Assembly: GCA_030145625.1 (NCBI GenBank)
Contig: JAQYVF010000019.1
Location: 1-62,607, forward strand
DNA length: 62,607 nucleotides
Reading direction: 5' to 3'
Source of the DNA: Desulfocapsa sp.
GTDB taxonomy: Bacteria > Desulfobacterota > Desulfobulbia > Desulfobulbales > Desulfocapsaceae
Below, in pieces: positions 1 to 62,607 of the stretch. The notes under the pieces were generated by a model. That model saw nothing but the letters and a program-made list of their open reading frames with translations. It was not told the origin of the DNA and did not search any database. Both the position numbers and the translations under genes were made by a program. Position 1 is the stretch's first letter. The number at the start of each line of letters is the position of its first letter.

Positions 1-19
1 CTAAAAACATTCCTGAGCC

Positions 20-2713
20 ATGCAAGTCATCACCACTCACCTCAATGCGGACTTTGACGGTCTTGCCTCCATGATAGCTGCCCAAAAGCTCTATCCTGAT
101 GCAGTGATGTCTTTCCCCGGTTCTCAGGAAAAAACATTACGACAATTTATCAACGAGACCCTCCAGTATCGTTATGATTTCGTAAAACTCAAGCATATCG
201 ACCTCAAACAGGTCACCACCCTCATCGTAGTGGACACCCGCCAAAAAAGCCGTATCGGTGCCTTTGCTGAGTGCCTGAACAATCCAGGCCTCTCTCTTCA
301 CCTCTATGACCACCATCCAGACACGCCAGATGTCATGCAGGGAGAGGTGGAGATACTTGCCCCAACAGGGGCAACAACCACCATTTTCTGTCAGCTCTTC
401 CAGGAAAAAAATATCTCCATCACTCAAGAAGAGGCGACCCTCTTTCAACTCGGCATATATGAAGACACCGGTTCCCTCACCCACCTGACCACCAAACCAG
501 ACGACCTGCTGGCCGCTGCCTGGCTTCTGGAAAATGGGGCCCAACTGGATATCATCTCTCAATTTCTTTCCTACGATCTCACATCACGCCAGGTCAACCT
601 GATCCATGAACTGACGAAGACGGCTCGCAGCTATATGATTTCCGGAACCGAAATTGTAGTTGTGAACCTCACCCTACAGGAATATGAAGATGACTTTTCC
701 CTTATTGTGCGTCGCTTTATGGTCATGGAAAATCTTGACTGTATCTTTGCCCTGGTAGGCATGGAAGGACGCATCTACCTCATTGCCAGATCCCGTATCC
801 CGGAAGTGAATGTGGGAAATATTGCCAGAGACTTCGATGGCGGCGGTCATAGCACGGCAGCCTCCGCTACAGTGCGCGACATGTCCATGATCGAGGCCCA
901 GGAAAACCTGATCCGCAGCCTGCACAGACACATCATGCCCCAGGCCATTGCCAGGGAAATGCTCTCTCAACCAGCCATCTCCATTTCTGAGAACACCTCC
1001 ATCATAGAAGTCAACAGACTGCTCACCCGCTACAACATCACAGCCTTACCGATAGTCACGACCACCGAGCCCGGAAAAGAAAAACAGGAGTCACGCCCTG
1101 TCAAGGTGATAGGCACCATCTCCCGCCGTGTTGTGGAGAAAGCCATCCATCATAATCTTGGGTCACTTCCTGTCAGCGAATACATGACCAGCGATATCGA
1201 AATATTGCCGCTCAGCGCCACTCTTGCAGACATAGAACAATTGATCATTGAACGCAGACAACGGTTGCTCCCCATCGTTCACGAGGGTCAACTCATCGGC
1301 GTGATTACCCGAACCGACCTGCTCAACCGGCTTGTCAACGACCCGGGCCACCTCCCCCGAGACCTGCTGCACCAAAGCGAACAACCATCACGGGAAAAGA
1401 CCAAAAACATCCTTCAACTCATAAGCGGATTTTTGGATCGTGAACTCATCATCCTACTTCGCACCATTGGTGAAGTTGCCGATAACGTTGGCTTCAAAGC
1501 CTATGCCGTAGGAGGATTTATTCGAGATCTGCTCCTAAAACAGAGAAATCTGGATCTTGATATTGTAGTGGAAGGCGACGGAATTGTCTTTGCAAAAAAA
1601 TTGGCGGAACAACTGGGAGGCAGGATAAGGACCCATGATCGATTTATCACAGCCAAGGTTATCCTGCCTGACGGATTTAAAATCGACATAGCCACTGCCA
1701 GACTTGAATATTACGAATATCCGGCTGCCCTCCCCACAGTTGAACTCTCCTCCATCAAGCTTGACCTCTACCGTCGCGATTTCACCATCAACGCCATGGC
1801 CTTACAGCTCAACCCGGCTCAATTCGGTACTCTGAGCGACTTTTTCAATAGCCAGAACGATCTCAAGGAAAAATTGATCAAGGTCCTGCACAACCTGAGT
1901 TTTGTGGAAGATCCAAGCCGGATATTTCGGGCCATTCGTTTTGAAAAGAGGATGGATTTCAAGATCGCCAGGCATACGAACCGTTTGATACTGGGAGCTG
2001 TAAAGATGGATTTGTTCGGCAAAAGCAGTGACCCACGCTTTTTTTCCGAACTCCAATTGATTTTTTCCGAAGATAACCCCCTGCCAGCCATCAGAAGACT
2101 TGCTGAGTTCAACCTGTTCCAGTTTCTCTGGCCTGACCTTAAACCCAATCTCAAGATTGATCGTCGTTTCATCCACATCCTGACCCAGGCCCATCAAGCC
2201 ATCTCCTGGTTCCGTTTCCTCTACCTGGAAGAAGGGATTGAAGCATGGCGCATCTATTTACTTGCGATCATGGGACGATCGAAACCCAAACAGCTGGAAA
2301 GTTTTTGTGAACGTTTTCATCTCCCCCAAAAGACCCGTGAGGAACTGATCCGGCAAAAGGTGGCCACCGACGAAGTGGCCAACCGTCTCCATGGCCGAGA
2401 ACCGAAGAAGAACAGCACGATTCACCAAATGCTTGAACCTCTATCCAACGATGGTCTTCTTTACCTCATGGCCATTACCAGAAAAAATGAGATCAAAAAA
2501 CTTATCTCGCTTTATGTCACCACCCTACGCAACACCAAGCCTCTACTCAACGGACAGGATCTCAAAGCTATGGGCTATATCCCTGGACAGCAGTTCAAAA
2601 AGATGTTGACCGCTCTAACCGATGCCCGATTGGACGGCACGGTGCACCGCCGAGAAGATGAAAAGGATTTTCTCCGGAAGCATTTTCCTGTGAAAAAATC
2701 TATTTCTTCATAA
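20..2713 (+). CDS. DHH-CBS-tRNA nucleotidyltransferase fusion (A-adding/CCA type)
   Basis: Predicted tRNA 3'-end nucleotidyltransferase fused to a DHH phosphoesterase, 897 aa. The N-terminal DHH part has THLNADFDG near residue 6 and the DHH triad at 97-99; the DHHA1 part has GGGH near 274-277. Two CBS domains follow at about 310-445. The poly(A)-polymerase head begins near residue 498 with GGFIRDLLL and the acidic DLDI metal site, then RRDFTINAMAL, and an all-helical RNA-binding tail. Proteins with this domain order are known from Geobacter and other Desulfobacterota, where the tRNA-end work is split between A- and CC-adding enzymes. Whether this copy adds A only or full CCA cannot be told from the sequence. 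Its end overlaps the convergent znuB by 14 nt. The ATG at 20 is close to the window edge and no upstream context is available. Confidence 0.9.
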   Translation: MQVITTHLNADFDGLASMIAAQKLYPDAVMSFPGSQEKTLRQFINETLQYRYDFVKLKHIDLKQVTTLIVVDTRQKSRIGAFAECLNNPGLSLHLYDHHPDTPDVMQGEVEILAPTGATTTIFCQLFQEKNISITQEEATLFQLGIYEDTGSLTHLTTKPDDLLAAAWLLENGAQLDIISQFLSYDLTSRQVNLIHELTKTARSYMISGTEIVVVNLTLQEYEDDFSLIVRRFMVMENLDCIFALVGMEGRIYLIARSRIPEVNVGNIARDFDGGGHSTAASATVRDMSMIEAQENLIRSLHRHIMPQAIAREMLSQPAISISENTSIIEVNRLLTRYNITALPIVTTTEPGKEKQESRPVKVIGTISRRVVEKAIHHNLGSLPVSEYMTSDIEILPLSATLADIEQLIIERRQRLLPIVHEGQLIGVITRTDLLNRLVNDPGHLPRDLLHQSEQPSREKTKNILQLISGFLDRELIILLRTIGEVADNVGFKAYAVGGFIRDLLLKQRNLDLDIVVEGDGIVFAKKLAEQLGGRIRTHDRFITAKVILPDGFKIDIATARLEYYEYPAALPTVELSSIKLDLYRRDFTINAMALQLNPAQFGTLSDFFNSQNDLKEKLIKVLHNLSFVEDPSRIFRAIRFEKRMDFKIARHTNRLILGAVKMDLFGKSSDPRFFSELQLIFSEDNPLPAIRRLAEFNLFQFLWPDLKPNLKIDRRFIHILTQAHQAISWFRFLYLEEGIEAWRIYLLAIMGRSKPKQLESFCERFHLPQKTREELIRQKVATDEVANRLHGREPKKNSTIHQMLEPLSNDGLLYLMAITRKNEIKKLISLYVTTLRNTKPLLNGQDLKAMGYIPGQQFKKMLTALTDARLDGTVHRREDEKDFLRKHFPVKKSISS

Positions 2714-3551
2714 CAGTCAACATTCTCCCTCCAAGGAGGGTAAACAGATAAACAGTAGCAGCAACAATAATAATGATCGGACCACTGGGAAGATCCAGAG
2801 TAAAACTCACTCCGAGTCCGGTCACCACGAATCCCGCGCAAAAGAGGACTGCCAACAGCATCATCTGCAAAATGTTCCTGGAAAAATTTCCGGCAACAGC
2901 TGCTGGCAAAGTCAGTAGTGCAATCACCAGAATAATACCCACCACACGCACCAGCAGGACAATGGTCAGGGCAGTAAGGCAGAGCAGGAGAAGATAGATC
3001 CAGCCGGTACGCAACCCTCGCAACCTGGCAAATTCCTCATCAAAACAAACGGCCAGGAACTTGTGATAAAAAACTCCGACCAGTCCCAAAACCACCACAT
3101 CCAGAACCAAAACGAAAAAGAAATCACTTCTGCTAACAAGCAGGATATTACCAAAAAGGTAACTCATGGGATCGACATAGCCCGGTGTCTTGGCTATGAA
3201 GAGAAGACCCGTTGCCATCCCCACTGCCCAAAGAGCACCAATGACACTGTCTTCACGCTGACGGGCATGACGGCTGACCAAGGCAAGAATAAGAGCAGCA
3301 AGCAGGGAGGCCAGGACCGCCCCTTGAATGGGACCGAACCAGGTAATACCTTTCGCCTTTTCCAGATAGAGCCCTAGACCGATCCCACCCAATACGCAGT
3401 GGGAAATGGCCCCGGCAATGTAGCTGATCCTACGGACAACAACCAACGTTCCGATAATGCCAAAGGGCAGAGAGGCAAAAATCCCGGTAAGCAGGGCATA
3501 ACGAAAAAAATAAATATTCGGATCAAAGAGTGTGATCAAAAACTCACTCAT
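2700..3551 (-). CDS. znuB: Zinc ABC transporter permease ZnuB
   Basis: Membrane permease of a zinc/manganese-type (ABC-3 family) importer, 283 aa, with about eight hydrophobic segments spread over the whole length. It contains the family's glycine-rich stretches (GTLVVVRRISYIAGAISHCV early; VVGIILVIALLTLPAAVA late). It is the last gene of a four-gene minus-strand operon: it overlaps znuC by 8 nt, znuC overlaps znuA by 4 nt, and znuA overlaps the regulator by 4 nt, so the four are translationally coupled. Metal choice (Zn rather than Mn or Fe) is inferred from the His-rich loop in the binding protein and from the cysteine-rich regulator. Confidence 0.92.
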   Translation of the reverse strand: MSEFLITLFDPNIYFFRYALLTGIFASLPFGIIGTLVVVRRISYIAGAISHCVLGGIGLGLYLEKAKGITWFGPIQGAVLASLLAALILALVSRHARQREDSVIGALWAVGMATGLLFIAKTPGYVDPMSYLFGNILLVSRSDFFFVLVLDVVVLGLVGVFYHKFLAVCFDEEFARLRGLRTGWIYLLLLCLTALTIVLLVRVVGIILVIALLTLPAAVAGNFSRNILQMMLLAVLFCAGFVVTGLGVSFTLDLPSGPIIIIVAATVYLFTLLGGRMLTVMKK

Positions 3552-4314
3552 GGCTATGTCCCTTCCCGCTACAGCAGTGATCGTGACGGATCATCTGCAG
3601 ATCCCCCCCATAAATCTCCCGAATCAGATCTCCGGTGAGCGCGCTGGTCGGATGAATTTTCACTGCTTTATTGACACAGGCTATACGCTTAAAAAAGGTA
3701 GAAGCAAAACCCACCTCATGAGTCACCATGATAATGGTCATGCGCTGGTTCAGCTTGCCCAGAAGATCAAAAAACTTGACTTCAGACTCATGATCGATAT
3801 TGGCTGTGGGTTCATCAAGGATTAGGATATCACCTCTGGATGCCAGGGCTCGCGCAATTAGCACCCGCTGCCGCTGCCCACCTGAAATGGAAGAAAATGG
3901 ACGAGCTGCAATATCAACAAGATGCGTTTCGGCCAGTGCCTCCAGTGCCTGTTCCCTGTCTTCCTTGCTGTATCTGCCGGTAAATGACTGGCCCAGTCGT
4001 CCCATGCACACCACCTCCATGACAGAAATAGGAAACTGGGAATCATACTGCGCATACTGGGGCACATAACTGATCCGCAAACGAGCTTCTTTCGGCTTGC
4101 TGCCAAAGACATGGACAGTCCCGGTATTTGGGGTGAGCAAGCCCAATATGAGTTTAATCAGCGTAGTCTTACCACCACCATTTGGACCTACCACGCAGAT
4201 AGAATCAAGGGAGGCTATATCGAGATTAACATCAACAAGTACAGCCCGAGTGTCGTAGCTGAACGTGACACCGTGAATGGAAACAGCACTCTTCTGTAAA
4301 TCCCGAATCATCAT
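3544..4314 (-). CDS. znuC: Zinc ABC transporter ATP-binding protein ZnuC
   Basis: Cytoplasmic ATPase of the zinc importer, 256 aa, a usual length for the family. Walker A is GPNGGGKTT (near residue 40), the ABC signature is SISGGQRQR, and Walker B is ILILDEPTA followed by the H-loop MVTHE. The C-terminus carries a histidine-containing tail (HDHCCSGKGHSHE), which could bind metal; such tails occur in some ZnuC proteins. It is sandwiched in the znuA-znuC-znuB operon with overlapping ends. Confidence 0.93.
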   Translation of the reverse strand: MMIRDLQKSAVSIHGVTFSYDTRAVLVDVNLDIASLDSICVVGPNGGGKTTLIKLILGLLTPNTGTVHVFGSKPKEARLRISYVPQYAQYDSQFPISVMEVVCMGRLGQSFTGRYSKEDREQALEALAETHLVDIAARPFSSISGGQRQRVLIARALASRGDILILDEPTANIDHESEVKFFDLLGKLNQRMTIIMVTHEVGFASTFFKRIACVNKAVKIHPTSALTGDLIREIYGGDLQMIRHDHCCSGKGHSHE

Positions 4315-5222
4315 TTCTCCCGACTCATCAAGGCGTGGACTATCCTGTCTGCCATGATCTTCAAATTTGCATCCATATCTTCTGCAAGGGGATCCAAGGG
4401 AACAACCTTACCACCAATAGCAGTCGCCACCGCACTCGCACTTTTGGGGTCAAATTGCGACTGAACAAAAATCACCTTGCCCCCCTTAGCCAGGGCCTTG
4501 CGAGTAAATACAGATAATTGCCTGGGCGTAGGCGATTTCCCACCGGTTTCCACCGCCACCTGCTGCAGATGGTAGCTGTGGGCAAAATAACCAAACGCCG
4601 GATGAAAGACAAAGAAAGAGGCACCATGAAAGGGGGCGAAAATCCTGGTTATCTCATGATCAAGATCGTCTAGCTTCCTGTGCAACTCGGCAAGATTGTT
4701 GTTATAGTCTTGCCGATGCTCCGGATCGTCACTCGCCAGGGCTTCGGCCATAATTGTGGCCATAATTTTGAGATTTTTCGGTGACAGCCAGACATGGGGG
4801 TCAAAAGCAACCCCATGGCCATGATTTTTTTCCCCTTTCTGTTCATCCTTGTGCTCATGGCCTGAAATCGCCATCGGTATCTTGTGAATCCCTTCAGTGA
4901 CATCAACGATGCGCAGATTATGGGAATTTTCCCCCAAACGCCGAATGATCACCCGTTCAAATTCTAAGCCCAAACCAAAAAACAGGCTTGCTCGGGAAAA
5001 GGCCAGGATCTGCCTGGGTCGAGGCTCAAATGTGTGGGGATCCTGTCCATTACCCACCAGGACACGGGTCTTGACCAGATCCTTACCGATATGCTCACAG
5101 ATCCATTTCTGCGGTGGGATGGAGACAAAAACTTCTACTTTTTCCGATGCGACAGCAGCCCCATGAACGGAAAAGAGAAGAAGACACAAGAACAGAAAAA
5201 ATTGCAGATGATTTTTTTTCAC
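4311..5222 (-). CDS. znuA: Zinc ABC transporter substrate-binding protein ZnuA
   Basis: Periplasmic metal-binding protein of the cluster A-I (ZnuA/TroA) type, 303 aa. It starts with a signal peptide (hydrophobic run LQFFLFLCLLLFSVHG, likely cut after AVA). A short His/acidic loop, GHEHKDEQKGEKNHGHG, is typical of zinc-specific members and is followed by the DPHVWLSP ligand motif. Another His ligand lies in VFHPAFGYFAHSY. It is the first transporter gene after the regulator and overlaps it by 4 nt (ATGA-type coupling), so its synthesis is tied to the regulator's. Confidence 0.93.
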   Translation of the reverse strand: MKKNHLQFFLFLCLLLFSVHGAAVASEKVEVFVSIPPQKWICEHIGKDLVKTRVLVGNGQDPHTFEPRPRQILAFSRASLFFGLGLEFERVIIRRLGENSHNLRIVDVTEGIHKIPMAISGHEHKDEQKGEKNHGHGVAFDPHVWLSPKNLKIMATIMAEALASDDPEHRQDYNNNLAELHRKLDDLDHEITRIFAPFHGASFFVFHPAFGYFAHSYHLQQVAVETGGKSPTPRQLSVFTRKALAKGGKVIFVQSQFDPKSASAVATAIGGKVVPLDPLAEDMDANLKIMADRIVHALMSREK

Positions 5223-5524
5223 AACAACTCTCTCTTTTCCAGATCAGGATGACCACCCTTCGAGGCATTTTCGGACTGACAGACAAAATGAACGGCCTGA
5301 CACTCTTCACAACGAGTCAATGCGTGCAGGGTGAGAAATTGCTCCAAATGTTTTCCCTGTTCAAGAGTCAACACTCCGGTTCCCTTACATAAAGGGCATT
5401 CATGTTCAAGGGTGGCAAGTAGGGCCTTGCGAATAAATTCAGACCTGTTGGGGGTATTTTCCAGGGCCTCGGCAAGATCGCCATCGGCCTTAAATGAAAA
5501 GACTCGTTCTCTTTTCTTTTCCAT
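5219..5524 (-). CDS. Small ribbon-helix-helix-like, cysteine-rich regulator of the znu operon
   Basis: 101-aa protein at the head of the zinc operon. The N-terminal 35 residues (RVFSFKADGDLAEALE, then NRSEFIRKAL) read like a ribbon-helix-helix DNA-binding domain. The rest carries two CxxC pairs (C43/C46 and C72/C75), C82, H42 and H79, which look like a zinc site. The start is supported by a strong Shine-Dalgarno GAGGAGG 9 nt upstream. A perfect inverted repeat lies 24 nt upstream of the start codon. I infer an autoregulatory zinc sensor that replaces Zur; this is not proven. It has no recognised family name that I can give. Confidence 0.75.
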   Translation of the reverse strand: MEKKRERVFSFKADGDLAEALENTPNRSEFIRKALLATLEHECPLCKGTGVLTLEQGKHLEQFLTLHALTRCEECQAVHFVCQSENASKGGHPDLEKRELL

Positions 5525-5547
5525 ACATACATTCCTCCTCTCTTGGC

Positions 5548-5566
5548 GGTATTAATTTTTAATACC
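5548..5566. promoter_or_regulatory. Perfect inverted repeat, probable operator of the znu operon
   Basis: GGTATTAA-ttt-TTAATACC: 8-bp arms around a 3-bp spacer, placed between the znu operon regulator and the divergent membrane-protein gene at 5718. Its position close to the regulator's ribosome binding site fits a repressor site for that gene's product. The sequence does not resemble a GC-rich classic Zur box. Confidence 0.65.
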
Positions 5567-5717
5567 ACTCCCTCTTTCAGTCAAGATAAAAATTGAACCG
5601 TCCCTCAGAGACTCTCGCCAGACAAAATCGGTTGCTGTCCTGCAGATTCTTCAGTATATCGATCAGAAAGAACTCACCGAGAAACCGCCTCTCTTTCCCC
5701 TGACAGCGACAAAAATC

Positions 5718-6641
5718 ATGCCCGACTACCTTCGTCAAAGCCTGAAATCCTCTCTCAGCAGTGGTATCCTTATTCTCAAGCTGGTGGTTCCCTTCTATGT
5801 TCTTGCCGATATCCTCCTTTATCTCGACCTGCTCCGACCCTTAAGTTTTCTCTTTTCTCCAGTTACCGGCCTCCTCCAGCTCCCAACGGAAGCAGCCATG
5901 GCACTCGCCGCAGGAGTCCTGCTCAACCTCTATGCCGCGGTTGCCTTTGCCGCCCCCTTAGACCTGAGCCCGTACCAATGGACCATCCTCGGCGTCTTCC
6001 TTGGTGTCTGCCACTCTCTGCCGGTGGAAAGCGCCATCATGAAGAAACTGGGCATCAGTTTTCTCTACTCCACCCTTCTTCGGGTGAGCATGGCCTTTCT
6101 CACCACATTGCCACTCCTGTTCATTTCACCTTCCCTCATTACAGGAAAAAGCAGTGGTCATGAGGTTCAACTCGCAACCTACTCCAGCATCTCCGACCTG
6201 CTATTCCATTCACTGACAGGTGCCGCAATTCTTTCAACCAAGATCATTGCACTTATCACGGCCATCATATTTGTTATGGATTTGCTCAAGAGGACGCAGT
6301 ACATCCGAAACTATAGTCAACGAGTCCAGACCTCCTTCTCTCTGCTTACCGGACAACTCCTGGGCATCACGTATGGTGCAGGTATCCTCATCAAAGAAGC
6401 CAATTCCGGAAATCTGCAGCGCCGCGATCTGCTCTTCATCGGTACCTTTCTCATGATCTGCCATTCACTCCTTGAAGACCCCCTGCTCTTTGTCCTCTTT
6501 GGCGCCAATTACTGGATCATCATCGGCAGTCGTTTTTCTATGGCCTGTCTTGCAGCCTTTCTCGTCAGTCGGTTTTTTATTTTTCACCAATCGAAAAAGG
6601 ACAAGAAAAACTCTTCTCTCGGAAGATCCGACGACCAGTGA
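5718..6641 (+). CDS. Nucleoside-recognition (Gate) domain membrane protein
   Basis: 307-aa polytopic membrane protein with about eight hydrophobic segments and the features of Gate/nucleoside-recognition proteins (SpmA/SpmB/YjiH-like), for example LGVCHSLPVESAIMKKLG and FLMICHSLLEDPLL, two copies of the CHSL motif in the two halves. Substrate unknown. It is divergent from the zinc operon and shares the inverted repeat with it, so zinc-linked control is possible. The ATG at 5718 has no clear ribosome binding site. The frame stays open upstream to 5556 without ATG, GTG or TTG and reads protein-like (LQILQYIDQKELTEKPP), so a rare start codon upstream should be considered. Confidence 0.75.
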   Translation: MPDYLRQSLKSSLSSGILILKLVVPFYVLADILLYLDLLRPLSFLFSPVTGLLQLPTEAAMALAAGVLLNLYAAVAFAAPLDLSPYQWTILGVFLGVCHSLPVESAIMKKLGISFLYSTLLRVSMAFLTTLPLLFISPSLITGKSSGHEVQLATYSSISDLLFHSLTGAAILSTKIIALITAIIFVMDLLKRTQYIRNYSQRVQTSFSLLTGQLLGITYGAGILIKEANSGNLQRRDLLFIGTFLMICHSLLEDPLLFVLFGANYWIIIGSRFSMACLAAFLVSRFFIFHQSKKDKKNSSLGRSDDQ

Positions 6642-6847
6642 CACAGAAACACCGGAAAGCTGCCAAATATTTTTCTGGATAAGTTCTCGCAACAGACCTC
6701 ACAAACAATACATCCTGACCCATTCCTCAAGCCCACAAACAAGACATAATCCTTTGTTTCCAGCAATATACGACACAATAGACACACCAGCCAACGACGC
6801 GCCACCGATCTGTTTTCTCCCTACCAACCTGGAAATAAATCTCCACT

Positions 6848-6881
6848 TGTTACCAATTTGTTACCTCTAAAAGCGTATTCT
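6848..6881 (+). promoter_or_regulatory. SARP-type promoter 1: TGTTACC direct repeats upstream of a -10 box
   Basis: TGTTACC at 6848-6854 and again at 6859-6865, an 11-bp period, followed after 10 bp by TATTCT at 6876-6881. The same layout occurs at 23133-23166. SARP family activators are known to bind heptamers repeated every 11 bp that take the place of the -35 box, close to the -10. The leader to the gene at 7046 would be about 160 nt. The BTAD regulator at 25295 is the obvious candidate binder (inference). Confidence 0.6.
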
Positions 6882-6908
6882 ACAATATCAAGGAAGCAAC
6901 GTATCCAC

Positions 6909-6948
6909 CGATCGCAGGTTATAACCAATCCACGATCGTACGTTATAA
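6909..6948 (+). repeat. Two imperfect 16-bp direct repeats in the leader of the 7046 gene
   Basis: CGATCGCAGGTTATAA (6909-6924) and CGATCGTACGTTATAA (6933-6948), 24 bp apart. Each begins with the palindrome CGATCG. The first also contains the palindrome GGTTATAACC. They lie downstream of the proposed -10 box, so they could be a second operator or an RNA element. Confidence 0.5.
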
Positions 6949-7045
6949 ACTCCATACAGTTTAAAATCATCTTCTGAGCAATTGATTTCGACAACAGGCT
7001 GTACATGCACAGAGGTCTCTGCAAATACCAGGGGGGGGAGAAACA

Positions 7046-8329
7046 ATGAGTGCGCCAAAGAGAAAGAAAGAGGAGACACTACCCTTTACAATCAAGGTTC
7101 AGCTGGAGCAGACGCAAAACCAGGATCTGCCCAAGGGCATGGTGTATGCCTATGACCGAAATGGTGGTTTTCTTGCTTCAACTTCCTTTCCCAATAAAGC
7201 ACAATTCACTATTCAATTATCATTACCCTCAGTTTTGCATGGCGACACAATACGGATACTCATGGGACCGGAGGTTTCAGATTACTCAGGAGAGATGCCG
7301 GAATGGATGCGCCGGACAATCAGATTGAAAGCAAATAATGTAGGTGCACATTCCTCATCGCTTCTGCTACGCAAAGGTGCCTATGAAAAACAAATACAAC
7401 TTGATGTTGAAAACAAGGTTGTTCTATTAACCGTTTCGCCACATGATTGGAAAAAATGGCTTCACTGCCGATGTGTTATCAGGGGACGTTTGATAAAAAT
7501 CCTGCAGATGCCAGACGGGACCCATAAAGAACTTGGCGTATGCAATTCCTGCATCAGGATATATGAAGTTGATAAGCTCTCAAAAATTATTGCCCGCTTA
7601 CCGGATCGTGACCTCTCACGAATCCGAGATGACCTGCTCGCCCATCTCAAGAATTGGTCTCCCGCCCCGCCCTTAAAAAAGCTTCCCTCTCTCATAAGGC
7701 AAAAGAGCGGACCTCCTCCATCACAAGCTTTCAAATCTGATGAAATAAAGCCTGCAACTCCTGCAAAAACGGCTCATGTTACCATGTCCCGGCCCCCCCC
7801 TCCTCCCCTTCCAAACAAAAACATTCCCTCCCGGCAAGGACTACCTGTAACAATGATTGCCCAGGAACTTGAAAATATTTTCATAGCCGATTCTGTCAAT
7901 CAACTGCGCAATGCACTTATCATCAAGGCAGACATACTCGCCAAGCTTATGTGCCAATGGAAATGGCTCCATTTCCATTTTTCCAAAGATTTGATCAAGT
8001 GCGTGCCCACCAATGGGCAGGGCATATTTAAGACCACAATCACCTATCCACGCGGAGGCGACAAGCCTGACCTGTATTTCAAGGGGATACAGTGCATTGG
8101 TTACAGCATGAACACCCTTTACGATCCCAGTGTGGCCTGCAATACCCACTGGAACTATGAATGCGGCCGCGAGGTTGTTCTGATCACAAACGATCCTGCC
8201 GCCAAAACCCATAGGACTCCTGAATCAGTGCAGACACCTCCCAAAGTCACCAACCGAAAAATGCCGTATGCAATGCGAGGTACGCTGTTAAACAAGATTA
8301 ATCAGTCCATCGACATAAGGTTGCCTTGA
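7046..8329 (+). CDS. Unknown 427-aa protein with proline-rich linker
   Basis: I do not recognise a named family. The N-terminal ~130 residues look like a beta-sandwich (VYAYDRNGGFLASTSFP, then a run of beta-prone strands). A second block (about 140-205) has two cysteines around CRCVIRGRLIKILQMPDG, then CNSCIRIYEVD and a helical IIARLPDRDLSRIRDDLL. A Pro-rich linker near residues 225-270 includes PPPPP encoded by a C8 tract. The C-terminal ~150 residues contain WKWLHFHFSK and conserved-looking Cys residues. The block around VCNSCIRIYEVD resembles, from memory, uncharacterised proteins of other bacteria. There is no signal peptide. The stop codon directly abuts the ATG of the amidase gene, so the two are coupled. 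The ribosome binding region is G8AG, 7 nt before the ATG. Confidence 0.7.
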   Translation: MSAPKRKKEETLPFTIKVQLEQTQNQDLPKGMVYAYDRNGGFLASTSFPNKAQFTIQLSLPSVLHGDTIRILMGPEVSDYSGEMPEWMRRTIRLKANNVGAHSSSLLLRKGAYEKQIQLDVENKVVLLTVSPHDWKKWLHCRCVIRGRLIKILQMPDGTHKELGVCNSCIRIYEVDKLSKIIARLPDRDLSRIRDDLLAHLKNWSPAPPLKKLPSLIRQKSGPPPSQAFKSDEIKPATPAKTAHVTMSRPPPPPLPNKNIPSRQGLPVTMIAQELENIFIADSVNQLRNALIIKADILAKLMCQWKWLHFHFSKDLIKCVPTNGQGIFKTTITYPRGGDKPDLYFKGIQCIGYSMNTLYDPSVACNTHWNYECGREVVLITNDPAAKTHRTPESVQTPPKVTNRKMPYAMRGTLLNKINQSIDIRLP

Positions 8330-8866
8330 ATGAGAATATGTATCGATCCAGGCCATGGTGGTAAAGATCCCGGTGCCGTGGGCAGATGTGAAAATGACGA
8401 CCTGTGTGAACATGATATCACATTACAAATCTGCCTGCATCTGGAAGAAATGCTACATAACGCCGGTCACCTCACCTATCTGACCAGAAGAGTCGATCGT
8501 AACCTGTCATTGCCAGCCAGGTCACAATTTGCCAACCGCTATCACGCCGACCTCTTTCTATCCATTCACTGCAACGCCGCTTACCAGATCACAGCTGCCG
8601 GAATAGAGACATGGATCCATCCCTTTTCAAGTGTGGGAAAAAAGTACGCAGATCCCATACAGGCAAGTTTGACGGCAACATTTTCCGACCACAAAGACAG
8701 GGGCGTCAAAGAAGCAGATTTTCACGTACTCCGGGAAACAGTCATGCCTGCAGTACTTGTGGAAACAGAATTTATCAGCAACCCGGAGCAGGCAGTTTTT
8801 TTATCAAAAGACGAAAATCAACGTAAGATAGCTCAGGCGATAGTGGAGGGTATCTCTCATACCTGA
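8330..8866 (+). CDS. N-acetylmuramoyl-L-alanine amidase (Amidase_3)
   Basis: Zinc amidase that cuts the bond between muramic acid and the stem peptide of peptidoglycan, 178 aa, essentially one catalytic domain. It opens with RICIDPGHGGKDPG, giving zinc ligand H9; E27 and H80 (LFLSIHCNA) are the other likely ligands, and E145 in VLVETEF is the catalytic glutamate. It has no signal peptide and no cell-wall-binding domain, unlike the periplasmic AmiA/B/C enzymes. It is translated straight after the 427-aa protein, with no intergenic base, so that protein may be its carrier, inhibitor or export partner (inference). Confidence 0.92.
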   Translation: MRICIDPGHGGKDPGAVGRCENDDLCEHDITLQICLHLEEMLHNAGHLTYLTRRVDRNLSLPARSQFANRYHADLFLSIHCNAAYQITAAGIETWIHPFSSVGKKYADPIQASLTATFSDHKDRGVKEADFHVLRETVMPAVLVETEFISNPEQAVFLSKDENQRKIAQAIVEGISHT

Positions 8867-8899
8867 ATATTAGCAACCGTTTCCCACAAAGACATTGAA

Positions 8900-9088
8900 G
8901 GGGACCTTGAAAAATTAGAATTTTCTGTCAAAATCGAGGCATGAGAAAAATTTCACCGCAGGTGCCCTGCAAGAATCACCCAAACTACGGGTACAAGTGC
9001 CTTTGTGGTGCATATGTTTGATATTCCGAGGATAAAACCTTTCTCATAACGAAGAGTTTGGGCGAAAAGGCAATTTTGTAAGGTGGCC
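8900..9088 (+). mobile_element. Fold-back MITE-like element, copy 1 (189 bp)
   Basis: Shares long blocks with copies at 25109 and 31389: a left end GGGACCTTGAAAAATTAGAA, the block TCAAAATCGAGGCATGAGAA, the block CATAACGAAGAGTTTGGGCG and a right end AAGGTGGCC. Left and right arms are imperfect inverted repeats of each other, so the element can fold back. This copy carries about 48 extra bases in its centre. It encodes no protein. It lies in the 278-bp gap before the papain-like protease gene and may supply or alter transcription there. Confidence 0.75.
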
Positions 9089-9144
9089 TGAAGCCAATTC
9101 AACAGAGCTACGAGAAACAGGAAACCATACGCAGGAGGGGAACA

Positions 9145-10065
9145 ATGAACAGACTCTATAATGAAGTTGCTCTTTTTGGTACAGGGGAAAAAGTCGGCAC
9201 TGGTTGGTTACCTCCCATGCCTGATCTTCGTGACTATACCGACAGAGAACCTGAAATTGCAAAAATGAGTAAAAAGCTCGGCATACATACGAGTCAGAAG
9301 AAAAAAGTACCTCTCCCCGAAAAGATGGATCTCCGCACCTGGTGCTCACCGGTTGAAAACCAGGGCGATCTCGGTTCCTGCACAGCAAATTCCGCCGTGG
9401 GAATTGTCGAATATTTTCAGCGTCGGGCTTTCGACAAACATCTCGATGGCTCCCGGCTCTTTATCTACAAAACAACCCGTAATCTTATGCAGGTCACAGG
9501 TGACACCGGGGCCTGGCTCAGAAATACCATGGGGGCTCTTGCCCTGTGTGGGGTTCCCGAAGAAAAATATTGGCCCTACACCGATACAAGCCCAGATTTC
9601 GACACGGAACCGCCAAGTTTTGTCTATGCAGTAGCAGATAATTTTGAGGCCTTACGATATTTCTGCCATGATCCCCAGGGCGCCGATATTCCCGCCGCAG
9701 AGGTACTCACCAAGGTAAAACTCTTTCTTGCAGCCGGTATTCCTTCCATGTTTGGTTTTTTTGGCTTCCCTTCCTTTAGCAACAACACAAACCCTGGAGA
9801 AATCCCCTATCCATGTCCGGGTGAGCAGGCAGAATGGGGCCATGCAATCGTGGCTATCGGGTTTGATGACAAAAAGAAAATTCAGAATACACTGTGCAAC
9901 AAGACAACAACCGGTGCCCTCTTCATTCGAAACTCATGGGGAACCGACTGGGGGGATGCAGGCTATGGATGGTTGCCCTATGACTATGTCAACAACAAGC
10001 TGGCTCTGGATTTCTGGTCACTTTTGAACATGAAATGGGTGGACACCAAACAGTTTGGGGTCTAA
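9145..10065 (+). CDS. Papain-like (C1A) cysteine protease
   Basis: 306-aa protein with the full papain catalytic set: oxyanion Q73 and nucleophile C79 in PVENQGDLGSCTANS, H233 in EWGHAIVAIG, and N263 in FIRNSWGTDWG. The ~60 residues before the catalytic domain are too short for a classic propeptide, and there is no signal peptide, so the enzyme may act in the cytoplasm or leave by a non-Sec route. The start is supported by AGGAGGGG about 8 nt upstream. The gene follows a MITE-like element and precedes the 805-aa duplicated protein. Substrate unknown. Confidence 0.88.
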   Translation: MNRLYNEVALFGTGEKVGTGWLPPMPDLRDYTDREPEIAKMSKKLGIHTSQKKKVPLPEKMDLRTWCSPVENQGDLGSCTANSAVGIVEYFQRRAFDKHLDGSRLFIYKTTRNLMQVTGDTGAWLRNTMGALALCGVPEEKYWPYTDTSPDFDTEPPSFVYAVADNFEALRYFCHDPQGADIPAAEVLTKVKLFLAAGIPSMFGFFGFPSFSNNTNPGEIPYPCPGEQAEWGHAIVAIGFDDKKKIQNTLCNKTTTGALFIRNSWGTDWGDAGYGWLPYDYVNNKLALDFWSLLNMKWVDTKQFGV

Positions 10066-10149
10066 TCCCATACATAAACTCATGCCAAGGTCCACACGAC
10101 CAGGAAACAAACAAGAAGACTTTGTTCACATCCGCACCGGGACAACCCC

Positions 10150-12567
10150 ATGACCGAATATCTCAACAGCAGTCATTTCCCCTGTTCATCCGCTGCCGCA
10201 GCTGACAAGCTTGCAGCCGATCTGGCACAACTCCTTGCCAATGATTTTTCCGGTGACCTCTATGCTCTGTTAGCTGGATACCAGAGGATTCTGGCCAGCA
10301 ACAACAGGCGCAAAGAGTGGCCGCAAGTTCATAAAAAACTGGAAACACTCTTCAAATGCGGCCGTTCTCAGGTCTTGGACGGCCCGATGATCGGCATTCC
10401 TGTTTCAATTAGAGACAGTGATTATTTCCGAGATGCAGTCAAGCAAGCCGGGCGGGAAAGGTCCCTGATAGCAAGAATCGAATGGATGGCCACTGCCTGG
10501 AACATGACGTTTGCCGACACCGGTCTTTGGATGGGGAAAACCTTTGAACCGGTCCGTAAAGATGTCGTTGCGGCAAAAACTGAAAATAACGTTGAATTGC
10601 TTGAGAAATACAATCCAGCTTCCACTCGGATAGGACGTAATTTCTTCCGTGAACCGAGCAACCCGGATATCATCCAGGGCCTTGGCCTGCCGGCTCTGAC
10701 TGCACTGTGGAGCCTGCAACCACGTCCAGCACTCAACCAGAAGACTCTCTTTGACGCAGATCTCCTTGAGGAACACCTGAACCTGGAAAAGAATATCCCA
10801 TACTCCATGACCGGCGGCATCTTCCTCGCCAATCCCGGCCAGTCAGTCGTTGCGCAAATGAACAATAAAGAGGTGTATCAGTTGAACTATCGCTGGCCTC
10901 TGTTACACCCTGCCTTTCCCATGACCCGCCTTATTGACGAGCTGGTAGAGATTGGAGAGGGCATTTACCTCGGGCAGCTTGTTTTCGCCACCAGACATTA
11001 CAGCCTCGGCGACCTGTCTCTGCCAATCCTCAAGCAAGGCGCAACAACACTTGGAGAGCCTTACACGGCAGACACTCAAGTTGATTACGGCTATCAGAAC
11101 AATGGCTATTTCCTGATGATGGCCCCGGACAGGGCGGCAAGGGTCTATGCTGACACTGCATTTCCTCAACTGCGTCCACGGGCCGGTGAAAGTGGATATG
11201 TGGAATTGGGTTACGATAAACGCTCCGCCGACACGTCCCGGCCAACATCGGCGAAGGCCGTAAAACGATCACTTGCTGTCAAAGACTGGATGAATGATTG
11301 GCGCGACGACAGTGAACTAAGAACCAAATTCACCACCTTTATCCTGGAGGATTCGCCAAAAAACTCCGACAGGAAAGATGTAAGGGAGATGCTCCGGAAA
11401 GACGAATCCATACTGCAGATGCTGCAACGGATCAGCCTTGAAATTTCCAGCAAGAGCAAAAAAGATGATCGCCTGCACCATTTTGAAAAACTGCACCATC
11501 TCTTCAGGTGCGGAGTCGCGCCCCTTGTAAACAACAGTCTGTTCCAGGGCCATGGCAGGAGAGGCTATAACTGCCGGATTGAGGGGCGGAAAAAACTGGA
11601 CTGGTACGGTCAGGCGGATGTTGCCCATGGCTGGGACTACTACCATGGCGCTAATCTGAACCTGCACCTGGGTCTCACCGATACCTTCAATCCTACGCGT
11701 GACAGAAAGATTGACGACAGCCGTCTGTTTCCTGCAATGATAGCCGAATCTCTTCTCAGGCCCGAGAAAAGAGGGCCTAATATCATGGATATGACCTGGC
11801 ACAGTATCGGCAAGTACATCTTTCCCTGGGCCGGCAAATCCTTTGAGACTATCAGCGGTCGTAAATTGAGTATGTTACTCGATGAGAGCAGCGACCTTAA
11901 AGCCAGATATCCCGATCGGGTGGCGGAACTCAAGTCGCATCTGGCCTCAAGACCCCATTATGAACTGGTAAAAAAAGCAGCACAGGGCTATTGGCAGCAA
12001 CCGGGACTCTATGATGAGCACCTGCGGCACGGTTCCTGGGACAACGGTATGCGTGAGGAGGACAAAGCTTTCTGGGAACAGGAGGCACGCAATCATTGGC
12101 TTGACGGCTGCAATATCCAGGACCATCGCATACTCATGGCAGACCCTCTGTTTCGGGTAATCGACATGAATTACCGTACACCAGACCCAACATTACAGGC
12201 CGTTTCCGAGGCCGGCCCATCCCCTTTTGCCAGACAGGGATACATTTTTCTCGGTGTTTCCGAACGGGAGTCCATACTCCCTATGAATAACGGCCAGGAA
12301 AAGAAAAAAAAGGTCTTTCAGTTCCACTATCGCAGTCCCATGGTTGGCGGACCGGCACCCATCGGTCTCTGCCTTGATGAACTGGTGGAGATCGCAGACG
12401 GACTTTTTCTGGGACAGCTCATTTACTCCACTGCCCTGGATGTTCCGTATCATTCATCGATTGATCCGGAACAATACAGCTACCAGCTCTTTGGGTACTT
12501 CCTGCTCCTTGATGATACATGGCAGCATCATCGCAAGGCCATCAAGCTCGACACCTGGCAGGAATAA
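10150..12567 (+). CDS. Unknown 805-aa protein built from two related halves
   Basis: No family recognised. The protein is an internal duplication. LDELVEIGEGIYLGQLVFAT-like segments occur near 260-285 (LIDELVEIGEGIYLGQLVFA) and near 740-760 (CLDELVEIADGLFLGQLIYS). Each is preceded by a tyrosine/arginine strand (QLNYRWPLL versus QFHYRSPMV) and followed by a YGYQNNGYFLMM versus YSYQLFGYFLLL strand. Earlier in each half a matching segment occurs: KKLETLFKCGRSQVLDG and EKLHHLFRCGVAPLVNN. The second half is longer, with an inserted Trp/His-rich region. There is no signal peptide and there are no obvious membrane segments. It ends 50 nt before the glycyl radical enzyme gene, so it may serve that enzyme. 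Confidence 0.75.
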   Translation: MTEYLNSSHFPCSSAAAADKLAADLAQLLANDFSGDLYALLAGYQRILASNNRRKEWPQVHKKLETLFKCGRSQVLDGPMIGIPVSIRDSDYFRDAVKQAGRERSLIARIEWMATAWNMTFADTGLWMGKTFEPVRKDVVAAKTENNVELLEKYNPASTRIGRNFFREPSNPDIIQGLGLPALTALWSLQPRPALNQKTLFDADLLEEHLNLEKNIPYSMTGGIFLANPGQSVVAQMNNKEVYQLNYRWPLLHPAFPMTRLIDELVEIGEGIYLGQLVFATRHYSLGDLSLPILKQGATTLGEPYTADTQVDYGYQNNGYFLMMAPDRAARVYADTAFPQLRPRAGESGYVELGYDKRSADTSRPTSAKAVKRSLAVKDWMNDWRDDSELRTKFTTFILEDSPKNSDRKDVREMLRKDESILQMLQRISLEISSKSKKDDRLHHFEKLHHLFRCGVAPLVNNSLFQGHGRRGYNCRIEGRKKLDWYGQADVAHGWDYYHGANLNLHLGLTDTFNPTRDRKIDDSRLFPAMIAESLLRPEKRGPNIMDMTWHSIGKYIFPWAGKSFETISGRKLSMLLDESSDLKARYPDRVAELKSHLASRPHYELVKKAAQGYWQQPGLYDEHLRHGSWDNGMREEDKAFWEQEARNHWLDGCNIQDHRILMADPLFRVIDMNYRTPDPTLQAVSEAGPSPFARQGYIFLGVSERESILPMNNGQEKKKKVFQFHYRSPMVGGPAPIGLCLDELVEIADGLFLGQLIYSTALDVPYHSSIDPEQYSYQLFGYFLLLDDTWQHHRKAIKLDTWQE

Positions 12568-12617
12568 TCATGATTACAGAATCAAGCAACTATTCGGTAC
12601 ATTGAATGAGGTCCCGC

Positions 12618-15080
12618 ATGACAAGCATAACACTTGATGACATTGGTCTGAAAGATTTCACCCTGCAAACCCTGCCGCGTCTCAAGGAACTCAGGTCCCA
12701 GTATTTTTCCCGTCGACCGGAGATCTGTATTGAACGGGCCCGCTATATCACAAAATATCTACGCTATCACGATAACGCCAGCGATTCTCCAGAGATAAGA
12801 CAGGCCAAAAAAGTCAGCTACTTTCTGCATCGCAAGAGTGCACAGTTTCATGACCGCAACCTCATAGCCGGGAGCACCACCAGCAAAGCCCTGGGGGCAC
12901 CACTTTTTCCGGAATTTTTCGCCCTGACCCTGTGGCCTGAACTGGAAACGGTAAGCGACCGGAAAAAAAATCCTCAAAAACTCACTCATGAGGAAGCAAC
13001 TGAACTCAACCTGGATATCTTTCCCTTCTGGATGGACAAGAATGTCCTTGAGCTCACTCGTACCCGTTTCAGCAACCCGAAATGTCTGCAGCTTTTTGAA
13101 AACCTGGTCTTTTTCATTGCCGCCAAGGCCGGCTGTATCTCCCATGCTGTCCCAGCCTATAGCTTTATGCTTGAACATGGCTTATCCGGCATGATTGCAA
13201 TGGCTGCCGAGCGCGAAGAAGCACTGGCTGCAGCAACGGACAAGAAAGAGCGGCAACAGGCTGATTTTTTTCGGGCTGTACAGATATCTCTGCAGGGGAT
13301 CATAGCCCATGCGACTCAACTGGCTGACGAGGCTGAACACCTCGCCAGGGTGACCAACAACTCTGAAGATGCTGCAGAACTGATTGAAATGGCCGCCATC
13401 TGCCGCCGGGTACCCGCCGGACCAGCCACCACCTTCCGAGAAGCCATAAATGCAATTTGGATCTGTCAGGTGGGAATCCATGCAGAAAATATCAACATGG
13501 CCATGAGTCCCGGTCGATTGGATCAGATTCTCTACCCCTATTATCGACGCGATATTGCGGAAGGACGCCTGGATATTGCCCGAGCCATTGAACTGACAGG
13601 CTGCCTGTGGCTGAAAATAGCCGACAATGTCACCATGGTACCGGAGGCATCCGAAGAGCTGTTCGGCGGCGCCGGTACAGTACCGGCTATCACCATAGGT
13701 GGCGTTGACGCCAACGGTGAGGATGCAGTCAACGATCTGACCTATATCATGCTGCGTGTCACGGAACTCCTCACCATCCGAGACCCCAACGTAAACGCAC
13801 GCTATGACTACGAGAAAAACTCCTCCGCATATTGCCGCCGCCTCGCTGAAGCCACTCTCAACACAAAATCCGTACCGGCTTTTTTCAATGACAAAGCGAA
13901 CATTACAGCCCTTACCGGACAGGGGGAAACCCTGGAGCATGCCCGTGACTACGCGGTCATTGGTTGTGTGGAACTGGCCAGTAGCGGTCGTGACTACCCT
14001 GCCTCCAGTTCAATCATGATGAATCTGGCCGCGCCTCTGGAAATGGCCCTGTTCCAAGGCAAACGACCGATCACCGGTGAGGAACAAATAGGACCGGTTA
14101 CTCCCGATCCATCGGAGTTAGCAAGCTTTGAAGATTTCTGGCAGGTCTTTAAGACCCAGTTAGACTGGCTGATTGAACAGGCCATTCAACTCAATGATTA
14201 CATGGGTGCCGTACATCAGGAAATGATGCCGTCACCACTGTTATCCGCCCTTTTCATCGGCCCGATGGACAAGGGAAAAGACCTGATCCAAGGCGGAGCC
14301 TTGTATAATTCATCCGGGGCTACACACATTGCTTTTGCTGATGTGGTCGACTCACTCAACGCCATTGAACAGACTGTTTTTGTAGAAAAAAAATACACTT
14401 TCAACGATCTCCTGGAGCAGGTACGAAACAACTTCAGTGGCCTTGAAGGAGAGAAGGTACGGCTTTACCTGCAGAATCATACTCCCAAATATGGCACCGA
14501 GGCCCCGATTGCCCGTAAGAATAGTCGCAATCTAGTCCAGCACCTCTTTAACCTGTACCAATCCCATACCAATTATCGGGGTGGACCGTACCGTCCTTCT
14601 TATTGGACCATGACCAATCATGCCGGTCTGGGGGGAATCAGTGGCGCCCTGCCCCACGGACGCAAAGCGGGCAAAGTCTTTTCCAGTGGCATGACCCCGG
14701 TTTCCGGAGCGGCACCGGAACTGACTGCCTGCCTGAATGCTGTTGCTGAACTTGGCGGCGAGCTGGTACCGGGCTGCTGGGCACTCAATATCAAATATAC
14801 CCCTGAAGCCGATGTAACTACTATGTCTGAATATTTTGCCCAGACCATAGAGGCCTATTTCCGGGCAGGAGGCCAGCAGGTACAATTCAATATCATGACC
14901 TACAAGATGCTGCTTGATGCCAAAAAGCATCCGGAAAACTATCCGGAACTGATGGTTCGCGTGTCCGGCTACTCAGCCTATTTCAAGGATCTGAACGAAA
15001 TGATGAAGGATGAGTTGATTACTCGCACTCAATACGGGCTGACAGACGGCCAGGCGGTACCGTTGCCCCCATTACAGTAA
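12618..15080 (+). CDS. Unclassified glycyl radical enzyme (pyruvate formate-lyase-like)
   Basis: 820-aa glycyl radical enzyme. The active-site cysteine lies in IGCVELASSG (C450), and the C-terminal radical loop is RVSGYSAYF with Gly784, about 36 residues from the end. A single Cys followed by Val-Glu points to a dehydratase/lyase-type member of the family rather than true PFL, which uses two adjacent cysteines. The substrate cannot be told: the GCVEL..SG context fits none of the choline, glycerol, isethionate or hydroxyproline enzymes that I can recall. The start at 12618 is preferred because GAGG sits 6 nt upstream; an in-frame ATG at 12606 has no ribosome binding site. It works with the activase at 15601. 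Being oxygen-sensitive, it implies an anaerobic lifestyle. Confidence 0.9.
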   Translation: MTSITLDDIGLKDFTLQTLPRLKELRSQYFSRRPEICIERARYITKYLRYHDNASDSPEIRQAKKVSYFLHRKSAQFHDRNLIAGSTTSKALGAPLFPEFFALTLWPELETVSDRKKNPQKLTHEEATELNLDIFPFWMDKNVLELTRTRFSNPKCLQLFENLVFFIAAKAGCISHAVPAYSFMLEHGLSGMIAMAAEREEALAAATDKKERQQADFFRAVQISLQGIIAHATQLADEAEHLARVTNNSEDAAELIEMAAICRRVPAGPATTFREAINAIWICQVGIHAENINMAMSPGRLDQILYPYYRRDIAEGRLDIARAIELTGCLWLKIADNVTMVPEASEELFGGAGTVPAITIGGVDANGEDAVNDLTYIMLRVTELLTIRDPNVNARYDYEKNSSAYCRRLAEATLNTKSVPAFFNDKANITALTGQGETLEHARDYAVIGCVELASSGRDYPASSSIMMNLAAPLEMALFQGKRPITGEEQIGPVTPDPSELASFEDFWQVFKTQLDWLIEQAIQLNDYMGAVHQEMMPSPLLSALFIGPMDKGKDLIQGGALYNSSGATHIAFADVVDSLNAIEQTVFVEKKYTFNDLLEQVRNNFSGLEGEKVRLYLQNHTPKYGTEAPIARKNSRNLVQHLFNLYQSHTNYRGGPYRPSYWTMTNHAGLGGISGALPHGRKAGKVFSSGMTPVSGAAPELTACLNAVAELGGELVPGCWALNIKYTPEADVTTMSEYFAQTIEAYFRAGGQQVQFNIMTYKMLLDAKKHPENYPELMVRVSGYSAYFKDLNEMMKDELITRTQYGLTDGQAVPLPPLQ

Positions 15081-15112
15081 GATAGATTTTCCCATACCAA
15101 GGAGTAGGCAAA

Positions 15113-15604
15113 ATGGTATTTCTCTGTAAGGAGTTACATACTATGAAAGGACAAGAGGAGATGTTTGATATCATCAGCACCAAAGGCAGAGAGGAAGTCT
15201 GGTCGGATTTCAGAAATTGTTTTGACTCCGAACTGGCAGAGGAGTTTTTACAAAGCCTCTTAACCTTAATGCAGATCATGTTCGTGTTAAACCACCAGTA
15301 TCGCAGAAATATCAATAAGTTCAACGGCCGCTACCAATTCCGTAGCGAAGATGGTGAAGTTACCATCGGAGTGTGCTTTGCAAACAAGCGCATGAAGGTG
15401 GTGGAAGGCATAATCGACAACCCGCATATTACAATAACATTTCGTAACGGCAGGACCCTGCTCGATTTCATCATCTCCCCGCGACAAGATATTCTCGGTT
15501 CCATGCTCAAACATGATGTCAGAACTGAAGGAAATCTAAATTATCTTTATAAATTCGGTTTCATGGCAAAACAACTCCAGTTAATGATACCGCAACCGGG
15601 ATGA
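15113..15604 (+). CDS. Small SCP2-like protein between the radical enzyme and its activase
   Basis: 163-aa protein. The C-terminal part (GEVTIGVCFANKRMKVVEG, then ITITFRNGRTLLDFI and LNYLYKFGFMAKQLQL) has the pattern of SCP2 (sterol-carrier-like) lipid-binding domains; this is a by-eye call. It lies 32 nt after the radical enzyme and overlaps the activase start by 4 nt, so it belongs to that module and could bind a hydrophobic substrate or product. Two possible starts each have a good ribosome binding site: ATG 15113 (AAGGAG, 8-nt spacer) and ATG 15143 (AAGGAG, 9-nt spacer). The shorter form would begin MKGQEEM. Confidence 0.6.
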   Translation: MVFLCKELHTMKGQEEMFDIISTKGREEVWSDFRNCFDSELAEEFLQSLLTLMQIMFVLNHQYRRNINKFNGRYQFRSEDGEVTIGVCFANKRMKVVEGIIDNPHITITFRNGRTLLDFIISPRQDILGSMLKHDVRTEGNLNYLYKFGFMAKQLQLMIPQPG

Positions 15605-16497
15605 AAGCCCTGATTGGAAACATAAACCGCTACGCCCTCCATGACGGCCCCGGAATCCGGTCAACCGTCTTTTTAAAGGGATGCACGCTGCACTGCCCAT
15701 GGTGTCATAATCCGGAGCTCATCTCTCCCGAACCCGAGGTCGCCTTTTACCCTGAACGGTGTATCACCTGCGGTGACTGTCAGGCTATATGCCCGCAAGA
15801 GGCCATACACCTGGAGAGTGAACATCGCATTGACCGCAATCATTGCAACGGATGCGGCCTGTGCGTAAAAAGTTGTCCGTCCGGGGCTCTGATACTAGTG
15901 GGGAGAGAGTATGAGTTGGAAGAACTTGTCGAAATCTTACTGCGGGATCGATTATTTTACGAGAGATCCGGCGGCGGAGTGACCCTGTCAGGAGGCGAGC
16001 CAACTCAGCAACTGCTCTTTATCAGTGCCTTACTTGAGAGACTGCACCATGAGGGAATCCATACGATCATCGAAACAAATGGTCTTTTTTCCTACGAACA
16101 ATTTGCATCAGCCTGCCTCAATCAACTGGATTTAATCTTCTTTGACCTGAAACTTTCCGATTCAGACCAACATCGACAGGTAATCGGCTACGACAACAGA
16201 GTCATTCTGGCCAATTTATCCCGTTTATTAGAGAGCAGAGCAGAGGATGTCATTGTCCGCATTCCGGTGATCCCCGGTTATACGGCCTCACCTGAAAACA
16301 TTGACCAAATTGGCCAATTCCTGCGCCAACAAAAAGTACTCCGCTATTCACTGCTGCCATACCATCCATACGGACTGGTCAAGGCGGAAGCTATTGGCGT
16401 GACACCGGACCAGACACTGCCTAGACAGGCAATGGATCAATCGGAACTCCTTCCATGGCAGGGTTTTTTCTACGACATGGAACTGATGAGCACATAA
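15601..16497 (+). CDS. Glycyl radical enzyme activating enzyme (radical SAM)
   Basis: 298-aa radical-SAM enzyme that installs the glycyl radical on the partner at 12618. The SAM cluster motif is C28-x3-C32-x2-C35 (GCTLHCPWCHNPE). An inserted two-cluster ferredoxin domain follows (CITCGDCQAICP and CNGCGLCVKSCP), as in activases of the non-PFL glycyl radical enzymes. The SAM-binding GG motif is VTLSGGEPTQQ. Its ATG overlaps the stop codon of the SCP2-like gene (ATGA), so the two are coupled. Confidence 0.93.
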   Translation: MKALIGNINRYALHDGPGIRSTVFLKGCTLHCPWCHNPELISPEPEVAFYPERCITCGDCQAICPQEAIHLESEHRIDRNHCNGCGLCVKSCPSGALILVGREYELEELVEILLRDRLFYERSGGGVTLSGGEPTQQLLFISALLERLHHEGIHTIIETNGLFSYEQFASACLNQLDLIFFDLKLSDSDQHRQVIGYDNRVILANLSRLLESRAEDVIVRIPVIPGYTASPENIDQIGQFLRQQKVLRYSLLPYHPYGLVKAEAIGVTPDQTLPRQAMDQSELLPWQGFFYDMELMST

Positions 16498-16538
16498 AAC
16501 AATTCTCATACAACAGAAACAACAAGGAGAGAGTGAAC

Positions 16539-17621
16539 ATGCAGATTGACTTTCATCATGCCACGACCTTTGTGGCAGCAAGGATAGCAGGATTTGACAC
16601 TAAACAGGCGAATACTATTGCCTATGCTTCCCAGTACGTCGATGATGCAACCAGCGACGGACCGGTCAGGTTTACCAATAAATTCCTCTATCAGCGCATC
16701 TCTCCAGCCCATAAAATGATTGATACCAGAAACACTAGAGACCTGGATAACCATCAGGTCTGGATACCTTTTCACTTTTTACCCGGCAATGGTGGTATGG
16801 CGGCAGGGACAAATCCGTCCGGAAAGGTGGTCAACAGGTTGATCTGCACCCCAAATTCTCCCATTGCCCGAGACATGGTCAGACAGGCCATAGTTGAACG
16901 GGACAAGCCCTATGGTTTGCATCGACTGGGGATAACCATGCACGTTTATGCCGACACCTGGGCACACCAGGGATTTGCCGGCCTGCTGGATTCGGTTAAC
17001 GATGTAGAGGATGTCAAAGAAAGCGGAAATTCCGGTGTATTCAAATCTGGATTAAGCAAATATATCAGGAGTTTTCTCGATGATGCCATCCCCCCCCTCG
17101 GACATGGCCGGGCAACCATCTTTCCAGACATGCCTTTCTTAAAATGGCAATATAGAAACCACACCGAAGAACTCATTGAGCTGGATAACACCGAAGAATT
17201 CTGTAGAGCTACCAATGAGATATGTAAGGCCATGCAGAGATACCTGATCGGCGACCCCAATGCCCATACAAACGGCATTGGGGATGCGGACATGAAAACA
17301 ATACGTAATCTGTTTGAGACAACAACAGAAAAAGATGGTGGTGACAGGCACAAAAAATGGCTTGAGCAAATCCGGAAAGGCTCCTTCAGTTTTGGTCCCG
17401 AAGATATCTGCTACATGGGAAAAGCAATAAAACTCTATGAGAGTGGGCCAAACAAATCATGGAAAGAACAGGCACTCGGCACAAATGCCAATATATACAA
17501 ATATCAATACAAACCATCGTTTCTCAAGAGTGACTGGAAAATGTTTCACGATGCGGTAATGGCGCACCGCTTTTATGTCGTTGATGAACTGTTGCCAGCC
17601 TATGGGATTTGTGCCGCATAA
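16539..17621 (+). CDS. DUF6765-like protein with a phospholipase C-like histidine pattern
   Basis: 360-aa protein beginning MQIDFHHATTFVAARIAGF, which I recognise as a DUF6765-type N-terminus. The pattern of HH near the N-terminus, YVDDA, HRLGITMHVYADTWAHQGF and other histidines resembles the trinuclear-zinc phospholipase C / P1 nuclease fold; this is inference, not an established function. There is no signal peptide. The start at 16539 is supported by AAGGAG 10 nt upstream; the longer frame starting at 16455 would overlap the activase. It sits 41 nt after the activase and continues the plus-strand gene run. Confidence 0.7.
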   Translation: MQIDFHHATTFVAARIAGFDTKQANTIAYASQYVDDATSDGPVRFTNKFLYQRISPAHKMIDTRNTRDLDNHQVWIPFHFLPGNGGMAAGTNPSGKVVNRLICTPNSPIARDMVRQAIVERDKPYGLHRLGITMHVYADTWAHQGFAGLLDSVNDVEDVKESGNSGVFKSGLSKYIRSFLDDAIPPLGHGRATIFPDMPFLKWQYRNHTEELIELDNTEEFCRATNEICKAMQRYLIGDPNAHTNGIGDADMKTIRNLFETTTEKDGGDRHKKWLEQIRKGSFSFGPEDICYMGKAIKLYESGPNKSWKEQALGTNANIYKYQYKPSFLKSDWKMFHDAVMAHRFYVVDELLPAYGICAA

Positions 17622-17645
17622 GAGGGAAAATAACAAGCAACAAGA

Positions 17646-17665
17646 CAAGGAGAGGTGTCTCCTTG
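17646..17665 (+). other. Perfect hairpin in the gap before the astacin gene
   Basis: CAAGGAGA-ggtg-TCTCCTTG, an 8-bp perfect stem with a 4-nt loop, in the 106-bp gap. It is not followed by a T-run, so it is not a standard terminator. It contains a ribosome-binding-like AAGGAG but has no ATG nearby. It may be an mRNA processing or stability element. Confidence 0.4.
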
Positions 17666-17727
17666 GAGAAAACACAGCTCAAGACCGGCTTCAAACTACT
17701 CTCAAAAACTAAACAAAGGGTGAGACA

Positions 17728-19017
17728 ATGATGTTGAGGAAAAAGTCTTTTGGTTTGTGTGCCCTAACCGTATTGCTGAGTACCATGCATACAGGATGCA
17801 CACAGCAGGATTCAGAAGCACCAAATTATCAGCAATCACAGGATTTTTTAAAAGAGACGGCAAAAGCAACTCGGGAAAAAGATAAAACCATGACCTTTGA
17901 GGAGTTTGAGAAACAGGTCTACCATGAGCCGTTTTCGGGAGGAAAATACATTGTAAATGGTGACACACCGATCCTGAACAAAAAACATCTGCAGGATTTT
18001 TTTGAGCACCGAATCAAAAAAGAACCGGCACCACTTTCCGACATTGAACTGATTGTCCATCAGGTAGGCGGGCTGGATGCTGTCTGGAACAGTGAACAAA
18101 AGAAAGAAATCACCTATTGCATCAGCACCTCCTTTGGAGATCGCCATGAAAAAGTTGTTGCCGATATGCAGGCTGCAACAGCGGCATGGCAGGCTGTTGC
18201 CGATATTGAATTCATCTACCTTGCTGCAGAAGACGGAACCTGCACACCGACAAACAATAACGTCGTTTTTGACGTTCGGCCGGTAAACGAAAATTCCTAT
18301 CTGGCCAGGGCATTCTTCCCTAATGAACCCCGCAGACAGCGAAATGTCCTCATTGACGACAGTTCGTTTGAGATGCAGCCAGGCGACAACCTGCAACTTG
18401 CCGGCATACTCCGTCATGAACTGGGACATGCCCTGGGGTTTCGCCATGAACATACTCGTCCTGATTCAGGCAAGTGTTTTGAAGATACTGCCTGGCGTCC
18501 CCTCACCGATTACGATTCCTTTTCCGTTATGCATTATCCCCAATGCAACGGGCTTGGAGACTGGACCTTGACCTTAACCGATATGGACAAGACCGGTATT
18601 GCCTGTCTGTACGGTGCTTCATCCACCTTTGTTGATTTTGATCCGACGCTGTGTCCCGGTGGAGATGACGTGGAACATCCGGTCCCGACTCCCGGACCTG
18701 CGAAGAAGGAAACATTCGACAATCAAGTGGTCGAACGAGACAAAGAAATACATTACGGACCGTTTCAGGTTGTAGCAGATACAATTCTGGATGTGCAGAT
18801 GACTGCTCTTGATGAGGACGGTGATCCCGATCTCTATGTACGTTTTGGCCAGGAGCCAATGGTCTGGGAGTTTGACTGCAGGCCGTATCTGATTGGCGGG
18901 GATGAGTCATGTCGCATTGATGTGCCAAAAAATCAGGACAAGGCATTTATCATGATCTACGGGTACAGGGAGGGACAATATAATTTGGCGGTAACCCATC
19001 GTCCCCCCGCCGATTGA
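17728..19017 (+). CDS. Astacin-like (M12A) zinc metalloprotease with C-terminal PPC domain, probable lipoprotein
   Basis: 429-aa secreted protease. The N-terminus is a signal peptide ending in HTGC (C24), an imperfect lipobox, so probable lipid attachment. The catalytic domain has the metzincin motif HELGHALGFRHE (H230, E231, H234, H240), with FRHE as in astacins, and the Met-turn SVMHY (M268). The last ~110 residues (GPFQVVADTILDVQM, then DEDGDPDLYVRFG) look like a bacterial pre-peptidase C-terminal domain. The ~100-residue segment after the signal may be a pro-region. It is one of three unrelated protease types in this island. Confidence 0.88.
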   Translation: MMLRKKSFGLCALTVLLSTMHTGCTQQDSEAPNYQQSQDFLKETAKATREKDKTMTFEEFEKQVYHEPFSGGKYIVNGDTPILNKKHLQDFFEHRIKKEPAPLSDIELIVHQVGGLDAVWNSEQKKEITYCISTSFGDRHEKVVADMQAATAAWQAVADIEFIYLAAEDGTCTPTNNNVVFDVRPVNENSYLARAFFPNEPRRQRNVLIDDSSFEMQPGDNLQLAGILRHELGHALGFRHEHTRPDSGKCFEDTAWRPLTDYDSFSVMHYPQCNGLGDWTLTLTDMDKTGIACLYGASSTFVDFDPTLCPGGDDVEHPVPTPGPAKKETFDNQVVERDKEIHYGPFQVVADTILDVQMTALDEDGDPDLYVRFGQEPMVWEFDCRPYLIGGDESCRIDVPKNQDKAFIMIYGYREGQYNLAVTHRPPAD

Positions 19018-19080
19018 TCAGCGGCCTTCACAGTAATTTAAGGGAATCTCAATTCAGATGAATGGTAGCGGGAGGAGTGT

Positions 19081-19833
19081 ATGAAAGCTCATTGGGTTAT
19101 GTCTGGAGTAAGTGGTGATGGATTTCAATGGACGAAGGATGATCGGAACCGTGTGGCTGAAGGAATGCGCCTTGAGGCAGTGATTGGCCCACCCAATTTC
19201 AAAGAGATCTGGTGGCTGGAAAGCGCCTTGAAGGCCGCACGCAGTGTAGCAAGGGTTAAAATGCCCAATGGTGCGGCCACCGGCTTTTTAATAGGACCTG
19301 ACCTGTTCCTGACAAATAATCATGTCTTTGAAAATGAAGCGGACGCTGCCGCCTCTGTTTTACAGTTCAACTATCGATTGCTGGCAAGTGGTGATGTTGC
19401 CCCCCGGGATGAATGGGTCTGTGATCCTGATGATCTGTTTAAGACAAACCCGGAGCTTGATTATAGCGTTGTCCGTGTCAAGAAAAAGGAAGATAAACGA
19501 GCAGGAGATGTCTGGGGTTTTTATGATGTCGGACATGGTGCGAGAGTACGGACCAGCCAGCGAGTCAATATCATCCAGCACCCCCAGGGACGATTTCAGG
19601 AGATTGCCTTTCGTGACAACCAGGTTCAGGCCGTTGAAGACATATTTATTCAATACCTCACCGATACCGATTACGGCACCTCTGGTTCACCGGTCTTTGA
19701 TGACTGGTACAATGTGATCGCCCTGCACAACCAGCGAGTACCTGACCCCGACAATCCGCACCGCTGGTATCGTAATCAGGGCTACCGCATCGAAGCCATC
19801 ATCCAGGACATCGGCGACTTGCTATCGGAATGA
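19081..19833 (+). CDS. Trypsin-like serine protease (V8/S1B type)
   Basis: 250-aa chymotrypsin-fold protease. The triad is H81 (LFLTNNHVFENE), D127 (ELDYSVVRV) and S201 (DYGTSGSPVF). The first ~55 residues are a helical lead-in (WWLESALKAARSVARVKM just before the first strand), and there is no signal peptide. That lead-in resembles the head segments of proteases associated with effector or signalling proteins, but no named domain can be claimed. The start has GGAGG about 6 nt upstream. It lies 63 nt after the astacin gene. Confidence 0.88.
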   Translation: MKAHWVMSGVSGDGFQWTKDDRNRVAEGMRLEAVIGPPNFKEIWWLESALKAARSVARVKMPNGAATGFLIGPDLFLTNNHVFENEADAAASVLQFNYRLLASGDVAPRDEWVCDPDDLFKTNPELDYSVVRVKKKEDKRAGDVWGFYDVGHGARVRTSQRVNIIQHPQGRFQEIAFRDNQVQAVEDIFIQYLTDTDYGTSGSPVFDDWYNVIALHNQRVPDPDNPHRWYRNQGYRIEAIIQDIGDLLSE

Positions 19834-19901
19834 AAATAAAAACAGGAACGTATCAAGGCGGCTAACTCGTTGTTATACAAACTAACAAGAAGGTGTTGAT
19901 A

Positions 19902-21845
19902 ATGCGAAGCCTGCAAGAGATAGACTGGCCTTCCCTGACCAGAGGCAAACAGTTTTACCCATCTCCTGCTGCCTGGCAGGCCGAACTGTTATATTTTCTC
20001 TTTATTGATCGTTTTTCCGATAGCAAAGAGTATGGTGGTTTTGGTGATATGAACGGTGCCATCGTTGCCGGCCCAACCGGTGAGCGCACGACATCACTCT
20101 TTTCAGAAGAAGAGCATGCGTGGCAGGCGGACCGTCAATCCTGGTTCGAAGCCGGCAAAACCTGGTGCGGCGGTACACTGACAGGACTCCAGGATAAACT
20201 TGGCTACCTGCAGCGGCTCGGTGTTACCGCGCTGTGGCTGAGTCCTGTCTTAAAACAAGTCACCGGCAGTCATGACTACCACGGGTATGGGGTCCAGAAT
20301 TTCCTGGAGGTCGATCCCCATTTCGGTACCCGTGAAGATCTGAAAAATCTCGTTGCCCGAGCCCATGAGGCCGGTATCCGGGTAATCCTCGATATCATCC
20401 TCAACCACAGCGGCGATGTTTTCGCCTATCAGGGAAATTACCGTTACTACTACCACGCAGGACAAGAGTGGCCGGTGGCCGGCTTCCGGACACACAGTGA
20501 GGATGATGGCACCCTTCCCTTTGCCCCCATTGACAGGGATGCATACCCGCAGGCCTGGCCTGATGGCGCCGTCTGGCCGCTTGAATTCCAGTTGCATGAT
20601 GCCTGGACCCGTCAGGGAGAGATCAGAAGCTGGGACAGTTTCCCTGAATATCTGGATGGTGATTTTCTCTCCTTAAAAGATATCAACCATGGCACAGGTC
20701 CCAAAGATCCGGCCATGTCCTGGGACATACTTAAATCCATTCGACAATTCAGAACAGCGCCCGCCTTGGCCAATCTGGCGGAAATATACAAATTCTGGAT
20801 AGCATTTGCCGATCTTGACGGCTTCCGTATTGATACGGTGAAACATATGGAACCGGGGGCTGTCCGCTATTTCAGCAACGTTATCCATGAGTTTGCCCAG
20901 TCCCTTGGCAAGGAAAACTTTTATCTGATCGGCGAGGTAACCGGTGGCCGGAAACATGCAGTAAATATGGTCAACACCACCGGTATTGATGCCGCCCTTG
21001 GTATCAACGACATCCAGGACAAACTCGAGTTCCTGGCCAAAGGCCAGCGCAGCCCGGGAAATCCTGATACCGATCAGCAGGAAGGATATTTCGACCTGTT
21101 CCGCAACAGCCTGCTGGACAACAAGCATACCCATCAATGGTACTCCGGTCATGTGGTCACCCTCTTTGACGACCATGACCAAGTGGGCGTGAAACATAAA
21201 TTTCGCTTCTGCGGCCAGCAGCCAAACAGCTATCAAATGCTTCCGATTGCCCTTGCCCTCAATCTACTCACTGCCGGCATACCTTGCCTTTATTATGGAA
21301 CGGAACAGGCCTTCAATGGAGCCGATCAACGGACTGAAGACGATGGATACAGCGATGTCTTTCTGCGCGAGTGCATGTTTGGCGGTTCATTCGGTTCCCT
21401 GCAGAGCAGTGGTCACCACTTCTTTAACGAGGAGCATACAATATACCGACTGATCCATGCCCTCAGCAGGTTGCGCCGAGAACACATCACCCTGCGCCGG
21501 GGCCGTCAGTATCTACGACAGGTATCTGGCACAGGCACAGAAGATGATTTCCATTTTCCGCAACCAATTGGCGGAAAGCTACGCTGGATAGTAGCCTGGT
21601 CACGTGTCTTTGCCGGCCATGAATATTTATGCGCTGTCAATACGGATCCGACCCAGTCACTCACGGTCTGGATCACTGTGGATCATTGTATCAACCAAGC
21701 AGGAGCCAAGATGACCTGCCTCTTATCCACTGACCCATCCGACCTGGGTATGACTGTGGATATTGAAGAGAGAAACGGCTCAGCAGTGTGTCTTACAATA
21801 CCGCCGGCCGGGGTTGTTGTCCTGCATCAAACGCTTCCCATTTAA
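19902..21845 (+). CDS. GH13 alpha-amylase family enzyme
   Basis: 647-aa glycoside hydrolase family 13 enzyme. Visible conserved regions: ILDIILNHSG (region I), GFRIDTVKHM (nucleophile Asp), FYLIGEVTGG (acid/base Glu) and TLFDDHDQ (third acid). It starts after AGAAGG with an 8-nt spacer; the longer GTG-started frame at 19893 is less likely. There is no signal peptide, so it is probably cytoplasmic, acting on intracellular or imported alpha-glucan; hydrolase versus transglycosylase activity cannot be told. The C-terminal ~100 residues form a beta-sandwich domain as usual for the family. Confidence 0.9.
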   Translation: MRSLQEIDWPSLTRGKQFYPSPAAWQAELLYFLFIDRFSDSKEYGGFGDMNGAIVAGPTGERTTSLFSEEEHAWQADRQSWFEAGKTWCGGTLTGLQDKLGYLQRLGVTALWLSPVLKQVTGSHDYHGYGVQNFLEVDPHFGTREDLKNLVARAHEAGIRVILDIILNHSGDVFAYQGNYRYYYHAGQEWPVAGFRTHSEDDGTLPFAPIDRDAYPQAWPDGAVWPLEFQLHDAWTRQGEIRSWDSFPEYLDGDFLSLKDINHGTGPKDPAMSWDILKSIRQFRTAPALANLAEIYKFWIAFADLDGFRIDTVKHMEPGAVRYFSNVIHEFAQSLGKENFYLIGEVTGGRKHAVNMVNTTGIDAALGINDIQDKLEFLAKGQRSPGNPDTDQQEGYFDLFRNSLLDNKHTHQWYSGHVVTLFDDHDQVGVKHKFRFCGQQPNSYQMLPIALALNLLTAGIPCLYYGTEQAFNGADQRTEDDGYSDVFLRECMFGGSFGSLQSSGHHFFNEEHTIYRLIHALSRLRREHITLRRGRQYLRQVSGTGTEDDFHFPQPIGGKLRWIVAWSRVFAGHEYLCAVNTDPTQSLTVWITVDHCINQAGAKMTCLLSTDPSDLGMTVDIEERNGSAVCLTIPPAGVVVLHQTLPI

Positions 21846-21852
21846 CAATGCT

Positions 21853-21932
21853 GGAGACAGATTAAATTTTTCTTATAAAGGTAGGTGACTGAATATTTTT
21901 TCGTGGCTTTTTACGAAAATCATTCTGTCTCC
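21853..21932 (+). mobile_element. Small repeat element, family 2, copy A (80 bp)
   Basis: Starts GGAGACAGATT and ends with the reverse complement of GGAGACAGAATGATTTTCG, so it has short terminal inverted repeats. The centre, AAAGGTAGGTGACTGAATAT and CGTGGCTTTTTACG, is matched in inverted orientation at 62285-62350. It encodes no protein. It lies between the amylase and propeller genes. Confidence 0.65.
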
Positions 21933-22021
21933 CGGCGACGTTGAGAATGATTTGACTCATTCAGAAATCGGGAAAAGTGTAAAGGGTTATGAAAAAGAAA
22001 AGGAAGGAGGAGGGAACCACT

Positions 22022-23053
22022 ATGAGATCACTATTTTTTTGGCTTATCACTATCACCTTGTTGGCCACCGGCGACCATTCATCTTTTGCTGCCGAAGAAC
22101 TTTATCTGGTCGATTTACGAGAAACACCAGGAAAGATACTTCAAGTTCAAGATGTGAGCTGGAGTCGGAACCCAGTACTGCGCCCCGCCTACATCCGCCC
22201 AGCTGGAGACATCTACACCATTGCCTTTCATGGTAACGGAAGTGCCTATTTTGTGGATTTAAGTCACCGTAATATTTATTCAACAAACGGACTCACGGAA
22301 AAACGAATCTTTTCTTTCGCCACACCCATCCAAGATTTAGACTTTGATTCAAGGGGAAGAATGTACTTCAGTGCTATTGGTGGTGATGAGGGCGTCATCT
22401 ATCACCTCAATCATCATACCGACAACACAACGCCCTTCGTAACCCTCCCATTCCGATCATTGGCCGATCAGACCGGAGGTTTCTGGAATGGGTACTTCGC
22501 CATCTCCCCCTCAGACAAACTTTTCCTCAGTATTGACAATCCTCAGCCTGGCGGTTCATCCCTGTATGCATACCGGGGTGGACAAATGCAAAAACGTTTC
22601 ACCCATAGAGAACGTATCACCGGTTTTACGTTCGTTGATGAAAACACCATCTATTTCACAAACTCCAGTAATCGAGTGTATGAGGTCAGAAATTTCTCTG
22701 ACGTATCGGTCAGACATGAAGAACGGGCCGGCAGAATGTTAAACGATGTTGAGTTACTGAAGGTACCGGAACAGGGAACATGCACAATTTCAGGTCGCCT
22801 ACGCGGAGGAAATGAATTCTGGTCCTCCACCTCTGTCCAGGCCCTGGGACCAAATGTGGTATGGCGTACAAGTCCAGGGAGTTCAGTACGCATATCCAGC
22901 GATGGGGGATATATCCTGCGCAACCTCCCCAATGGCAGGTACCGGATAAGCACTGATATTCGTGGTGATACAATGGCAGGCTTCGAGCCAAGGGAGCGCT
23001 GGCTGAATTGTGGAACAACAATTTCAAATATCGATTTTTCATTTTCTCGCTGA
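22022..23053 (+). CDS. Secreted beta-propeller-like protein of unknown function
   Basis: 343-aa protein with a signal peptide (MRSLFFWLITITLLATG, likely cut near SFA-AEE). The middle shows repeated strand motifs typical of a propeller or strictosidine-synthase/SMP-like fold: VDLSHRNIYSTNG, IQDLDFDSRGRMYFSA, VYEVRNFSDV. The C-terminal ~90 residues (ISGRLRGG, then YILRNLPNGRYRIS) resemble a carboxypeptidase-regulatory/CNA-B beta-sandwich. The start at 22022 is chosen for AAGGAGGAGGG 8-9 nt upstream; the in-frame ATG at 21989 lacks one. Periplasmic or outer-surface location is inferred. Confidence 0.65.
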   Translation: MRSLFFWLITITLLATGDHSSFAAEELYLVDLRETPGKILQVQDVSWSRNPVLRPAYIRPAGDIYTIAFHGNGSAYFVDLSHRNIYSTNGLTEKRIFSFATPIQDLDFDSRGRMYFSAIGGDEGVIYHLNHHTDNTTPFVTLPFRSLADQTGGFWNGYFAISPSDKLFLSIDNPQPGGSSLYAYRGGQMQKRFTHRERITGFTFVDENTIYFTNSSNRVYEVRNFSDVSVRHEERAGRMLNDVELLKVPEQGTCTISGRLRGGNEFWSSTSVQALGPNVVWRTSPGSSVRISSDGGYILRNLPNGRYRISTDIRGDTMAGFEPRERWLNCGTTISNIDFSFSR

Positions 23054-23378
23054 TGAAATCAAAAAAGTGGAAAAAACTGACTTTTACCCAAGCAATATAT
23101 TTATTATTCACAGGATGTTATTTTCAAGAACATGTTACCGGATTGTTACCTCGTAACCTGTATTCTTACTACAGGGTGGCCTGCAAACAATACAGCATAG
23201 GCCATTCAAGCCCGATGCTGTAGCACTCTGAATTGGTGGCACAAAAAACAAAAAAAAGAGCATGAGCCAGGATATGATCAAGGTGAAACATTTTGATCCT
23301 CTTAGCAAAAAATCAGGGGTTGATAAAACTGCCCACCTGAACGAATTGCACAAAATATAGGGAATAAAGTGAGGAACT
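23054..23378. other. 325-bp intergenic region with promoter and leader hairpin
   Basis: No gene seen. It holds the second TGTTACC paired promoter (23133-23166) and, in the expected leader, an 8-bp inverted repeat TACAGCAT / ATGCTGTA (23191-23198 and 23215-23222). A ribosome binding site precedes the ATG at 23379 (GTGAGG). Confidence 0.55.
23133..23166 (+). promoter_or_regulatory. SARP-type promoter 2: TGTTACC direct repeats upstream of a -10 box
   Basis: TGTTACC at 23133-23139 is really ATGTTACC, and the second copy is at 23144-23150; the period is 11 bp. After exactly 10 bp comes TATTCT (23161-23166). Both repeats, both spacings and the -10 are identical to promoter 1, and TTGTTACCTC and GTATTCT are also shared outside the core. 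It would drive the two small envelope genes at 23379 and 24078. Confidence 0.6.
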
Positions 23379-23996
23379 ATGGCAAACGATAATATTCTTT
23401 TCATCTTACTGTCTTTTGGACTCTATCTTCTTTTTGTCCTGGTCCCGATTATACCGGCTGCACTCCTGTACAAATGGTTTCCCGATACTCAGGTTTCCGC
23501 CAATGGCGTCTTGTCCAAGTTTAAAATTAATTCCTCCGGAGCCTTTGCCGCATATCTGGTAACAGTGTTACTGGGTTATTTCGTTGTTGCAGATATTAAA
23601 GAAACCGTACTTTTTCTAGCAAAGAGCAGCGCTGCCCATGTGTGGGTGGTCCGTGGTGATTTACAGCTTCAGGACAAGAATGGAAATGAGATAACAGAAA
23701 CATCACTTTTTGAAACCCGACTCTCTTTTGATTTCAAACCTGATTTCCTCATCCATAAAGATGGAAATGTGGATTTACAAATTCCAGGTCCGGGAAGCGG
23801 TGAACTGCCCCAGTTGTTAATTACCGTTAATGTTGATGGTTTTGGGCAGGAAACTCTTTGTCTCTCGAAACTAACAGATGATGATGCGATGATAGATCGA
23901 ACGTCTCATCTTATTCATCTCAAAAAGCCTCTGATTATAAAGACGCTCAATGATCCGAATCAACTCTATACACCAAATGAATATCTGAACAACTGA
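23379..23996 (+). CDS. Unknown membrane-anchored protein (two transmembrane segments)
   Basis: 205-aa protein of no recognised family. Two hydrophobic segments (about residues 7-31 and 55-80) are followed by a ~120-residue soluble domain with beta-strand character (VWVVRGDLQLQDKNGNEI; NVDLQIPGPGSGELPQLLIT). The alternation of strands and a proline/glycine turn suggests a beta-sandwich, as in carboxypeptidase-regulatory-like domains. It is likely an inner-membrane protein with the domain facing the periplasm or the cytoplasm; topology is not settled. It is the first gene behind promoter 2 and is followed by another small secreted beta-sandwich protein. Confidence 0.6.
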   Translation: MANDNILFILLSFGLYLLFVLVPIIPAALLYKWFPDTQVSANGVLSKFKINSSGAFAAYLVTVLLGYFVVADIKETVLFLAKSSAAHVWVVRGDLQLQDKNGNEITETSLFETRLSFDFKPDFLIHKDGNVDLQIPGPGSGELPQLLITVNVDGFGQETLCLSKLTDDDAMIDRTSHLIHLKKPLIIKTLNDPNQLYTPNEYLNN

Positions 23997-24077
23997 TGGT
24001 TGTTCCTGGAAACAGTATTGAATGACATGAGAAAAACTCACTCAACTATATAATCATAAAAAAGAAGAGAGGAGTGC

Positions 24078-24407
24078 ATGAAACTGAGATTTTTATTGGT
24101 TTTTATCTGTTGCTTTTTTTTCCAGACAAGTGCTGTCAATGCTACCGACCTCAGAGGAAAAGTGGATGCCATAGGCCCGTATGCCTCCGCACCTTTTCCT
24201 CTGGCAAAAGCCTCCGTTAAAATAAAAGAACAGGGAAACACGCAATCGGTGATAGCATTATATCGTACCGGTCGAGACGGTATGTACTATTTTCGTAATA
24301 TCCCACCGGGACAATACCTGCTGGTTGTCAATAATTCCCTTACCGTACCCATTCAGGTCGAAGACACAAAGCTCCAGGATATTGGTCCCTTGTTGTTTCG
24401 CTATTAA
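24078..24407 (+). CDS. Small secreted carboxypeptidase-regulatory-like (beta-sandwich) protein
   Basis: 109-aa protein with a signal peptide (MKLRFLLVFICCFFFQTSA, then VNA-TD as likely cut). The mature ~85 residues show DLRGKVDAIG, then ASVKIKEQ, YRTGRDGMYYFRNIPPGQYLLVV, which is the pattern of the CarboxypepD_reg/CNA-B-type fold seen in export-linked surface proteins. The start is supported by AGAGGAG 5-6 nt upstream. A similar domain is seen at the C-terminus of the propeller protein at 22022, so they may share a binding role. Confidence 0.65.
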   Translation: MKLRFLLVFICCFFFQTSAVNATDLRGKVDAIGPYASAPFPLAKASVKIKEQGNTQSVIALYRTGRDGMYYFRNIPPGQYLLVVNNSLTVPIQVEDTKLQDIGPLLFRY

Positions 24408-24430
24408 CAAGGATACATGGTGATGACTGA

Positions 24431-24473
24431 AGCCGGCAAAATAGAAAATGAGCTTTCTTCTTTTTTGTCGGCT
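24431..24473 (+). terminator. Imperfect hairpin, possible terminator after the 24078 gene
   Basis: AGCCGGCAAAATAGAAA pairs with TTTCTTCTTTTTTGTCGGCT with a few bulges, 24 nt after the stop codon of the small secreted protein. A T-rich stretch lies in the right arm rather than cleanly after it, so its role as a terminator is tentative. Confidence 0.45.
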
Positions 24474-24869
24474 GAATTATTCTCTTCTTCTCTTATTCAG
24501 AGCTCCGCGGTAAAATATTTCACAACCATTATGAAAATACAACTCATCTGGTCGAAATTAAAATTACGGTGCTGCTCCTGAAATTTCCAATCTCTGTTCG
24601 TCGCTCATATTCCTGCAAAATGATTTAAGCTCTCCTTGAGCCGATATATTTTTTTCTCTCCCCTCCCTGTTCTCACTCTCATCTGTGAGAGTAGAGCACA
24701 TATTCACGGAACAGCCGAAATAGGAATCCTTCCTCCTCACTTCACAGGAGTATATTGCTGTTTTAAAGATTCCAGGAATATCACACACAGCTAAGGCAAC
24801 ACCAGCTTACTTTTTTCCACTCAACACACCATGGAAAGCAAGCCCCACCGTAGAAAAGTCGAAAAAACA

Positions 24870-24898
24870 TTGACTTATAACTTACTGTTTTGTATTAG
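24870..24898 (+). promoter_or_regulatory. Sigma-70-like promoter upstream of the BTAD regulator
   Basis: TTGACT (24870-24875), 17-bp spacer, TATTAG (24893-24898). It faces the regulator gene at 25295 but leaves a long leader (about 390 nt) that contains the MITE-like element. A closer promoter inside the element is possible. Confidence 0.4.
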
Positions 24899-25108
24899 TA
24901 ATTACATAGCCTCTTCATCCATACCCTTCAGGGCGTGTATAAGAGTTAACAGAACTGCGACCATTACAAATTAATGCCTGTCAAGAAAGTCGACAAAAAC
25001 AACACAAGAGATGAACATAGAATAGGATCTGTTCTAACTGTGCTTTTTTCCACCAGGTCCCTTGGCCTGAAAAGTAATTTTTGATCACCTTATGAGATAA
25101 TAACAAAA

Positions 25109-25250
25109 GGGTACCTTGAAAAATTAGAATTTTCGTTCAAAATCGAGGCATGAGAAAAATTTTACCGCAGGTATATATTTGATATTCCGAGGATAAAATT
25201 ATTCTCATAACGAAGAGTTTGGGCGAAAAGGAAATTTTGCAAGGTGGCCA
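25109..25250 (+). mobile_element. Fold-back MITE-like element, copy 2 (about 142 bp)
   Basis: Ends GGGTACCTTGAAAAATTAG and AAGGTGGCC. The left arm and the reverse complement of the right arm align over about 65 bp (for example ATGAGAAAAATTTTACC against ATGAGAATAATTTTATC). It is the clearest short form, lacking the central insertion of copy 1. It lies in the leader of the BTAD regulator gene, whose start follows within about 45 nt. Confidence 0.78.
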
Positions 25251-25294
25251 AAAGATTATCTCCCTGACTTCTTTTGACAGTGAGGACGGGCCAC

Positions 25295-27388
25295 ATGGAT
25301 TCTCCAGCACTCCCACGAATTTATGCCACTAAGTCTTCAAGCTCACAGATACCTTCTGAGACAACAACTGAGCTCTGCCAAGCGGGGCTTGTGGCGTGGT
25401 TTAATATGGACTTCCGTCACCTGGCAAAACTGCTCCAGAAGGTCCCCTTTAATGAACAAAAAGATTCGTCATCTCCCCGCTTGCAATTTCTGCAAGAGTC
25501 ACTAAAAGACACCCCTTCACTGGAGGTGTATGAGCAGCTTTACGCCACCTTTCTGTTACTGGATGACCTTGATGCCACTTACGCCTGCACCGGTGCGGCT
25601 ATCAGTTCTATCTGGGCAAGTGGCCAAGATTTTGGTCGATACGATCTCTGGTTCTCAAGGGCTAATTTCCTCCTCAAGCGATTCAACAAATCTTCACCGC
25701 TTGCCGTTGCTTCACTGTTAGGCTACAAGGCCCTTGTCGAACTCACCGGCCAGGGGAATCTTGACCTTGCGGCTATCCCCTATACAGAGCAAAGACAATG
25801 GGCAGAAAAGTCAGGTTCTGTATCATTACGTCTTCTTCATGCATCCACTGGTGCTTTTTGTTCTTTCTGGGCAGGTGACCTGACTGCTGCCGAACTCCTT
25901 TTAACGGAAACACTCCCCTTAAGCAGGATGTCAAACAGCTCAATTTTGTCAACTCTTCTCTACCAATCCTGTCTGGGTCTCTGCAAGGTCATCAAGGGTG
26001 ACATCGTGAGTGGAGTCTCTTTACTGGAGGGTGTTGTTGGACATAAAGCCTTTTGCCTGATGCCGCTATCCGTCTATCTGCACCTGTACACAACGTACCT
26101 GTACGGGCTCTGTCTTTCCGGTGATCGTGCAAAAATCGAGGAAGTGGCTGATGTAATCATGCAGAAAACCATTCCACCATGTAACTATTACCACCTTGCC
26201 TGTCTGCATTTCTGCCTGGGAATAGCTGCTCTACGGCTGGGAAAACCACGCAAGGCGTTACTGCACACTGAAATTGCCGAACAACGGGGGAAGATCAGCG
26301 GCAGCCCACTCATTCAACCAATTGCCGCTTTAATTCATGGCCAGGCACTTGCTGACCTGCAGGAGGACCTGCAGGCACTTAAGCATTTGGACTCTTGGCT
26401 GCCCCGCTGGCAAAAAAAGGGGTTTGGCCTGTTTGCGGCCACCGGTGCCCTTGAAATGGCGGCGATCTATCTGTCTCACAACAAATTTGATATGGCCACC
26501 AGGTATCTTACAATTGCCCAGAAAAGCCTTCCTCGCGGAGAACGATTGATGGCATTGTTTCGAGACGAAGATTTTGTCCGACAGATCAAGGTCTCAACAA
26601 ATGCACTGAAGGTACCTTCCTGTCCTGTTACAATTGTTGAAAAAGAACCTCTTGTAACCATTAAGACTCTAGGAGCTTTTCGCCTAACAATCAATTGTCA
26701 CCATCTGTACGACAGACAATGGAAGGGACGTCGGCTGAAACAGTTACTCAAGGCCATCATTGCCCTTGGCGGAACCAAGGTTTCTCTGGAAAAACTTTCT
26801 CGCATGCTCTGGCCTGACAGCGACGGAGACCATGCCTTGAACAATCTCAAAATGGCGCTGTCCAGATTACGCAGAGTGGGTGATGACGACTGCCCGTCCC
26901 CTTCCAACTGGCTGGTCGTGAAACATCGACGGGTTTCACTGGTCCAATCAATTTGTAAAATCGATGCCCTGGAATTTAGCCGGACCATGAAGAAAATTGG
27001 ACATCCAGAACAGAGAGAATCTATGCAGCAGGCCCTTGCCATGTATACAAACGATTTTCTCCCCAACGACGAAGACCCCTGGATTTGCAACTACCGTGAC
27101 CATCTCCGCAAACTTTTCGTCGAAGGTGTACTGCGCTTTGCCTCTCTGGAACAGACAGAGGGTGAAACCCTCCTTGCTTTTCTTGAACAGGCCCGTCGCT
27201 CCGACCCTCTCCACGAAGGCATTTATGCCTGCCTGATGGAGCATTACATCAACACAGGATTTCCCGCTTATGCCCTGGATGTTTTCCGCAAGGCAGAAAA
27301 AATTATTGTTCACCATACCGGCCTGCAGCCAGGCCTTTCTCTTCACTCCCTTGCTGAGCAGGCAAAAAAGACCCAGCCATATCATTGA
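25295..27388 (+). CDS. BTAD/SARP-type transcriptional regulator with N-terminal helical repeats
   Basis: 697-aa DNA-binding activator candidate. The C-terminal half holds a winged-helix (about 455-545: TIKTLGAFRLTINCHHL, then WKGRRLKQLLKAII, LARMLWP-type motif SRMLWPD, and NNLKMALSRLRR) followed by a bacterial transcriptional activation (BTAD) domain to about 690 (DFLPNDEDPWI, LEQARRSDPLHEGIY, ALDVFRKAEKII). The N-terminal ~440 residues are helical, probably TPR-like. Domain order is reversed relative to classic Streptomyces SARPs, where the winged helix is first. It starts at ATG 25295 (GAGG 9-10 nt upstream); an upstream GTG at 25280 is possible. It likely binds the TGTTACC repeats at 6848 and 23133 (inference). 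Confidence 0.85.
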   Translation: MDSPALPRIYATKSSSSQIPSETTTELCQAGLVAWFNMDFRHLAKLLQKVPFNEQKDSSSPRLQFLQESLKDTPSLEVYEQLYATFLLLDDLDATYACTGAAISSIWASGQDFGRYDLWFSRANFLLKRFNKSSPLAVASLLGYKALVELTGQGNLDLAAIPYTEQRQWAEKSGSVSLRLLHASTGAFCSFWAGDLTAAELLLTETLPLSRMSNSSILSTLLYQSCLGLCKVIKGDIVSGVSLLEGVVGHKAFCLMPLSVYLHLYTTYLYGLCLSGDRAKIEEVADVIMQKTIPPCNYYHLACLHFCLGIAALRLGKPRKALLHTEIAEQRGKISGSPLIQPIAALIHGQALADLQEDLQALKHLDSWLPRWQKKGFGLFAATGALEMAAIYLSHNKFDMATRYLTIAQKSLPRGERLMALFRDEDFVRQIKVSTNALKVPSCPVTIVEKEPLVTIKTLGAFRLTINCHHLYDRQWKGRRLKQLLKAIIALGGTKVSLEKLSRMLWPDSDGDHALNNLKMALSRLRRVGDDDCPSPSNWLVVKHRRVSLVQSICKIDALEFSRTMKKIGHPEQRESMQQALAMYTNDFLPNDEDPWICNYRDHLRKLFVEGVLRFASLEQTEGETLLAFLEQARRSDPLHEGIYACLMEHYINTGFPAYALDVFRKAEKIIVHHTGLQPGLSLHSLAEQAKKTQPYH

Positions 27389-27448
27389 ACAGGAATCTTA
27401 TTTTTCTGCACTACCGACTAACTCTCCTGCCCGTTTTCCACTCTGCAT

Positions 27449-30400
27449 TCAAGCTCGCTGTAGTTTGAACTCTTCAACCCAACAGTAGAGTACCGGTACA
27501 ACAAAGACCGTGAGCAAGGCAATGATCATCCCGCCAAAGGAGGGGATGGCCATGGGAACCATAATATCCGAGCCTCGTCCACTTGAGGTAAGGATTGGTA
27601 TCAATGCGAGAACAGTAGTGGCCGAAGTCATCAGGGCAGGTCGAATACGCCTTTGCGCTCCATGCAGAACCATCTGCCGAATATCATCTTTGCTGGTTCT
27701 GGAAAAACGGTCACGAGATTCATCGAGATAGGTTGCCATCAGCACTCCGTCATCGCTGGCAATACCGAAAAGAGCAAGAAAGCCAACCCAGATAGCCACG
27801 GACAAGTTAATGGTATGCACTTGAAACAGCTGACGCATATCTGTTCCAAAGAAAGAAAAAGCAAGAAACCACTCCTGACCATAGAGCCAGATCATCAGGA
27901 ATCCTCCTGACCAGGCCACCAGGATCGCAGAAAAGACCATCATGGTGGTGGCCATGGATTTAAACTGCAGATAGAGAATGATCATGATAATCAGCAAGGC
28001 CAGCGGAAGAATCATGGCAAGACGCTTCTGGGCTCGAATCTGGTTTTCATAGTTCCCGGCAAAGGTGTATGAAACTCCAGAAGGGAGAAGCAGTTCACCT
28101 GAATCAATTTTATCCTGTAGGAAGGCCTTGGTATCCTCCACCACATCCACCTCGGCAAAACCACTCTTTTTATCGAAGAGGACATAGGCCGTAAGGAAGG
28201 TATCTTCACTCTTAATCATCTGTGGCCCCCGGACATAACGGATATCAGCAAGCTGGATGAGCGGAATCTGTTCTCCACCTGGGGCAGCCACCAGAATACG
28301 TTTGAGAGCCTCGATGGAATCCCGCCGTTCTCGCAGATAGCGAACCCTGACCGGGTATCGTTCCCGCCCCTCAACCGTGGTGGTAATCGTTTTACCGCCA
28401 ACAGCCACCGCAATCACCTCCTGTACCTTCCCGACCTGAATGCCATAACGGGCAATAGCTTCACGATCTATAACAATCTCCAGATACGGTTTTCCCACCA
28501 CTCTATCAGCCAGCACAGTGAGCGGAGCCACCGACGGTACCTGTTTGACAAGTCGTTCCAGTTGCAGTCCAACATCCTCAATGGTCTGCAGGTCCGGTCC
28601 CTTGATCTTGATGCCCATGGGGGCGCGCATCCCGGTCTGCAGCATGACGATACGGGTGGCAATGGGTTGCAGTTTGGGGGCAGATGTCACACCTGGGATC
28701 TCAGCTGCGACAACAATAGCCTTCCATATATCATCGGAATTGCGGATACCTGGCCAGAGTGTGCGGCCAGGATTTATGTCAGGATCGAGATCCATACGCC
28801 AGATCCTGAACGGCTTACCCGTGGTATCAGGGATTAGTCGGCCATCGCCGTCTCTTTCAAATCGTCCCTGTACCAGATAGGGTACACCGTCATTTGCCTG
28901 CAGAGGAACGCCCTCCGGACTTCTGAAATAATCTTTTCTGTCCTCTCTGTGAGCAAAGCGTATCCGCCTGCCCTGCTCATCAAGCAGATACTCCGGATGA
29001 TAATTGATAACAGTCTCAATCATGGACAGCGGTGCCGGATCAAGCGGGGTGTCTGCCCTGCCCAGTTTCCCCACTGCAGTTTCAACCTCGGGGATGGCAG
29101 TGATTGCTCGATCCTGCATGGCAAGCACTTCCTGTACTTCCGAGAGACCGGCATGAGGCATTGTGGTAGGCATAAAAAGGAAGGAACCTTCATCCAATGG
29201 CGGCATAAACTCCTTGCCCAGGCCGGGAAAGCCATGGGCCAGCCAAACAACAGGGCTGCTCTGACGCAGGGTGTCAGGCAACCAGGCAGTGAGCCGAGGT
29301 ACTCCGAGCCAGACCATGGCACCACTCAAGATAACAAAAAGAGGCAGAAGCAGAAATAACATCTTAAATCGCAGACACCAGCCGAGCAGCCACGGATATA
29401 GGTGTTGAAAGAGTTGCAGAAAACCAAGCACTCCTGCGAGCATCAAAACAACAAAGAGGATATTTATAAATGTGCCTTTCTCCACACCCAGCGGCTGCCA
29501 GGTATAGGCAAGGAGCAAGGTAATAATCAGGATGGCAAACCAGTTTTGCAACCGAGCAAGGATAGGGGTAACAGAGTCAGGCAGGCATTTGACAAGCAAA
29601 CGATACATCCCCAAACCAACCAGGATCAGAGCAAGGACATGCACCTTCCAAGCCAGAAACAGACCGGCAACTATGAGCAACAGGGGCATGACAAACTGAA
29701 TCGCACCCTGTTTTTTTATTTTTTTCGCCCTGGAAAACAACAGATGGGCCAGTGGCGGCAAGACTGTAAGGGCGATAACCACGGAGGCGATTAGGGCAAA
29801 AGTCTTGGTATAGGCCAGCGGTTTGAACAATTTTCCCTCAGCTGCCTGCATGGTAAATATCGGCAGAAAGCTGACTATGGTGGTTGCCACAGCTGTAAGT
29901 ACTGCGCTGCCGACCTCTGTGGAAGCCTGGTAAATGACGAGCAATGTGGATTCTTCCGAGTCAGCCCTGTCTAGTTTTGTCAGGATATTTTCACAGATGA
30001 TAATGCCCATATCAACAATGGTACCAATGGCAATGGCAATTCCGGACAGGGCAACAACGTTGGCATCCACCCCAAAGACTTTCATGCCGATAAAAGACAT
30101 CAGCACGGCCAGCGGCAACAGGGCAGAGACCAGAAAGGAACTTTTAAAGTGCATAACCATCACCAGCACAACAATGATGGTTATCAAAATCTCCTGACCG
30201 AGAGCGGTCTTCAAGGTACCCAGGGTTTCATGAATCAGGCCTGAACGGTCATAAAAGGGAACAATGGTCACCTTACTCACTGTCCCGTTGGTCAGAGTTT
30301 TACTGGGCAGGCCGGGGCTGATCTCCTTAATTTTCTCTTTGATTCGCTCAATGGCCGCCAGGGGATTATCTCCGTAACGAACCACGGCCACTCCACCTAC

Positions 30401-31339
30401 GGTCTCAGCCCCGGCCTTATCCAGTACTCCACGCCTGAGGGCAGGACCAAGCGTCACGGTGGCCACGTCGGAAACACGGATGGGAACATTATCCACGGCC
30501 TTGATTACAGCCTTTTCCAGATCCTCCAGACTTTTCACAAAACCGATGCCACGGATCACGTATTCTACCCGGTTGATCTCAATGGTACGTGCGCCAACGT
30601 CGATATTGGACTGTTTAATTGCAGCAAAGACCTCTGCCAGACTCACCCCCTTGTCATGCATGGCATCCGGGTCTACATCAATCTGATATTCTTTGACAAA
30701 ACCTCCCACCGAAGCAACCTCTGAAATACCTGCCACCCCCATGAGACCATAGCGGACATACCAGTCCTGGATAGATCGTAGCTCAGCCAGATCCCATCCT
30801 CCGGCAGGGTTCCCTTCGGAATCACGGCCTTCCAAGGTATACCAGAAAATTTGACCCAGGCCAGTGGCATCCGGTCCCAGCATTGGTCTCACGTTCTGCG
30901 GCAAAGTCCCTTGGGGGAGACTGGACAATTTTTCCAACAGCCGTGATCTGGACCAGTAAAACTCCACGGAGTCATCAAAAATGACATAGATGGAGGAAAA
31001 GCCAAACATGGAGTAACTGCGCACAGTTTTGACCCCGGGCAAGCCAAGCAGAGACACTGTAAGTGGGTAAGAGACCTGATCTTCCACGTCCTGTGGAGAA
31101 CGTCCCGGCCACTTGCTAAATACTATCTGCTGATTTTCGCCAATATCAGGGATGGCATCCACCGGAACCGGATCGCGAGGTAATCCACCGACAGAGAGGT
31201 CAAAAGGCGCGACTATAATACCCCAACCGATACCGACCACTAAAAGCAGAGCGACGATAACCTTATTCAGCAGGCAAAAACGAATGACTGCACCGAGGAG
31301 TGATGTTGCCGGAGGCAATTGTTGGCTGGAGTTTGTCAT
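27449..31339 (-). CDS. cusA: Heavy-metal RND efflux pump, CusA/CzcA type, enlarged
   Basis: 1296-aa inner-membrane pump of the heavy-metal efflux RND family; family members are usually about 1040 aa. Recognisable regions: PDIGENQQIVFSKWPGRSPQ, the NVGARTIEINRVEYVIRGIG porter region, GIAIAIGTIVDMGII, and FLPIFTMQAAEGKLFKPLA. Extra material: about 130 residues of hydrophobic sequence (about residues 545-680) between the transmembrane helices before the second porter domain, and extra polar insertions around 800-870. It is downstream of cusB in the same direction, but a MITE-like element lies between. Substrate is probably Cu(I)/Ag(I), suggested by the YHS protein and adaptor type; Zn/Co/Cd pumping is not excluded. 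Confidence 0.88.
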   Translation of the reverse strand: MTNSSQQLPPATSLLGAVIRFCLLNKVIVALLLVVGIGWGIIVAPFDLSVGGLPRDPVPVDAIPDIGENQQIVFSKWPGRSPQDVEDQVSYPLTVSLLGLPGVKTVRSYSMFGFSSIYVIFDDSVEFYWSRSRLLEKLSSLPQGTLPQNVRPMLGPDATGLGQIFWYTLEGRDSEGNPAGGWDLAELRSIQDWYVRYGLMGVAGISEVASVGGFVKEYQIDVDPDAMHDKGVSLAEVFAAIKQSNIDVGARTIEINRVEYVIRGIGFVKSLEDLEKAVIKAVDNVPIRVSDVATVTLGPALRRGVLDKAGAETVGGVAVVRYGDNPLAAIERIKEKIKEISPGLPSKTLTNGTVSKVTIVPFYDRSGLIHETLGTLKTALGQEILITIIVVLVMVMHFKSSFLVSALLPLAVLMSFIGMKVFGVDANVVALSGIAIAIGTIVDMGIIICENILTKLDRADSEESTLLVIYQASTEVGSAVLTAVATTIVSFLPIFTMQAAEGKLFKPLAYTKTFALIASVVIALTVLPPLAHLLFSRAKKIKKQGAIQFVMPLLLIVAGLFLAWKVHVLALILVGLGMYRLLVKCLPDSVTPILARLQNWFAILIITLLLAYTWQPLGVEKGTFINILFVVLMLAGVLGFLQLFQHLYPWLLGWCLRFKMLFLLLPLFVILSGAMVWLGVPRLTAWLPDTLRQSSPVVWLAHGFPGLGKEFMPPLDEGSFLFMPTTMPHAGLSEVQEVLAMQDRAITAIPEVETAVGKLGRADTPLDPAPLSMIETVINYHPEYLLDEQGRRIRFAHREDRKDYFRSPEGVPLQANDGVPYLVQGRFERDGDGRLIPDTTGKPFRIWRMDLDPDINPGRTLWPGIRNSDDIWKAIVVAAEIPGVTSAPKLQPIATRIVMLQTGMRAPMGIKIKGPDLQTIEDVGLQLERLVKQVPSVAPLTVLADRVVGKPYLEIVIDREAIARYGIQVGKVQEVIAVAVGGKTITTTVEGRERYPVRVRYLRERRDSIEALKRILVAAPGGEQIPLIQLADIRYVRGPQMIKSEDTFLTAYVLFDKKSGFAEVDVVEDTKAFLQDKIDSGELLLPSGVSYTFAGNYENQIRAQKRLAMILPLALLIIMIILYLQFKSMATTMMVFSAILVAWSGGFLMIWLYGQEWFLAFSFFGTDMRQLFQVHTINLSVAIWVGFLALFGIASDDGVLMATYLDESRDRFSRTSKDDIRQMVLHGAQRRIRPALMTSATTVLALIPILTSSGRGSDIMVPMAIPSFGGMIIALLTVFVVPVLYCWVEEFKLQRA

Positions 31340-31388
31340 AATCTCATTGTTCCGAGTAATAGGTCAACCAAAGGTGAAAAACATTTAT

Positions 31389-31530
31389 GGCCACCTTGCA
31401 AAATTGCCTTTTCGCCCAAACTCTTCGTTATGAGATAAATTTTACCCTTGGAATATCAGGCATATGCCTGCGATAAATTTTTTCTCATGCCTCGATTTTG
31501 AACGGAAATTTTATTTTTTGAGGTACCCTT
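31389..31530 (-). mobile_element. Fold-back MITE-like element, copy 3 (about 142 bp), inside the efflux operon
   Basis: Inverted relative to copies 1 and 2: plus strand begins GGCCACCTTGCAAAATTGCC and ends near GAGGTACCCTT. It keeps the block CCTCGATTTTGAACGG and CCCAAACTCTTCGTTATGAG. It sits in the 255-bp gap between the cusB-like and cusA-like genes, 58 bp after the end of the cusB-like frame in transcription direction. Confidence 0.78.
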
Positions 31531-31594
31531 ATCTACCATTCTATTCTATAAAAATTTACCAGTGATCCAACGAAGGTGGTGTACTGGTGAGCTT

Positions 31595-33694
31595 TTACCG
31601 GGTTATCTGTTGGCGAACTTCGCCACAGCGCAGCATCATGGCACCGAAGTAAGGGTTACTGATCTCTTCCGAAGGTGCCAGCCAGGTAGCGCCCTTATTA
31701 TCAAAGGCCATGGGGCAAAACTGGACAAAAACAGGCACACCGTCCATACTACCAAAGGTCTCTACAAGCAGAGCCAAAGTCCGGCTCAAGGAATAAAAAA
31801 AGCTTCGAATCTCTACCAGGTCTTTTGCCGCTGCAAGAAGACGGATATCCCTTGCCAGACGACCTGCCAAACCAGTTGCCTGGTCAAATCCCGTCTCTTT
31901 CAGTTCTGCAACTACAATGTCCACGAGAGGACTCAGAGAGGCGATGTCTGAACTGGCAGTTTCAAGATTATCTGCAGCCAGATCCTGCTGCAACGCGAAA
32001 TATCGGGTAAGCAAAAGAGAGATTTTTTCTCTGAGTTCTACAGATCCAAGACGGGTCGCAGCTACGTCATTCAAAGAAAAACGACTGCGCAGCTGGTGAA
32101 AGTGTTCAGCCATGGCAGTATAGAGTTGTTCGGTTTCACGGGCACCTTCGGCTTCTTCCAGCAAAATAAGATCACTCCCAAGAAGCATGGACAACTCCTG
32201 CCAACTCAGCAGATCTTTACTTTGAAGATTATCCGCATTGATTGCCTTCAAGCTGTCAGCAAATTGTGCCAGTGCCACTTTTTGCTGGCCAACATCATTC
32301 TCATGAACCGCCTTTGAAAGTACAGCAAAGCTGTGATTGAGCAGATTCAGCCTGGAGACAAAAAGCAAAGGCAGGGTATTGTCCAGGGCTGCCCCTTCTT
32401 CCCGGTAAGGGTTCATCAGAGAAGGCCGACCCTGAAGCTGGATAGCCGAATCAATCTTGAAATTGCCCCTGGTAACCACCAGTTCTCCTTCCTCAAGCCC
32501 ACTGTTTACCTGATAAAAATCGCCGCGCCGCTGCCCCAGAACCACCTCCCTCCCCACATAAACGCCCTCCTTTTCCGGCAACTGGACATAGACCAAGGCA
32601 CGTTTTCCGGTGACCAGAGGGGCCGAAGCCGGAATGAGTAGAGAGCCATTACCTGGATCATCGGCAGCCATACTGGAGGACGTTGCCCGGACAAACATGC
32701 CCGGTTTGAGCTTTGCACTCTCATTTGCAACGTTGAGGCGAACCCGGACGGTTCGAGTTTTCTCGTCTACCAGTGGATCTATATAGGCAACTTCCCCATG
32801 AAATGAGGTACCCGGATAGGATTCAACGGTAAAATGGACCTGCTGCCCCAGGGCAATGGCCTGAATATCCGACTCATAGGCCTCCAGGATAACCCAGACC
32901 TGGTCAAGATCGGCCACGGTATAGATGGGGCTGCCGGTCTTGACATACATACCTTCATTGACATCTTTTTTAATAACAATGCCGCTGAGAGGCGCAATCA
33001 GAGTAAGATGATCAGTGGGCTTCCCCTGCTTTTCAATAGTCCTCAGCTGTGCTTCGCTAAGGCCCAGTAAACGCAGCTTCTCCCTGCTTGCTTCCAAAGT
33101 GCGTCCTGCTGTTTTTCTGATAATCTCATTGGCCGACTGCTCGTTACGCTTCAAGGCAGAAGATGCCTGAATGAGTTCTGCCTGGGCGGTAAGGAGTTCA
33201 GGACTGTACACCTTAGCCATGGCTTGGCCGCGTCGTACGCGAGAACCGGTGTAATCGACAAGAAGCTTATCAATCCGACCATCCACCCAGGAAGTGATGT
33301 TAGCCACCCGAGTCTCATCATAATCTACCTTGCCAACCATACGAATTTCTATGGCTGCCTTGCCCCGAACCACCGGCTGCACTTCGACCTGAGCCAGTTT
33401 CTGTGCCCGTTCGTCAAATGTTATTTGCCGCAAGCTCTGTCTATCAGCACCACTTTCTTTTTTAATCTGGATGAGATCCATGAAACAGATGGGACATTGA
33501 CCAGACTCCGGCAGTTGTATCTGCGGATGCATGGAACAGGTCCAGACCGTTTCTACTGTTCCCTCAGCAGTTTCCTGTTCAGAGTCGTGCTCATGATCCA
33601 GCACGGACTCAGCGGCAACAACCCCTCCTGCCCCTGTCAACAACAGAAGCAGAATGGAAAGAATGGAAAAAAAGCGTAATGATGCTGATTGCAT
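31595..33694 (-). CDS. cusB: CusB-like periplasmic adaptor with metal-binding head and DUF3347 tail
   Basis: 699-aa membrane-fusion protein linking the RND pump to the outer-membrane channel. It has a signal peptide (FFSILSILLLLLTGAGGVVAA). A heavy-metal-binding head follows, with TCSMHPQIQLPESGQCPICF (Met/Cys/His ligands), then the barrel-sandwich hybrid (GRIDKLLVDYTGSRVRRGQA; DVNEGMYVKTGSPIYT) and coiled hairpin. The C-terminal ~260 residues match DUF3347, ending with the typical VQFCPMAFDNKGATWL and NPYFGAMMLRCG. Such heads and tails are common in copper/silver adaptors and are thought to handle Cu(I). It is 10 nt from the YHS gene. Confidence 0.9.
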   Translation of the reverse strand: MQSASLRFFSILSILLLLLTGAGGVVAAESVLDHEHDSEQETAEGTVETVWTCSMHPQIQLPESGQCPICFMDLIQIKKESGADRQSLRQITFDERAQKLAQVEVQPVVRGKAAIEIRMVGKVDYDETRVANITSWVDGRIDKLLVDYTGSRVRRGQAMAKVYSPELLTAQAELIQASSALKRNEQSANEIIRKTAGRTLEASREKLRLLGLSEAQLRTIEKQGKPTDHLTLIAPLSGIVIKKDVNEGMYVKTGSPIYTVADLDQVWVILEAYESDIQAIALGQQVHFTVESYPGTSFHGEVAYIDPLVDEKTRTVRVRLNVANESAKLKPGMFVRATSSSMAADDPGNGSLLIPASAPLVTGKRALVYVQLPEKEGVYVGREVVLGQRRGDFYQVNSGLEEGELVVTRGNFKIDSAIQLQGRPSLMNPYREEGAALDNTLPLLFVSRLNLLNHSFAVLSKAVHENDVGQQKVALAQFADSLKAINADNLQSKDLLSWQELSMLLGSDLILLEEAEGARETEQLYTAMAEHFHQLRSRFSLNDVAATRLGSVELREKISLLLTRYFALQQDLAADNLETASSDIASLSPLVDIVVAELKETGFDQATGLAGRLARDIRLLAAAKDLVEIRSFFYSLSRTLALLVETFGSMDGVPVFVQFCPMAFDNKGATWLAPSEEISNPYFGAMMLRCGEVRQQITR

Positions 33695-33704
33695 AGTTAA
33701 GCCC

Positions 33705-33977
33705 CTATTTGTTGGTATCGATTTTTTCAGGTTCCTGACCCATTTCCTTTAACTTCTTTATATATTTTTCAGGATCCTTGGCAAACTCAGCCGGACAAGC
33801 CATACAGCAAAAATAGACCCGTTCACCTTTATAATCGGCATACAGTTTTTTATTAACAATGGTACCACCCATGACCGGACAGGTTGTCTGAGCGGCAGCA
33901 AAGGCACCGGCAGCCATAGAAAGCAACAAGAAAGCAGAAAAGACAGTGGCAACACTGAGTGTTTTCAGGGTATACAT
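33705..33977 (-). CDS. Small periplasmic YHS-domain metal-binding protein
   Basis: 90-aa secreted protein: signal peptide (TLKTLSVATVFSAFLLLSMA, cut near AFA-AAQ), then one YHS domain (TTCPVMGGTIVNKKLYADYKG and YFCCMACPAEFAKDPEKYIK). YHS domains in copper-efflux loci are taken to bind copper. The ATG at 33977 is preferred because GAGG lies 9 nt upstream; the ATG at 33986 directly abuts the ribosome binding site. It is in the operon between the TolC-like channel gene and cusB. Confidence 0.87.
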   Translation of the reverse strand: MYTLKTLSVATVFSAFLLLSMAAGAFAAAQTTCPVMGGTIVNKKLYADYKGERVYFCCMACPAEFAKDPEKYIKKLKEMGQEPEKIDTNK

Positions 33978-34047
33978 ACGTAACATCCTCTTTGTTATGG
34001 TTTTTTACACAGGCAACAGGCAATACCATTACCGGTTACCTCATTCA

Positions 34048-35349
34048 TTATTCTTCATTTGCCCAATCAGCCAGGGTCATACCGGTCCTGTATTCCAATC
34101 GGGCAACGGCCAGGGCACGATCCGCAACGGCCCTGCTTTCAGCAAGCCTGAAATCAAGCAAACTCTTTTCCGCATCAATGAGTTCCAGGATAGATGACTG
34201 TCCACTCTGGAAACCATTAACCGCAACCTCCAACTGCTGTTTTACCTTGGGCAACAGATCATCTCTGTATAAAGCAACCCTGCGCTGAGCTTCACGGTAA
34301 GCATACAGCTCTTTTTCTATCGAGATGGTAATTATCCGGATTTGCTGCTGTTTGGACGATTGGGCCAAGCTGATAATTGCCTCTTTTTCAGCGACCTTAC
34401 CATGACGTCGATCACGGAAGATGGGAAGATTAACCGTGAAACCGGCTATAACCGGATCTCGGCCACTATCAGACGGATTGCCGAATTCCGCGGATCCGGT
34501 AAAAATGGTTTTAAGAGAGACATTGAAATCCGGATAAAACTCCTTTTCCGCAAGCTCTTTCCCTGTCCTGGCCCGAGCAATACGCTGCTGCGCCTCTCGG
34601 AGCAGCGGAGCGTTACTCAACCCCAGGGAAAGAATTTCTTCCTCTCCCCTGACCAGAACAACCTGAGGTAGCGTGTCCGGGATAACACGACTTCGCTCAG
34701 ATTCACTTCCAAGCAGGTTATTAATGGAGATACGCAACGGACCCGCCTGATCAGTCAAGGACTGCCCTTTCTCTTCAGATTTGGCCAGTTCTATCTGTAT
34801 TTTTAATACATCAAAATAGGTGGCCTTACCGCCGGCATAGCGACTGCGGGCAACGCCCTCAAGATATCGCAGCAACTCGAGGTTATCAGCGACCGTCTGC
34901 CGTGACTGACCAAGAAAACCATATTCGACATAGGCCTCTTTCACCTGCCTGGCCACATCAAGTTCAGTCACTGCCAGCCTTGCCTCGACTATAGCTGCAT
35001 CATGATCACTCAATTCGCGCAACAACGAACGTTTATTAAACCAGGGAATAGATTGACTGAGGCTGACGGATCCATTCTGCGGACCGGTTCTGGTCTCAAC
35101 CGGTACCAGGTAATAGTGGACAGCAAGTTTTGGATCCGGCAGCACTCCAGCCTGCCGAACCTTCTCTGTACTGGCTCGAAATTCAGCCCTGGCTCTCAGC
35201 AGAGTATCATTTGCCGTAAAGGCCTGCTCAAGGTAGCCGCCCAGGCTAACCGATTCCTCTGCCAGACAGGAAGCCGCTGTGAACAAAAAAAGAATCAGCA
35301 TTCCCAAAATTACTTGCCCCTTTTCCTTCATTTCTTCGATAGACAACAT
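34048..35349 (-). CDS. TolC-like outer-membrane efflux channel (CusC role)
   Basis: 433-aa outer-membrane factor with an N-terminal signal (ILGMLILFLFTAASCLA; AASC may be a lipobox) and the two repeated coiled-coil/strand halves of TolC proteins (for example GKATYFDVLKIQIELAKSEEKG and GQSSILELIDAEKSLLDFRLA). It is the first gene of the efflux operon (channel, YHS, adaptor, pump). A sigma-54-type promoter lies 45 nt upstream, fitting control by the sigma-54 response regulator at 35539. Confidence 0.88.
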   Translation of the reverse strand: MLSIEEMKEKGQVILGMLILFLFTAASCLAEESVSLGGYLEQAFTANDTLLRARAEFRASTEKVRQAGVLPDPKLAVHYYLVPVETRTGPQNGSVSLSQSIPWFNKRSLLRELSDHDAAIVEARLAVTELDVARQVKEAYVEYGFLGQSRQTVADNLELLRYLEGVARSRYAGGKATYFDVLKIQIELAKSEEKGQSLTDQAGPLRISINNLLGSESERSRVIPDTLPQVVLVRGEEEILSLGLSNAPLLREAQQRIARARTGKELAEKEFYPDFNVSLKTIFTGSAEFGNPSDSGRDPVIAGFTVNLPIFRDRRHGKVAEKEAIISLAQSSKQQQIRIITISIEKELYAYREAQRRVALYRDDLLPKVKQQLEVAVNGFQSGQSSILELIDAEKSLLDFRLAESRAVADRALAVARLEYRTGMTLADWANEE

Positions 35350-35393
35350 ACGATCACCCGCGACAGAGTTTATTTTATATTTCTGCTATATTT

Positions 35394-35407
35394 GCATATC
35401 CTATGCC
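35394..35407 (-). promoter_or_regulatory. Candidate sigma-54 promoter of the efflux operon
   Basis: On the minus strand: TAGGCATAGGATATGCA, with the essential GG (-24) and GC (-12) exactly 10 bp apart. It lies 45 bp upstream of the channel gene start, next to a locus encoding a sigma-54 activator. The rest of the consensus is only partly met (TGGCAC would be expected, GGCAT is seen). Confidence 0.5.
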
Positions 35408-35498
35408 TAAATCCCATAACAGAGCAACAACATGACAACTACCTGAATAAACACAAACAACTAAGAATAAGCAAAAAATAGAGAATAAGCGGAAGAAA

Positions 35499-35546
35499 AA
35501 AAATAGAGAATATTCTTCACCACAGTGAAGAATATTCTCTATTTTT
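35499..35546. terminator. Long perfect inverted repeat: bidirectional terminator and/or activator site
   Basis: Two 22-bp arms (35499-35520 and 35525-35546) pair perfectly around the loop CACA and are A-rich on the left and T-rich on the right, so both strands end the stem with a T-run. The stop codon of the response regulator (35539-35541) lies inside the right arm. It terminates the two-component operon on the minus strand. Its place 92-130 bp upstream of the sigma-54 promoter also fits an upstream activator site (inference). Confidence 0.65.
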
Positions 35547-36894
35547 GAGATTGTTGAATTATACCAAATTTTTCCAAACGGTAAATAAGGACATGACGGG
35601 GAATTTGCAAGAGACGTGCAGCCTGGGAGCGATTTCCCTCTGCCAGAGACATAGCCTGTTCGATCAGAGATTTTTCCACAGCCTCCAGAGAGATACCAGC
35701 GGGAGGCAGCTGAAATTTGCCGATTGAACTTTGTTCCCCGCTATGGGGAAGCAGAATGTCCTGAGCAGTAATTTTCGGACCTGAGCGCAGAATAACACTG
35801 CGCTCCACCACATTCTGCAGCTCTCTGATATTACCGGGCCAGTCATAATTCTGGAGTTTCTGCAAGCCCTCGGAAGTAAATGATACTTCGGCCGGTGCGT
35901 CATGTTTCTTTAAAAAATGATTGACCAGACCAGGAATATCATCCTTGCGCTCTCTGAGAGGTGGCAGATGCAGGGGAATCACCGATAAGCGGTAATAAAG
36001 ATCTTCACGAAAATCACCCCTGCCAATGGCGTCCTGCAAGTTCCGGTTGGTGGCGGCAACGATACGAACATCTACTTCTTCCTCTTGCTGCCCCCCCACG
36101 GCTTCCACCTTTTTTTCCTGCAGAACCCGGAGAAATTTGACCTGCATCTCCGGCTGTAAATCCCCAATTTCATCGAGAAAGAGCGTTCCTCCATCGGCTC
36201 GCTGAAATCGTCCCTGACGATCTTTCACAGCACCGGTAAATGCCCCCTTGACGTGACCGAACAGTTCTGACTCGATAAGATTTTCCGGAATAGCGGCACA
36301 GTTCACTCCAATAAAAGGTTCTTTTTGACGAGGACTATGTCGATGAATCAAGCGAGCCAGCACTTCCTTCCCAGTTCCCGACTCACCGGTGATCAAAACT
36401 GTAGCCGTTGATTCAGCAACCTTCAAGGCTGTCTGCAACAATTCAGCCATGGCCGTGTTGACCGTTTCCATACCGGCAGCACCGGTAAGCCGATTAATCT
36501 CCTCAGTCAGGTTGCGGGTACGGCGATGCAGCTTGTGCATCTCCAGGGCTTTGGTACAGGAAAGCCGCAAGGCATTACGATCAAAAGGTTTGGCAATAAA
36601 GGTAAATGCACCCATATGCATAGCCCGTACCGCAAGTTCGATGGAGCCAAAAGCAGTGATAATAATCACCGGTATGTCAGGCTGCTCCAGCTTGATCTGT
36701 TTCAAAACCTCCAGACCATCGATATCACCCAACTCCACATCGGTTACGACGATATCCGGCTGAACCTTATGGAATGTATCAAGCCCTTCCTGGCCTGAAG
36801 ATGCGGCAAAAACAGTAAATCCCCCCTGGCTCAGATTATACTCCGTTACCCTAAGCAGACTGGCATCGTCGTCTATCAGCAAGACGGTCTTCAT
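35539..36894 (-). CDS. Sigma-54 dependent response regulator (NtrC family)
   Basis: 451-aa regulator. Receiver domain at the N-terminus (VLLIDDDASLLRVTEY; phosphoacceptor in DIVVTDVELGDIDG; later IIITAFGS), AAA+ domain with Walker A GESGTGKE, the sigma-54 contact loop HVKGAFTGA, Walker B GGTLFLDEIGDL, and a C-terminal Fis-type helix-turn-helix (GNRSQAARLLQIPRHVLIYR). It overlaps the sensor kinase gene by 4 nt. It probably activates the metal-efflux operon at the GG-N10-GC promoter, like ZraSR/CusRS-type metal systems; direct evidence is only the gene order. Confidence 0.92.
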   Translation of the reverse strand: MKTVLLIDDDASLLRVTEYNLSQGGFTVFAASSGQEGLDTFHKVQPDIVVTDVELGDIDGLEVLKQIKLEQPDIPVIIITAFGSIELAVRAMHMGAFTFIAKPFDRNALRLSCTKALEMHKLHRRTRNLTEEINRLTGAAGMETVNTAMAELLQTALKVAESTATVLITGESGTGKEVLARLIHRHSPRQKEPFIGVNCAAIPENLIESELFGHVKGAFTGAVKDRQGRFQRADGGTLFLDEIGDLQPEMQVKFLRVLQEKKVEAVGGQQEEEVDVRIVAATNRNLQDAIGRGDFREDLYYRLSVIPLHLPPLRERKDDIPGLVNHFLKKHDAPAEVSFTSEGLQKLQNYDWPGNIRELQNVVERSVILRSGPKITAQDILLPHSGEQSSIGKFQLPPAGISLEAVEKSLIEQAMSLAEGNRSQAARLLQIPRHVLIYRLEKFGIIQQSQK

Positions 36895-38009
36895 TGGCCA
36901 CCTTCAGAAAGTATCGGCAGGATAACGGTAAAGACTGCACCGCTGCCCTGCCCGGCGCTATCCACTGTAATCGTGCCGCCATAGCTCTCGACAATACGAC
37001 TGGAAATGGCAAGCCCCAAACCTGTTCCCTCACTACGTGTGGAGTAGAAAGGAGTAAATATTTTTTGCCGGTCCGCTTCGGCAATACCCGGCCCATTATC
37101 CGAAAAGACAATCTCTACCTGTTCACCATTCTGCCTGCTTGCCACCTCTATGATGCCATTTTTTTCCATCACATCATAGCTATTGAGCAAAAGGTTTATA
37201 AAAACCTGAGCCATCTTGTCTCCGGCAATCAGGAAATGATCCGTTTGACTTGAGAGTTTCACATCCAATACAATGTTTTTCTTACGAAAATTATTATCAA
37301 GCAATCGAATGACCCGCTTCAGCACCAGCGGCAAGGCTTCGAGTCTTGGACTTTCCAAGTCCGGTCTTTGTTTTCTTGAGAAACGAAGAACCTCTTCAAC
37401 TGTTGACGACAAACGGCTTGTTTCCTTAAGCAGAATTTCGGCAAACTCATGCTTAGGATGGTCAGGGGGAAACTCATCGGCAAGAATTTCAACGGCTCCC
37501 CTGATTGAAGCAAGAGGGTTTTTCACCTCATGGGCCAAAGAAGCTGAAAGTTCGCCCAAGGCAGAGAGTTTCTGACTGGCATGCAGCTGTTCTTCTGCCT
37601 CTACCAGTGTACAGGTCTGTGTATGGAGTTTTTTGTAAGATCGTTCAAGTTGTTGGGAAAGCTCTTGATACTTGATCCGCAACTGTTTTTCTCGACCGGC
37701 TATGACTCCGGTGACAATCCCAGCGCCGAAATAGAGAAGAACCTCAGGGAGTTCAGCCAGATAAACAGTCGGCCCTAAATGATAGAAATGACGAAGATGA
37801 GGAATAAAGGCAAGGGAAGTACAGGCTGCCAGAAACAGTCCACCTCGAACTCCGTAGAGTATGGCAGCAACTACAATGGGAAAATAGCTGAACCTTCGGT
37901 AAAAATCATGTAAAAAAAGCTTATCGGCAGGGGTGAAGGTATGAAGCATCCCCACACAGACAACGACCAGCAGCAGCAAAAATATATTGGTGTTTCGCGT
38001 TAGTGACAT
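36891..38009 (-). CDS. Membrane sensor histidine kinase partner of the sigma-54 regulator
   Basis: 372-aa kinase with four to five N-terminal membrane segments (about residues 7-105), a linker coiled coil (LRIKYQELSQQLERSYKKL), HisKA with SLAHEVKNPLASIRG as the phosphohistidine box, and HATPase with NLLLNSYD, DNGPGIAE and GTGLGLAIS. No large periplasmic sensor domain is visible, so the signal is sensed in or near the membrane. Gene overlap with the response regulator indicates co-translation. Confidence 0.92.
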   Translation of the reverse strand: MSLTRNTNIFLLLLVVVCVGMLHTFTPADKLFLHDFYRRFSYFPIVVAAILYGVRGGLFLAACTSLAFIPHLRHFYHLGPTVYLAELPEVLLYFGAGIVTGVIAGREKQLRIKYQELSQQLERSYKKLHTQTCTLVEAEEQLHASQKLSALGELSASLAHEVKNPLASIRGAVEILADEFPPDHPKHEFAEILLKETSRLSSTVEEVLRFSRKQRPDLESPRLEALPLVLKRVIRLLDNNFRKKNIVLDVKLSSQTDHFLIAGDKMAQVFINLLLNSYDVMEKNGIIEVASRQNGEQVEIVFSDNGPGIAEADRQKIFTPFYSTRSEGTGLGLAISSRIVESYGGTITVDSAGQGSGAVFTVILPILSEGGQ

Positions 38010-38291
38010 GGCAGATTATTGTGAAGGGGAGAAACGACTTTGTTACTATAACAACTATCATCGCTTCCGAAGGAATGCAAGAATGCCTTTTCCTGTGGTG
38101 AACAAAAAATGAACACGCCCTCTTTTCACTCTTTTTCATCTCACATCCGGGAGTCTGCAATGTCAGACAGGTCCCCATCCCCTTGCGTCTTCACCCGTCA
38201 GTGCTTACTCTTGAGTCTGTTTTAAAATTATTTGGGCATTTAGGCCAAATAACCATACATTCCTAACATTCTATTGCGCCTTTATTGTACT

Positions 38292-38921
38292 ATGAACGAT
38301 TTCATTCTCCAAATCATCATCCTGGCCCCACCGCTTCTCCTGGCACTCACGATCCATGAATTCGCCCACGGATATGTGGCCTACCGCCTTGGAGACCCCA
38401 CGGCCAAAGCCATGGGCCGACTGACCCTGAACCCATTGAAACACCTGGACCCACTCGGCACCCTGGCTTTTTTCTTCATCAAGATCGGCTGGGCGAAACC
38501 GGTTCCGGTAAACCCCTCCTATTTTCGGAACCCGCGCAAAGACATGCTTTGGGTGGCACTGGCCGGACCGGCAGTAAATCTGGCACTGGCCATTATCAGT
38601 GCCCTGGCCACAAAAACCGTCTTGTTCATTGCAGCAACCATTCCCTACTCACCACTGGCTGATGCCATCCTTGTTCCCCTGAGTCAAATCTTGATTGCCT
38701 CTGTCTGGATCAATCTGGTTCTCTGCATCTTCAACTTTCTTCCCATTCCGCCGCTGGATGGAAGCCGGATACTGGCAGGCATCCTGCCCCCGGATTTGGC
38801 CCGTTCCTATGAATCTGTAGAACGTTACGGATTTATTATTATCCTGGTCCTCGTCTTTTCCGGACTGCTGCCAAAGATGATTATGCCGGTTATTTCGTTT
38901 GCCAGTAATATTCTTTTGTAA
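38292..38921 (+). CDS. Small site-2 protease (M50) family membrane protein
   Basis: 209-aa intramembrane metalloprotease of the short YwhC-like type. Zinc motif HEFAHG in TIHEFAHGYVAYRLGDPTA near residue 25, and the second zinc ligand in NFLPIPPLDGSRI (Asp). About five or six membrane segments. The start is uncertain: ATG 38292 (MNDFILQIIIL) is preferred over the upstream TTG. It stands alone, divergent from the two-component system, with an 8-bp inverted repeat TTATTTGG / CCAAATAA (38228-38252) in front. Confidence 0.88.
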   Translation: MNDFILQIIILAPPLLLALTIHEFAHGYVAYRLGDPTAKAMGRLTLNPLKHLDPLGTLAFFFIKIGWAKPVPVNPSYFRNPRKDMLWVALAGPAVNLALAIISALATKTVLFIAATIPYSPLADAILVPLSQILIASVWINLVLCIFNFLPIPPLDGSRILAGILPPDLARSYESVERYGFIIILVLVFSGLLPKMIMPVISFASNILL

Positions 38922-39159
38922 TTTTGAAAGGTGGGATTTACTCTTTGCTGTTTGCAGAAAAAAAAGTCCCGGCTGACAAACAGTCAACAGAGAGCTTCTT
39001 TTACCTATGGCTTTATTACGGATATCAATAAAAGGTGCATGCACACCATGATGATCTGAGGTTTGGCAATAATCAGAATTTCTTTTATCGCCTATCTACA
39101 GGAGAAGACGTAATCCCTTCCGACAATATCAGGACATTCATTTTGGAATTGAAGAGTTA

Positions 39160-41346
39160 TTAACTTAAGGCTTCCTTGATCGCATGACCGAGTTGATCCA
39201 TTGAATAAGGTTTTTTTATAAACCCGCCAGCTCCAAGTTGAAGGGTCTTTTGGACATCATCACTCTCAGAAAAGCCACTGGCGATTACTGCCTTCTGGTC
39301 GGGATACAGCTCAAGTATCTCTTCATATGTTTGACGCCCGTTCATACCCGGCTCCATCAACATATCTATCACAATTAAATCAACAGGGTTTTCCTTTACA
39401 AACTCAACAGCCAATTCACCAGAAGGGACAGAATCAACCCTGTAATCAAGAGAGCGTAACATCTGACCGGCAATATCCCGCAGTTGCGGTTCATCATCCA
39501 CAATTAAAACATGTTCACCTTTGCCGGCGAATTTCTCTATTTTGGCGTCCTCTATTTGGACAATCCCTTTCTCTTTACTCACAGGAAAATAGAGCTGAAA
39601 ACGTGTTCCCTTGTCACTGCTTTCAACAAATATTTTACCGTCATGATCTTTCATGGTATTCCAGACCACTGCCAGCCCGAGCCCGGTACCGCTTCTCCCC
39701 ATAACCTTCTTCGTATAAAACGGTTCAAAAATATGTTCAATACGTTCCTTGGGAATCCCCGGTCCTGTGTCGGTTACTGTAAGGACAACATACTCACTCT
39801 CGCCCAGCTCATTCTCTCTACCCCACTGCAGGTCCGGAACAATACTTGATGTCTGAAGAGTTATATCTCCTGATTTCCCTATGGCTTCAGCAGCATTTAT
39901 CACCAGGTTCATAATACATTTTTTAATATGAACCGGTGAACAGGAGATGTCTGGCAGATCATCAGCAAACCATTGATGGCACTGGATCTGTGGGCGTAAC
40001 GAGCACAAGTGACGATGCTCAGGAGAATCAAGATATTCCGTGATCAAGGTGTTCAGACTGGAAACTTCCTTGATACTGGCCACACCACGAGCCACGGTGA
40101 GCAGATCTGCAACGACTGCTGCCGCCCTCTCTCCTGACTTTTTGATCTCTTCGATGGGTTGTCGCAGATTACTTTCCTCGGACAACTGGAGGAGCAAAAG
40201 TTCCGGATACCCTGTTATCCCAGTGAGAATATTATTCAGATCATGGGCAACGCCGCCCGCCATAAGACCGATTGCCTCCATCTTAGAAGCTCGGAACAAT
40301 TGATCTTGGAGAACTTTCTTCTCTTGTTCCTGTCTTTTTCGTTCCCCGATGTCATGACATGAGCAGAGAATCGCAACCTCATTATCCAAAACGATACGCT
40401 GAGCCCGTACCTCCACAGAGAGCAGCTCACCAGAGCGGGTCATCTGAGCCGTCTCAAATTGGACGGAACCACTCCTTAAGACCTCCTGCATCATGGCACC
40501 GGCTGTTTTCCCCTGAACATCCTTATAAACATCTCTGATTGTTCTGGTTTTGAGTTCCTCTTCGCTGTACCCCAGTCGATTGCAGAATTGTTTGTTGGCA
40601 CTTAAGTAACACCCCTTAATATTGACAATACTGATTCCATCACCAGCATTATCATAAAGAGTCCTGTAACGAGCCTCATTAATGCGCAATTCCTCGGTAC
40701 GCTCGATAACTTTTTTCTCAAGGGTATTCGCTGACTCCACCAGGGCTCGCTGCGAATTTTCTCGAAACTTCTCATAGACAAGGGCAAAAAGCAGAACCAC
40801 AGCAAAAGATGGAATAAAACGAAGAACGAGATCTTTACCATAGAGGTTGATCATTGATGAGTTCAAATCAACAATCATGACAGCAATGCAGGACAGAAAA
40901 AAGATCAGTGAAACCCAGAGACCTTTCTTGCTGCCAAGGAGAAAAAAAGCAAAAAGAGGAAAAGTATAACTCCAGAGAAAAGCAGTTCCGGAAATACCGC
41001 CGTTAATAAAAATATAAAGATACAGGCAGTACATGACTGCGATGCCTGTGTAGATACAAAGAACTAGATATCCCTTGATCCGTAAAAAAAAAAGAATTCC
41101 GAATAATATGAGAGCAACAAGGAAATCCAGTACCGCAAGTACCAGTCCCCCCTGCATGAAGGCAATGCTACCAAGCAGGCTGAGAAAAAAAATACCAATG
41201 GAGACGATACCATACATCAAACCTGTTTTTCTTGCCGCATCTTCATCAAAGGTGCGGGCAACAAACAGATGCTGCCGGATTTCAGCGATAAATGCCGGGG
41301 AAAAGAGAGAAGTAAAATCCATGAAAGAAGTACCTTTTGTTCTCAT
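39160..41346 (-). CDS. Hybrid sensor histidine kinase / response regulator
   Basis: 728-aa protein. Six membrane segments (about residues 45-195), coiled-coil, PAS domain (RYRTLYDNAGDGISIVNIKG), HisKA (MAGGVAHDLNNILTGITGYP), HATPase (NLVINAAEA, DTGPGIPKE, GTGLGLAVV) and a C-terminal receiver (VLIVDDEPQLRD, LIVIDMLMEPGMNG). The receiver suggests a phosphorelay or a decoy phosphate sink. Its partner is not visible in the window. The ATG at 41346 has no clear ribosome binding site; the in-frame ATG at 41322, preceded by AAAAGGTAC, could be the true start. Confidence 0.9.
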   Translation of the reverse strand: MRTKGTSFMDFTSLFSPAFIAEIRQHLFVARTFDEDAARKTGLMYGIVSIGIFFLSLLGSIAFMQGGLVLAVLDFLVALILFGILFFLRIKGYLVLCIYTGIAVMYCLYLYIFINGGISGTAFLWSYTFPLFAFFLLGSKKGLWVSLIFFLSCIAVMIVDLNSSMINLYGKDLVLRFIPSFAVVLLFALVYEKFRENSQRALVESANTLEKKVIERTEELRINEARYRTLYDNAGDGISIVNIKGCYLSANKQFCNRLGYSEEELKTRTIRDVYKDVQGKTAGAMMQEVLRSGSVQFETAQMTRSGELLSVEVRAQRIVLDNEVAILCSCHDIGERKRQEQEKKVLQDQLFRASKMEAIGLMAGGVAHDLNNILTGITGYPELLLLQLSEESNLRQPIEEIKKSGERAAAVVADLLTVARGVASIKEVSSLNTLITEYLDSPEHRHLCSLRPQIQCHQWFADDLPDISCSPVHIKKCIMNLVINAAEAIGKSGDITLQTSSIVPDLQWGRENELGESEYVVLTVTDTGPGIPKERIEHIFEPFYTKKVMGRSGTGLGLAVVWNTMKDHDGKIFVESSDKGTRFQLYFPVSKEKGIVQIEDAKIEKFAGKGEHVLIVDDEPQLRDIAGQMLRSLDYRVDSVPSGELAVEFVKENPVDLIVIDMLMEPGMNGRQTYEEILELYPDQKAVIASGFSESDDVQKTLQLGAGGFIKKPYSMDQLGHAIKEALS

Positions 41347-41567
41347 TCATATAAAAAAACATCAGGGGATCTTTTCTCTTGTATCCTGTAATTCTTCCTT
41401 TGTAAATAAGATTCAGTACGATAAAATCAGCCAGAGGGGCTGAAATACAAAGAAAATAGGTAATATCTATACATCATTCACTCATTCAACAAATGAACAG
41501 TTTCAAAAAACTACCTCAACGTGACAGTCCATCAATGGTAATGATTTTTATTAACAAACCATCATAC

Positions 41568-41613
41568 TTTCCAAAAAACAAAAACCCCTTGCTGAAAAAA
41601 AGTCAGCAAGGGG
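41568..41613 (-). terminator. Rho-independent terminator of the FadL gene
   Basis: On the minus strand, a hairpin of CCCCTTGCTGA (41603-41613 as its complement) with TCAGCAAGGGG (41585-41595), 7-nt loop, followed by TTTTTGTTTTTTGG. It lies 33 nt after the FadL-like gene stop. Confidence 0.85.
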
Positions 41614-41645
41614 GGTGTTGTTAGTGCACTGACGACAAATCCTTA

Positions 41646-42881
41646 TTAAAAATCATAGCTCAGTCCAAAGCTCAACAGATGTGCTGAAGCATCGGTAAAG
41701 GTTCCGTTTATAGTGTCATTACTGACGCTGCGGCTGGTTTTATAGTCATAAAGGTACGCCAGCCCCAGCTCCATCTGCTCGTTCACTCGATAACGGGCAC
41801 CAATCGAATAGAGGAAAGAATCACTATCAGGCAACTCAAAACCCAGGGTAGTATCCGGCACACCGGTTTCATCGTAGGCAAAACCTGCCATCAGAGTCCA
41901 GGTTGGATTCAATTCATAGCTCAAACCTATGCGATAAGAATCACTGTCTTCCCAATTTTTTGGGATAGGTTGATTATAAATAGCAAGTACCGGATGGGTG
42001 ATGGGGGTATCGTATTGAAATGCAATACTCTCATATTCCGACCAATAGGTTCTGTCCCAGGTCAAATCAACAATGACCTTGTCAATGGTGTAAGCCATAG
42101 AAATACTGAGAACGGCGGGAGCCGGGACAGAAACGCTGCCACCGGTATTCATGGAGTAAGGCATGGGATAATTGGTACCCATGTTCACATCCCCGTCAAG
42201 GTCCAGATCCACATTTGAACGATACGTCACAGACAGATTCATGTTATCCATGGGACGCAGGGAAGCGGCCAAGTTCCATCCCCACTCGATGGTGTCACCA
42301 TCCATGGCCCGATTGATGGCAATTCCTGTATCGGATTGAACGGCATAATTACTCAGTTTTGCTGAACTGTAGAGCATACGGACACCGCCGGCCAAAGAAA
42401 ACATATCCCCGATCTGGTAAGAGACAGTAGGATTGACATCAAAGACCTTGAGGCTGTACTCCTGGGCATAGCTCCGGGGAAAGGGCTGGGTCCAACGCTT
42501 GGCCAGTCCGTCCGGAGCTGTGACGGAAAAGCCGAAGCGGAAGTTATTCATATTCGGAGAAACAAGAAAGACTGTGGGAAAGATAAAATTCTCCACCTCT
42601 GACTCACCATTATACAGGGGAGTACGGTTATCAGTATAGGTGATTGCCGGCAGATTAATATACGTCAAAGCCCCTTCAAACTGCCACGCATCTTTCATCC
42701 AGGACATGTTGGCAGGATTAAAATAACTGGAATCAGCACCCATTGATGAAGCAATATTGGCACCGGCCTTGGCCACGGAGTCAACAGACTGCTCAGGAAT
42801 ACGATACCCTGCAGCCCAGGCAGATCCAGTGATTAAAACGAAGCTCAAGGCCAGCACAGAAATCTTTTTTTTCATATTCAC
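41646..42881 (-). CDS. OmpP1/FadL family outer-membrane protein
   Basis: 411-aa predicted beta-barrel for uptake of hydrophobic compounds such as long-chain fatty acids. It has a signal peptide (VLALSFVLITGSAWAA), the family opening GYRIPEQSVDSVAKAGAN with SSYFNPANMSWM (NPA motif), and a C-terminal beta-strand ending in aromatic Phe (SFGLSYDF), as needed for barrel assembly. It is downstream of the acyl-CoA ligase gene by 113 bp, same strand. FadL-type barrels in this lineage may import alkyl or aromatic compounds; the cargo is not shown by the sequence. Confidence 0.9.
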   Translation of the reverse strand: MNMKKKISVLALSFVLITGSAWAAGYRIPEQSVDSVAKAGANIASSMGADSSYFNPANMSWMKDAWQFEGALTYINLPAITYTDNRTPLYNGESEVENFIFPTVFLVSPNMNNFRFGFSVTAPDGLAKRWTQPFPRSYAQEYSLKVFDVNPTVSYQIGDMFSLAGGVRMLYSSAKLSNYAVQSDTGIAINRAMDGDTIEWGWNLAASLRPMDNMNLSVTYRSNVDLDLDGDVNMGTNYPMPYSMNTGGSVSVPAPAVLSISMAYTIDKVIVDLTWDRTYWSEYESIAFQYDTPITHPVLAIYNQPIPKNWEDSDSYRIGLSYELNPTWTLMAGFAYDETGVPDTTLGFELPDSDSFLYSIGARYRVNEQMELGLAYLYDYKTSRSVSNDTINGTFTDASAHLLSFGLSYDF

Positions 42882-42994
42882 CTCTCTTTACCTATATAAA
42901 ATATAAATAGTTACCCAGCCGGACTTATATTACAGGCTGGCAACTCTTCCTTTTCCATTTAAAAAAGCATTGCTCTCGAAAACCAGCTAGGCTT

Positions 42995-44701
42995 CTATGG
43001 CATCATAACACCACCATCATAGAGATAGCGTTTGATCTTATGAGTTGCCGTCTTAATAAAGGGCTCCCGTCTTTCCACTATTCGTGTCAAACGTGATGCT
43101 GTTGACAACTGTTCGTTCACCTCCCTGCGCATATCAGCAATCAGAGAGTTTATATATTCACGTTGTTCAACTCGGGACTGCCCCTTAGTCTCTTCATCGA
43201 TAAGCTCATAATCCGGATAAATCCAGCCATCAAGTTTACCGTTATTTTCCACCACCAGGGCCTCCACCACCCACGAATAGGCGTTCAGCTTATGTTCGAT
43301 GGGCTCAGGGTAGACATTCTCACCGTTAGACATGACAATGACATTTTTTGATCTCCCTCGAATATGAAGATTTCCAAATTCATCAAGATAACCCAAGTCA
43401 CCGGTGGCCAGCCAGCCATCTTCGGTAAGTACCTCTGCCGTGGCATCAGGATCATTGCGGTAACCCTGCATAATGTTAGGTCCGCAGCCGTAGATTTCTC
43501 CAATTCCGGTCTGAGGATCTGGATTAACGATCTTGATCTCTACCCCGGAGAAAGGTTTCCCTGCTGAACCAACTACAATGGTGGGATCTCCGGGAGGACC
43601 ACCCGACAAAATAGGTGCCGATTCAGTGAGGCCATAGCCGATAAGATAGGGAAAGTCCGCCTCGTCCAAAAATTTCTCCACCTCAGGATTCAAGGCAGCC
43701 CCCCCAATCCCCATCAGCTTGAGATTTCCGCCAAAGAAATCTATCAGCTTGTCACCAATCTTACGACACACAAACTTTCTTCCAAAGGAAAATCGACAGA
43801 GTAGAGAGAGGAGACGGCTTTTTTCAATCTGAGGCAGGACCCGTTTCTTATAAATCTTTTCCATAATCAGAGGGACCACAAACATCACCTCCGGTTTCTC
43901 ATATTTACAGATTTTCTGGAGAATAGCCGGGGTCGGACTCTTTCCGGCATAGGCAATCCTACAGCCTTTAATCAGAGGAAGAATAAATCCCAGTGTAAAT
44001 TCGTAGGTATGTGACATGGGGAGCACCGAGAGAAAAACCGCCCCACTCTTTATTACCGGAATCATGGCTGCAGCGGAATAGGCATTGGCCGTCAGATTTT
44101 TATGGCTGAGCATCACGGCTTTAGAATAGCCGGAGGTTCCTGAAGTGTAGAGAATGGAGGCAAGATCATCTTCCACAACCTCAGGGAAGGATACGCCCTC
44201 ACCATCCTCCAGTTCTTTCTTCATGACCATCGCCTCCTCCAGATAAGTAGAGAAGGGAACTGCATCCACGACACCCGGAATTCCTTCAGAATCGTCAAGG
44301 GTAATGATCTGCCGCAGCTTTTTTTTGTTCAACTCATAGATTTTTTCAATCTGGCGTTGGGTGATAAAAAGGAGCGGGGCCTCCATTTCATTGAGGATAT
44401 GATGCACATCAGCTTCCGGAAGGTCAGGAAGAATGGGTACTGCAATTGCCCCGACACGAATAATGGCAAAATAAGCCGTCCCCCAATTATGAGAATTCTC
44501 TGCCAGGATCGCCACATGGTCGCCTTTTTTCACCCCTTCTCTCGCCAGGCGAACAGCAAGGGCTGTGATACGCTCATGGAACTCTCCATAAGTCAGAGGA
44601 GTTTCTGTTGCCATTCCTATGGCAGGCTGATCTCGATAACGATCAAGACTGGTATCAAGTATATAATTCAGGGTCATCCGCACATCATTCGAATCCGGCA
44701 T
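42995..44701 (-). CDS. AMP-dependent acyl-CoA synthetase/ligase
   Basis: 568-aa adenylate-forming enzyme. The AMP-binding signature is SILYTSGTSGYSKAVMLSH; further core motifs are GYGLTESAPILSGG, GWLATGDLGYLDEFGNLHI and the C-terminal catalytic lysine region FIKTATHKIKRYL. It activates a fatty or other organic acid to its CoA ester. Next to a FadL-type porin it suggests an uptake-and-activation pair for long-chain fatty acids. The start ATG 44701 has a moderate ribosome binding site (AGAGG) 4 nt before. Confidence 0.9.
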   Translation of the reverse strand: MPDSNDVRMTLNYILDTSLDRYRDQPAIGMATETPLTYGEFHERITALAVRLAREGVKKGDHVAILAENSHNWGTAYFAIIRVGAIAVPILPDLPEADVHHILNEMEAPLLFITQRQIEKIYELNKKKLRQIITLDDSEGIPGVVDAVPFSTYLEEAMVMKKELEDGEGVSFPEVVEDDLASILYTSGTSGYSKAVMLSHKNLTANAYSAAAMIPVIKSGAVFLSVLPMSHTYEFTLGFILPLIKGCRIAYAGKSPTPAILQKICKYEKPEVMFVVPLIMEKIYKKRVLPQIEKSRLLSLLCRFSFGRKFVCRKIGDKLIDFFGGNLKLMGIGGAALNPEVEKFLDEADFPYLIGYGLTESAPILSGGPPGDPTIVVGSAGKPFSGVEIKIVNPDPQTGIGEIYGCGPNIMQGYRNDPDATAEVLTEDGWLATGDLGYLDEFGNLHIRGRSKNVIVMSNGENVYPEPIEHKLNAYSWVVEALVVENNGKLDGWIYPDYELIDEETKGQSRVEQREYINSLIADMRREVNEQLSTASRLTRIVERREPFIKTATHKIKRYLYDGGVMMP

Positions 44702-45066
44702 GAAGCACCTCTAATAAAAAAGATTGTGGCCAAGAGAAGAGAGGAGGGTTTTGGGCTGTTTCGGCAGCCTTTGACATTTTCTCTTCACCAGCAATGAAAT
44801 GAATATTGAGAAAATTGATCGCAAAAGACCTATTTTTTTGGGATGCATAGTACATAAAAGTGAGTTTTTGGTCAATTAAGAACAAAATAGGCGAACAGCA
44901 TACCCGAAAAAAACGCCTTTCTTTCGAGAGGATAGCTATTTTACCTTGACAGAAAAACAAGGGCCATATACAAATTAGGATAAGAAGTAGTTCATTATGG
45001 ACTTATTCTACTTCAAAATATTGAGGTAAAATAGAGGCCACAAATGCATTCAACCAGACGTTCTTT
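44702..45066. other. 365-bp divergent intergenic region (acyl-CoA ligase / D,D-carboxypeptidase)
   Basis: No gene seen. A sigma-70-like promoter faces the carboxypeptidase gene: TTGACA (44946-44951), then TATACA/TACAAA about 15-17 bp on (44967-44974). Otherwise AT-rich with no repeat that I can identify. Confidence 0.5.
44946..44974 (+). promoter_or_regulatory. Sigma-70-like promoter upstream of the D,D-carboxypeptidase
   Basis: Perfect -35 TTGACA followed by a 17-bp spacer and TACAAA (or TATACA with 15 bp). It would start transcription about 85 nt before the ATG at 45067. Confidence 0.5.
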
Positions 45067-46122
45067 ATGTATACACGACACCCTTCTCATATTTTCTTCC
45101 TGCTCCTTTTCGTTACCTTCGTGTTGTCCAGTACAACCCTCTACGGTTCCACACTCCCTGTCCTCAATAACATTACCAAATGGCAGGCAGAAAAATCCAT
45201 ACCCGTCACAGCTTCCCCAAAAGTATCCGTTTCACAAGCGGTATCCTCTACCAGGTCAGCCCCTGTCATTCTCGGAGCGGCTGACGATATCACAAAAACA
45301 AAAAACAGAATTGGCCCTGCTGTCACCGCTGCAACCACCAGAAGACTTGAAAAAAGAATTTCTTCCAGAAGTGCCATTATCATTGATGCCCAAAATGGAA
45401 AAACCCTCTTTGCCAGAAATCCCAACGCACCACGCCAGCCTGCCTCCACCATCAAAGTTTTGACCGGAATGATTGCCCTCAAATCCCTGACCAACAGTGA
45501 AAGCGTCTCTGTGAGTCCTAAGGCGGCACGACAACCCCGATCCAAGATATATCTTGACCAGCGTAAAGTGTACAAGGCAAACGACCTGATCAATGCCGTT
45601 CTCCTGGCCTCAGCCAATGATGCCAGTGTGGCCCTGGCTGAAAAAATCGCAGGCAACGAAAAACAATTTGCCAAGATGATGACCCTACGCGCCAAGCTCT
45701 GGGGTGCCCAACATACTGTATGCAAGACCGCCACAGGACTTACGGCAAAAGGACAAACAAGTACAGCACGTGACCTGGCCACCATCTTTCGGCATGCCAT
45801 GAATGATGAAGAATTCTCCAGCAGAATGAAAAAGATCAAGACTCGTACCACAGACGGTCAACTTCTGCGTAACCACAACAAGGCCCTCTGGCAGGTCAAA
45901 GGAACTCTGGGCGGCAAAACCGGCTACACCAATGCAGCCAGACAAACTTATGTGGGGAAATTCAAGCGGGGGAAAAACGAGATTATTGTTGCCATCATGG
46001 GCAGCGAAACCATGTGGGCGGACATCAAACGACTGGTCGAGTACGGTTTTCAAAAAAAGATAGCCATGTCCAACGAGCATGACACTCTGACAAAAGATAC
46101 GGAACTGATGGCTGAGCTCTAG
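45067..46122 (+). CDS. Serine-type D-Ala-D-Ala carboxypeptidase (S11 family)
   Basis: 351-aa penicillin-binding protein 5/6/DacA-like peptidase that trims the terminal D-Ala of peptidoglycan stem peptides. Signal segment (SHIFFLLLFVTFVLSSTTLYG), then a ~75-residue Ser/Lys-rich linker. Catalytic motifs: SxxK as S127-T-I-K130 (PASTIKVLTGMIALKS), SAN at 182-184 (LLASANDASVALAEK) and KTG (GGKTGYTNAARQTYVGKF). No C-terminal amphipathic anchor is obvious, which differs from PBP5, and the protein may be soluble in the periplasm or attached by its N-terminus. Confidence 0.9.
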   Translation: MYTRHPSHIFFLLLFVTFVLSSTTLYGSTLPVLNNITKWQAEKSIPVTASPKVSVSQAVSSTRSAPVILGAADDITKTKNRIGPAVTAATTRRLEKRISSRSAIIIDAQNGKTLFARNPNAPRQPASTIKVLTGMIALKSLTNSESVSVSPKAARQPRSKIYLDQRKVYKANDLINAVLLASANDASVALAEKIAGNEKQFAKMMTLRAKLWGAQHTVCKTATGLTAKGQTSTARDLATIFRHAMNDEEFSSRMKKIKTRTTDGQLLRNHNKALWQVKGTLGGKTGYTNAARQTYVGKFKRGKNEIIVAIMGSETMWADIKRLVEYGFQKKIAMSNEHDTLTKDTELMAEL

Positions 46123-46247
46123 AAACACGCATGCCTTCTCCAGCTTTCCCCAAGAGTTGCTCCATACCCTTGAGAAGTATTTCTCTTAACCAGACTGCCT
46201 TTCTGTGCAGTGATCTGTGATAGCTTCTGTGGTTGCGAACACTTACA

Positions 46248-49241
46248 TCACAACCTTCGTACCCCCTCCACAGTCAGAGTAATGGCACCATATTCTTCTT
46301 CCACCCTCCCCCGCAGCATATAAGGACACCCTGCAAAAAGATGTGAGGCATAGCGGCGATACACCCTGGGGAAAAAGGTTGTTTCCACCACCCCGGTTTC
46401 ATCCTCAAAGGTCAGAAATTCCATAGCCTCTCCGCTCTTTGTCGATACCAGCTTGCCACTGAGCAGCCATCCGGCAAATGAAACCTGTTTCCCTTTGCAG
46501 TGGACCAACTCAGAGGCACGGGTCCGTCCCTGCAACTTGACACCGCACAGCAACAGCGGATGTCCCTTGCAAAAAAATCCGAGCATTCGATATTCCCGAC
46601 GCAACAACTCTCTTGGGGCAAGTGGTTGCAGGTGGGGGGCATCAGGAAGCTGCACACCAAACAGAGGAGTGCTCTTCTGCCTCCTGGCAAGGCAATGAAA
46701 CTGGGAAAGTTCCCAGAAAAGCCTGGTTCGGTTCTTCTCTGTTGTCACCCCATCTAAAGCTCCTGCCTGAATCAAGGCCCTGGACTCATCTTTTGGCGGC
46801 TGAACTCGCTGCCAGAAATCAACGCCGGAAGTATATGACTGTTTCTGCCTGCATTTGATTATCCTCCCCATCACCTCTGTTGAAATACCTTTCACCGCCA
46901 TCAGTCCCACTCGGATACTTTTTTTGCTGCCCTTCCCCTTCCAGCGAATTTCACTCTCATTGACACAGGGAGGCAAGACCCTCAGCCCCAAACGCTTTGC
47001 TTCCGAGACATAGGCGAAGGTTGAGTAATAGCCTCCCTGGTTAGAAATCACTGCGGCCATAAACTCTGCAGGATAGTGTGTCTTGAGCCAGGCGGCCTGA
47101 AAGGAAACCCTGGCATACGAGGCAGAGTGTGGTTTGCAGAACGAGTAGCCGTCAAAACTCATCATCATCTGCCATAGTTTTTTCCGCGTTTCCGCATCCA
47201 CTCCCCGGGCAGCACAGCCCCCGTCAAACTCCTGCTGATAATCTCGCAGGCGCAGCTCTCTATCCTTCTTGGAAAGCACTTTACGCAAACCGTCTGCCCG
47301 GGCATGACTAAACCCGGCAAGGGCCACCGCCACCCGCGACACATCCTCCTGATAGACCATGAGCCCGAAGGTCTCATCCAAGACCTCGGCCAACTGAGGG
47401 TGGAGATGCAGCCATTCGCCTCCATGCAGGCGGCGTACATATTCACGAACAAAATCATTGGCTGCCGGGCGAATGATTGAGGACTGAAGAACGAGTTGCT
47501 CAAAATCGCCTGTGCCTGCCTTTTGCTGAAGCAGCCGCATGGCAGGGCTTTCAATATAAAAGCAGCCCATGGTCCGCCCTTCAGCCACCGTCTTTCTGGT
47601 CTGAATATCATCTTCCGGCTGCCAATACTCCTCATCAAAACTGCAACCACTCTCCTCTATGGCTGCAATAGTATCGCGAATTACGCCCAGACTGCGATTC
47701 CCCAGAAGATCGATCTTCACCAGCCCTGCCTCTTCTGCCGAATCTTTATCCCACTGAATCACCGGTACCCCCTTGGCAGCAGTCTCCACAGGCACATAAT
47801 CCGTCACTGCCCCAGGAGTAATAACCACACCGCCTGGGTGGACTGAGATATGACGGGGGATACCAATCAACCGAGAAGCCAAGGCAACGATCTGGGGCCA
47901 GGGAGAAACAAGTTTTTCTCCTTTTAAGGCCGGCAGATTCTGCAGGCTTGAGAGCAGTGTTTTCCCACGCTCCCGGCGCAGACCGGAGATGCGTTTGCTT
48001 AGACCTGAGATCTCCCCCGGAGGCATCCCAAATGCCTTTGCAGTTTCCCGTATGGCCATTCGCGGTTGAAAACAGACATGGGTGGAAACCATGGCCGCAT
48101 GACTGCCATACTCTTGTAAAACCTGATCCAGCACCGCATCCCTCTCATCCCAGGCAAAATCGATGTCGATATCCGGAGGATCGAGGCGACCAGGATTCAA
48201 AAAACGTTCAAAATAAAGATTGTGTTTGAGGGGACAGACATTTGTAATCTCCAGGCAATAGGCCACCAATGAGGCAGCACCGGAACCCCGTCCGCAGATG
48301 CGGGCAGGACGGTGATTCTTCTTTCCCTGGGAACGATGGACAATATCCCGCACCACGAGGAAGTAGGAGGAAAAGCCCATGGAATCAATGACCCGCAACT
48401 CATACTCCAGCCGCTCCACCACGGCCTCGGAAAGATCAGTACCGTAACGTTTACAGGCCCCTCTGTAGGCATCCCGATGCAAAGCCGCAGCCACATCTTG
48501 TCCCTTCCCCTTCCAGGGAGGCATGACAATCCCGAAGCTGGGCCCGGAAAAACTGCAGCGCTCAGCAAGATGACGGCTGGCAGCCACCACTCCCGGCCAG
48601 ACGGCAAAGCGATCCCGATAGACGCTCGGGGCCTCCAGCCAGGCTGGAACAGGTCTGCCCTTTTCTGTTTCCGGCTCCAGGCGACTATTGGTCCTGATCG
48701 CCTGCATAAGCAGGAAAAGATCTCTGTCTTTTTCCTCGCCCAGGGCGGCAGCGGGTGTGGCCACCGCTGGGATATTACGTCCCTCCGCCCATCTCCGCAA
48801 CCGTCCCCCCTGCTCCGTGGGCCAGCTCCCCAGATCTGCGGCCAGATCTATCCCCTGCTTCTGCAGACTCTGCAAAAGTACAGAAGAACGAGACAACACA
48901 AGAAGTCCATCACCATATTCCCCAACTTGCTTCTCCAGAGAAAAATTCCCTGCCCTTTTTCTCCTACTTATCAAATTGCATAAATTGATATAACCAGTAG
49001 AATCCTTCACCAGACAGATAACCCGCTCGTCACTTCCCGGCTCAGTTATTTCCGCCCCCACCAACGGTCGCAGTTTTTCCTGTTTACAGGCCGCAAGAAA
49101 AGGCCAGAGACCGGAGAGGGTATCGCAGTCGGTGAGGGCCAGCCCTGAATAGCCAAGTTCCTTTGCCAACTGGCAAAGCCTGGCCGGAGAACTTGTCCCC
49201 CGCATCAAAGAATAATAGGAATGAAGTGAGAGAGGAAACAT
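46248..49241 (-). CDS. dnaE2: Error-prone DNA polymerase DnaE2 (ImuC)
   Basis: 997-aa C-family polymerase, shorter than replicative DnaE. It opens with the PHP domain (FPLSLHSYYSLMRGTSSP, then GYSGLALTDCDTLSG), the polymerase palm acidic motif near PPDIDIDFAWDERD, GHARADGLRKVLSKK-like SHARADGLRKVLSKKDREL, and C-terminal OB-fold VSFAGWLLSGKLVSTKSGEAMEFLTFED. DnaE2/ImuC proteins copy damaged DNA together with ImuB in the SOS response. It is the last gene of the lexA-DUF72-imuB-dnaE2 set; the 132-bp gap before it starts with a MITE-like remnant, so a separate promoter is possible. Confidence 0.9.
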   Translation of the reverse strand: MFPLSLHSYYSLMRGTSSPARLCQLAKELGYSGLALTDCDTLSGLWPFLAACKQEKLRPLVGAEITEPGSDERVICLVKDSTGYINLCNLISRRKRAGNFSLEKQVGEYGDGLLVLSRSSVLLQSLQKQGIDLAADLGSWPTEQGGRLRRWAEGRNIPAVATPAAALGEEKDRDLFLLMQAIRTNSRLEPETEKGRPVPAWLEAPSVYRDRFAVWPGVVAASRHLAERCSFSGPSFGIVMPPWKGKGQDVAAALHRDAYRGACKRYGTDLSEAVVERLEYELRVIDSMGFSSYFLVVRDIVHRSQGKKNHRPARICGRGSGAASLVAYCLEITNVCPLKHNLYFERFLNPGRLDPPDIDIDFAWDERDAVLDQVLQEYGSHAAMVSTHVCFQPRMAIRETAKAFGMPPGEISGLSKRISGLRRERGKTLLSSLQNLPALKGEKLVSPWPQIVALASRLIGIPRHISVHPGGVVITPGAVTDYVPVETAAKGVPVIQWDKDSAEEAGLVKIDLLGNRSLGVIRDTIAAIEESGCSFDEEYWQPEDDIQTRKTVAEGRTMGCFYIESPAMRLLQQKAGTGDFEQLVLQSSIIRPAANDFVREYVRRLHGGEWLHLHPQLAEVLDETFGLMVYQEDVSRVAVALAGFSHARADGLRKVLSKKDRELRLRDYQQEFDGGCAARGVDAETRKKLWQMMMSFDGYSFCKPHSASYARVSFQAAWLKTHYPAEFMAAVISNQGGYYSTFAYVSEAKRLGLRVLPPCVNESEIRWKGKGSKKSIRVGLMAVKGISTEVMGRIIKCRQKQSYTSGVDFWQRVQPPKDESRALIQAGALDGVTTEKNRTRLFWELSQFHCLARRQKSTPLFGVQLPDAPHLQPLAPRELLRREYRMLGFFCKGHPLLLCGVKLQGRTRASELVHCKGKQVSFAGWLLSGKLVSTKSGEAMEFLTFEDETGVVETTFFPRVYRRYASHLFAGCPYMLRGRVEEEYGAITLTVEGVRRL

Positions 49242-49262
49242 AAGGGTACCTTGAAAAATCAG
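49242..49262 (+). repeat. Remnant of a MITE-like element end
   Basis: AAGGGTACCTTGAAAAATCA matches the left end of MITE-like copies 1 and 2, and then diverges. It directly abuts the dnaE2 start. Similar short end-like pieces occur at 51403-51414, 52131-52147 and 62223-62239, always in intergenic DNA. Confidence 0.45.
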
Positions 49263-49373
49263 GCTGAAGGAAAAGACTATGACTACCAGCTGGAGTTACT
49301 GTCGTTTGTTACCTGGAAAGACCACTATGGTCCAAGAACATTGTTGCTGCTTCAGCCTCTCTGCCCCCTTACC

Positions 49374-50543
49374 TTATAAGGCTGTTCCCAGGCGGAGAGA
49401 ACCACTCCCGAACCTGGCGCAAACCGCATCCATGGCAGTTACCATCTTTTCCTGCTGCAATTCCCGGCATGAACGCAGGACAAAGAGGGTCTGCTGCCGT
49501 GAACGGGGCAGGAGTCGATCGCAGGCCAAAACACAACTACGGATCCGAATACGTCGCTGCCAGGCCCGGCTCAAAGCAGTCAATGCCAATTGCCGGAGAT
49601 GGAAATCATTATCCGTCCCTCCTGCCTGTGTTGCCTGCCGCACCGCAACTCTCCCATCACTATAGGTCAGGGAAACTCCGATCCGCTGACCGACCTTTCC
49701 CTCCTGGCGCAACTGCCTACCTATTTCATGCACCAGAGAAGTGAGAACACCTTGCAGCTCACGTTGTTCAACGACATCCCCCTCAAAATGATACTCACGT
49801 GAGAACTTGGTGTCTGCGGTCCCTCCAGGCAGAACAGGCGTCCTATCCTGCCCCCGGCTCGCATCATACAGGTATTCGCCCCGTCCCCGAAAAGGAACTG
49901 CCAGCTGTTCCCGATTCAACTGCGCCAGCTGTCCAATACGTTCCAGATTAAAATCCCGTAATAAGCCAACCTCCTTGCAACTGAGTCCGGGAAGCAGCGA
50001 CAATGGCAAAGGAGCCAAAAATTCTGCCTCTTCGCCAGCACCAACGATATATTCCCCCAGTGGCCGAACCATTCTCGAGGCCACCTTTGAGACCAGCTTA
50101 TTAGAGGCCAGGCTCCACACCGGATCCAGGCCGAGTTCCTTCAACACCTGCTTACGCAATCTCCAGGCAATATCCGGGGCAGGACCAAAAAGCCGATGGG
50201 TACCGGTAACATCCATAAAAAGATGTCCATCCTCCTCTCCCTGCTCAAGCAGTGGTGTATAGTGAATGACCTTGCTCACCAGAGCACCCATGGCCTTACG
50301 ATAGAGCTTGTGCCTGGGCATCAGGATCCTGGCCCGCCGACAATAGCGCCGTGCCCGGTCCAGTCGCATTCCTTTACGCACCCCATCCCCATAGGCCTCT
50401 TCACTCATATCATAGACCAGAGCTCTGGCCGCCTGTTGGGGAGCAACGATTATGGGCATTCGTTTCAGGGAACTGTCCTGAAGCCTTTCCACAGCCACCG
50501 CAAAATCAGTGACATTCAGATGAATGATGGATCTATCCAGCAT
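49374..50543 (-). CDS. imuB: Catalytically altered Y-family polymerase-like protein (ImuB)
   Basis: 389-aa Y-family (DinB-like) protein. The first metal-binding motif of Pol IV (HVDMDAFFA...E) reads HLNVTDFAVAVE here, so the catalytic Asp is Asn. The second motif, normally SxDEAFLD, reads DGHLFMDVTG, so the Asp-Glu pair is lost. Such loss is the hallmark of ImuB, an inactive Y-family scaffold that brings DnaE2 to the clamp. It is shorter than typical ImuB (about 500 aa). The start is ATG 50543 (ACAGGAG upstream); the GTG at 50561 overlaps the previous gene. It follows the DUF72 gene by 14 nt, so they are likely co-transcribed. Confidence 0.83.
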   Translation of the reverse strand: MLDRSIIHLNVTDFAVAVERLQDSSLKRMPIIVAPQQAARALVYDMSEEAYGDGVRKGMRLDRARRYCRRARILMPRHKLYRKAMGALVSKVIHYTPLLEQGEEDGHLFMDVTGTHRLFGPAPDIAWRLRKQVLKELGLDPVWSLASNKLVSKVASRMVRPLGEYIVGAGEEAEFLAPLPLSLLPGLSCKEVGLLRDFNLERIGQLAQLNREQLAVPFRGRGEYLYDASRGQDRTPVLPGGTADTKFSREYHFEGDVVEQRELQGVLTSLVHEIGRQLRQEGKVGQRIGVSLTYSDGRVAVRQATQAGGTDNDFHLRQLALTALSRAWQRRIRIRSCVLACDRLLPRSRQQTLFVLRSCRELQQEKMVTAMDAVCARFGSGSLRLGTAL

Positions 50544-50557
50544 CCCGCTCACTCCTG

Positions 50558-51382
50558 TCACAGAATTTCTCTCAGCAGAGCGGCGTTCTCCGGTGCCTGG
50601 GCACGAACATGATTGTTAAAAAAAAGCATGCCCCGATTCGCCTGTGAACGCAGGGAAGAAAGATAACGACCATTCCATTCCTGCAATTCTTCCGCAGAAT
50701 AGGAATAATCAAATTTCTTCTGCATATTACCGGACTTCCAGCCCTGACAATTACGGCCATGGAAGCGGACAAAAAAGAAAGAGGGGTTCGTGACAATATC
50801 CAGACAGGGAAAGAGGCCGGGCAGAGAGGGTCCATCCACAGTCACCAGGGTCACCTGCCTGCGTTGCAATTCGGCAAAAACAGAATCCTTGGCCCATGAG
50901 ACATGACGGAATTCCACCGCCAGAGGAAAGCCCTGCAACCCGTCCAGGAGCTGCGCCAGATAATATCGATTATTCCGGGTCCGCTCAAAATTCGGCGGTA
51001 ATTGTATAAGGATGGCTGCAAGCTGTCTCTGCAGAGGCTTAATCCCCTCCCGGTACTGCTTCAACTCCTGTCGCCAGTCCCTATCCCGCTCATGAGTGAG
51101 GGTCCGCGTCAACTTGGCAGCAAAGAGAAAACTGTCCGGGGCCTTAGCAATCATACGACTGATGGCCTCAGCTCGGATCATCTGATACCAGGTATAGTTC
51201 AATTCGACTATGGGAAAGGCGTCAGCGTAAAGGGGCAGCATCTGCGGAGCCCGAGTCCCCCGGGGATAAAAACCGCTATCCACCCACTCGGTATAAGAAT
51301 AGCCGCTGGTGCCTATCAGGACAGGGCAGAGAGTATCTTTTCTCTCAACCACTCCTCTTTTCTGTTCCACGACTTCACTCAT
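50558..51382 (-). CDS. DUF72 (YecE-like) TIM-barrel protein in the mutasome operon
   Basis: 274-aa DUF72 protein: LIGTSGYSYTEWVDSGFYP opening, PIVELNYTWYQ, LAVEFRHVSW, and the C-terminal FFNNHVRAQAPENA. DUF72 proteins have an endonuclease-IV-like barrel but an unproven function. It takes the place that imuA normally has between lexA and imuB. It lies 29 nt downstream of lexA and 14 nt upstream of imuB, so all three form one transcription unit. A DNA-repair role is an inference from this position. Confidence 0.9.
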   Translation of the reverse strand: MSEVVEQKRGVVERKDTLCPVLIGTSGYSYTEWVDSGFYPRGTRAPQMLPLYADAFPIVELNYTWYQMIRAEAISRMIAKAPDSFLFAAKLTRTLTHERDRDWRQELKQYREGIKPLQRQLAAILIQLPPNFERTRNNRYYLAQLLDGLQGFPLAVEFRHVSWAKDSVFAELQRRQVTLVTVDGPSLPGLFPCLDIVTNPSFFFVRFHGRNCQGWKSGNMQKKFDYSYSAEELQEWNGRYLSSLRSQANRGMLFFNNHVRAQAPENAALLREIL

Positions 51383-51411
51383 CAGCTAACCATAACAACG
51401 ATAAAGGTGGC

Positions 51412-52044
51412 CTAACGTGATACGTGGTCAAAACTACTTCGGATCACGCCCACCACCTTGCCCTGCACCAGGAGATCGGAAAATGGATACCGGGTTGGCT
51501 TGAATTTTTTGTTTTCCGGGTGTAACTCAATGTAATCAGTCCCCAGAAAAAAACGCTTTACCGTGGCCTCTTCCTCCTGAATGAGTACGGCAACAATCTC
51601 TCCGTTTTCTGCATACTGCCTGGGTTCACAGATCACCAGGTCTCCATCCAATATACCGGCATCCTGCATGGAATATCCCTGAATGCGCAGACAAAAGAGA
51701 TTACTTCCGGGAAAAAGATCCCCATCCACAACCACAGAGCCGTCCCATTCCTGCTGGGCATACATGGGCAGACCGGCAGTGATTCGTCCCACCACGGGTA
51801 ATTCCCGAACTCGTCCGCTTCTTCCCTGCACAGCCTGTTGCGGCAGAATACGGATAGAACGGCTGTAATGCCCTTCCCGTTCAATCACCCTCTTTCGTTC
51901 CAACTGGCTAATCAACTGGGCCACTGCATTACGACTGACGCCAAGATCATCTGCCGCCTGCCGCAGACTGGGTGCACGTCCATCCTCCTCCAGATTTTCC
52001 TGAAGGTAATCAAAGAGCAGTTGCTGTTTTTTGGTTAAATCCAT
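51412..52044 (-). CDS. lexA: LexA-type SOS repressor
   Basis: 210-aa LexA. N-terminal winged helix (APSLRQAADDLGVSRNAVAQLISQLERK), self-cleavage site A90-G91 (GRITAGLPMYA), catalytic S125 (GYSMQDAGI) and K163 (ATVKRFF). The DNA-recognition helix differs from E. coli LexA, as expected for a lineage with a different box. The start has AAGGAGAG 5 nt upstream. It is the first gene of the mutagenesis operon and its promoter carries a palindrome that it probably binds. Confidence 0.93.
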   Translation of the reverse strand: MDLTKKQQLLFDYLQENLEEDGRAPSLRQAADDLGVSRNAVAQLISQLERKRVIEREGHYSRSIRILPQQAVQGRSGRVRELPVVGRITAGLPMYAQQEWDGSVVVDGDLFPGSNLFCLRIQGYSMQDAGILDGDLVICEPRQYAENGEIVAVLIQEEEATVKRFFLGTDYIELHPENKKFKPTRYPFSDLLVQGKVVGVIRSSFDHVSR

Positions 52045-52527
52045 CCTCTCTCCTTTTTGTACATGTACTTATACCTATTACACCACACTCAGCAATAATG
52101 TCAATGTACTTTCCCTCAAAAAAGCAGACTGAAGGTGGCCTGAAAATCCCACGACACCTACACAAACCTTTTTCGAAGCACATGAAAACCGCAATACTGG
52201 CGATAACTCAACAACAAACAATCTTCTCCATACATAAGAACTGATTTATCCACGAATACCCCCTTCGCATCTCAACCGGACAAAGTGCCCGCAGCAGACA
52301 TTGTTCCCGGATAAACCCACTCCTACAAAGAGTTATTTCATGTAACTTCTGTAACCAAACTTTGCAGCCTGCGTTTAATAAGTATAACAAACAGTTTGAG
52401 GTTACTCAGCTGGACAAAGTCTATTCCCGCACCATGCCTTGAAGTTGCCCAAACTGTCTTATTGAGCACATTTCTGCAGCAAATAAACGTTGCCGAGGTG
52501 TAACTTACAAAAACAAGGAGATCTTCT
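52045..52527. other. 483-bp intergenic region with the lexA promoter
   Basis: Contains the lexA promoter and palindrome (52059-52104), and a MITE-like end remnant (GAAGGTGGCCTGAAAATC near 52131). The remaining ~380 bp up to the secreted protein at 52528 holds no convincing gene, only short frames, and no repeat I can identify. A ribosome binding site AAGGAG precedes 52528. Confidence 0.5.
52059..52104 (-). promoter_or_regulatory. lexA promoter with candidate LexA box
   Basis: On the minus strand: TTGACA (-35, 52099-52104), 18 bp, TAATAG (-10, 52075-52080), then the perfect palindrome GTACATGTAC (52059-52068) just downstream, where repressor binding would block transcription. A half-match AGTACAT lies also at the -35 (52104-52110). 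The box differs from the E. coli, Bacillus and Geobacter LexA boxes I know. Confidence 0.55.
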
Positions 52528-52959
52528 ATGAACAAAATTGGAACCACCTTTGCTTTTTGCTTAGCTCTGGCTGCCAGCCCTGCCCTTGCCCATCATCCGG
52601 CTGCAGACATTGTTGATCCAGTGATCTATGCAATGATTGATGAGATGGTGTCCGATACTCCCCATGCCGACCTGGTTTTTGACGAAGATATGGGTACCTC
52701 CACATTCGAAATAGATTCTGTCAGTGCAGCAGAAGATCTTATTGACGATGGATTGCTTGCCACTCTGTCCCTGCTCGACGTCGAAGATGTGACAGCTACC
52801 ATCACATTTGGCTATGACATTGAATCAGCAAGCAGCAGCAATGAAGATCCCACGGATGATCACTGGGCGGAAAGAAATGATTGGGGCAGGCAGGTATTTA
52901 TCACTGTCAACACCGAACTCTGCGAAACCCCTCCCTGTGAAGATATACTAAGCGACTAA
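52528..52959 (+). CDS. Small acidic secreted protein of unknown function
   Basis: 143-aa protein with a clear signal peptide (MNKIGTTFAFCLALAASPAL, cut after ALA before HHPAAD). The mature ~121 residues are strongly acidic (many Asp/Glu, few Lys/Arg), with two cysteines at the C-terminus (CETPPC) and a His-Pro start, HHP, which might bind a metal. No family recognised. It has its own ribosome binding site and its own terminator, so it is a one-gene unit. Confidence 0.7.
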   Translation: MNKIGTTFAFCLALAASPALAHHPAADIVDPVIYAMIDEMVSDTPHADLVFDEDMGTSTFEIDSVSAAEDLIDDGLLATLSLLDVEDVTATITFGYDIESASSSNEDPTDDHWAERNDWGRQVFITVNTELCETPPCEDILSD

Positions 52960-53267
52960 AGGTTCTATGGGTTATTTATTAAACTGCTAAGCTTTTCAAG
53001 AGAAGTCACCAGGCGACAGAGACACCTCTCTGTCGCCTTTTTTCATGCACTATGCAAAACAATCCTTCCTTCCACCTCTTCATTTCATCCTATTCTCCTC
53101 CAGTCAATTCTCATCGGTAACTTCCACTGCCTTTCCGGTGCCCCCCCCCACGTGCAGGGACACATTACATCTGGTAGTCTTTGCTGAGGTAGAGTATTTT
53201 GCTCTTTTCCCTTCAGATGGTCTTCCAGTAAAGAACCTTTTAATTCAACAATTCCTCTTTATCTCCC
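52960..53267. other. 308-bp intergenic region after the small secreted protein
   Basis: Begins with the terminator at 53011-53043. After it there is a C9 tract (53141-53149) and no recognisable gene or promoter up to the tex start at 53268. Confidence 0.5.
53011..53043 (+). terminator. Rho-independent terminator of the small secreted protein gene
   Basis: AGGCGACAGAGA-cacc-TCTCTGTCGCCT, a perfect 12-bp stem with a 4-nt loop, followed by TTTTTT. It lies 52 nt after the stop codon. Confidence 0.92.
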
Positions 53268-55397
53268 ATGGATCAAAACCAACAGCATCACAACCGTATC
53301 TCTCAAGACCTGCAGATCTCCGTCAAGCAGGTGACAGCCACAGCCCATCTTCTGGCAGAAGGTGCCACAGTCCCCTTTATCTCCAGATACCGAAAAGAGG
53401 TGACCGGCTCCCTTGATGAAATTCAGGTTGCAGCCATCCGAGATCAACTCACCAGCCTTACTGAACTGGATAAGCGTCGTCAGACAATTATAGATTCGCT
53501 CTCCACAAGGGATCTTTTAACTGACGAGTTACAGGCCGGCTTACAGCGTGCGCAAGACCTGGCAACCCTGGAAGATATCTATCTGCCGCACAAACAGAAA
53601 AGAAAAACCCGTGCCATGATAGCCAGGGAAAAAGGTTTAGAACCCCTGGCCCGCTCAATCTTTAACGGCCATGACAAAGATATCGACATCCCTGCCTTTA
53701 TTGATTCTGAAAAAGGAGTAACTTCTGAGGATGAGGCCCTGGCCGGTGCCAGAGATGTCATCGCCGAATGGATAAATGAAGATCCGGCAATGCGTGCCCG
53801 TCTACGCAAGCTCTTTAGCGAAAAGGCAACAATCCATTCTACAGTCATAAAAAAGAACAAGGAAGCCGGGAGCAAATTTCGGGATTATTTCGACTGGCAG
53901 GAAGAATCCCGGAAGGCCCCGGGACATCGTTTGCTAGCCATTTTTCGCGGCGAAGCCGAGAAGATCCTAAGAGTGTCGGTCAGACCTGAGGATGATCCGG
54001 CCCTGACCATCCTAAATAAACAATACCTGCCCCAGGGAAAATTTCGTGAGCAGGTATCACTGGCAGTGGCAGACAGTTACAAGAGATTACTGGCTCCTTC
54101 CCTGGAAAAAGAACTTCGAAGCAGTCTCAAAGAGAGGGCTGACAGGGAAGCCATACAGGTCTTTGCCGACAACCTCAGAGAATTACTCCTGGCACCACCC
54201 CTTGGACAAAAGCGGGTCATGGCCCTTGATCCCGGATTTCGTACCGGGGCCAAACTGGTCTGCCTCGATGGCCAGGGCAGGCTGCTCGACTTCAGCACCA
54301 TCTATCCCACCCACGGCGGGAACAGGCAGCAGGAGGCGGGGAAAAAAGTCGAAAAACTCTGCCGTCAGCACCAGATCCAGGCCATTGCTATCGGCAACGG
54401 CACAGCCGGTCGTGAAACGGAGCAATTTGTCCGCAACCTCGACCTGGACAGCAAGATCCTTATCACCCTGGTCAACGAAAGCGGGGCCTCGATTTATTCT
54501 GCTTCCGAGGTTGCCCGCCGGGAGTTCCCCGATCATGACATCACTGTCCGCGGGGCCGTCTCCATAGGCCGGCGCCTCCAGGACCCCCTGGCTGAACTGG
54601 TCAAACTCGATGCCAAATCAATAGGAGTTGGCCAGTACCAGCACGACGTCAACCAGGCAGAACTCAAAAAAGGTCTGGAAGATGTGGTGGTCAGCTGTGT
54701 CAACAGTGTCGGGGTAGAGGTCAACAGTGCCTCACAGGAACTGCTCACCTATGTCTCCGGCCTGGGCCCGGTCCTGGCCGCAAACATCATAAGCTACCGC
54801 GATGAACATGGTGCCTTTGGCAGCAGAAAAGAACTGATGAAGGTCCCCAGACTTGGAGCAAAGGCCTTTGAGCAGTGTGCCGGATTCCTGCGTATCCATG
54901 GTGCCGAAAATCCGCTGGACGATTCCGCTGTCCATCCGGAACGCTATAAAACCGTGATGAAGATGGTCGCAGACCTCAGTTGTAGTGTCAGTGACTTGAT
55001 CAAGCAGCAGGAACTGAGGGAAAAGCTCAATCTCGAAAAATATGTCTCTGCAACAGTTGGCCTGCCGACACTTCATGATATCCTTGGCGAACTCGCCAAA
55101 CCCGGTCGTGATCCACGCCAGGAGTTCACCACCTTTGCCTTTGCCAGCGATGTGAACACCATTGACGACTTGATTTCTGAAATGAGACTCCCTGGTATTG
55201 TCACCAACGTCACCCGCTTTGGTGCCTTTGTCGATATAGGGGTCCATCAGGACGGGCTGGTACATATCAGCCAGTTGGCGGATAGATTTGTCAAAGATCC
55301 CAATGAGGTCGTAAAGGTAGGGCAGCAAGTTATGGTCCGGGTCCTTGAGGTGGACCAACAGAGGAAACGAATCGCCCTCTCCCTTCGTGAGTTGTAA
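53268..55397 (+). CDS. tex: Tex-like S1 RNA-binding transcription accessory protein
   Basis: 709-aa Tex protein with the usual length and order: N-terminal helix-turn-helix (QDLQISVKQVTATAHLLAEG; FISRYRKEVTGSLDEIQVAA), the YqgF-like RNase H core (RVMALDPGFRTGAKLVCLDG, IAIGNGTAGRETEQF), helix-hairpin-helix (YVSGLGPVLAANIISYRDEHG) and the C-terminal S1 domain (GIVTNVTRFGAFVDIGVHQDG). Tex is a conserved nucleic-acid-binding factor linked to transcription and ribosome function. The start has no strong Shine-Dalgarno. Confidence 0.95.
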   Translation: MDQNQQHHNRISQDLQISVKQVTATAHLLAEGATVPFISRYRKEVTGSLDEIQVAAIRDQLTSLTELDKRRQTIIDSLSTRDLLTDELQAGLQRAQDLATLEDIYLPHKQKRKTRAMIAREKGLEPLARSIFNGHDKDIDIPAFIDSEKGVTSEDEALAGARDVIAEWINEDPAMRARLRKLFSEKATIHSTVIKKNKEAGSKFRDYFDWQEESRKAPGHRLLAIFRGEAEKILRVSVRPEDDPALTILNKQYLPQGKFREQVSLAVADSYKRLLAPSLEKELRSSLKERADREAIQVFADNLRELLLAPPLGQKRVMALDPGFRTGAKLVCLDGQGRLLDFSTIYPTHGGNRQQEAGKKVEKLCRQHQIQAIAIGNGTAGRETEQFVRNLDLDSKILITLVNESGASIYSASEVARREFPDHDITVRGAVSIGRRLQDPLAELVKLDAKSIGVGQYQHDVNQAELKKGLEDVVVSCVNSVGVEVNSASQELLTYVSGLGPVLAANIISYRDEHGAFGSRKELMKVPRLGAKAFEQCAGFLRIHGAENPLDDSAVHPERYKTVMKMVADLSCSVSDLIKQQELREKLNLEKYVSATVGLPTLHDILGELAKPGRDPRQEFTTFAFASDVNTIDDLISEMRLPGIVTNVTRFGAFVDIGVHQDGLVHISQLADRFVKDPNEVVKVGQQVMVRVLEVDQQRKRIALSLREL

Positions 55398-55813
55398 CGG
55401 GGCTGCATCATTTCTCATTCTGATTACATACAAAATTCAGCCCCCCCACACACAAGTGTAACCTTCTGATAAAGAAACAAAACAATGAATGCACCCGGAA
55501 TATCATCCCCGCGTAGGCGGGGATCCAGCTACGGGCTAGGCTCCTCGATTCCCGCCTTGCGGGAATGACGAAAAAAGTAGCTGAGCATCATACGTAATCA
55601 TATTTATTATTGTACCGCTGCCATCCCCATTAACCCCACGGTCAAGCCAGGCACTTCTGCCACAGAAGCTCATCCAAAAACATCCCGCCCCATTGCACCA
55701 CAAAAACGCCTATTCAAATGACAATCAGTATCATAATTACCTATTAGACCAACAGCACTCTTCAGCGTATAGTCAACTTTCTATAAAAAACATACTTTAC
55801 TGAGGAGGATAGA
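55398..55813. other. 416-bp intergenic region before the pst operon, with REP-like repeat
   Basis: No gene seen. It contains the REP-like pair at 55501-55570 and, before pstS, AGGAGG ribosome binding site (55802-55807). I looked for a Pho box near 55720-55790 and did not find a good match to the E. coli consensus. Confidence 0.5.
55501..55570. repeat. REP-like palindromic repeat pair
   Basis: Two facing hairpins: TCATCCCCGCGTAGGCGGGGAT (55503-55524) and ATTCCCGCCTTGCGGGAATGAC, which are near reverse complements of each other. This TCAT-CCCCGC...GCGGGG type is a known extragenic repeat in many proteobacteria. Confidence 0.75.
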
Positions 55814-56656
55814 ATGAAAAAAGGTTTTCACATGTTGTCGCTCATTGGCGCCACTGCTCTGTTTTTGCTGTTTTCCATCACCGGAGGAGCTGCAGCCTCT
55901 GACCTTGCACCCTTTGCCGAGCAGGAAGGAGCACTCAGAGTAGCCGGGGGAACCGCTCACATCCCGGTGATGAAAGAGGCGGCCAAACAGATTATCCAGT
56001 CTAACCCGAAAATCCAAATCAGCATCGCCGGCGGTGGTTCCGGTCTCGGTATCAAACAGGCGGGAGAGGGATTGATCGATATAGGAAATGCGGGACGTAA
56101 GCCAACCGATGAAGAGATCAGCAAATATGACCTGAAACTCTTTAAATGGGCCATTGACGGCGTTGGAGCCGTTGTACATCCGGAAAACAGCGTCAAATCA
56201 CTGAGCAGCGTTCAATTGCAGGACATCTATTCAGAGAAGATCAGCAACTGGAAAGAGCTTGGCGGAACTGACCGCCAGATCAACCTCTACACCCGTGATG
56301 AGGCCAGCGGTACACGCAAGGTCTTCTGGAAAAAGGCTCTGAGCAAGGGGGAGATATCGGCCAAAGCCAACGTGGTAATTTCCAACGGTGCTATGAAAAC
56401 CGCTGTTGCCGGAGACCCTTTTGCCATCGGCTACATTTCCGTTGGCCATATGGACCCAAGCGTTACGCCGATAGCCCTTGACGGGGTAGCACCAAACCTG
56501 GATACCGTACGCAGCGGAGAATATAAAGTAGCACGCGGCCTGTACAGTCTAAGTAAAGGTGAGCCATCCGGATTGGCCAAACTCTTTCTCGACTTTATCT
56601 TCAGCCCCAGCGGTCAAAAGATTGTCGCTGAAAAGGGATTTATCCCTGTTCGTTAA
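55814..56656 (+). CDS. pstS: Phosphate ABC transporter substrate-binding protein PstS
   Basis: 280-aa periplasmic phosphate-binding protein. Signal peptide (MLSLIGATALFLLFSITGGA, cut at AAA-SDL), the phosphate loop pattern SIAGGGSGLGIKQAGEG, GNAGRKPTDEE, and the RDEASGTRKVFWKK motif late in the protein. It heads the pstSCAB operon. Its stop codon overlaps the pstC start by one base (TAATG). Confidence 0.93.
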   Translation: MKKGFHMLSLIGATALFLLFSITGGAAASDLAPFAEQEGALRVAGGTAHIPVMKEAAKQIIQSNPKIQISIAGGGSGLGIKQAGEGLIDIGNAGRKPTDEEISKYDLKLFKWAIDGVGAVVHPENSVKSLSSVQLQDIYSEKISNWKELGGTDRQINLYTRDEASGTRKVFWKKALSKGEISAKANVVISNGAMKTAVAGDPFAIGYISVGHMDPSVTPIALDGVAPNLDTVRSGEYKVARGLYSLSKGEPSGLAKLFLDFIFSPSGQKIVAEKGFIPVR

Positions 56657-57513
56657 TGAATCGTCCGCATTCTTTTACCGAGTACATCTTTCTGACAGCA
56701 GCGGTCTGTAGCGGCTTGCTCACCGCTGCTGTCTTTATTTTCCTCTTCATTTTCAGCCTGCCGCTCCTGCAAAATGGTCAGCTGACAGATCTTCTGCTCT
56801 CATCCTGGGCACCGGACAAGGGAATGTACGGCATCTATCCGATGCTCAGCACCAGCCTGACGCTGGCCTGTCTCAGCCTGGCAATCAGCTTTCCCGTCAG
56901 CCTTGGCTGCAGTTTTGTCATCACCGCCCTGGCCCCTGCCCGCTTGCGCCGTTTTCTGTTATCCATGGTCAGATTAATGACCGGCATTCCCACCGTGGTC
57001 TATAGTTTTGCTGCCCTCTTTTTGCTTGTACCATTTATGCGCAACATCCTCGGCCAGGGATCGGGAATGTGCATTCTCACCGCCGCACCGGTGCTTGCCC
57101 TGCTCATCGCTCCAACCATGATCATCTTTTTTGTCGGCAGCTTTGAAAAAGTCCCACGCAGCTCAACCCTTGCCGTGGATGCACTGGGAGGCAGTGAAAT
57201 ACAAAAGCTTCTCTATGTCATGATTCCCCTGGCATGGCCGGGTATTCTCAACGGACTCCTCCTTGGCTTCGGACGAGCCATGGGTGACACCATGATCAGC
57301 CTGATGCTTGCCGGCAACAGTGCTTCACCCCTCAACTCTTTAACCCAATCGGCAAGAAGCCTCACCTCCCACATTGCCCTAGTCATGGCATTTGACTTCG
57401 ATTCCATGGAATTCAAATCCATTTTTGTCTGCGGACTTGTTCTCTACATCTTTACAGCAATTCTGATGCTGCTTCTTCGCATGAGTACTCTCTGTTTTTC
57501 AGGTAAACGATGA
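56656..57513 (+). CDS. pstC: Phosphate ABC transporter permease PstC
   Basis: 285-aa inner-membrane permease with about six membrane segments and the ABC-contact loop near VDALGGSEIQKLLYVMIPLAWPG-like region (EAA motif, positions about 175-195). Family length is 290-310. It overlaps pstA by 4 nt (ATGA). Confidence 0.93.
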   Translation: MNRPHSFTEYIFLTAAVCSGLLTAAVFIFLFIFSLPLLQNGQLTDLLLSSWAPDKGMYGIYPMLSTSLTLACLSLAISFPVSLGCSFVITALAPARLRRFLLSMVRLMTGIPTVVYSFAALFLLVPFMRNILGQGSGMCILTAAPVLALLIAPTMIIFFVGSFEKVPRSSTLAVDALGGSEIQKLLYVMIPLAWPGILNGLLLGFGRAMGDTMISLMLAGNSASPLNSLTQSARSLTSHIALVMAFDFDSMEFKSIFVCGLVLYIFTAILMLLLRMSTLCFSGKR

Positions 57514-58391
57514 TACGCAGACTCATTGAAGACGCACTCACCGTACTGTCCTGGGCCGCCGGACTACTGCTTACGCTGGCACTTCTGACTCTTGCGGGTT
57601 ATCTGTTAAAAAAAGGCGGCAGCACCCTGGGGGTCGATCTCATCTTTGGAGACACTGCCCCCCTGGATGCCTTGATGCTGCGACGTCAGGTCTTTGACGG
57701 CCTCTTTCCAGCCATGATCGGCACCCTGCTGCTTATCACCGGCTCCATGCTCATTGCCATTCCGGTGGGCATCGCCGCCGGTATTTATATGGCCGAATAT
57801 TGCAGTGGCCGGGTCAAAGGATTTTTCAGCCTGCTCTTTGACATCCTGGCCGGGGTACCGTCCATCGTCGTCGGTCTGGCCGGACTCTCACTCACTATCT
57901 TCCTGCACCGCCATTTCTCAGCACAGATTTCAACCAGCCTTTTGATCTCCTGCCTGTCTCTGGCCCTTCTGGTTTTGCCCTACCTGATCCGCACCACCCA
58001 GACAGCCCTTGAATCCATCGATCCGCTTATTCGCAGAACCGCGCCGGCCCTCGGGGCATCGCGTCTGCAAAATATTATCCGGGTGCTGCTGCCCAACTCC
58101 ATCTCCGAGATTGTCGGCGGCATTATCCTGGCCACCGGCCGCTGTGCTGAAGATACGGCTGTTATCATGTTGACCGGAGCGGTTGCCTCGGCAGGCCTGC
58201 CCCGCTCAATTTTCGGTCAATATGAGGCCCTGCCCTTTTACATCTACTATATTTCATCGCAATACACCGGACCTGACGAACTGGCCCGAGGTTTTGGCGC
58301 TGCCATCCTGTTGATACTCATCTGCGCCGGCCTGCTGCTGATCGCTCTATGGATGCAGAAACGGCTGACGACATTGCTCCTCTACAGGTAA
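57510..58391 (+). CDS. pstA: Phosphate ABC transporter permease PstA
   Basis: 293-aa second permease with about six membrane segments and the EAA loop around ALGASRLQNIIRVLLPNSI. Typical motif GIYMAEYCSG and DILAGVPSIVVGLAGLS. It overlaps pstC and ends just before the pstB start. Confidence 0.93.
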   Translation: MIRRLIEDALTVLSWAAGLLLTLALLTLAGYLLKKGGSTLGVDLIFGDTAPLDALMLRRQVFDGLFPAMIGTLLLITGSMLIAIPVGIAAGIYMAEYCSGRVKGFFSLLFDILAGVPSIVVGLAGLSLTIFLHRHFSAQISTSLLISCLSLALLVLPYLIRTTQTALESIDPLIRRTAPALGASRLQNIIRVLLPNSISEIVGGIILATGRCAEDTAVIMLTGAVASAGLPRSIFGQYEALPFYIYYISSQYTGPDELARGFGAAILLILICAGLLLIALWMQKRLTTLLLYR

Positions 58392-58396
58392 CCCCA

Positions 58397-59113
58397 ATGC
58401 AATCATCAATTAAAATCCGCACCCAAGCCCTCTGTTTTTATTATCATCACAAACAGGTACTGCACGATATCAGTGTACAGCTCCCGGCCAATAAAATAAC
58501 GGCCATTACCGGACCTTCCGGCTCCGGCAAATCCACCTTTCTCATGATCCTGAACAGACTGTGGGAAGAAATAGCCGGCTGCTCCATATCCGGCAATGTG
58601 ACTGTGGAACTGGAAGGACACCTGCAGGACATTAACGACAAGGCCCTGCCCGCCCGTGTCCTGCGCCGCAAAGTAGGCATGGTTTTTCAACAGCCAAACC
58701 CTCTGCCCATGTCTATTTTCAAAAACATAGCATTCCCTCTGTATCTCACTCATATTACGAACAAAAAGCATGTTAAAGATGCAGTGGAGGGCGCACTCAG
58801 ACAGGTTCACATCTGGGATGAAGTAAAGGATAGACTCAACGACGACGGCCGCCTGCTTTCAGGCGGGCAGCAGCAGCGGCTCTGCCTGGCAAGGGCGCTT
58901 GTTCTGAGCCCAGAAGTACTGCTCCTGGACGAACCAACATCCTCGCTCGATCCCGAGGCCAGCGCAGCCATAGAAGAGCTGTTGCTCTCCCTGAAATCGC
59001 AGTGCACACTAATCATGGTTTCCCATTACCAGGACCAGATCCAGCGCATCGCCGACCTGCGCTTTGAAGTCCGAGATGGTCGATTTCTATGTCCTGATGC
59101 AGGATGTAACTGA
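58397..59113 (+). CDS. pstB: Phosphate ABC transporter ATP-binding protein PstB
   Basis: 238-aa ATPase of the phosphate importer. Walker A GPSGSGKST, Q-loop MVFQQPNPLPMSIF (typical of PstB), signature LSGGQQQRLCLARA, Walker B VLLLDEPTSSLDPE, H-loop MVSHY. The start at ATG 58397 gives the usual N-terminus (IKIRTQALCFYYHHKQVL); the longer frame from 58349 would overlap pstA by 43 nt. No phoU or phoB/R follows in the window, which is unusual for a pst operon. Confidence 0.93.
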   Translation: MQSSIKIRTQALCFYYHHKQVLHDISVQLPANKITAITGPSGSGKSTFLMILNRLWEEIAGCSISGNVTVELEGHLQDINDKALPARVLRRKVGMVFQQPNPLPMSIFKNIAFPLYLTHITNKKHVKDAVEGALRQVHIWDEVKDRLNDDGRLLSGGQQQRLCLARALVLSPEVLLLDEPTSSLDPEASAAIEELLLSLKSQCTLIMVSHYQDQIQRIADLRFEVRDGRFLCPDAGCN

Positions 59114-59152
59114 TTCAGGAGCGGCTGCCTGCTTTTGCCCCTCTCAATCAGT

Positions 59153-59758
59153 TTATTGTTCAATACAGTAAATGTGGGATAATGCCTGACATGATTGTAC
59201 AACGTGTCTCGTCCATTCTGACGAATAACTTTGAGCAATGGTGCCAATCACCGCTTGGTCTGACACAGCAGCCGAGGTAAAATTATTACATGTGCCCGTT
59301 AAACTATCTATTATTGCACTGCCATCGGGATGGGTGTTAGTCCACGCAGTACCGTACAAGTTTGTCCCTTTCTCCGTGATATGTATAGCGTGACTGAGGA
59401 CCGAATCTGTCAGATCATTCCAATCACTGGCGACAACAGCTTGACCAACCAATACGTATGGCCCTTTTGATCGGTTAAAAGTCGTAGCGGGGGATGAATC
59501 GACGGTACTTATCCAGGCCTTATAACTCCCTGTCAATCCCCCATCTTGTGCTAATTGATTACATATGCCATTGGCTCCGTCTACGCCACCGAGGTTCCCG
59601 CTATATGCTATACTGCTCACAAACACTATTTTATTCATTGATGGATCGTTAGAGCAATTTCCACTGCCAAGAGGGATGACAACTACCTTCTCTGCAAGAG
59701 CTATCGAACAAGAAAAGAGGATACACAACACACTAAAAAAAGGGAGCAGATGCTTCAT
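59153..59758 (-). CDS. Secreted DUF1554-like (C-type-lectin-fold) protein
   Basis: 201-aa secreted protein: signal peptide (MKHLLPFFSVLCILFSCSIA, cut near ALA-EKV), then one domain with KIVFVSSIAYSGNLGGVDGA, YKAWISTVDSS, YGTAWTNTHPDGSA, CNNFTSAA and a final CQALSHIYCIEQ. The Gly-Gly-x-x-Gly-Ala-Asn...CxxLA start and W/C positions match DUF1554, a lectin-like fold seen in Leptospira and some proteobacterial surface proteins. The ATG at 59758 follows GGAAGG; the longer frame from 59812 lacks a ribosome binding site. Confidence 0.75.
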   Translation of the reverse strand: MKHLLPFFSVLCILFSCSIALAEKVVVIPLGSGNCSNDPSMNKIVFVSSIAYSGNLGGVDGANGICNQLAQDGGLTGSYKAWISTVDSSPATTFNRSKGPYVLVGQAVVASDWNDLTDSVLSHAIHITEKGTNLYGTAWTNTHPDGSAIIDSLTGTCNNFTSAAVSDQAVIGTIAQSYSSEWTRHVVQSCQALSHIYCIEQ

Positions 59759-60018
59759 AGTTTCCTTCCATTTTTCTTTATTTTTCAATTGATCAGAATT
59801 TCCCAAATGCAATTTTGCATATAAAAAAACTTTTCTCCCCCAAGAGAACTACAGAAGCCCCAGAGACCACAGACGGCTATCCCCTTGAAATAAAAATCCA
59901 ACAAGTGTCTCTTAACGATCGCCCTCAAGACGTATTGTCAGGCCTTTCAAATCATCTCACTCAATGTTTTTTTCTGTCTTACCAGTCGCATAATTTTAAA
60001 AAGAGCAAGGAGCCTAAA

Positions 60019-60888
60019 TCAGGGCATTTGGATATCGTACCCCAGTGCAGAAAGCTGGGCAAGGACACCATCATCGCCCACTAAATGGAGTGCACCAACA
60101 AGAACGAATTCTACGTCCTTTGTTTTGAGCATTGCTTCAATTTTTGGGATCCAGGCATTATTTCGCCGTACAATAATTTCGCTATACACCTCTGGGAAAT
60201 CCTTCTTCAAAGGAGTGAGAGCAACTTCTTTGAGCTTGCGATTATCACCACACCGCCATGCATCTTTGATCGATTGTATCAAGTTGGGGAGTTCTTTGAG
60301 ATCACGCAAGGTATAGGCAATCAACTCATTTTCCTGTCCTTCTCCCATTGCAGATATAAACGTCAACTGCTCTTCAACAGTTTCCAATTGCCCTATTTCT
60401 TTATGATCATTGATGGCTCTCAAACTGAAAAACTCATCTACACCAACACCGACCAGGCCAAGTCGCTGCAACTCTATCATTGTCAAAGTTAGCGCCACGA
60501 TTCCAGGTTTAAAATTCACCATGCTGACCATGGGAACACCTCGACTGGAAAAATGCTTTTCCAGTTCTTGATAGGTCTCTTCATTCAACACCGTCTTCAA
60601 ATTACGCCCATCTGGATAAAGCGCTTTACTCAACATCAGCTCTTGAAACTCAGGGCTCTGCATTTTTTGTATATCGGTTTCAAATACCAATCCAACTGAT
60701 TGGCTGTAAGCTTTTTCAAATGTCGAGGGCAATGGATAATCAGACTGAGTTAAAATATGAATGGTGCCACCAATGAAAAGCTCATTATCTCCTTTAACAA
60801 TCTTCCAAACTGGAGAATCTGCGTGAGCAGGAAGTACCCAGACAAGCAGCCAAAAAAATACCATCCATGCCAATTTCCTATTTTTCAT
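60019..60888 (-). CDS. TraB/GumN family protein (secreted)
   Basis: 289-aa TraB/GumN (ChaN-/PrgY-like) protein with a signal peptide (LAWMVFFWLLVWVLPAHA). Family motif: WKIVKGDNELFIGGTIHILT near the mature N-terminus, and late VEFVLVGALHLVGDDGVLAQL with conserved Gly and His residues, which are metal-dependent protease candidates in the TIKI/TraB superfamily. The ATG at 60888 follows AAGGGGGG; the frame from 60936 is less likely. Substrate unknown. Confidence 0.85.
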   Translation of the reverse strand: MKNRKLAWMVFFWLLVWVLPAHADSPVWKIVKGDNELFIGGTIHILTQSDYPLPSTFEKAYSQSVGLVFETDIQKMQSPEFQELMLSKALYPDGRNLKTVLNEETYQELEKHFSSRGVPMVSMVNFKPGIVALTLTMIELQRLGLVGVGVDEFFSLRAINDHKEIGQLETVEEQLTFISAMGEGQENELIAYTLRDLKELPNLIQSIKDAWRCGDNRKLKEVALTPLKKDFPEVYSEIIVRRNNAWIPKIEAMLKTKDVEFVLVGALHLVGDDGVLAQLSALGYDIQMP

Positions 60889-60965
60889 CCGGCCCCCCTT
60901 GTTAACTCCATTAAATTTTGATGCAATGACCACCAAGACTCAGCATCTCATACTTCTATGCTTCT

Positions 60966-62111
60966 TCACCTTGAGTGAATAAGTTCACTCCCCTTTTCCC
61001 CGAAGAGACGAGCTGTCACTCTGTCAGGCAAAACCCGAAGAAAATTTTCCGATGCTACCATCCTGGAAGTCTCCGGTTTCAACGCATCAAGAAGGATATC
61101 AAACTTCTTGATTTCCTTCACATAGGTATCAAAGTGCCCGACCTTATCCGTTCCGATCATGAACCTGTCAGGATACTCCTCTACAAGGGAAACCCAGTCC
61201 CTATCAAGCTTGCCGCCGGGGGCCACATTATCTTCAAAGACAACCCAGGAAAGATCAAACCAAAGATTCCCATAGGTCTTGAGCAATCGATCTGCATCAC
61301 GAATTATTGAAGGAAGAGTAAAATGACGGCTGATTCCCACATGAGCCCAGATAAAACGTGTTTCCGGATTCCCCTTAAGTGCATCTTCCATCTCATGCAT
61401 ATAAACCGGTTCCTGAAGCCATTTATTTCCGATATTATGATGCATCTGTACAGGCAGGTCATTCTCTGCGGCAAGCTCATATATCGGATCAAGAGCGATA
61501 TTATTTGCCCGAGCTGTCTCTCCATAGGTTAATCCCGTCAAATCATCATGGCGGGTAAAAATCTCACCTATCCCTTCCCACAACTCAGGATACCATTGCA
61601 TCATACGACGAACATGGTCAATAGCGTTACGATTGGTCGCATTAAAACCGCAGATAAAAGGATGAAATCTCACTCTCTCTTTCTCGGCAAGTTCCATAAC
61701 CGCACGTGCAACTATTGAATCTGTCGCGCTGTACCAATAGGTACGTGAATCATCATCAAGATAATAGAGAGGTTCGCGGGGCTCTGCAGCATGCCATTTC
61801 TTCAGGACGGGTAACCCCATGACCTGTATATGATACACTCCAGCAGCGTCCATTTTTTCAAGAAGTGCCTCTATTCCATCCGTTTCCTGCAGGAAATCAA
61901 CATAGTGGCAATGAGCATCGGTATAACGATATGCAGTTGACGACATCTTTGCTACCGGTGATGATGCCGCACTTTCCGTCACATTCAGGTGATGCGGTGT
62001 ACACCCGAGCAAAGGATTAAGGGCCACCGTACCTGTGACGGCTGCTGTCGTCTTTAAAAAGTCTCTTCGGGTCAAAGAGTTTATCCCCTTGTTACTCTCG
62101 CTGTCATCCAT
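60966..62111 (-). CDS. Amidohydrolase-superfamily enzyme with a Tat signal
   Basis: 381-aa metal-dependent hydrolase of the amidohydrolase (TIM-barrel, PHP/TatD-like) type. The N-terminus has a twin-arginine signal (SLTRRDFLKTTAAVTGTVAL) and a lipobox-like LLGC, so it is exported folded with its metal. Metal-site motifs: YTDAHCHYVDFLQ early, HMHHN-like QMHHNIGN and FIWAHVGISRH in the middle, and FMIGTDKVGHFDT late. The closest sense is amidohydrolase 2 (decarboxylase/hydratase). It is 29 nt downstream-adjacent (convergent order) to the TraB gene's start side on the same strand. Confidence 0.85.
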   Translation of the reverse strand: MDDSESNKGINSLTRRDFLKTTAAVTGTVALNPLLGCTPHHLNVTESAASSPVAKMSSTAYRYTDAHCHYVDFLQETDGIEALLEKMDAAGVYHIQVMGLPVLKKWHAAEPREPLYYLDDDSRTYWYSATDSIVARAVMELAEKERVRFHPFICGFNATNRNAIDHVRRMMQWYPELWEGIGEIFTRHDDLTGLTYGETARANNIALDPIYELAAENDLPVQMHHNIGNKWLQEPVYMHEMEDALKGNPETRFIWAHVGISRHFTLPSIIRDADRLLKTYGNLWFDLSWVVFEDNVAPGGKLDRDWVSLVEEYPDRFMIGTDKVGHFDTYVKEIKKFDILLDALKPETSRMVASENFLRVLPDRVTARLFGEKGSELIHSR

Positions 62112-62284
62112 AAACCCACCTTCTCAGTTTAATCAATCAGCTATGCACCTTGTGCTATTTCCCCTTTAGCTGCAGACATCAAAAAGATTTCTGATTACCC
62201 ACAAAGCTCAGCCACTTTCTTGAGGGTAGCTTGAAAAATTCGTCGAAAGAGGGGACCGATTTTATTTTTCTTTGAACGCCGCCG

Positions 62285-62350
62285 GGAGACAGAATGATTT
62301 TCGCAAAAAGCCACGAAAAAAATTCAGCCCCCTACCTTTGTAATAAAAAT
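62285..62350 (-). mobile_element. Small repeat element, family 2, copy B (truncated)
   Basis: Inverted relative to copy A at 21853: GGAGACAGAATGATTTTCG, AAAAAGCCACGAAAAAA and CTACCTTTG.. are shared. Similarity stops at about 62350, where copy A would continue to its other end. So this copy is truncated, probably by the structured element that begins at 62352. Confidence 0.6.
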
Positions 62351-62351
62351 T

Positions 62352-62580
62352 CAGACCACGGTTTATTTGTTAAACCGGTAAGGGAAACCGTGGTCTGTCC
62401 CTAACAAGGGGAGTGAGGGGTTAAGTCTGCCTTTGACTCATTTGGACGAACAAAAGTCAAGGGCAGACTTGATAATCATATAAAAGGCACCTCGGCCTGA
62501 AACTCAAGATCGAGCTTCAGGCCCAACCGAGATGGTTGTATAATTGAGGTAGGTAAACCATTACAAAGGAGGTGCCTTTT
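62352..62580. other. Structured element of three inverted repeats (unknown, possibly the end of a mobile element)
   Basis: Hairpin 1: 13-bp perfect arms at 62352-62364 and 62385-62397. Hairpin 2: 16-bp arms at 62423-62438 and 62455-62470 with one mismatch, readable as a G-U pair in RNA. Structure 3: 12-bp closing arms AAAAGGCACCTC (62482-62493) and GAGGTGCCTTTT (62569-62580), which enclose GGCCTGAA/TTCAGGCC (62494-62501/62516-62523) and CAACC/GGTTG (62524-62528/62534-62538) and end in a T-run. No family assigned. Confidence 0.6.
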
Positions 62581-62607
62581 TTACTTCATTATACGATGGA
62601 ATCGATC

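What the first reader, a model, noticed from the sequence alone, without database searches (positions are those of the whole stretch)
62352..62607. Unidentified highly structured region at the right edge, inside a truncated repeat
Three successive inverted repeats (13, 16 and 12 bp arms, the last enclosing two more hairpins and ending with T-run) occupy 230 bp, right where the family-2 repeat stops at 62350. It may be the end of a mobile element, an RNA leader, or a non-coding RNA with terminator. An ATG follows 16 nt later.
Basis: partly seen in the sequence, partly recalled or inferred. Interest (0 to 1): 0.6.

Follow-up and report, generated by a model that had tools for sequence, protein, structure and literature searches.

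The report
Left end of a jumping gene
The folded stretch at the edge of this contig is the left end of an RNA-guided jumping gene (an IS1111-type insertion sequence) that landed in a small repeated palindrome; its main hairpin looks built to hide the ribosome-binding site of the transposase, while the guide RNA lies at the other end, outside the window.

Summary
The inverted repeats are real (RNA fold z = -10.1, 0 of 200 shuffles), but they are three neighbours of different origin. (1) 62352-62397: a REP-like hairpin of a class dispersed in this genome. (2) 62417-62470: a REP palindrome like those flanking a RAYT gene of the same genome. (3) From 62471: the left end of an IS1111-type (IS110 superfamily) insertion sequence that interrupts palindrome 2 at its target, AGACTT|GACCCC. 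The contig stops 9 codons into the transposase because the element is multicopy: one more such left end and three right ends lie at other contig ends.

The third structure (62482-62580) pairs the left subterminal inverted repeat (sTIR) with the Shine-Dalgarno just before the transposase start. 38 of 39 distinct leaders form a strong stem there, some with compensatory changes. It is best read as a translational brake, as shown experimentally for ISPpu9. It is not a bridge/seek RNA: target-following guides lie in the first ~95 nt of the right end (2/5000 permutations), not in the leader (3981/5000). It is not a terminator: the T-run is peculiar to this copy. New member of a known kind; the sTIR doubling as anti-Shine-Dalgarno strand is the possibly new point and is untested.

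The parts
62189..62351 (.). truncated copy of the dispersed family-2 repeat (left neighbour, not part of the element)
   Evidence: matches to other contigs of the own genome; the edge is where six other copies diverge
62352..62397 (.). hairpin 1, REP-like, arms 62352-62364 and 62385-62397
   Evidence: AAACCGTGGTCTNNCCC has 34 sites with up to 2 mismatches in the own genome against 13 for the reversed control; a whole related hairpin on C113
62417..62470 (.). hairpin 2, REP palindrome interrupted by the element; left target ends at 62470
   Evidence: same REP beside a RAYT gene on C50; uninterrupted right REP on C15
62471..62579 (+). left end (LE) of the IS1111-type element = leader of the transposase gene
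   Evidence: homologous left ends in relatives with differing left flanks
62471..62476 (+). GATAAT, candidate -10 of the promoter formed when the two ends join (inferred)
   Evidence: right ends of the own genome carry TTGACA 18 nt before the junction; no sigma-70-like site within the window stretch itself
62481..62492 (+). left subterminal inverted repeat TAAAAGGCACCT
   Evidence: 11 of 12 identical to the inverted right tip found in this genome
62482..62493 (+). 5' arm of the outer stem
62494..62523 (+). inner hairpin, variable between subgroups
62524..62538 (+). second small inner hairpin CAACC..GGTTG
62568..62580 (+). Shine-Dalgarno GGAGG (62568-62572) and 3' arm of the outer stem
62580..62607 (+). 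first 9 codons of the transposase, cut by the contig end; start position reads TTT here, ATG in C59
   Evidence: homologous 340-aa protein in L032 with PF01548 and PF02371

Best explanation
An IS1111-type insertion sequence has inserted into the right REP of a REP palindrome, between AGACTT and GACCCC, and the contig stops just inside its transposase gene because several copies exist. The structure belonging to the element (62482-62580) is the 5' leader of the transposase message: its 5' arm is the left sTIR, its 3' arm holds the Shine-Dalgarno and reaches the start codon. Any message that contains the left end, whether read in from outside or started at the promoter formed when the ends join in the circle, would fold so that ribosomes bind poorly, keeping transposase low. 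Shown here: identity of the element, insertion point, sTIRs, conservation and covariation of the stem, position of the target guides at the other end. Inferred: promoter, transcript start, repression of translation, and what relieves it.
For: Left end shared with C59, where it runs into MTSLYAGID, and with a relative whose 340-aa protein has PF01548 and PF02371. Three right ends at contig ends of the same genome, with differing flanks. Uninterrupted target in the same genome. sTIR agreement 232 of 276 over 23 elements, permuted mean 197, maximum 217. 38 of 39 distinct leaders pair the left arm with the Shine-Dalgarno region at -12.6 kcal/mol or better, mean -20.2; of 35 genes of the window, given a laxer search, one reaches -20.2, mean -11.0. 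In 25 dissimilar leaders 81.0% of cells pair (shuffled 75.7%) and the covariation score is 0.169 (0.094), 0/500 each; slid registers reach at most 48.4% and 0.099. Predicted openness of the Shine-Dalgarno 0.08 with the arm, 0.39 without, lower with the arm in 34 of 39. Precedent: ISPpu9 leader.
Against: No expression data. In one search two measures do not stand out: pairs changed on both sides 5 against 3.0 (51/500; 6 in the register slid by -1) and further pair types (50/500). Arms are so conserved that mismatched partners often pair as well: mean -17.4, and only 7 of 39 leaders have no better foreign partner. L075 pairs weakly (-6.6). In 5 of 39 the Shine-Dalgarno is no more open without the arm, and in 25 of 39 it stays under 0.5 open without it. 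Of 10 more distant plasmid relatives the stem is clear in a minority. The third inverted copy could serve DNA recognition. The window copy lacks an ATG at the start position.
Confidence: 0.78

Rival explanations
1. The leader structure is the element's bridge/seek RNA, as in IS110-type elements that carry it upstream of the transposase.
For: IS110-type elements do encode it in the left end (PMC11208160; PMC11187229), and this left end is structured.
Against: Guide sequence following the left target is found in RE 1-95 (2/5000) and for the right target in RE 1-60 (1/5000), not in the leader (left target 3981/5000); an anchored test gives 135 of 168 against a permuted mean of 91.
Confidence: 0.05
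2. The extra inverted copy of the sTIR before the start codon is a DNA site for the recombinase or its RNA, and pairing in the message is incidental.
For: Left arm, right tip and Shine-Dalgarno arm change together between divergent elements.
Against: Where the two sTIRs differ within the stem (64 positions in 23 elements) the Shine-Dalgarno arm pairs with the left base at 57 and could pair with the right base at 14 of these 57 (partly circular, since pairs were chosen on the left arm). The 3' arm keeps its place at the start codon while the distance between arms varies.
Confidence: 0.12
3. The third structure is an intrinsic terminator.
For: In the window copy the outer stem runs into six T.
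Against: C59 reads TTTATG there and the other aligned leaders have a start codon in place of a T-run; the scan finds no + strand terminator.
Confidence: 0.03

Closest known systems
IS1111 group of IS110-superfamily insertion sequences (ISEc11, ISPa11, ISKpn4; PMC11187229)
   Same: DEDD transposase with PF01548/PF02371, sTIRs, long region downstream of the transposase carrying target-matching guides in the order top-strand match then bottom-strand match, promoter-like motifs across the joined ends
   Different: target is a RAYT-type REP; the left sTIR is complementary to the Shine-Dalgarno, which the parts of that paper that I read do not mention; whether this element is listed in ISfinder was not tested
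ISPpu9 of Pseudomonas putida (PMC8450116)
   Same: IS110-superfamily element in REP sequences whose transposase leader folds over the ribosome-binding site
   Different: there a 244-nt leader plus antisense and sense small RNAs; here a leader of about 100 nt whose 5' arm is the sTIR; small RNAs not tested
IS621 and other IS110-type elements with a bridge RNA in the left end (PMC11208160)
   Same: superfamily, RNA-guided target choice
   Different: guide sequence is in the right end here
REP/REPIN elements of RAYT transposases
   Same: hairpin 2 matches the REPs flanking the RAYT gene on C50
   Different: here interrupted by the IS1111-type element

Membership tests
IS1111 group | DEDD transposase of the IS110 superfamily | tested here: met
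   L032 protein: PF01548 E 3.5e-17, PF02371 E 2.8e-15; the window itself holds only 9 codons
IS1111 group | near-perfect sTIRs of usually 11-13 bp | tested here: met
   11 of 12 for the window left end against the right tips of this genome; 8-12 of 12 in 23 elements
IS1111 group | terminal extensions of 7 and 3, or 6 and 3, bases | tested here: inconclusive
   6 and 3 fit L049 and L050, where the sTIR runs to those points; the own element needs a one-base gap
IS1111 group | guide RNA downstream of the transposase, top-strand match 5' of bottom-strand match | tested here: met
   in relatives; order seen. This genome's own right ends are held only for their last ~134 nt
IS1111 group | circular intermediate with a junction promoter | not testable with these tools
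   motifs TTGACA - 18 nt - GATAAT deduced
IS110-type with bridge RNA in the left end | target guides in the left end | tested here: not met
   left target 3981/5000 in the leader; right target not tested there
ISPpu9-type leader control | leader folds over the ribosome-binding site | tested here: met
   by prediction only
ISPpu9-type leader control | the structure lowers translation | not testable with these tools
   needs a reporter
ISPpu9-type leader control | antisense and sense small RNAs | not tested
   no expression data held
REP/REPIN (62417-62470) | dispersed palindrome linked to a RAYT gene | tested here: met
   Y1_Tnp on C50 between the REPs; further sites on C15 and C185
intrinsic terminator | stem followed by a T-run, conserved | tested here: not met

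The most novel reading that the evidence does not exclude
In a wide branch of IS1111-type elements the left subterminal inverted repeat has two jobs: as DNA it is an end of the element, and as RNA it is the first segment of the transposase message, where it pairs with the Shine-Dalgarno. Both ends and the ribosome-binding site would then have to evolve together, and each new circle would make a message that begins with its own brake while the guide RNA further down the same message is unaffected.
Probability: 0.5. Interest if true: 0.5.

Novelty: new member of a known kind. Interest (0 to 1): 0.35.

Why it matters
It explains an odd contig edge as an RNA-guided insertion sequence with a readable target, so that insertion sites and copies in this genome can be checked directly. 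If the sTIR also hides the ribosome-binding site, it suggests a simple way in which these elements, now studied as programmable recombinases, keep transposase low relative to guide RNA, and warns that changing the left end may change expression as well as recombination.

Tried and rejected
Bridge/seek RNA in the left end: not supported by permutation. A second loop at RE 95-235 that resembled the target by eye: not supported (left target 4214/5000; right target, RE 95-200, 653/5000). Intrinsic terminator: rejected. Rfam: none at gathering score in the whole window; the five matches at E up to 10 in 62100-62607 lie far below their cut-offs. Left-end DNA in plasmid records: no match. Transposase relatives in viral contigs: none. 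A search of the own genome with the right end of L043 rang nothing, although the right end of L032 found three.

Wider test of the stem in 10 more distant plasmid relatives (fetched; scored, each against 100 mononucleotide shuffles): L109 Rhodococcus 0/100; L100 Vibrio 2/100; L108 Rhizobium 2/100 but close to the start, not at a left end; L111 6/100; L105 9/100, although GCCGGCCTC/GAGGCCGGC is plain; L099 12/100 with the best duplex elsewhere; L112 13/100; L106 67/100 (scored from 701; the likely start is 683); L107 76/100; L110 80/100. So the feature is likely in some distant relatives and not seen in others; I do not claim it for the whole group.

Rows dropped: 41 leaders gave 39 distinct up to the start codon; L071 and L079 were left out by hand, L024 carries a like left end but was not added, and loci without a recognised left end (L043, L061, L065, L068, L077, L078, L080, L082, L083, L085) gave none. 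25 of 39, below 80% identity, went into the pair count; L064 and L067 are out of register there, which lowers the counts. In one search, 24 of 26 candidates had an anchored guide (L046 cut off, L042 too distant). One search used 23 elements for the left target (L042 and L071 excluded by hand, right ends under 300 nt such as L067 excluded by length) and 26 for the right target. Elements of one genome or lineage are not independent, and the permutations do not correct for relatedness. The left target of L064 was set by hand after the script had picked a wrong GATA. The control genes were 36 picked by hand from the 107 ORFs, of which 35 could be scored.

Full report
What was checked. The three inverted repeats exist at the stated places and the stretch folds far better than its shuffles (z -10.1, 0 of 200); each hairpin does so alone. 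No Rfam family reaches its cut-off.

What it is. The window is the whole of contig C109, which ends at 62607. From 62466 to 62606 it matches the end of another contig of the same genome, C59, at 98%; that copy continues GGAGGTGCCTTT ATG ACT TCA TTA TAC GCT GGA ATC GAT and stops there too. In a genome of the same genus held in 2 contigs the same left end is followed by a 340-aa protein (L032) with both IS110-superfamily domains. One genome of that genus is a Desulfobulbaceae MAG (the same locus appears as L039 and as L043). In the own genome no transposase match reaches E 1e-40, but three right ends lie at contig ends with the same last bases and different flanks. The element is therefore present in at least three copies whose interior is missing from the assembly, which is the likely reason that the contig ends here. 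A decayed left end of another subtype lies on C215.

Insertion point. Most related elements begin GATAATCAT and end AATGGGT. Uninterrupted sites CAGACTTGACCCC occur without mismatch in the own genome on C15, C50 and C185; the one on C15 follows the 3' part of a RAYT gene. The window therefore reads GGGCAGACTT | GATAATCAT, boundary 62470/62471. Hairpin 2 is the palindrome that was hit: the RAYT gene on C50 has the same REP on its left, and its right REP is cut by the contig end at the same point, GACTTGA. Hairpin 1 belongs to another dispersed class (34 sites with up to 2 mismatches against 13 for the reversed control). The family-2 repeat ends near 62351. The 230-bp structured region is thus three neighbours of different origin.

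Which kind of IS110-superfamily element. The IS1111 group is told by sTIRs of usually 11-13 bp, small asymmetric extensions and a guide RNA downstream of the transposase (PMC11187229: abstract, sections 6, 7, 9 and 12, and passages); IS110-type elements mostly carry it upstream (the same; PMC11208160: abstract and sections 5, 6, 7 and 12). Here the sTIRs agree at 11 of 12 for the own element and at 232 of 276 over 23 elements, against a permuted mean of 197 and maximum of 217 (0/3000). The right end carries a copy of each element's own left target: 135 of 168 variable positions over 24 elements, permuted mean 91, maximum 112, 0/10000. A search not tied to an anchor finds the left-target signal in RE 1-95 (2/5000) and the right-target signal in RE 1-60 (1/5000); it finds none for the left target in the leader (3981/5000), RE 95-235 (4214) or RE 235-340 (4762), and none that stands out for the right target in RE 95-200 (653) or RE 235-340 (4410). 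The permutations do not correct for relatedness. The guide RNA should thus lie beyond the window.

What the leader looks like. Between the insertion point and the start codon the leader folds into an outer stem of about 11 pairs around inner hairpins that differ between subgroups. The 5' arm is the left sTIR plus a few bases; the 3' arm is the Shine-Dalgarno and the bases up to the start. 38 of 39 distinct leaders pair at -12.6 kcal/mol or better; L075 at -6.6. Divergent elements keep the stem with other letters: L062 GGCTCCTC/GAGGAGCC, L063 CAATCTCCT/AGGAGATTG, L073 GGCGCCTCC/GGAGGCGCC, L042 GAGAAGGCC/GGCCTTCTC. In 25 dissimilar leaders paired cells (81.0% against 75.7%), covariation score (0.169 against 0.094) and cells changed on both sides (12 against 4.2) exceed all 500 shuffles; pairs changed on both sides (5 against 3.0, 51/500) and further pair types (50/500) do not stand out, and the register slid by -1 has 6 pairs and 11 cells changed on both sides. 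Foreign partners pair at a mean of -17.4 against -20.2 for own partners, and 7 of 39 leaders have no better foreign partner. The Shine-Dalgarno is predicted open 0.08 with the arm and 0.39 without, lower with the arm in 34 of 39; even without it 25 of 39 stay under 0.5. Of 35 genes of the window, under a laxer search, one reaches -20.2 and the mean is -11.0. Where left and right sTIR differ within the stem, the Shine-Dalgarno arm pairs with the left base at 57 of 64 positions and could pair with the right base at 14 of those 57 (partly circular).

How it most likely works. Shown: anatomy, target, covariation. Inferred: joining of the ends brings TTGACA of the right end to 18 nt before GATAAT of the left end; the message would start near the left arm and fold over its own ribosome-binding site, as would a message read in from outside. 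Transposase would be made sparingly while the guide RNA further down the message is unaffected. A leader burying the ribosome-binding site was supported by reporters for ISPpu9, where weakening it raised expression 26-fold (PMC8450116: abstract, section 16 and passages). How the brake would be released here is unknown.

This copy. The start position reads TTT and the sixth codon GAT, against ATG and GCT in C59. Both lie in the last 28 bases of the contig, so decay of the copy and an assembly error cannot be told apart.

Literature. Searches on IS1111, sTIR, ribosome-binding site, Shine-Dalgarno, sequestering and impinging transcription (listings only, apart from the three papers opened) listed nothing that by title or start of abstract describes an sTIR acting as anti-Shine-Dalgarno strand. 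The library holds open-licence papers only, so this is weak evidence of novelty.

Verdict. A new member of the IS1111 group, rightly suspected to be a mobile-element end. The leader brake has a close precedent; its use of the sTIR as the pairing strand is the part worth a test.

Noticed in passing
62189-62351 and copies L003-L008: Family-2 repeat has a REPIN-like look, with inverted heads GGGGACTGA/TCAGTCCCC and, in four of six other copies, GGGAGACAGA matched by a following ATCTGTCTCCC or near variant; the window copy lacks that last arm.
   Followed up: partly
L036 (G002:C106), minus strand: Element in which the transposase breaks off near codon 260 and runs straight into the right tip GGGGCCCTTTAATGGGTGACCCC, as if an internal deletion had removed the rest of the gene and the guide RNA while keeping both ends.
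   Followed up: no
L047, L049 and L065, right ends: The right tip is repeated once in tandem (for instance ...AATGGGTGACAAGGGGCCTTTTAATGGGTGACCCC), possibly a footprint of repeated insertion or aberrant excision.
   Followed up: no
L104 (G000:C215): A second, decayed left end of a different subtype in the own genome, with the transposase frame cut after about 20 codons.
   Followed up: no
L101 (G000:C50) and L116 (G000:C15): The RAYT gene on C50 ends, with its contig, at the element's target point (GACTTGA), while C15 holds the same 3' part of the gene followed by the uninterrupted site.
   Followed up: partly
right ends of related loci, about 300 nt after the stop codon: A conserved GATGGGTGACTGGTGC resembles the right tip AATGGGTGAC and reads GATGAGTGAC in L063 and L064, whose tips read AATGAG: a candidate donor guide, seen by eye only.
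   Followed up: no
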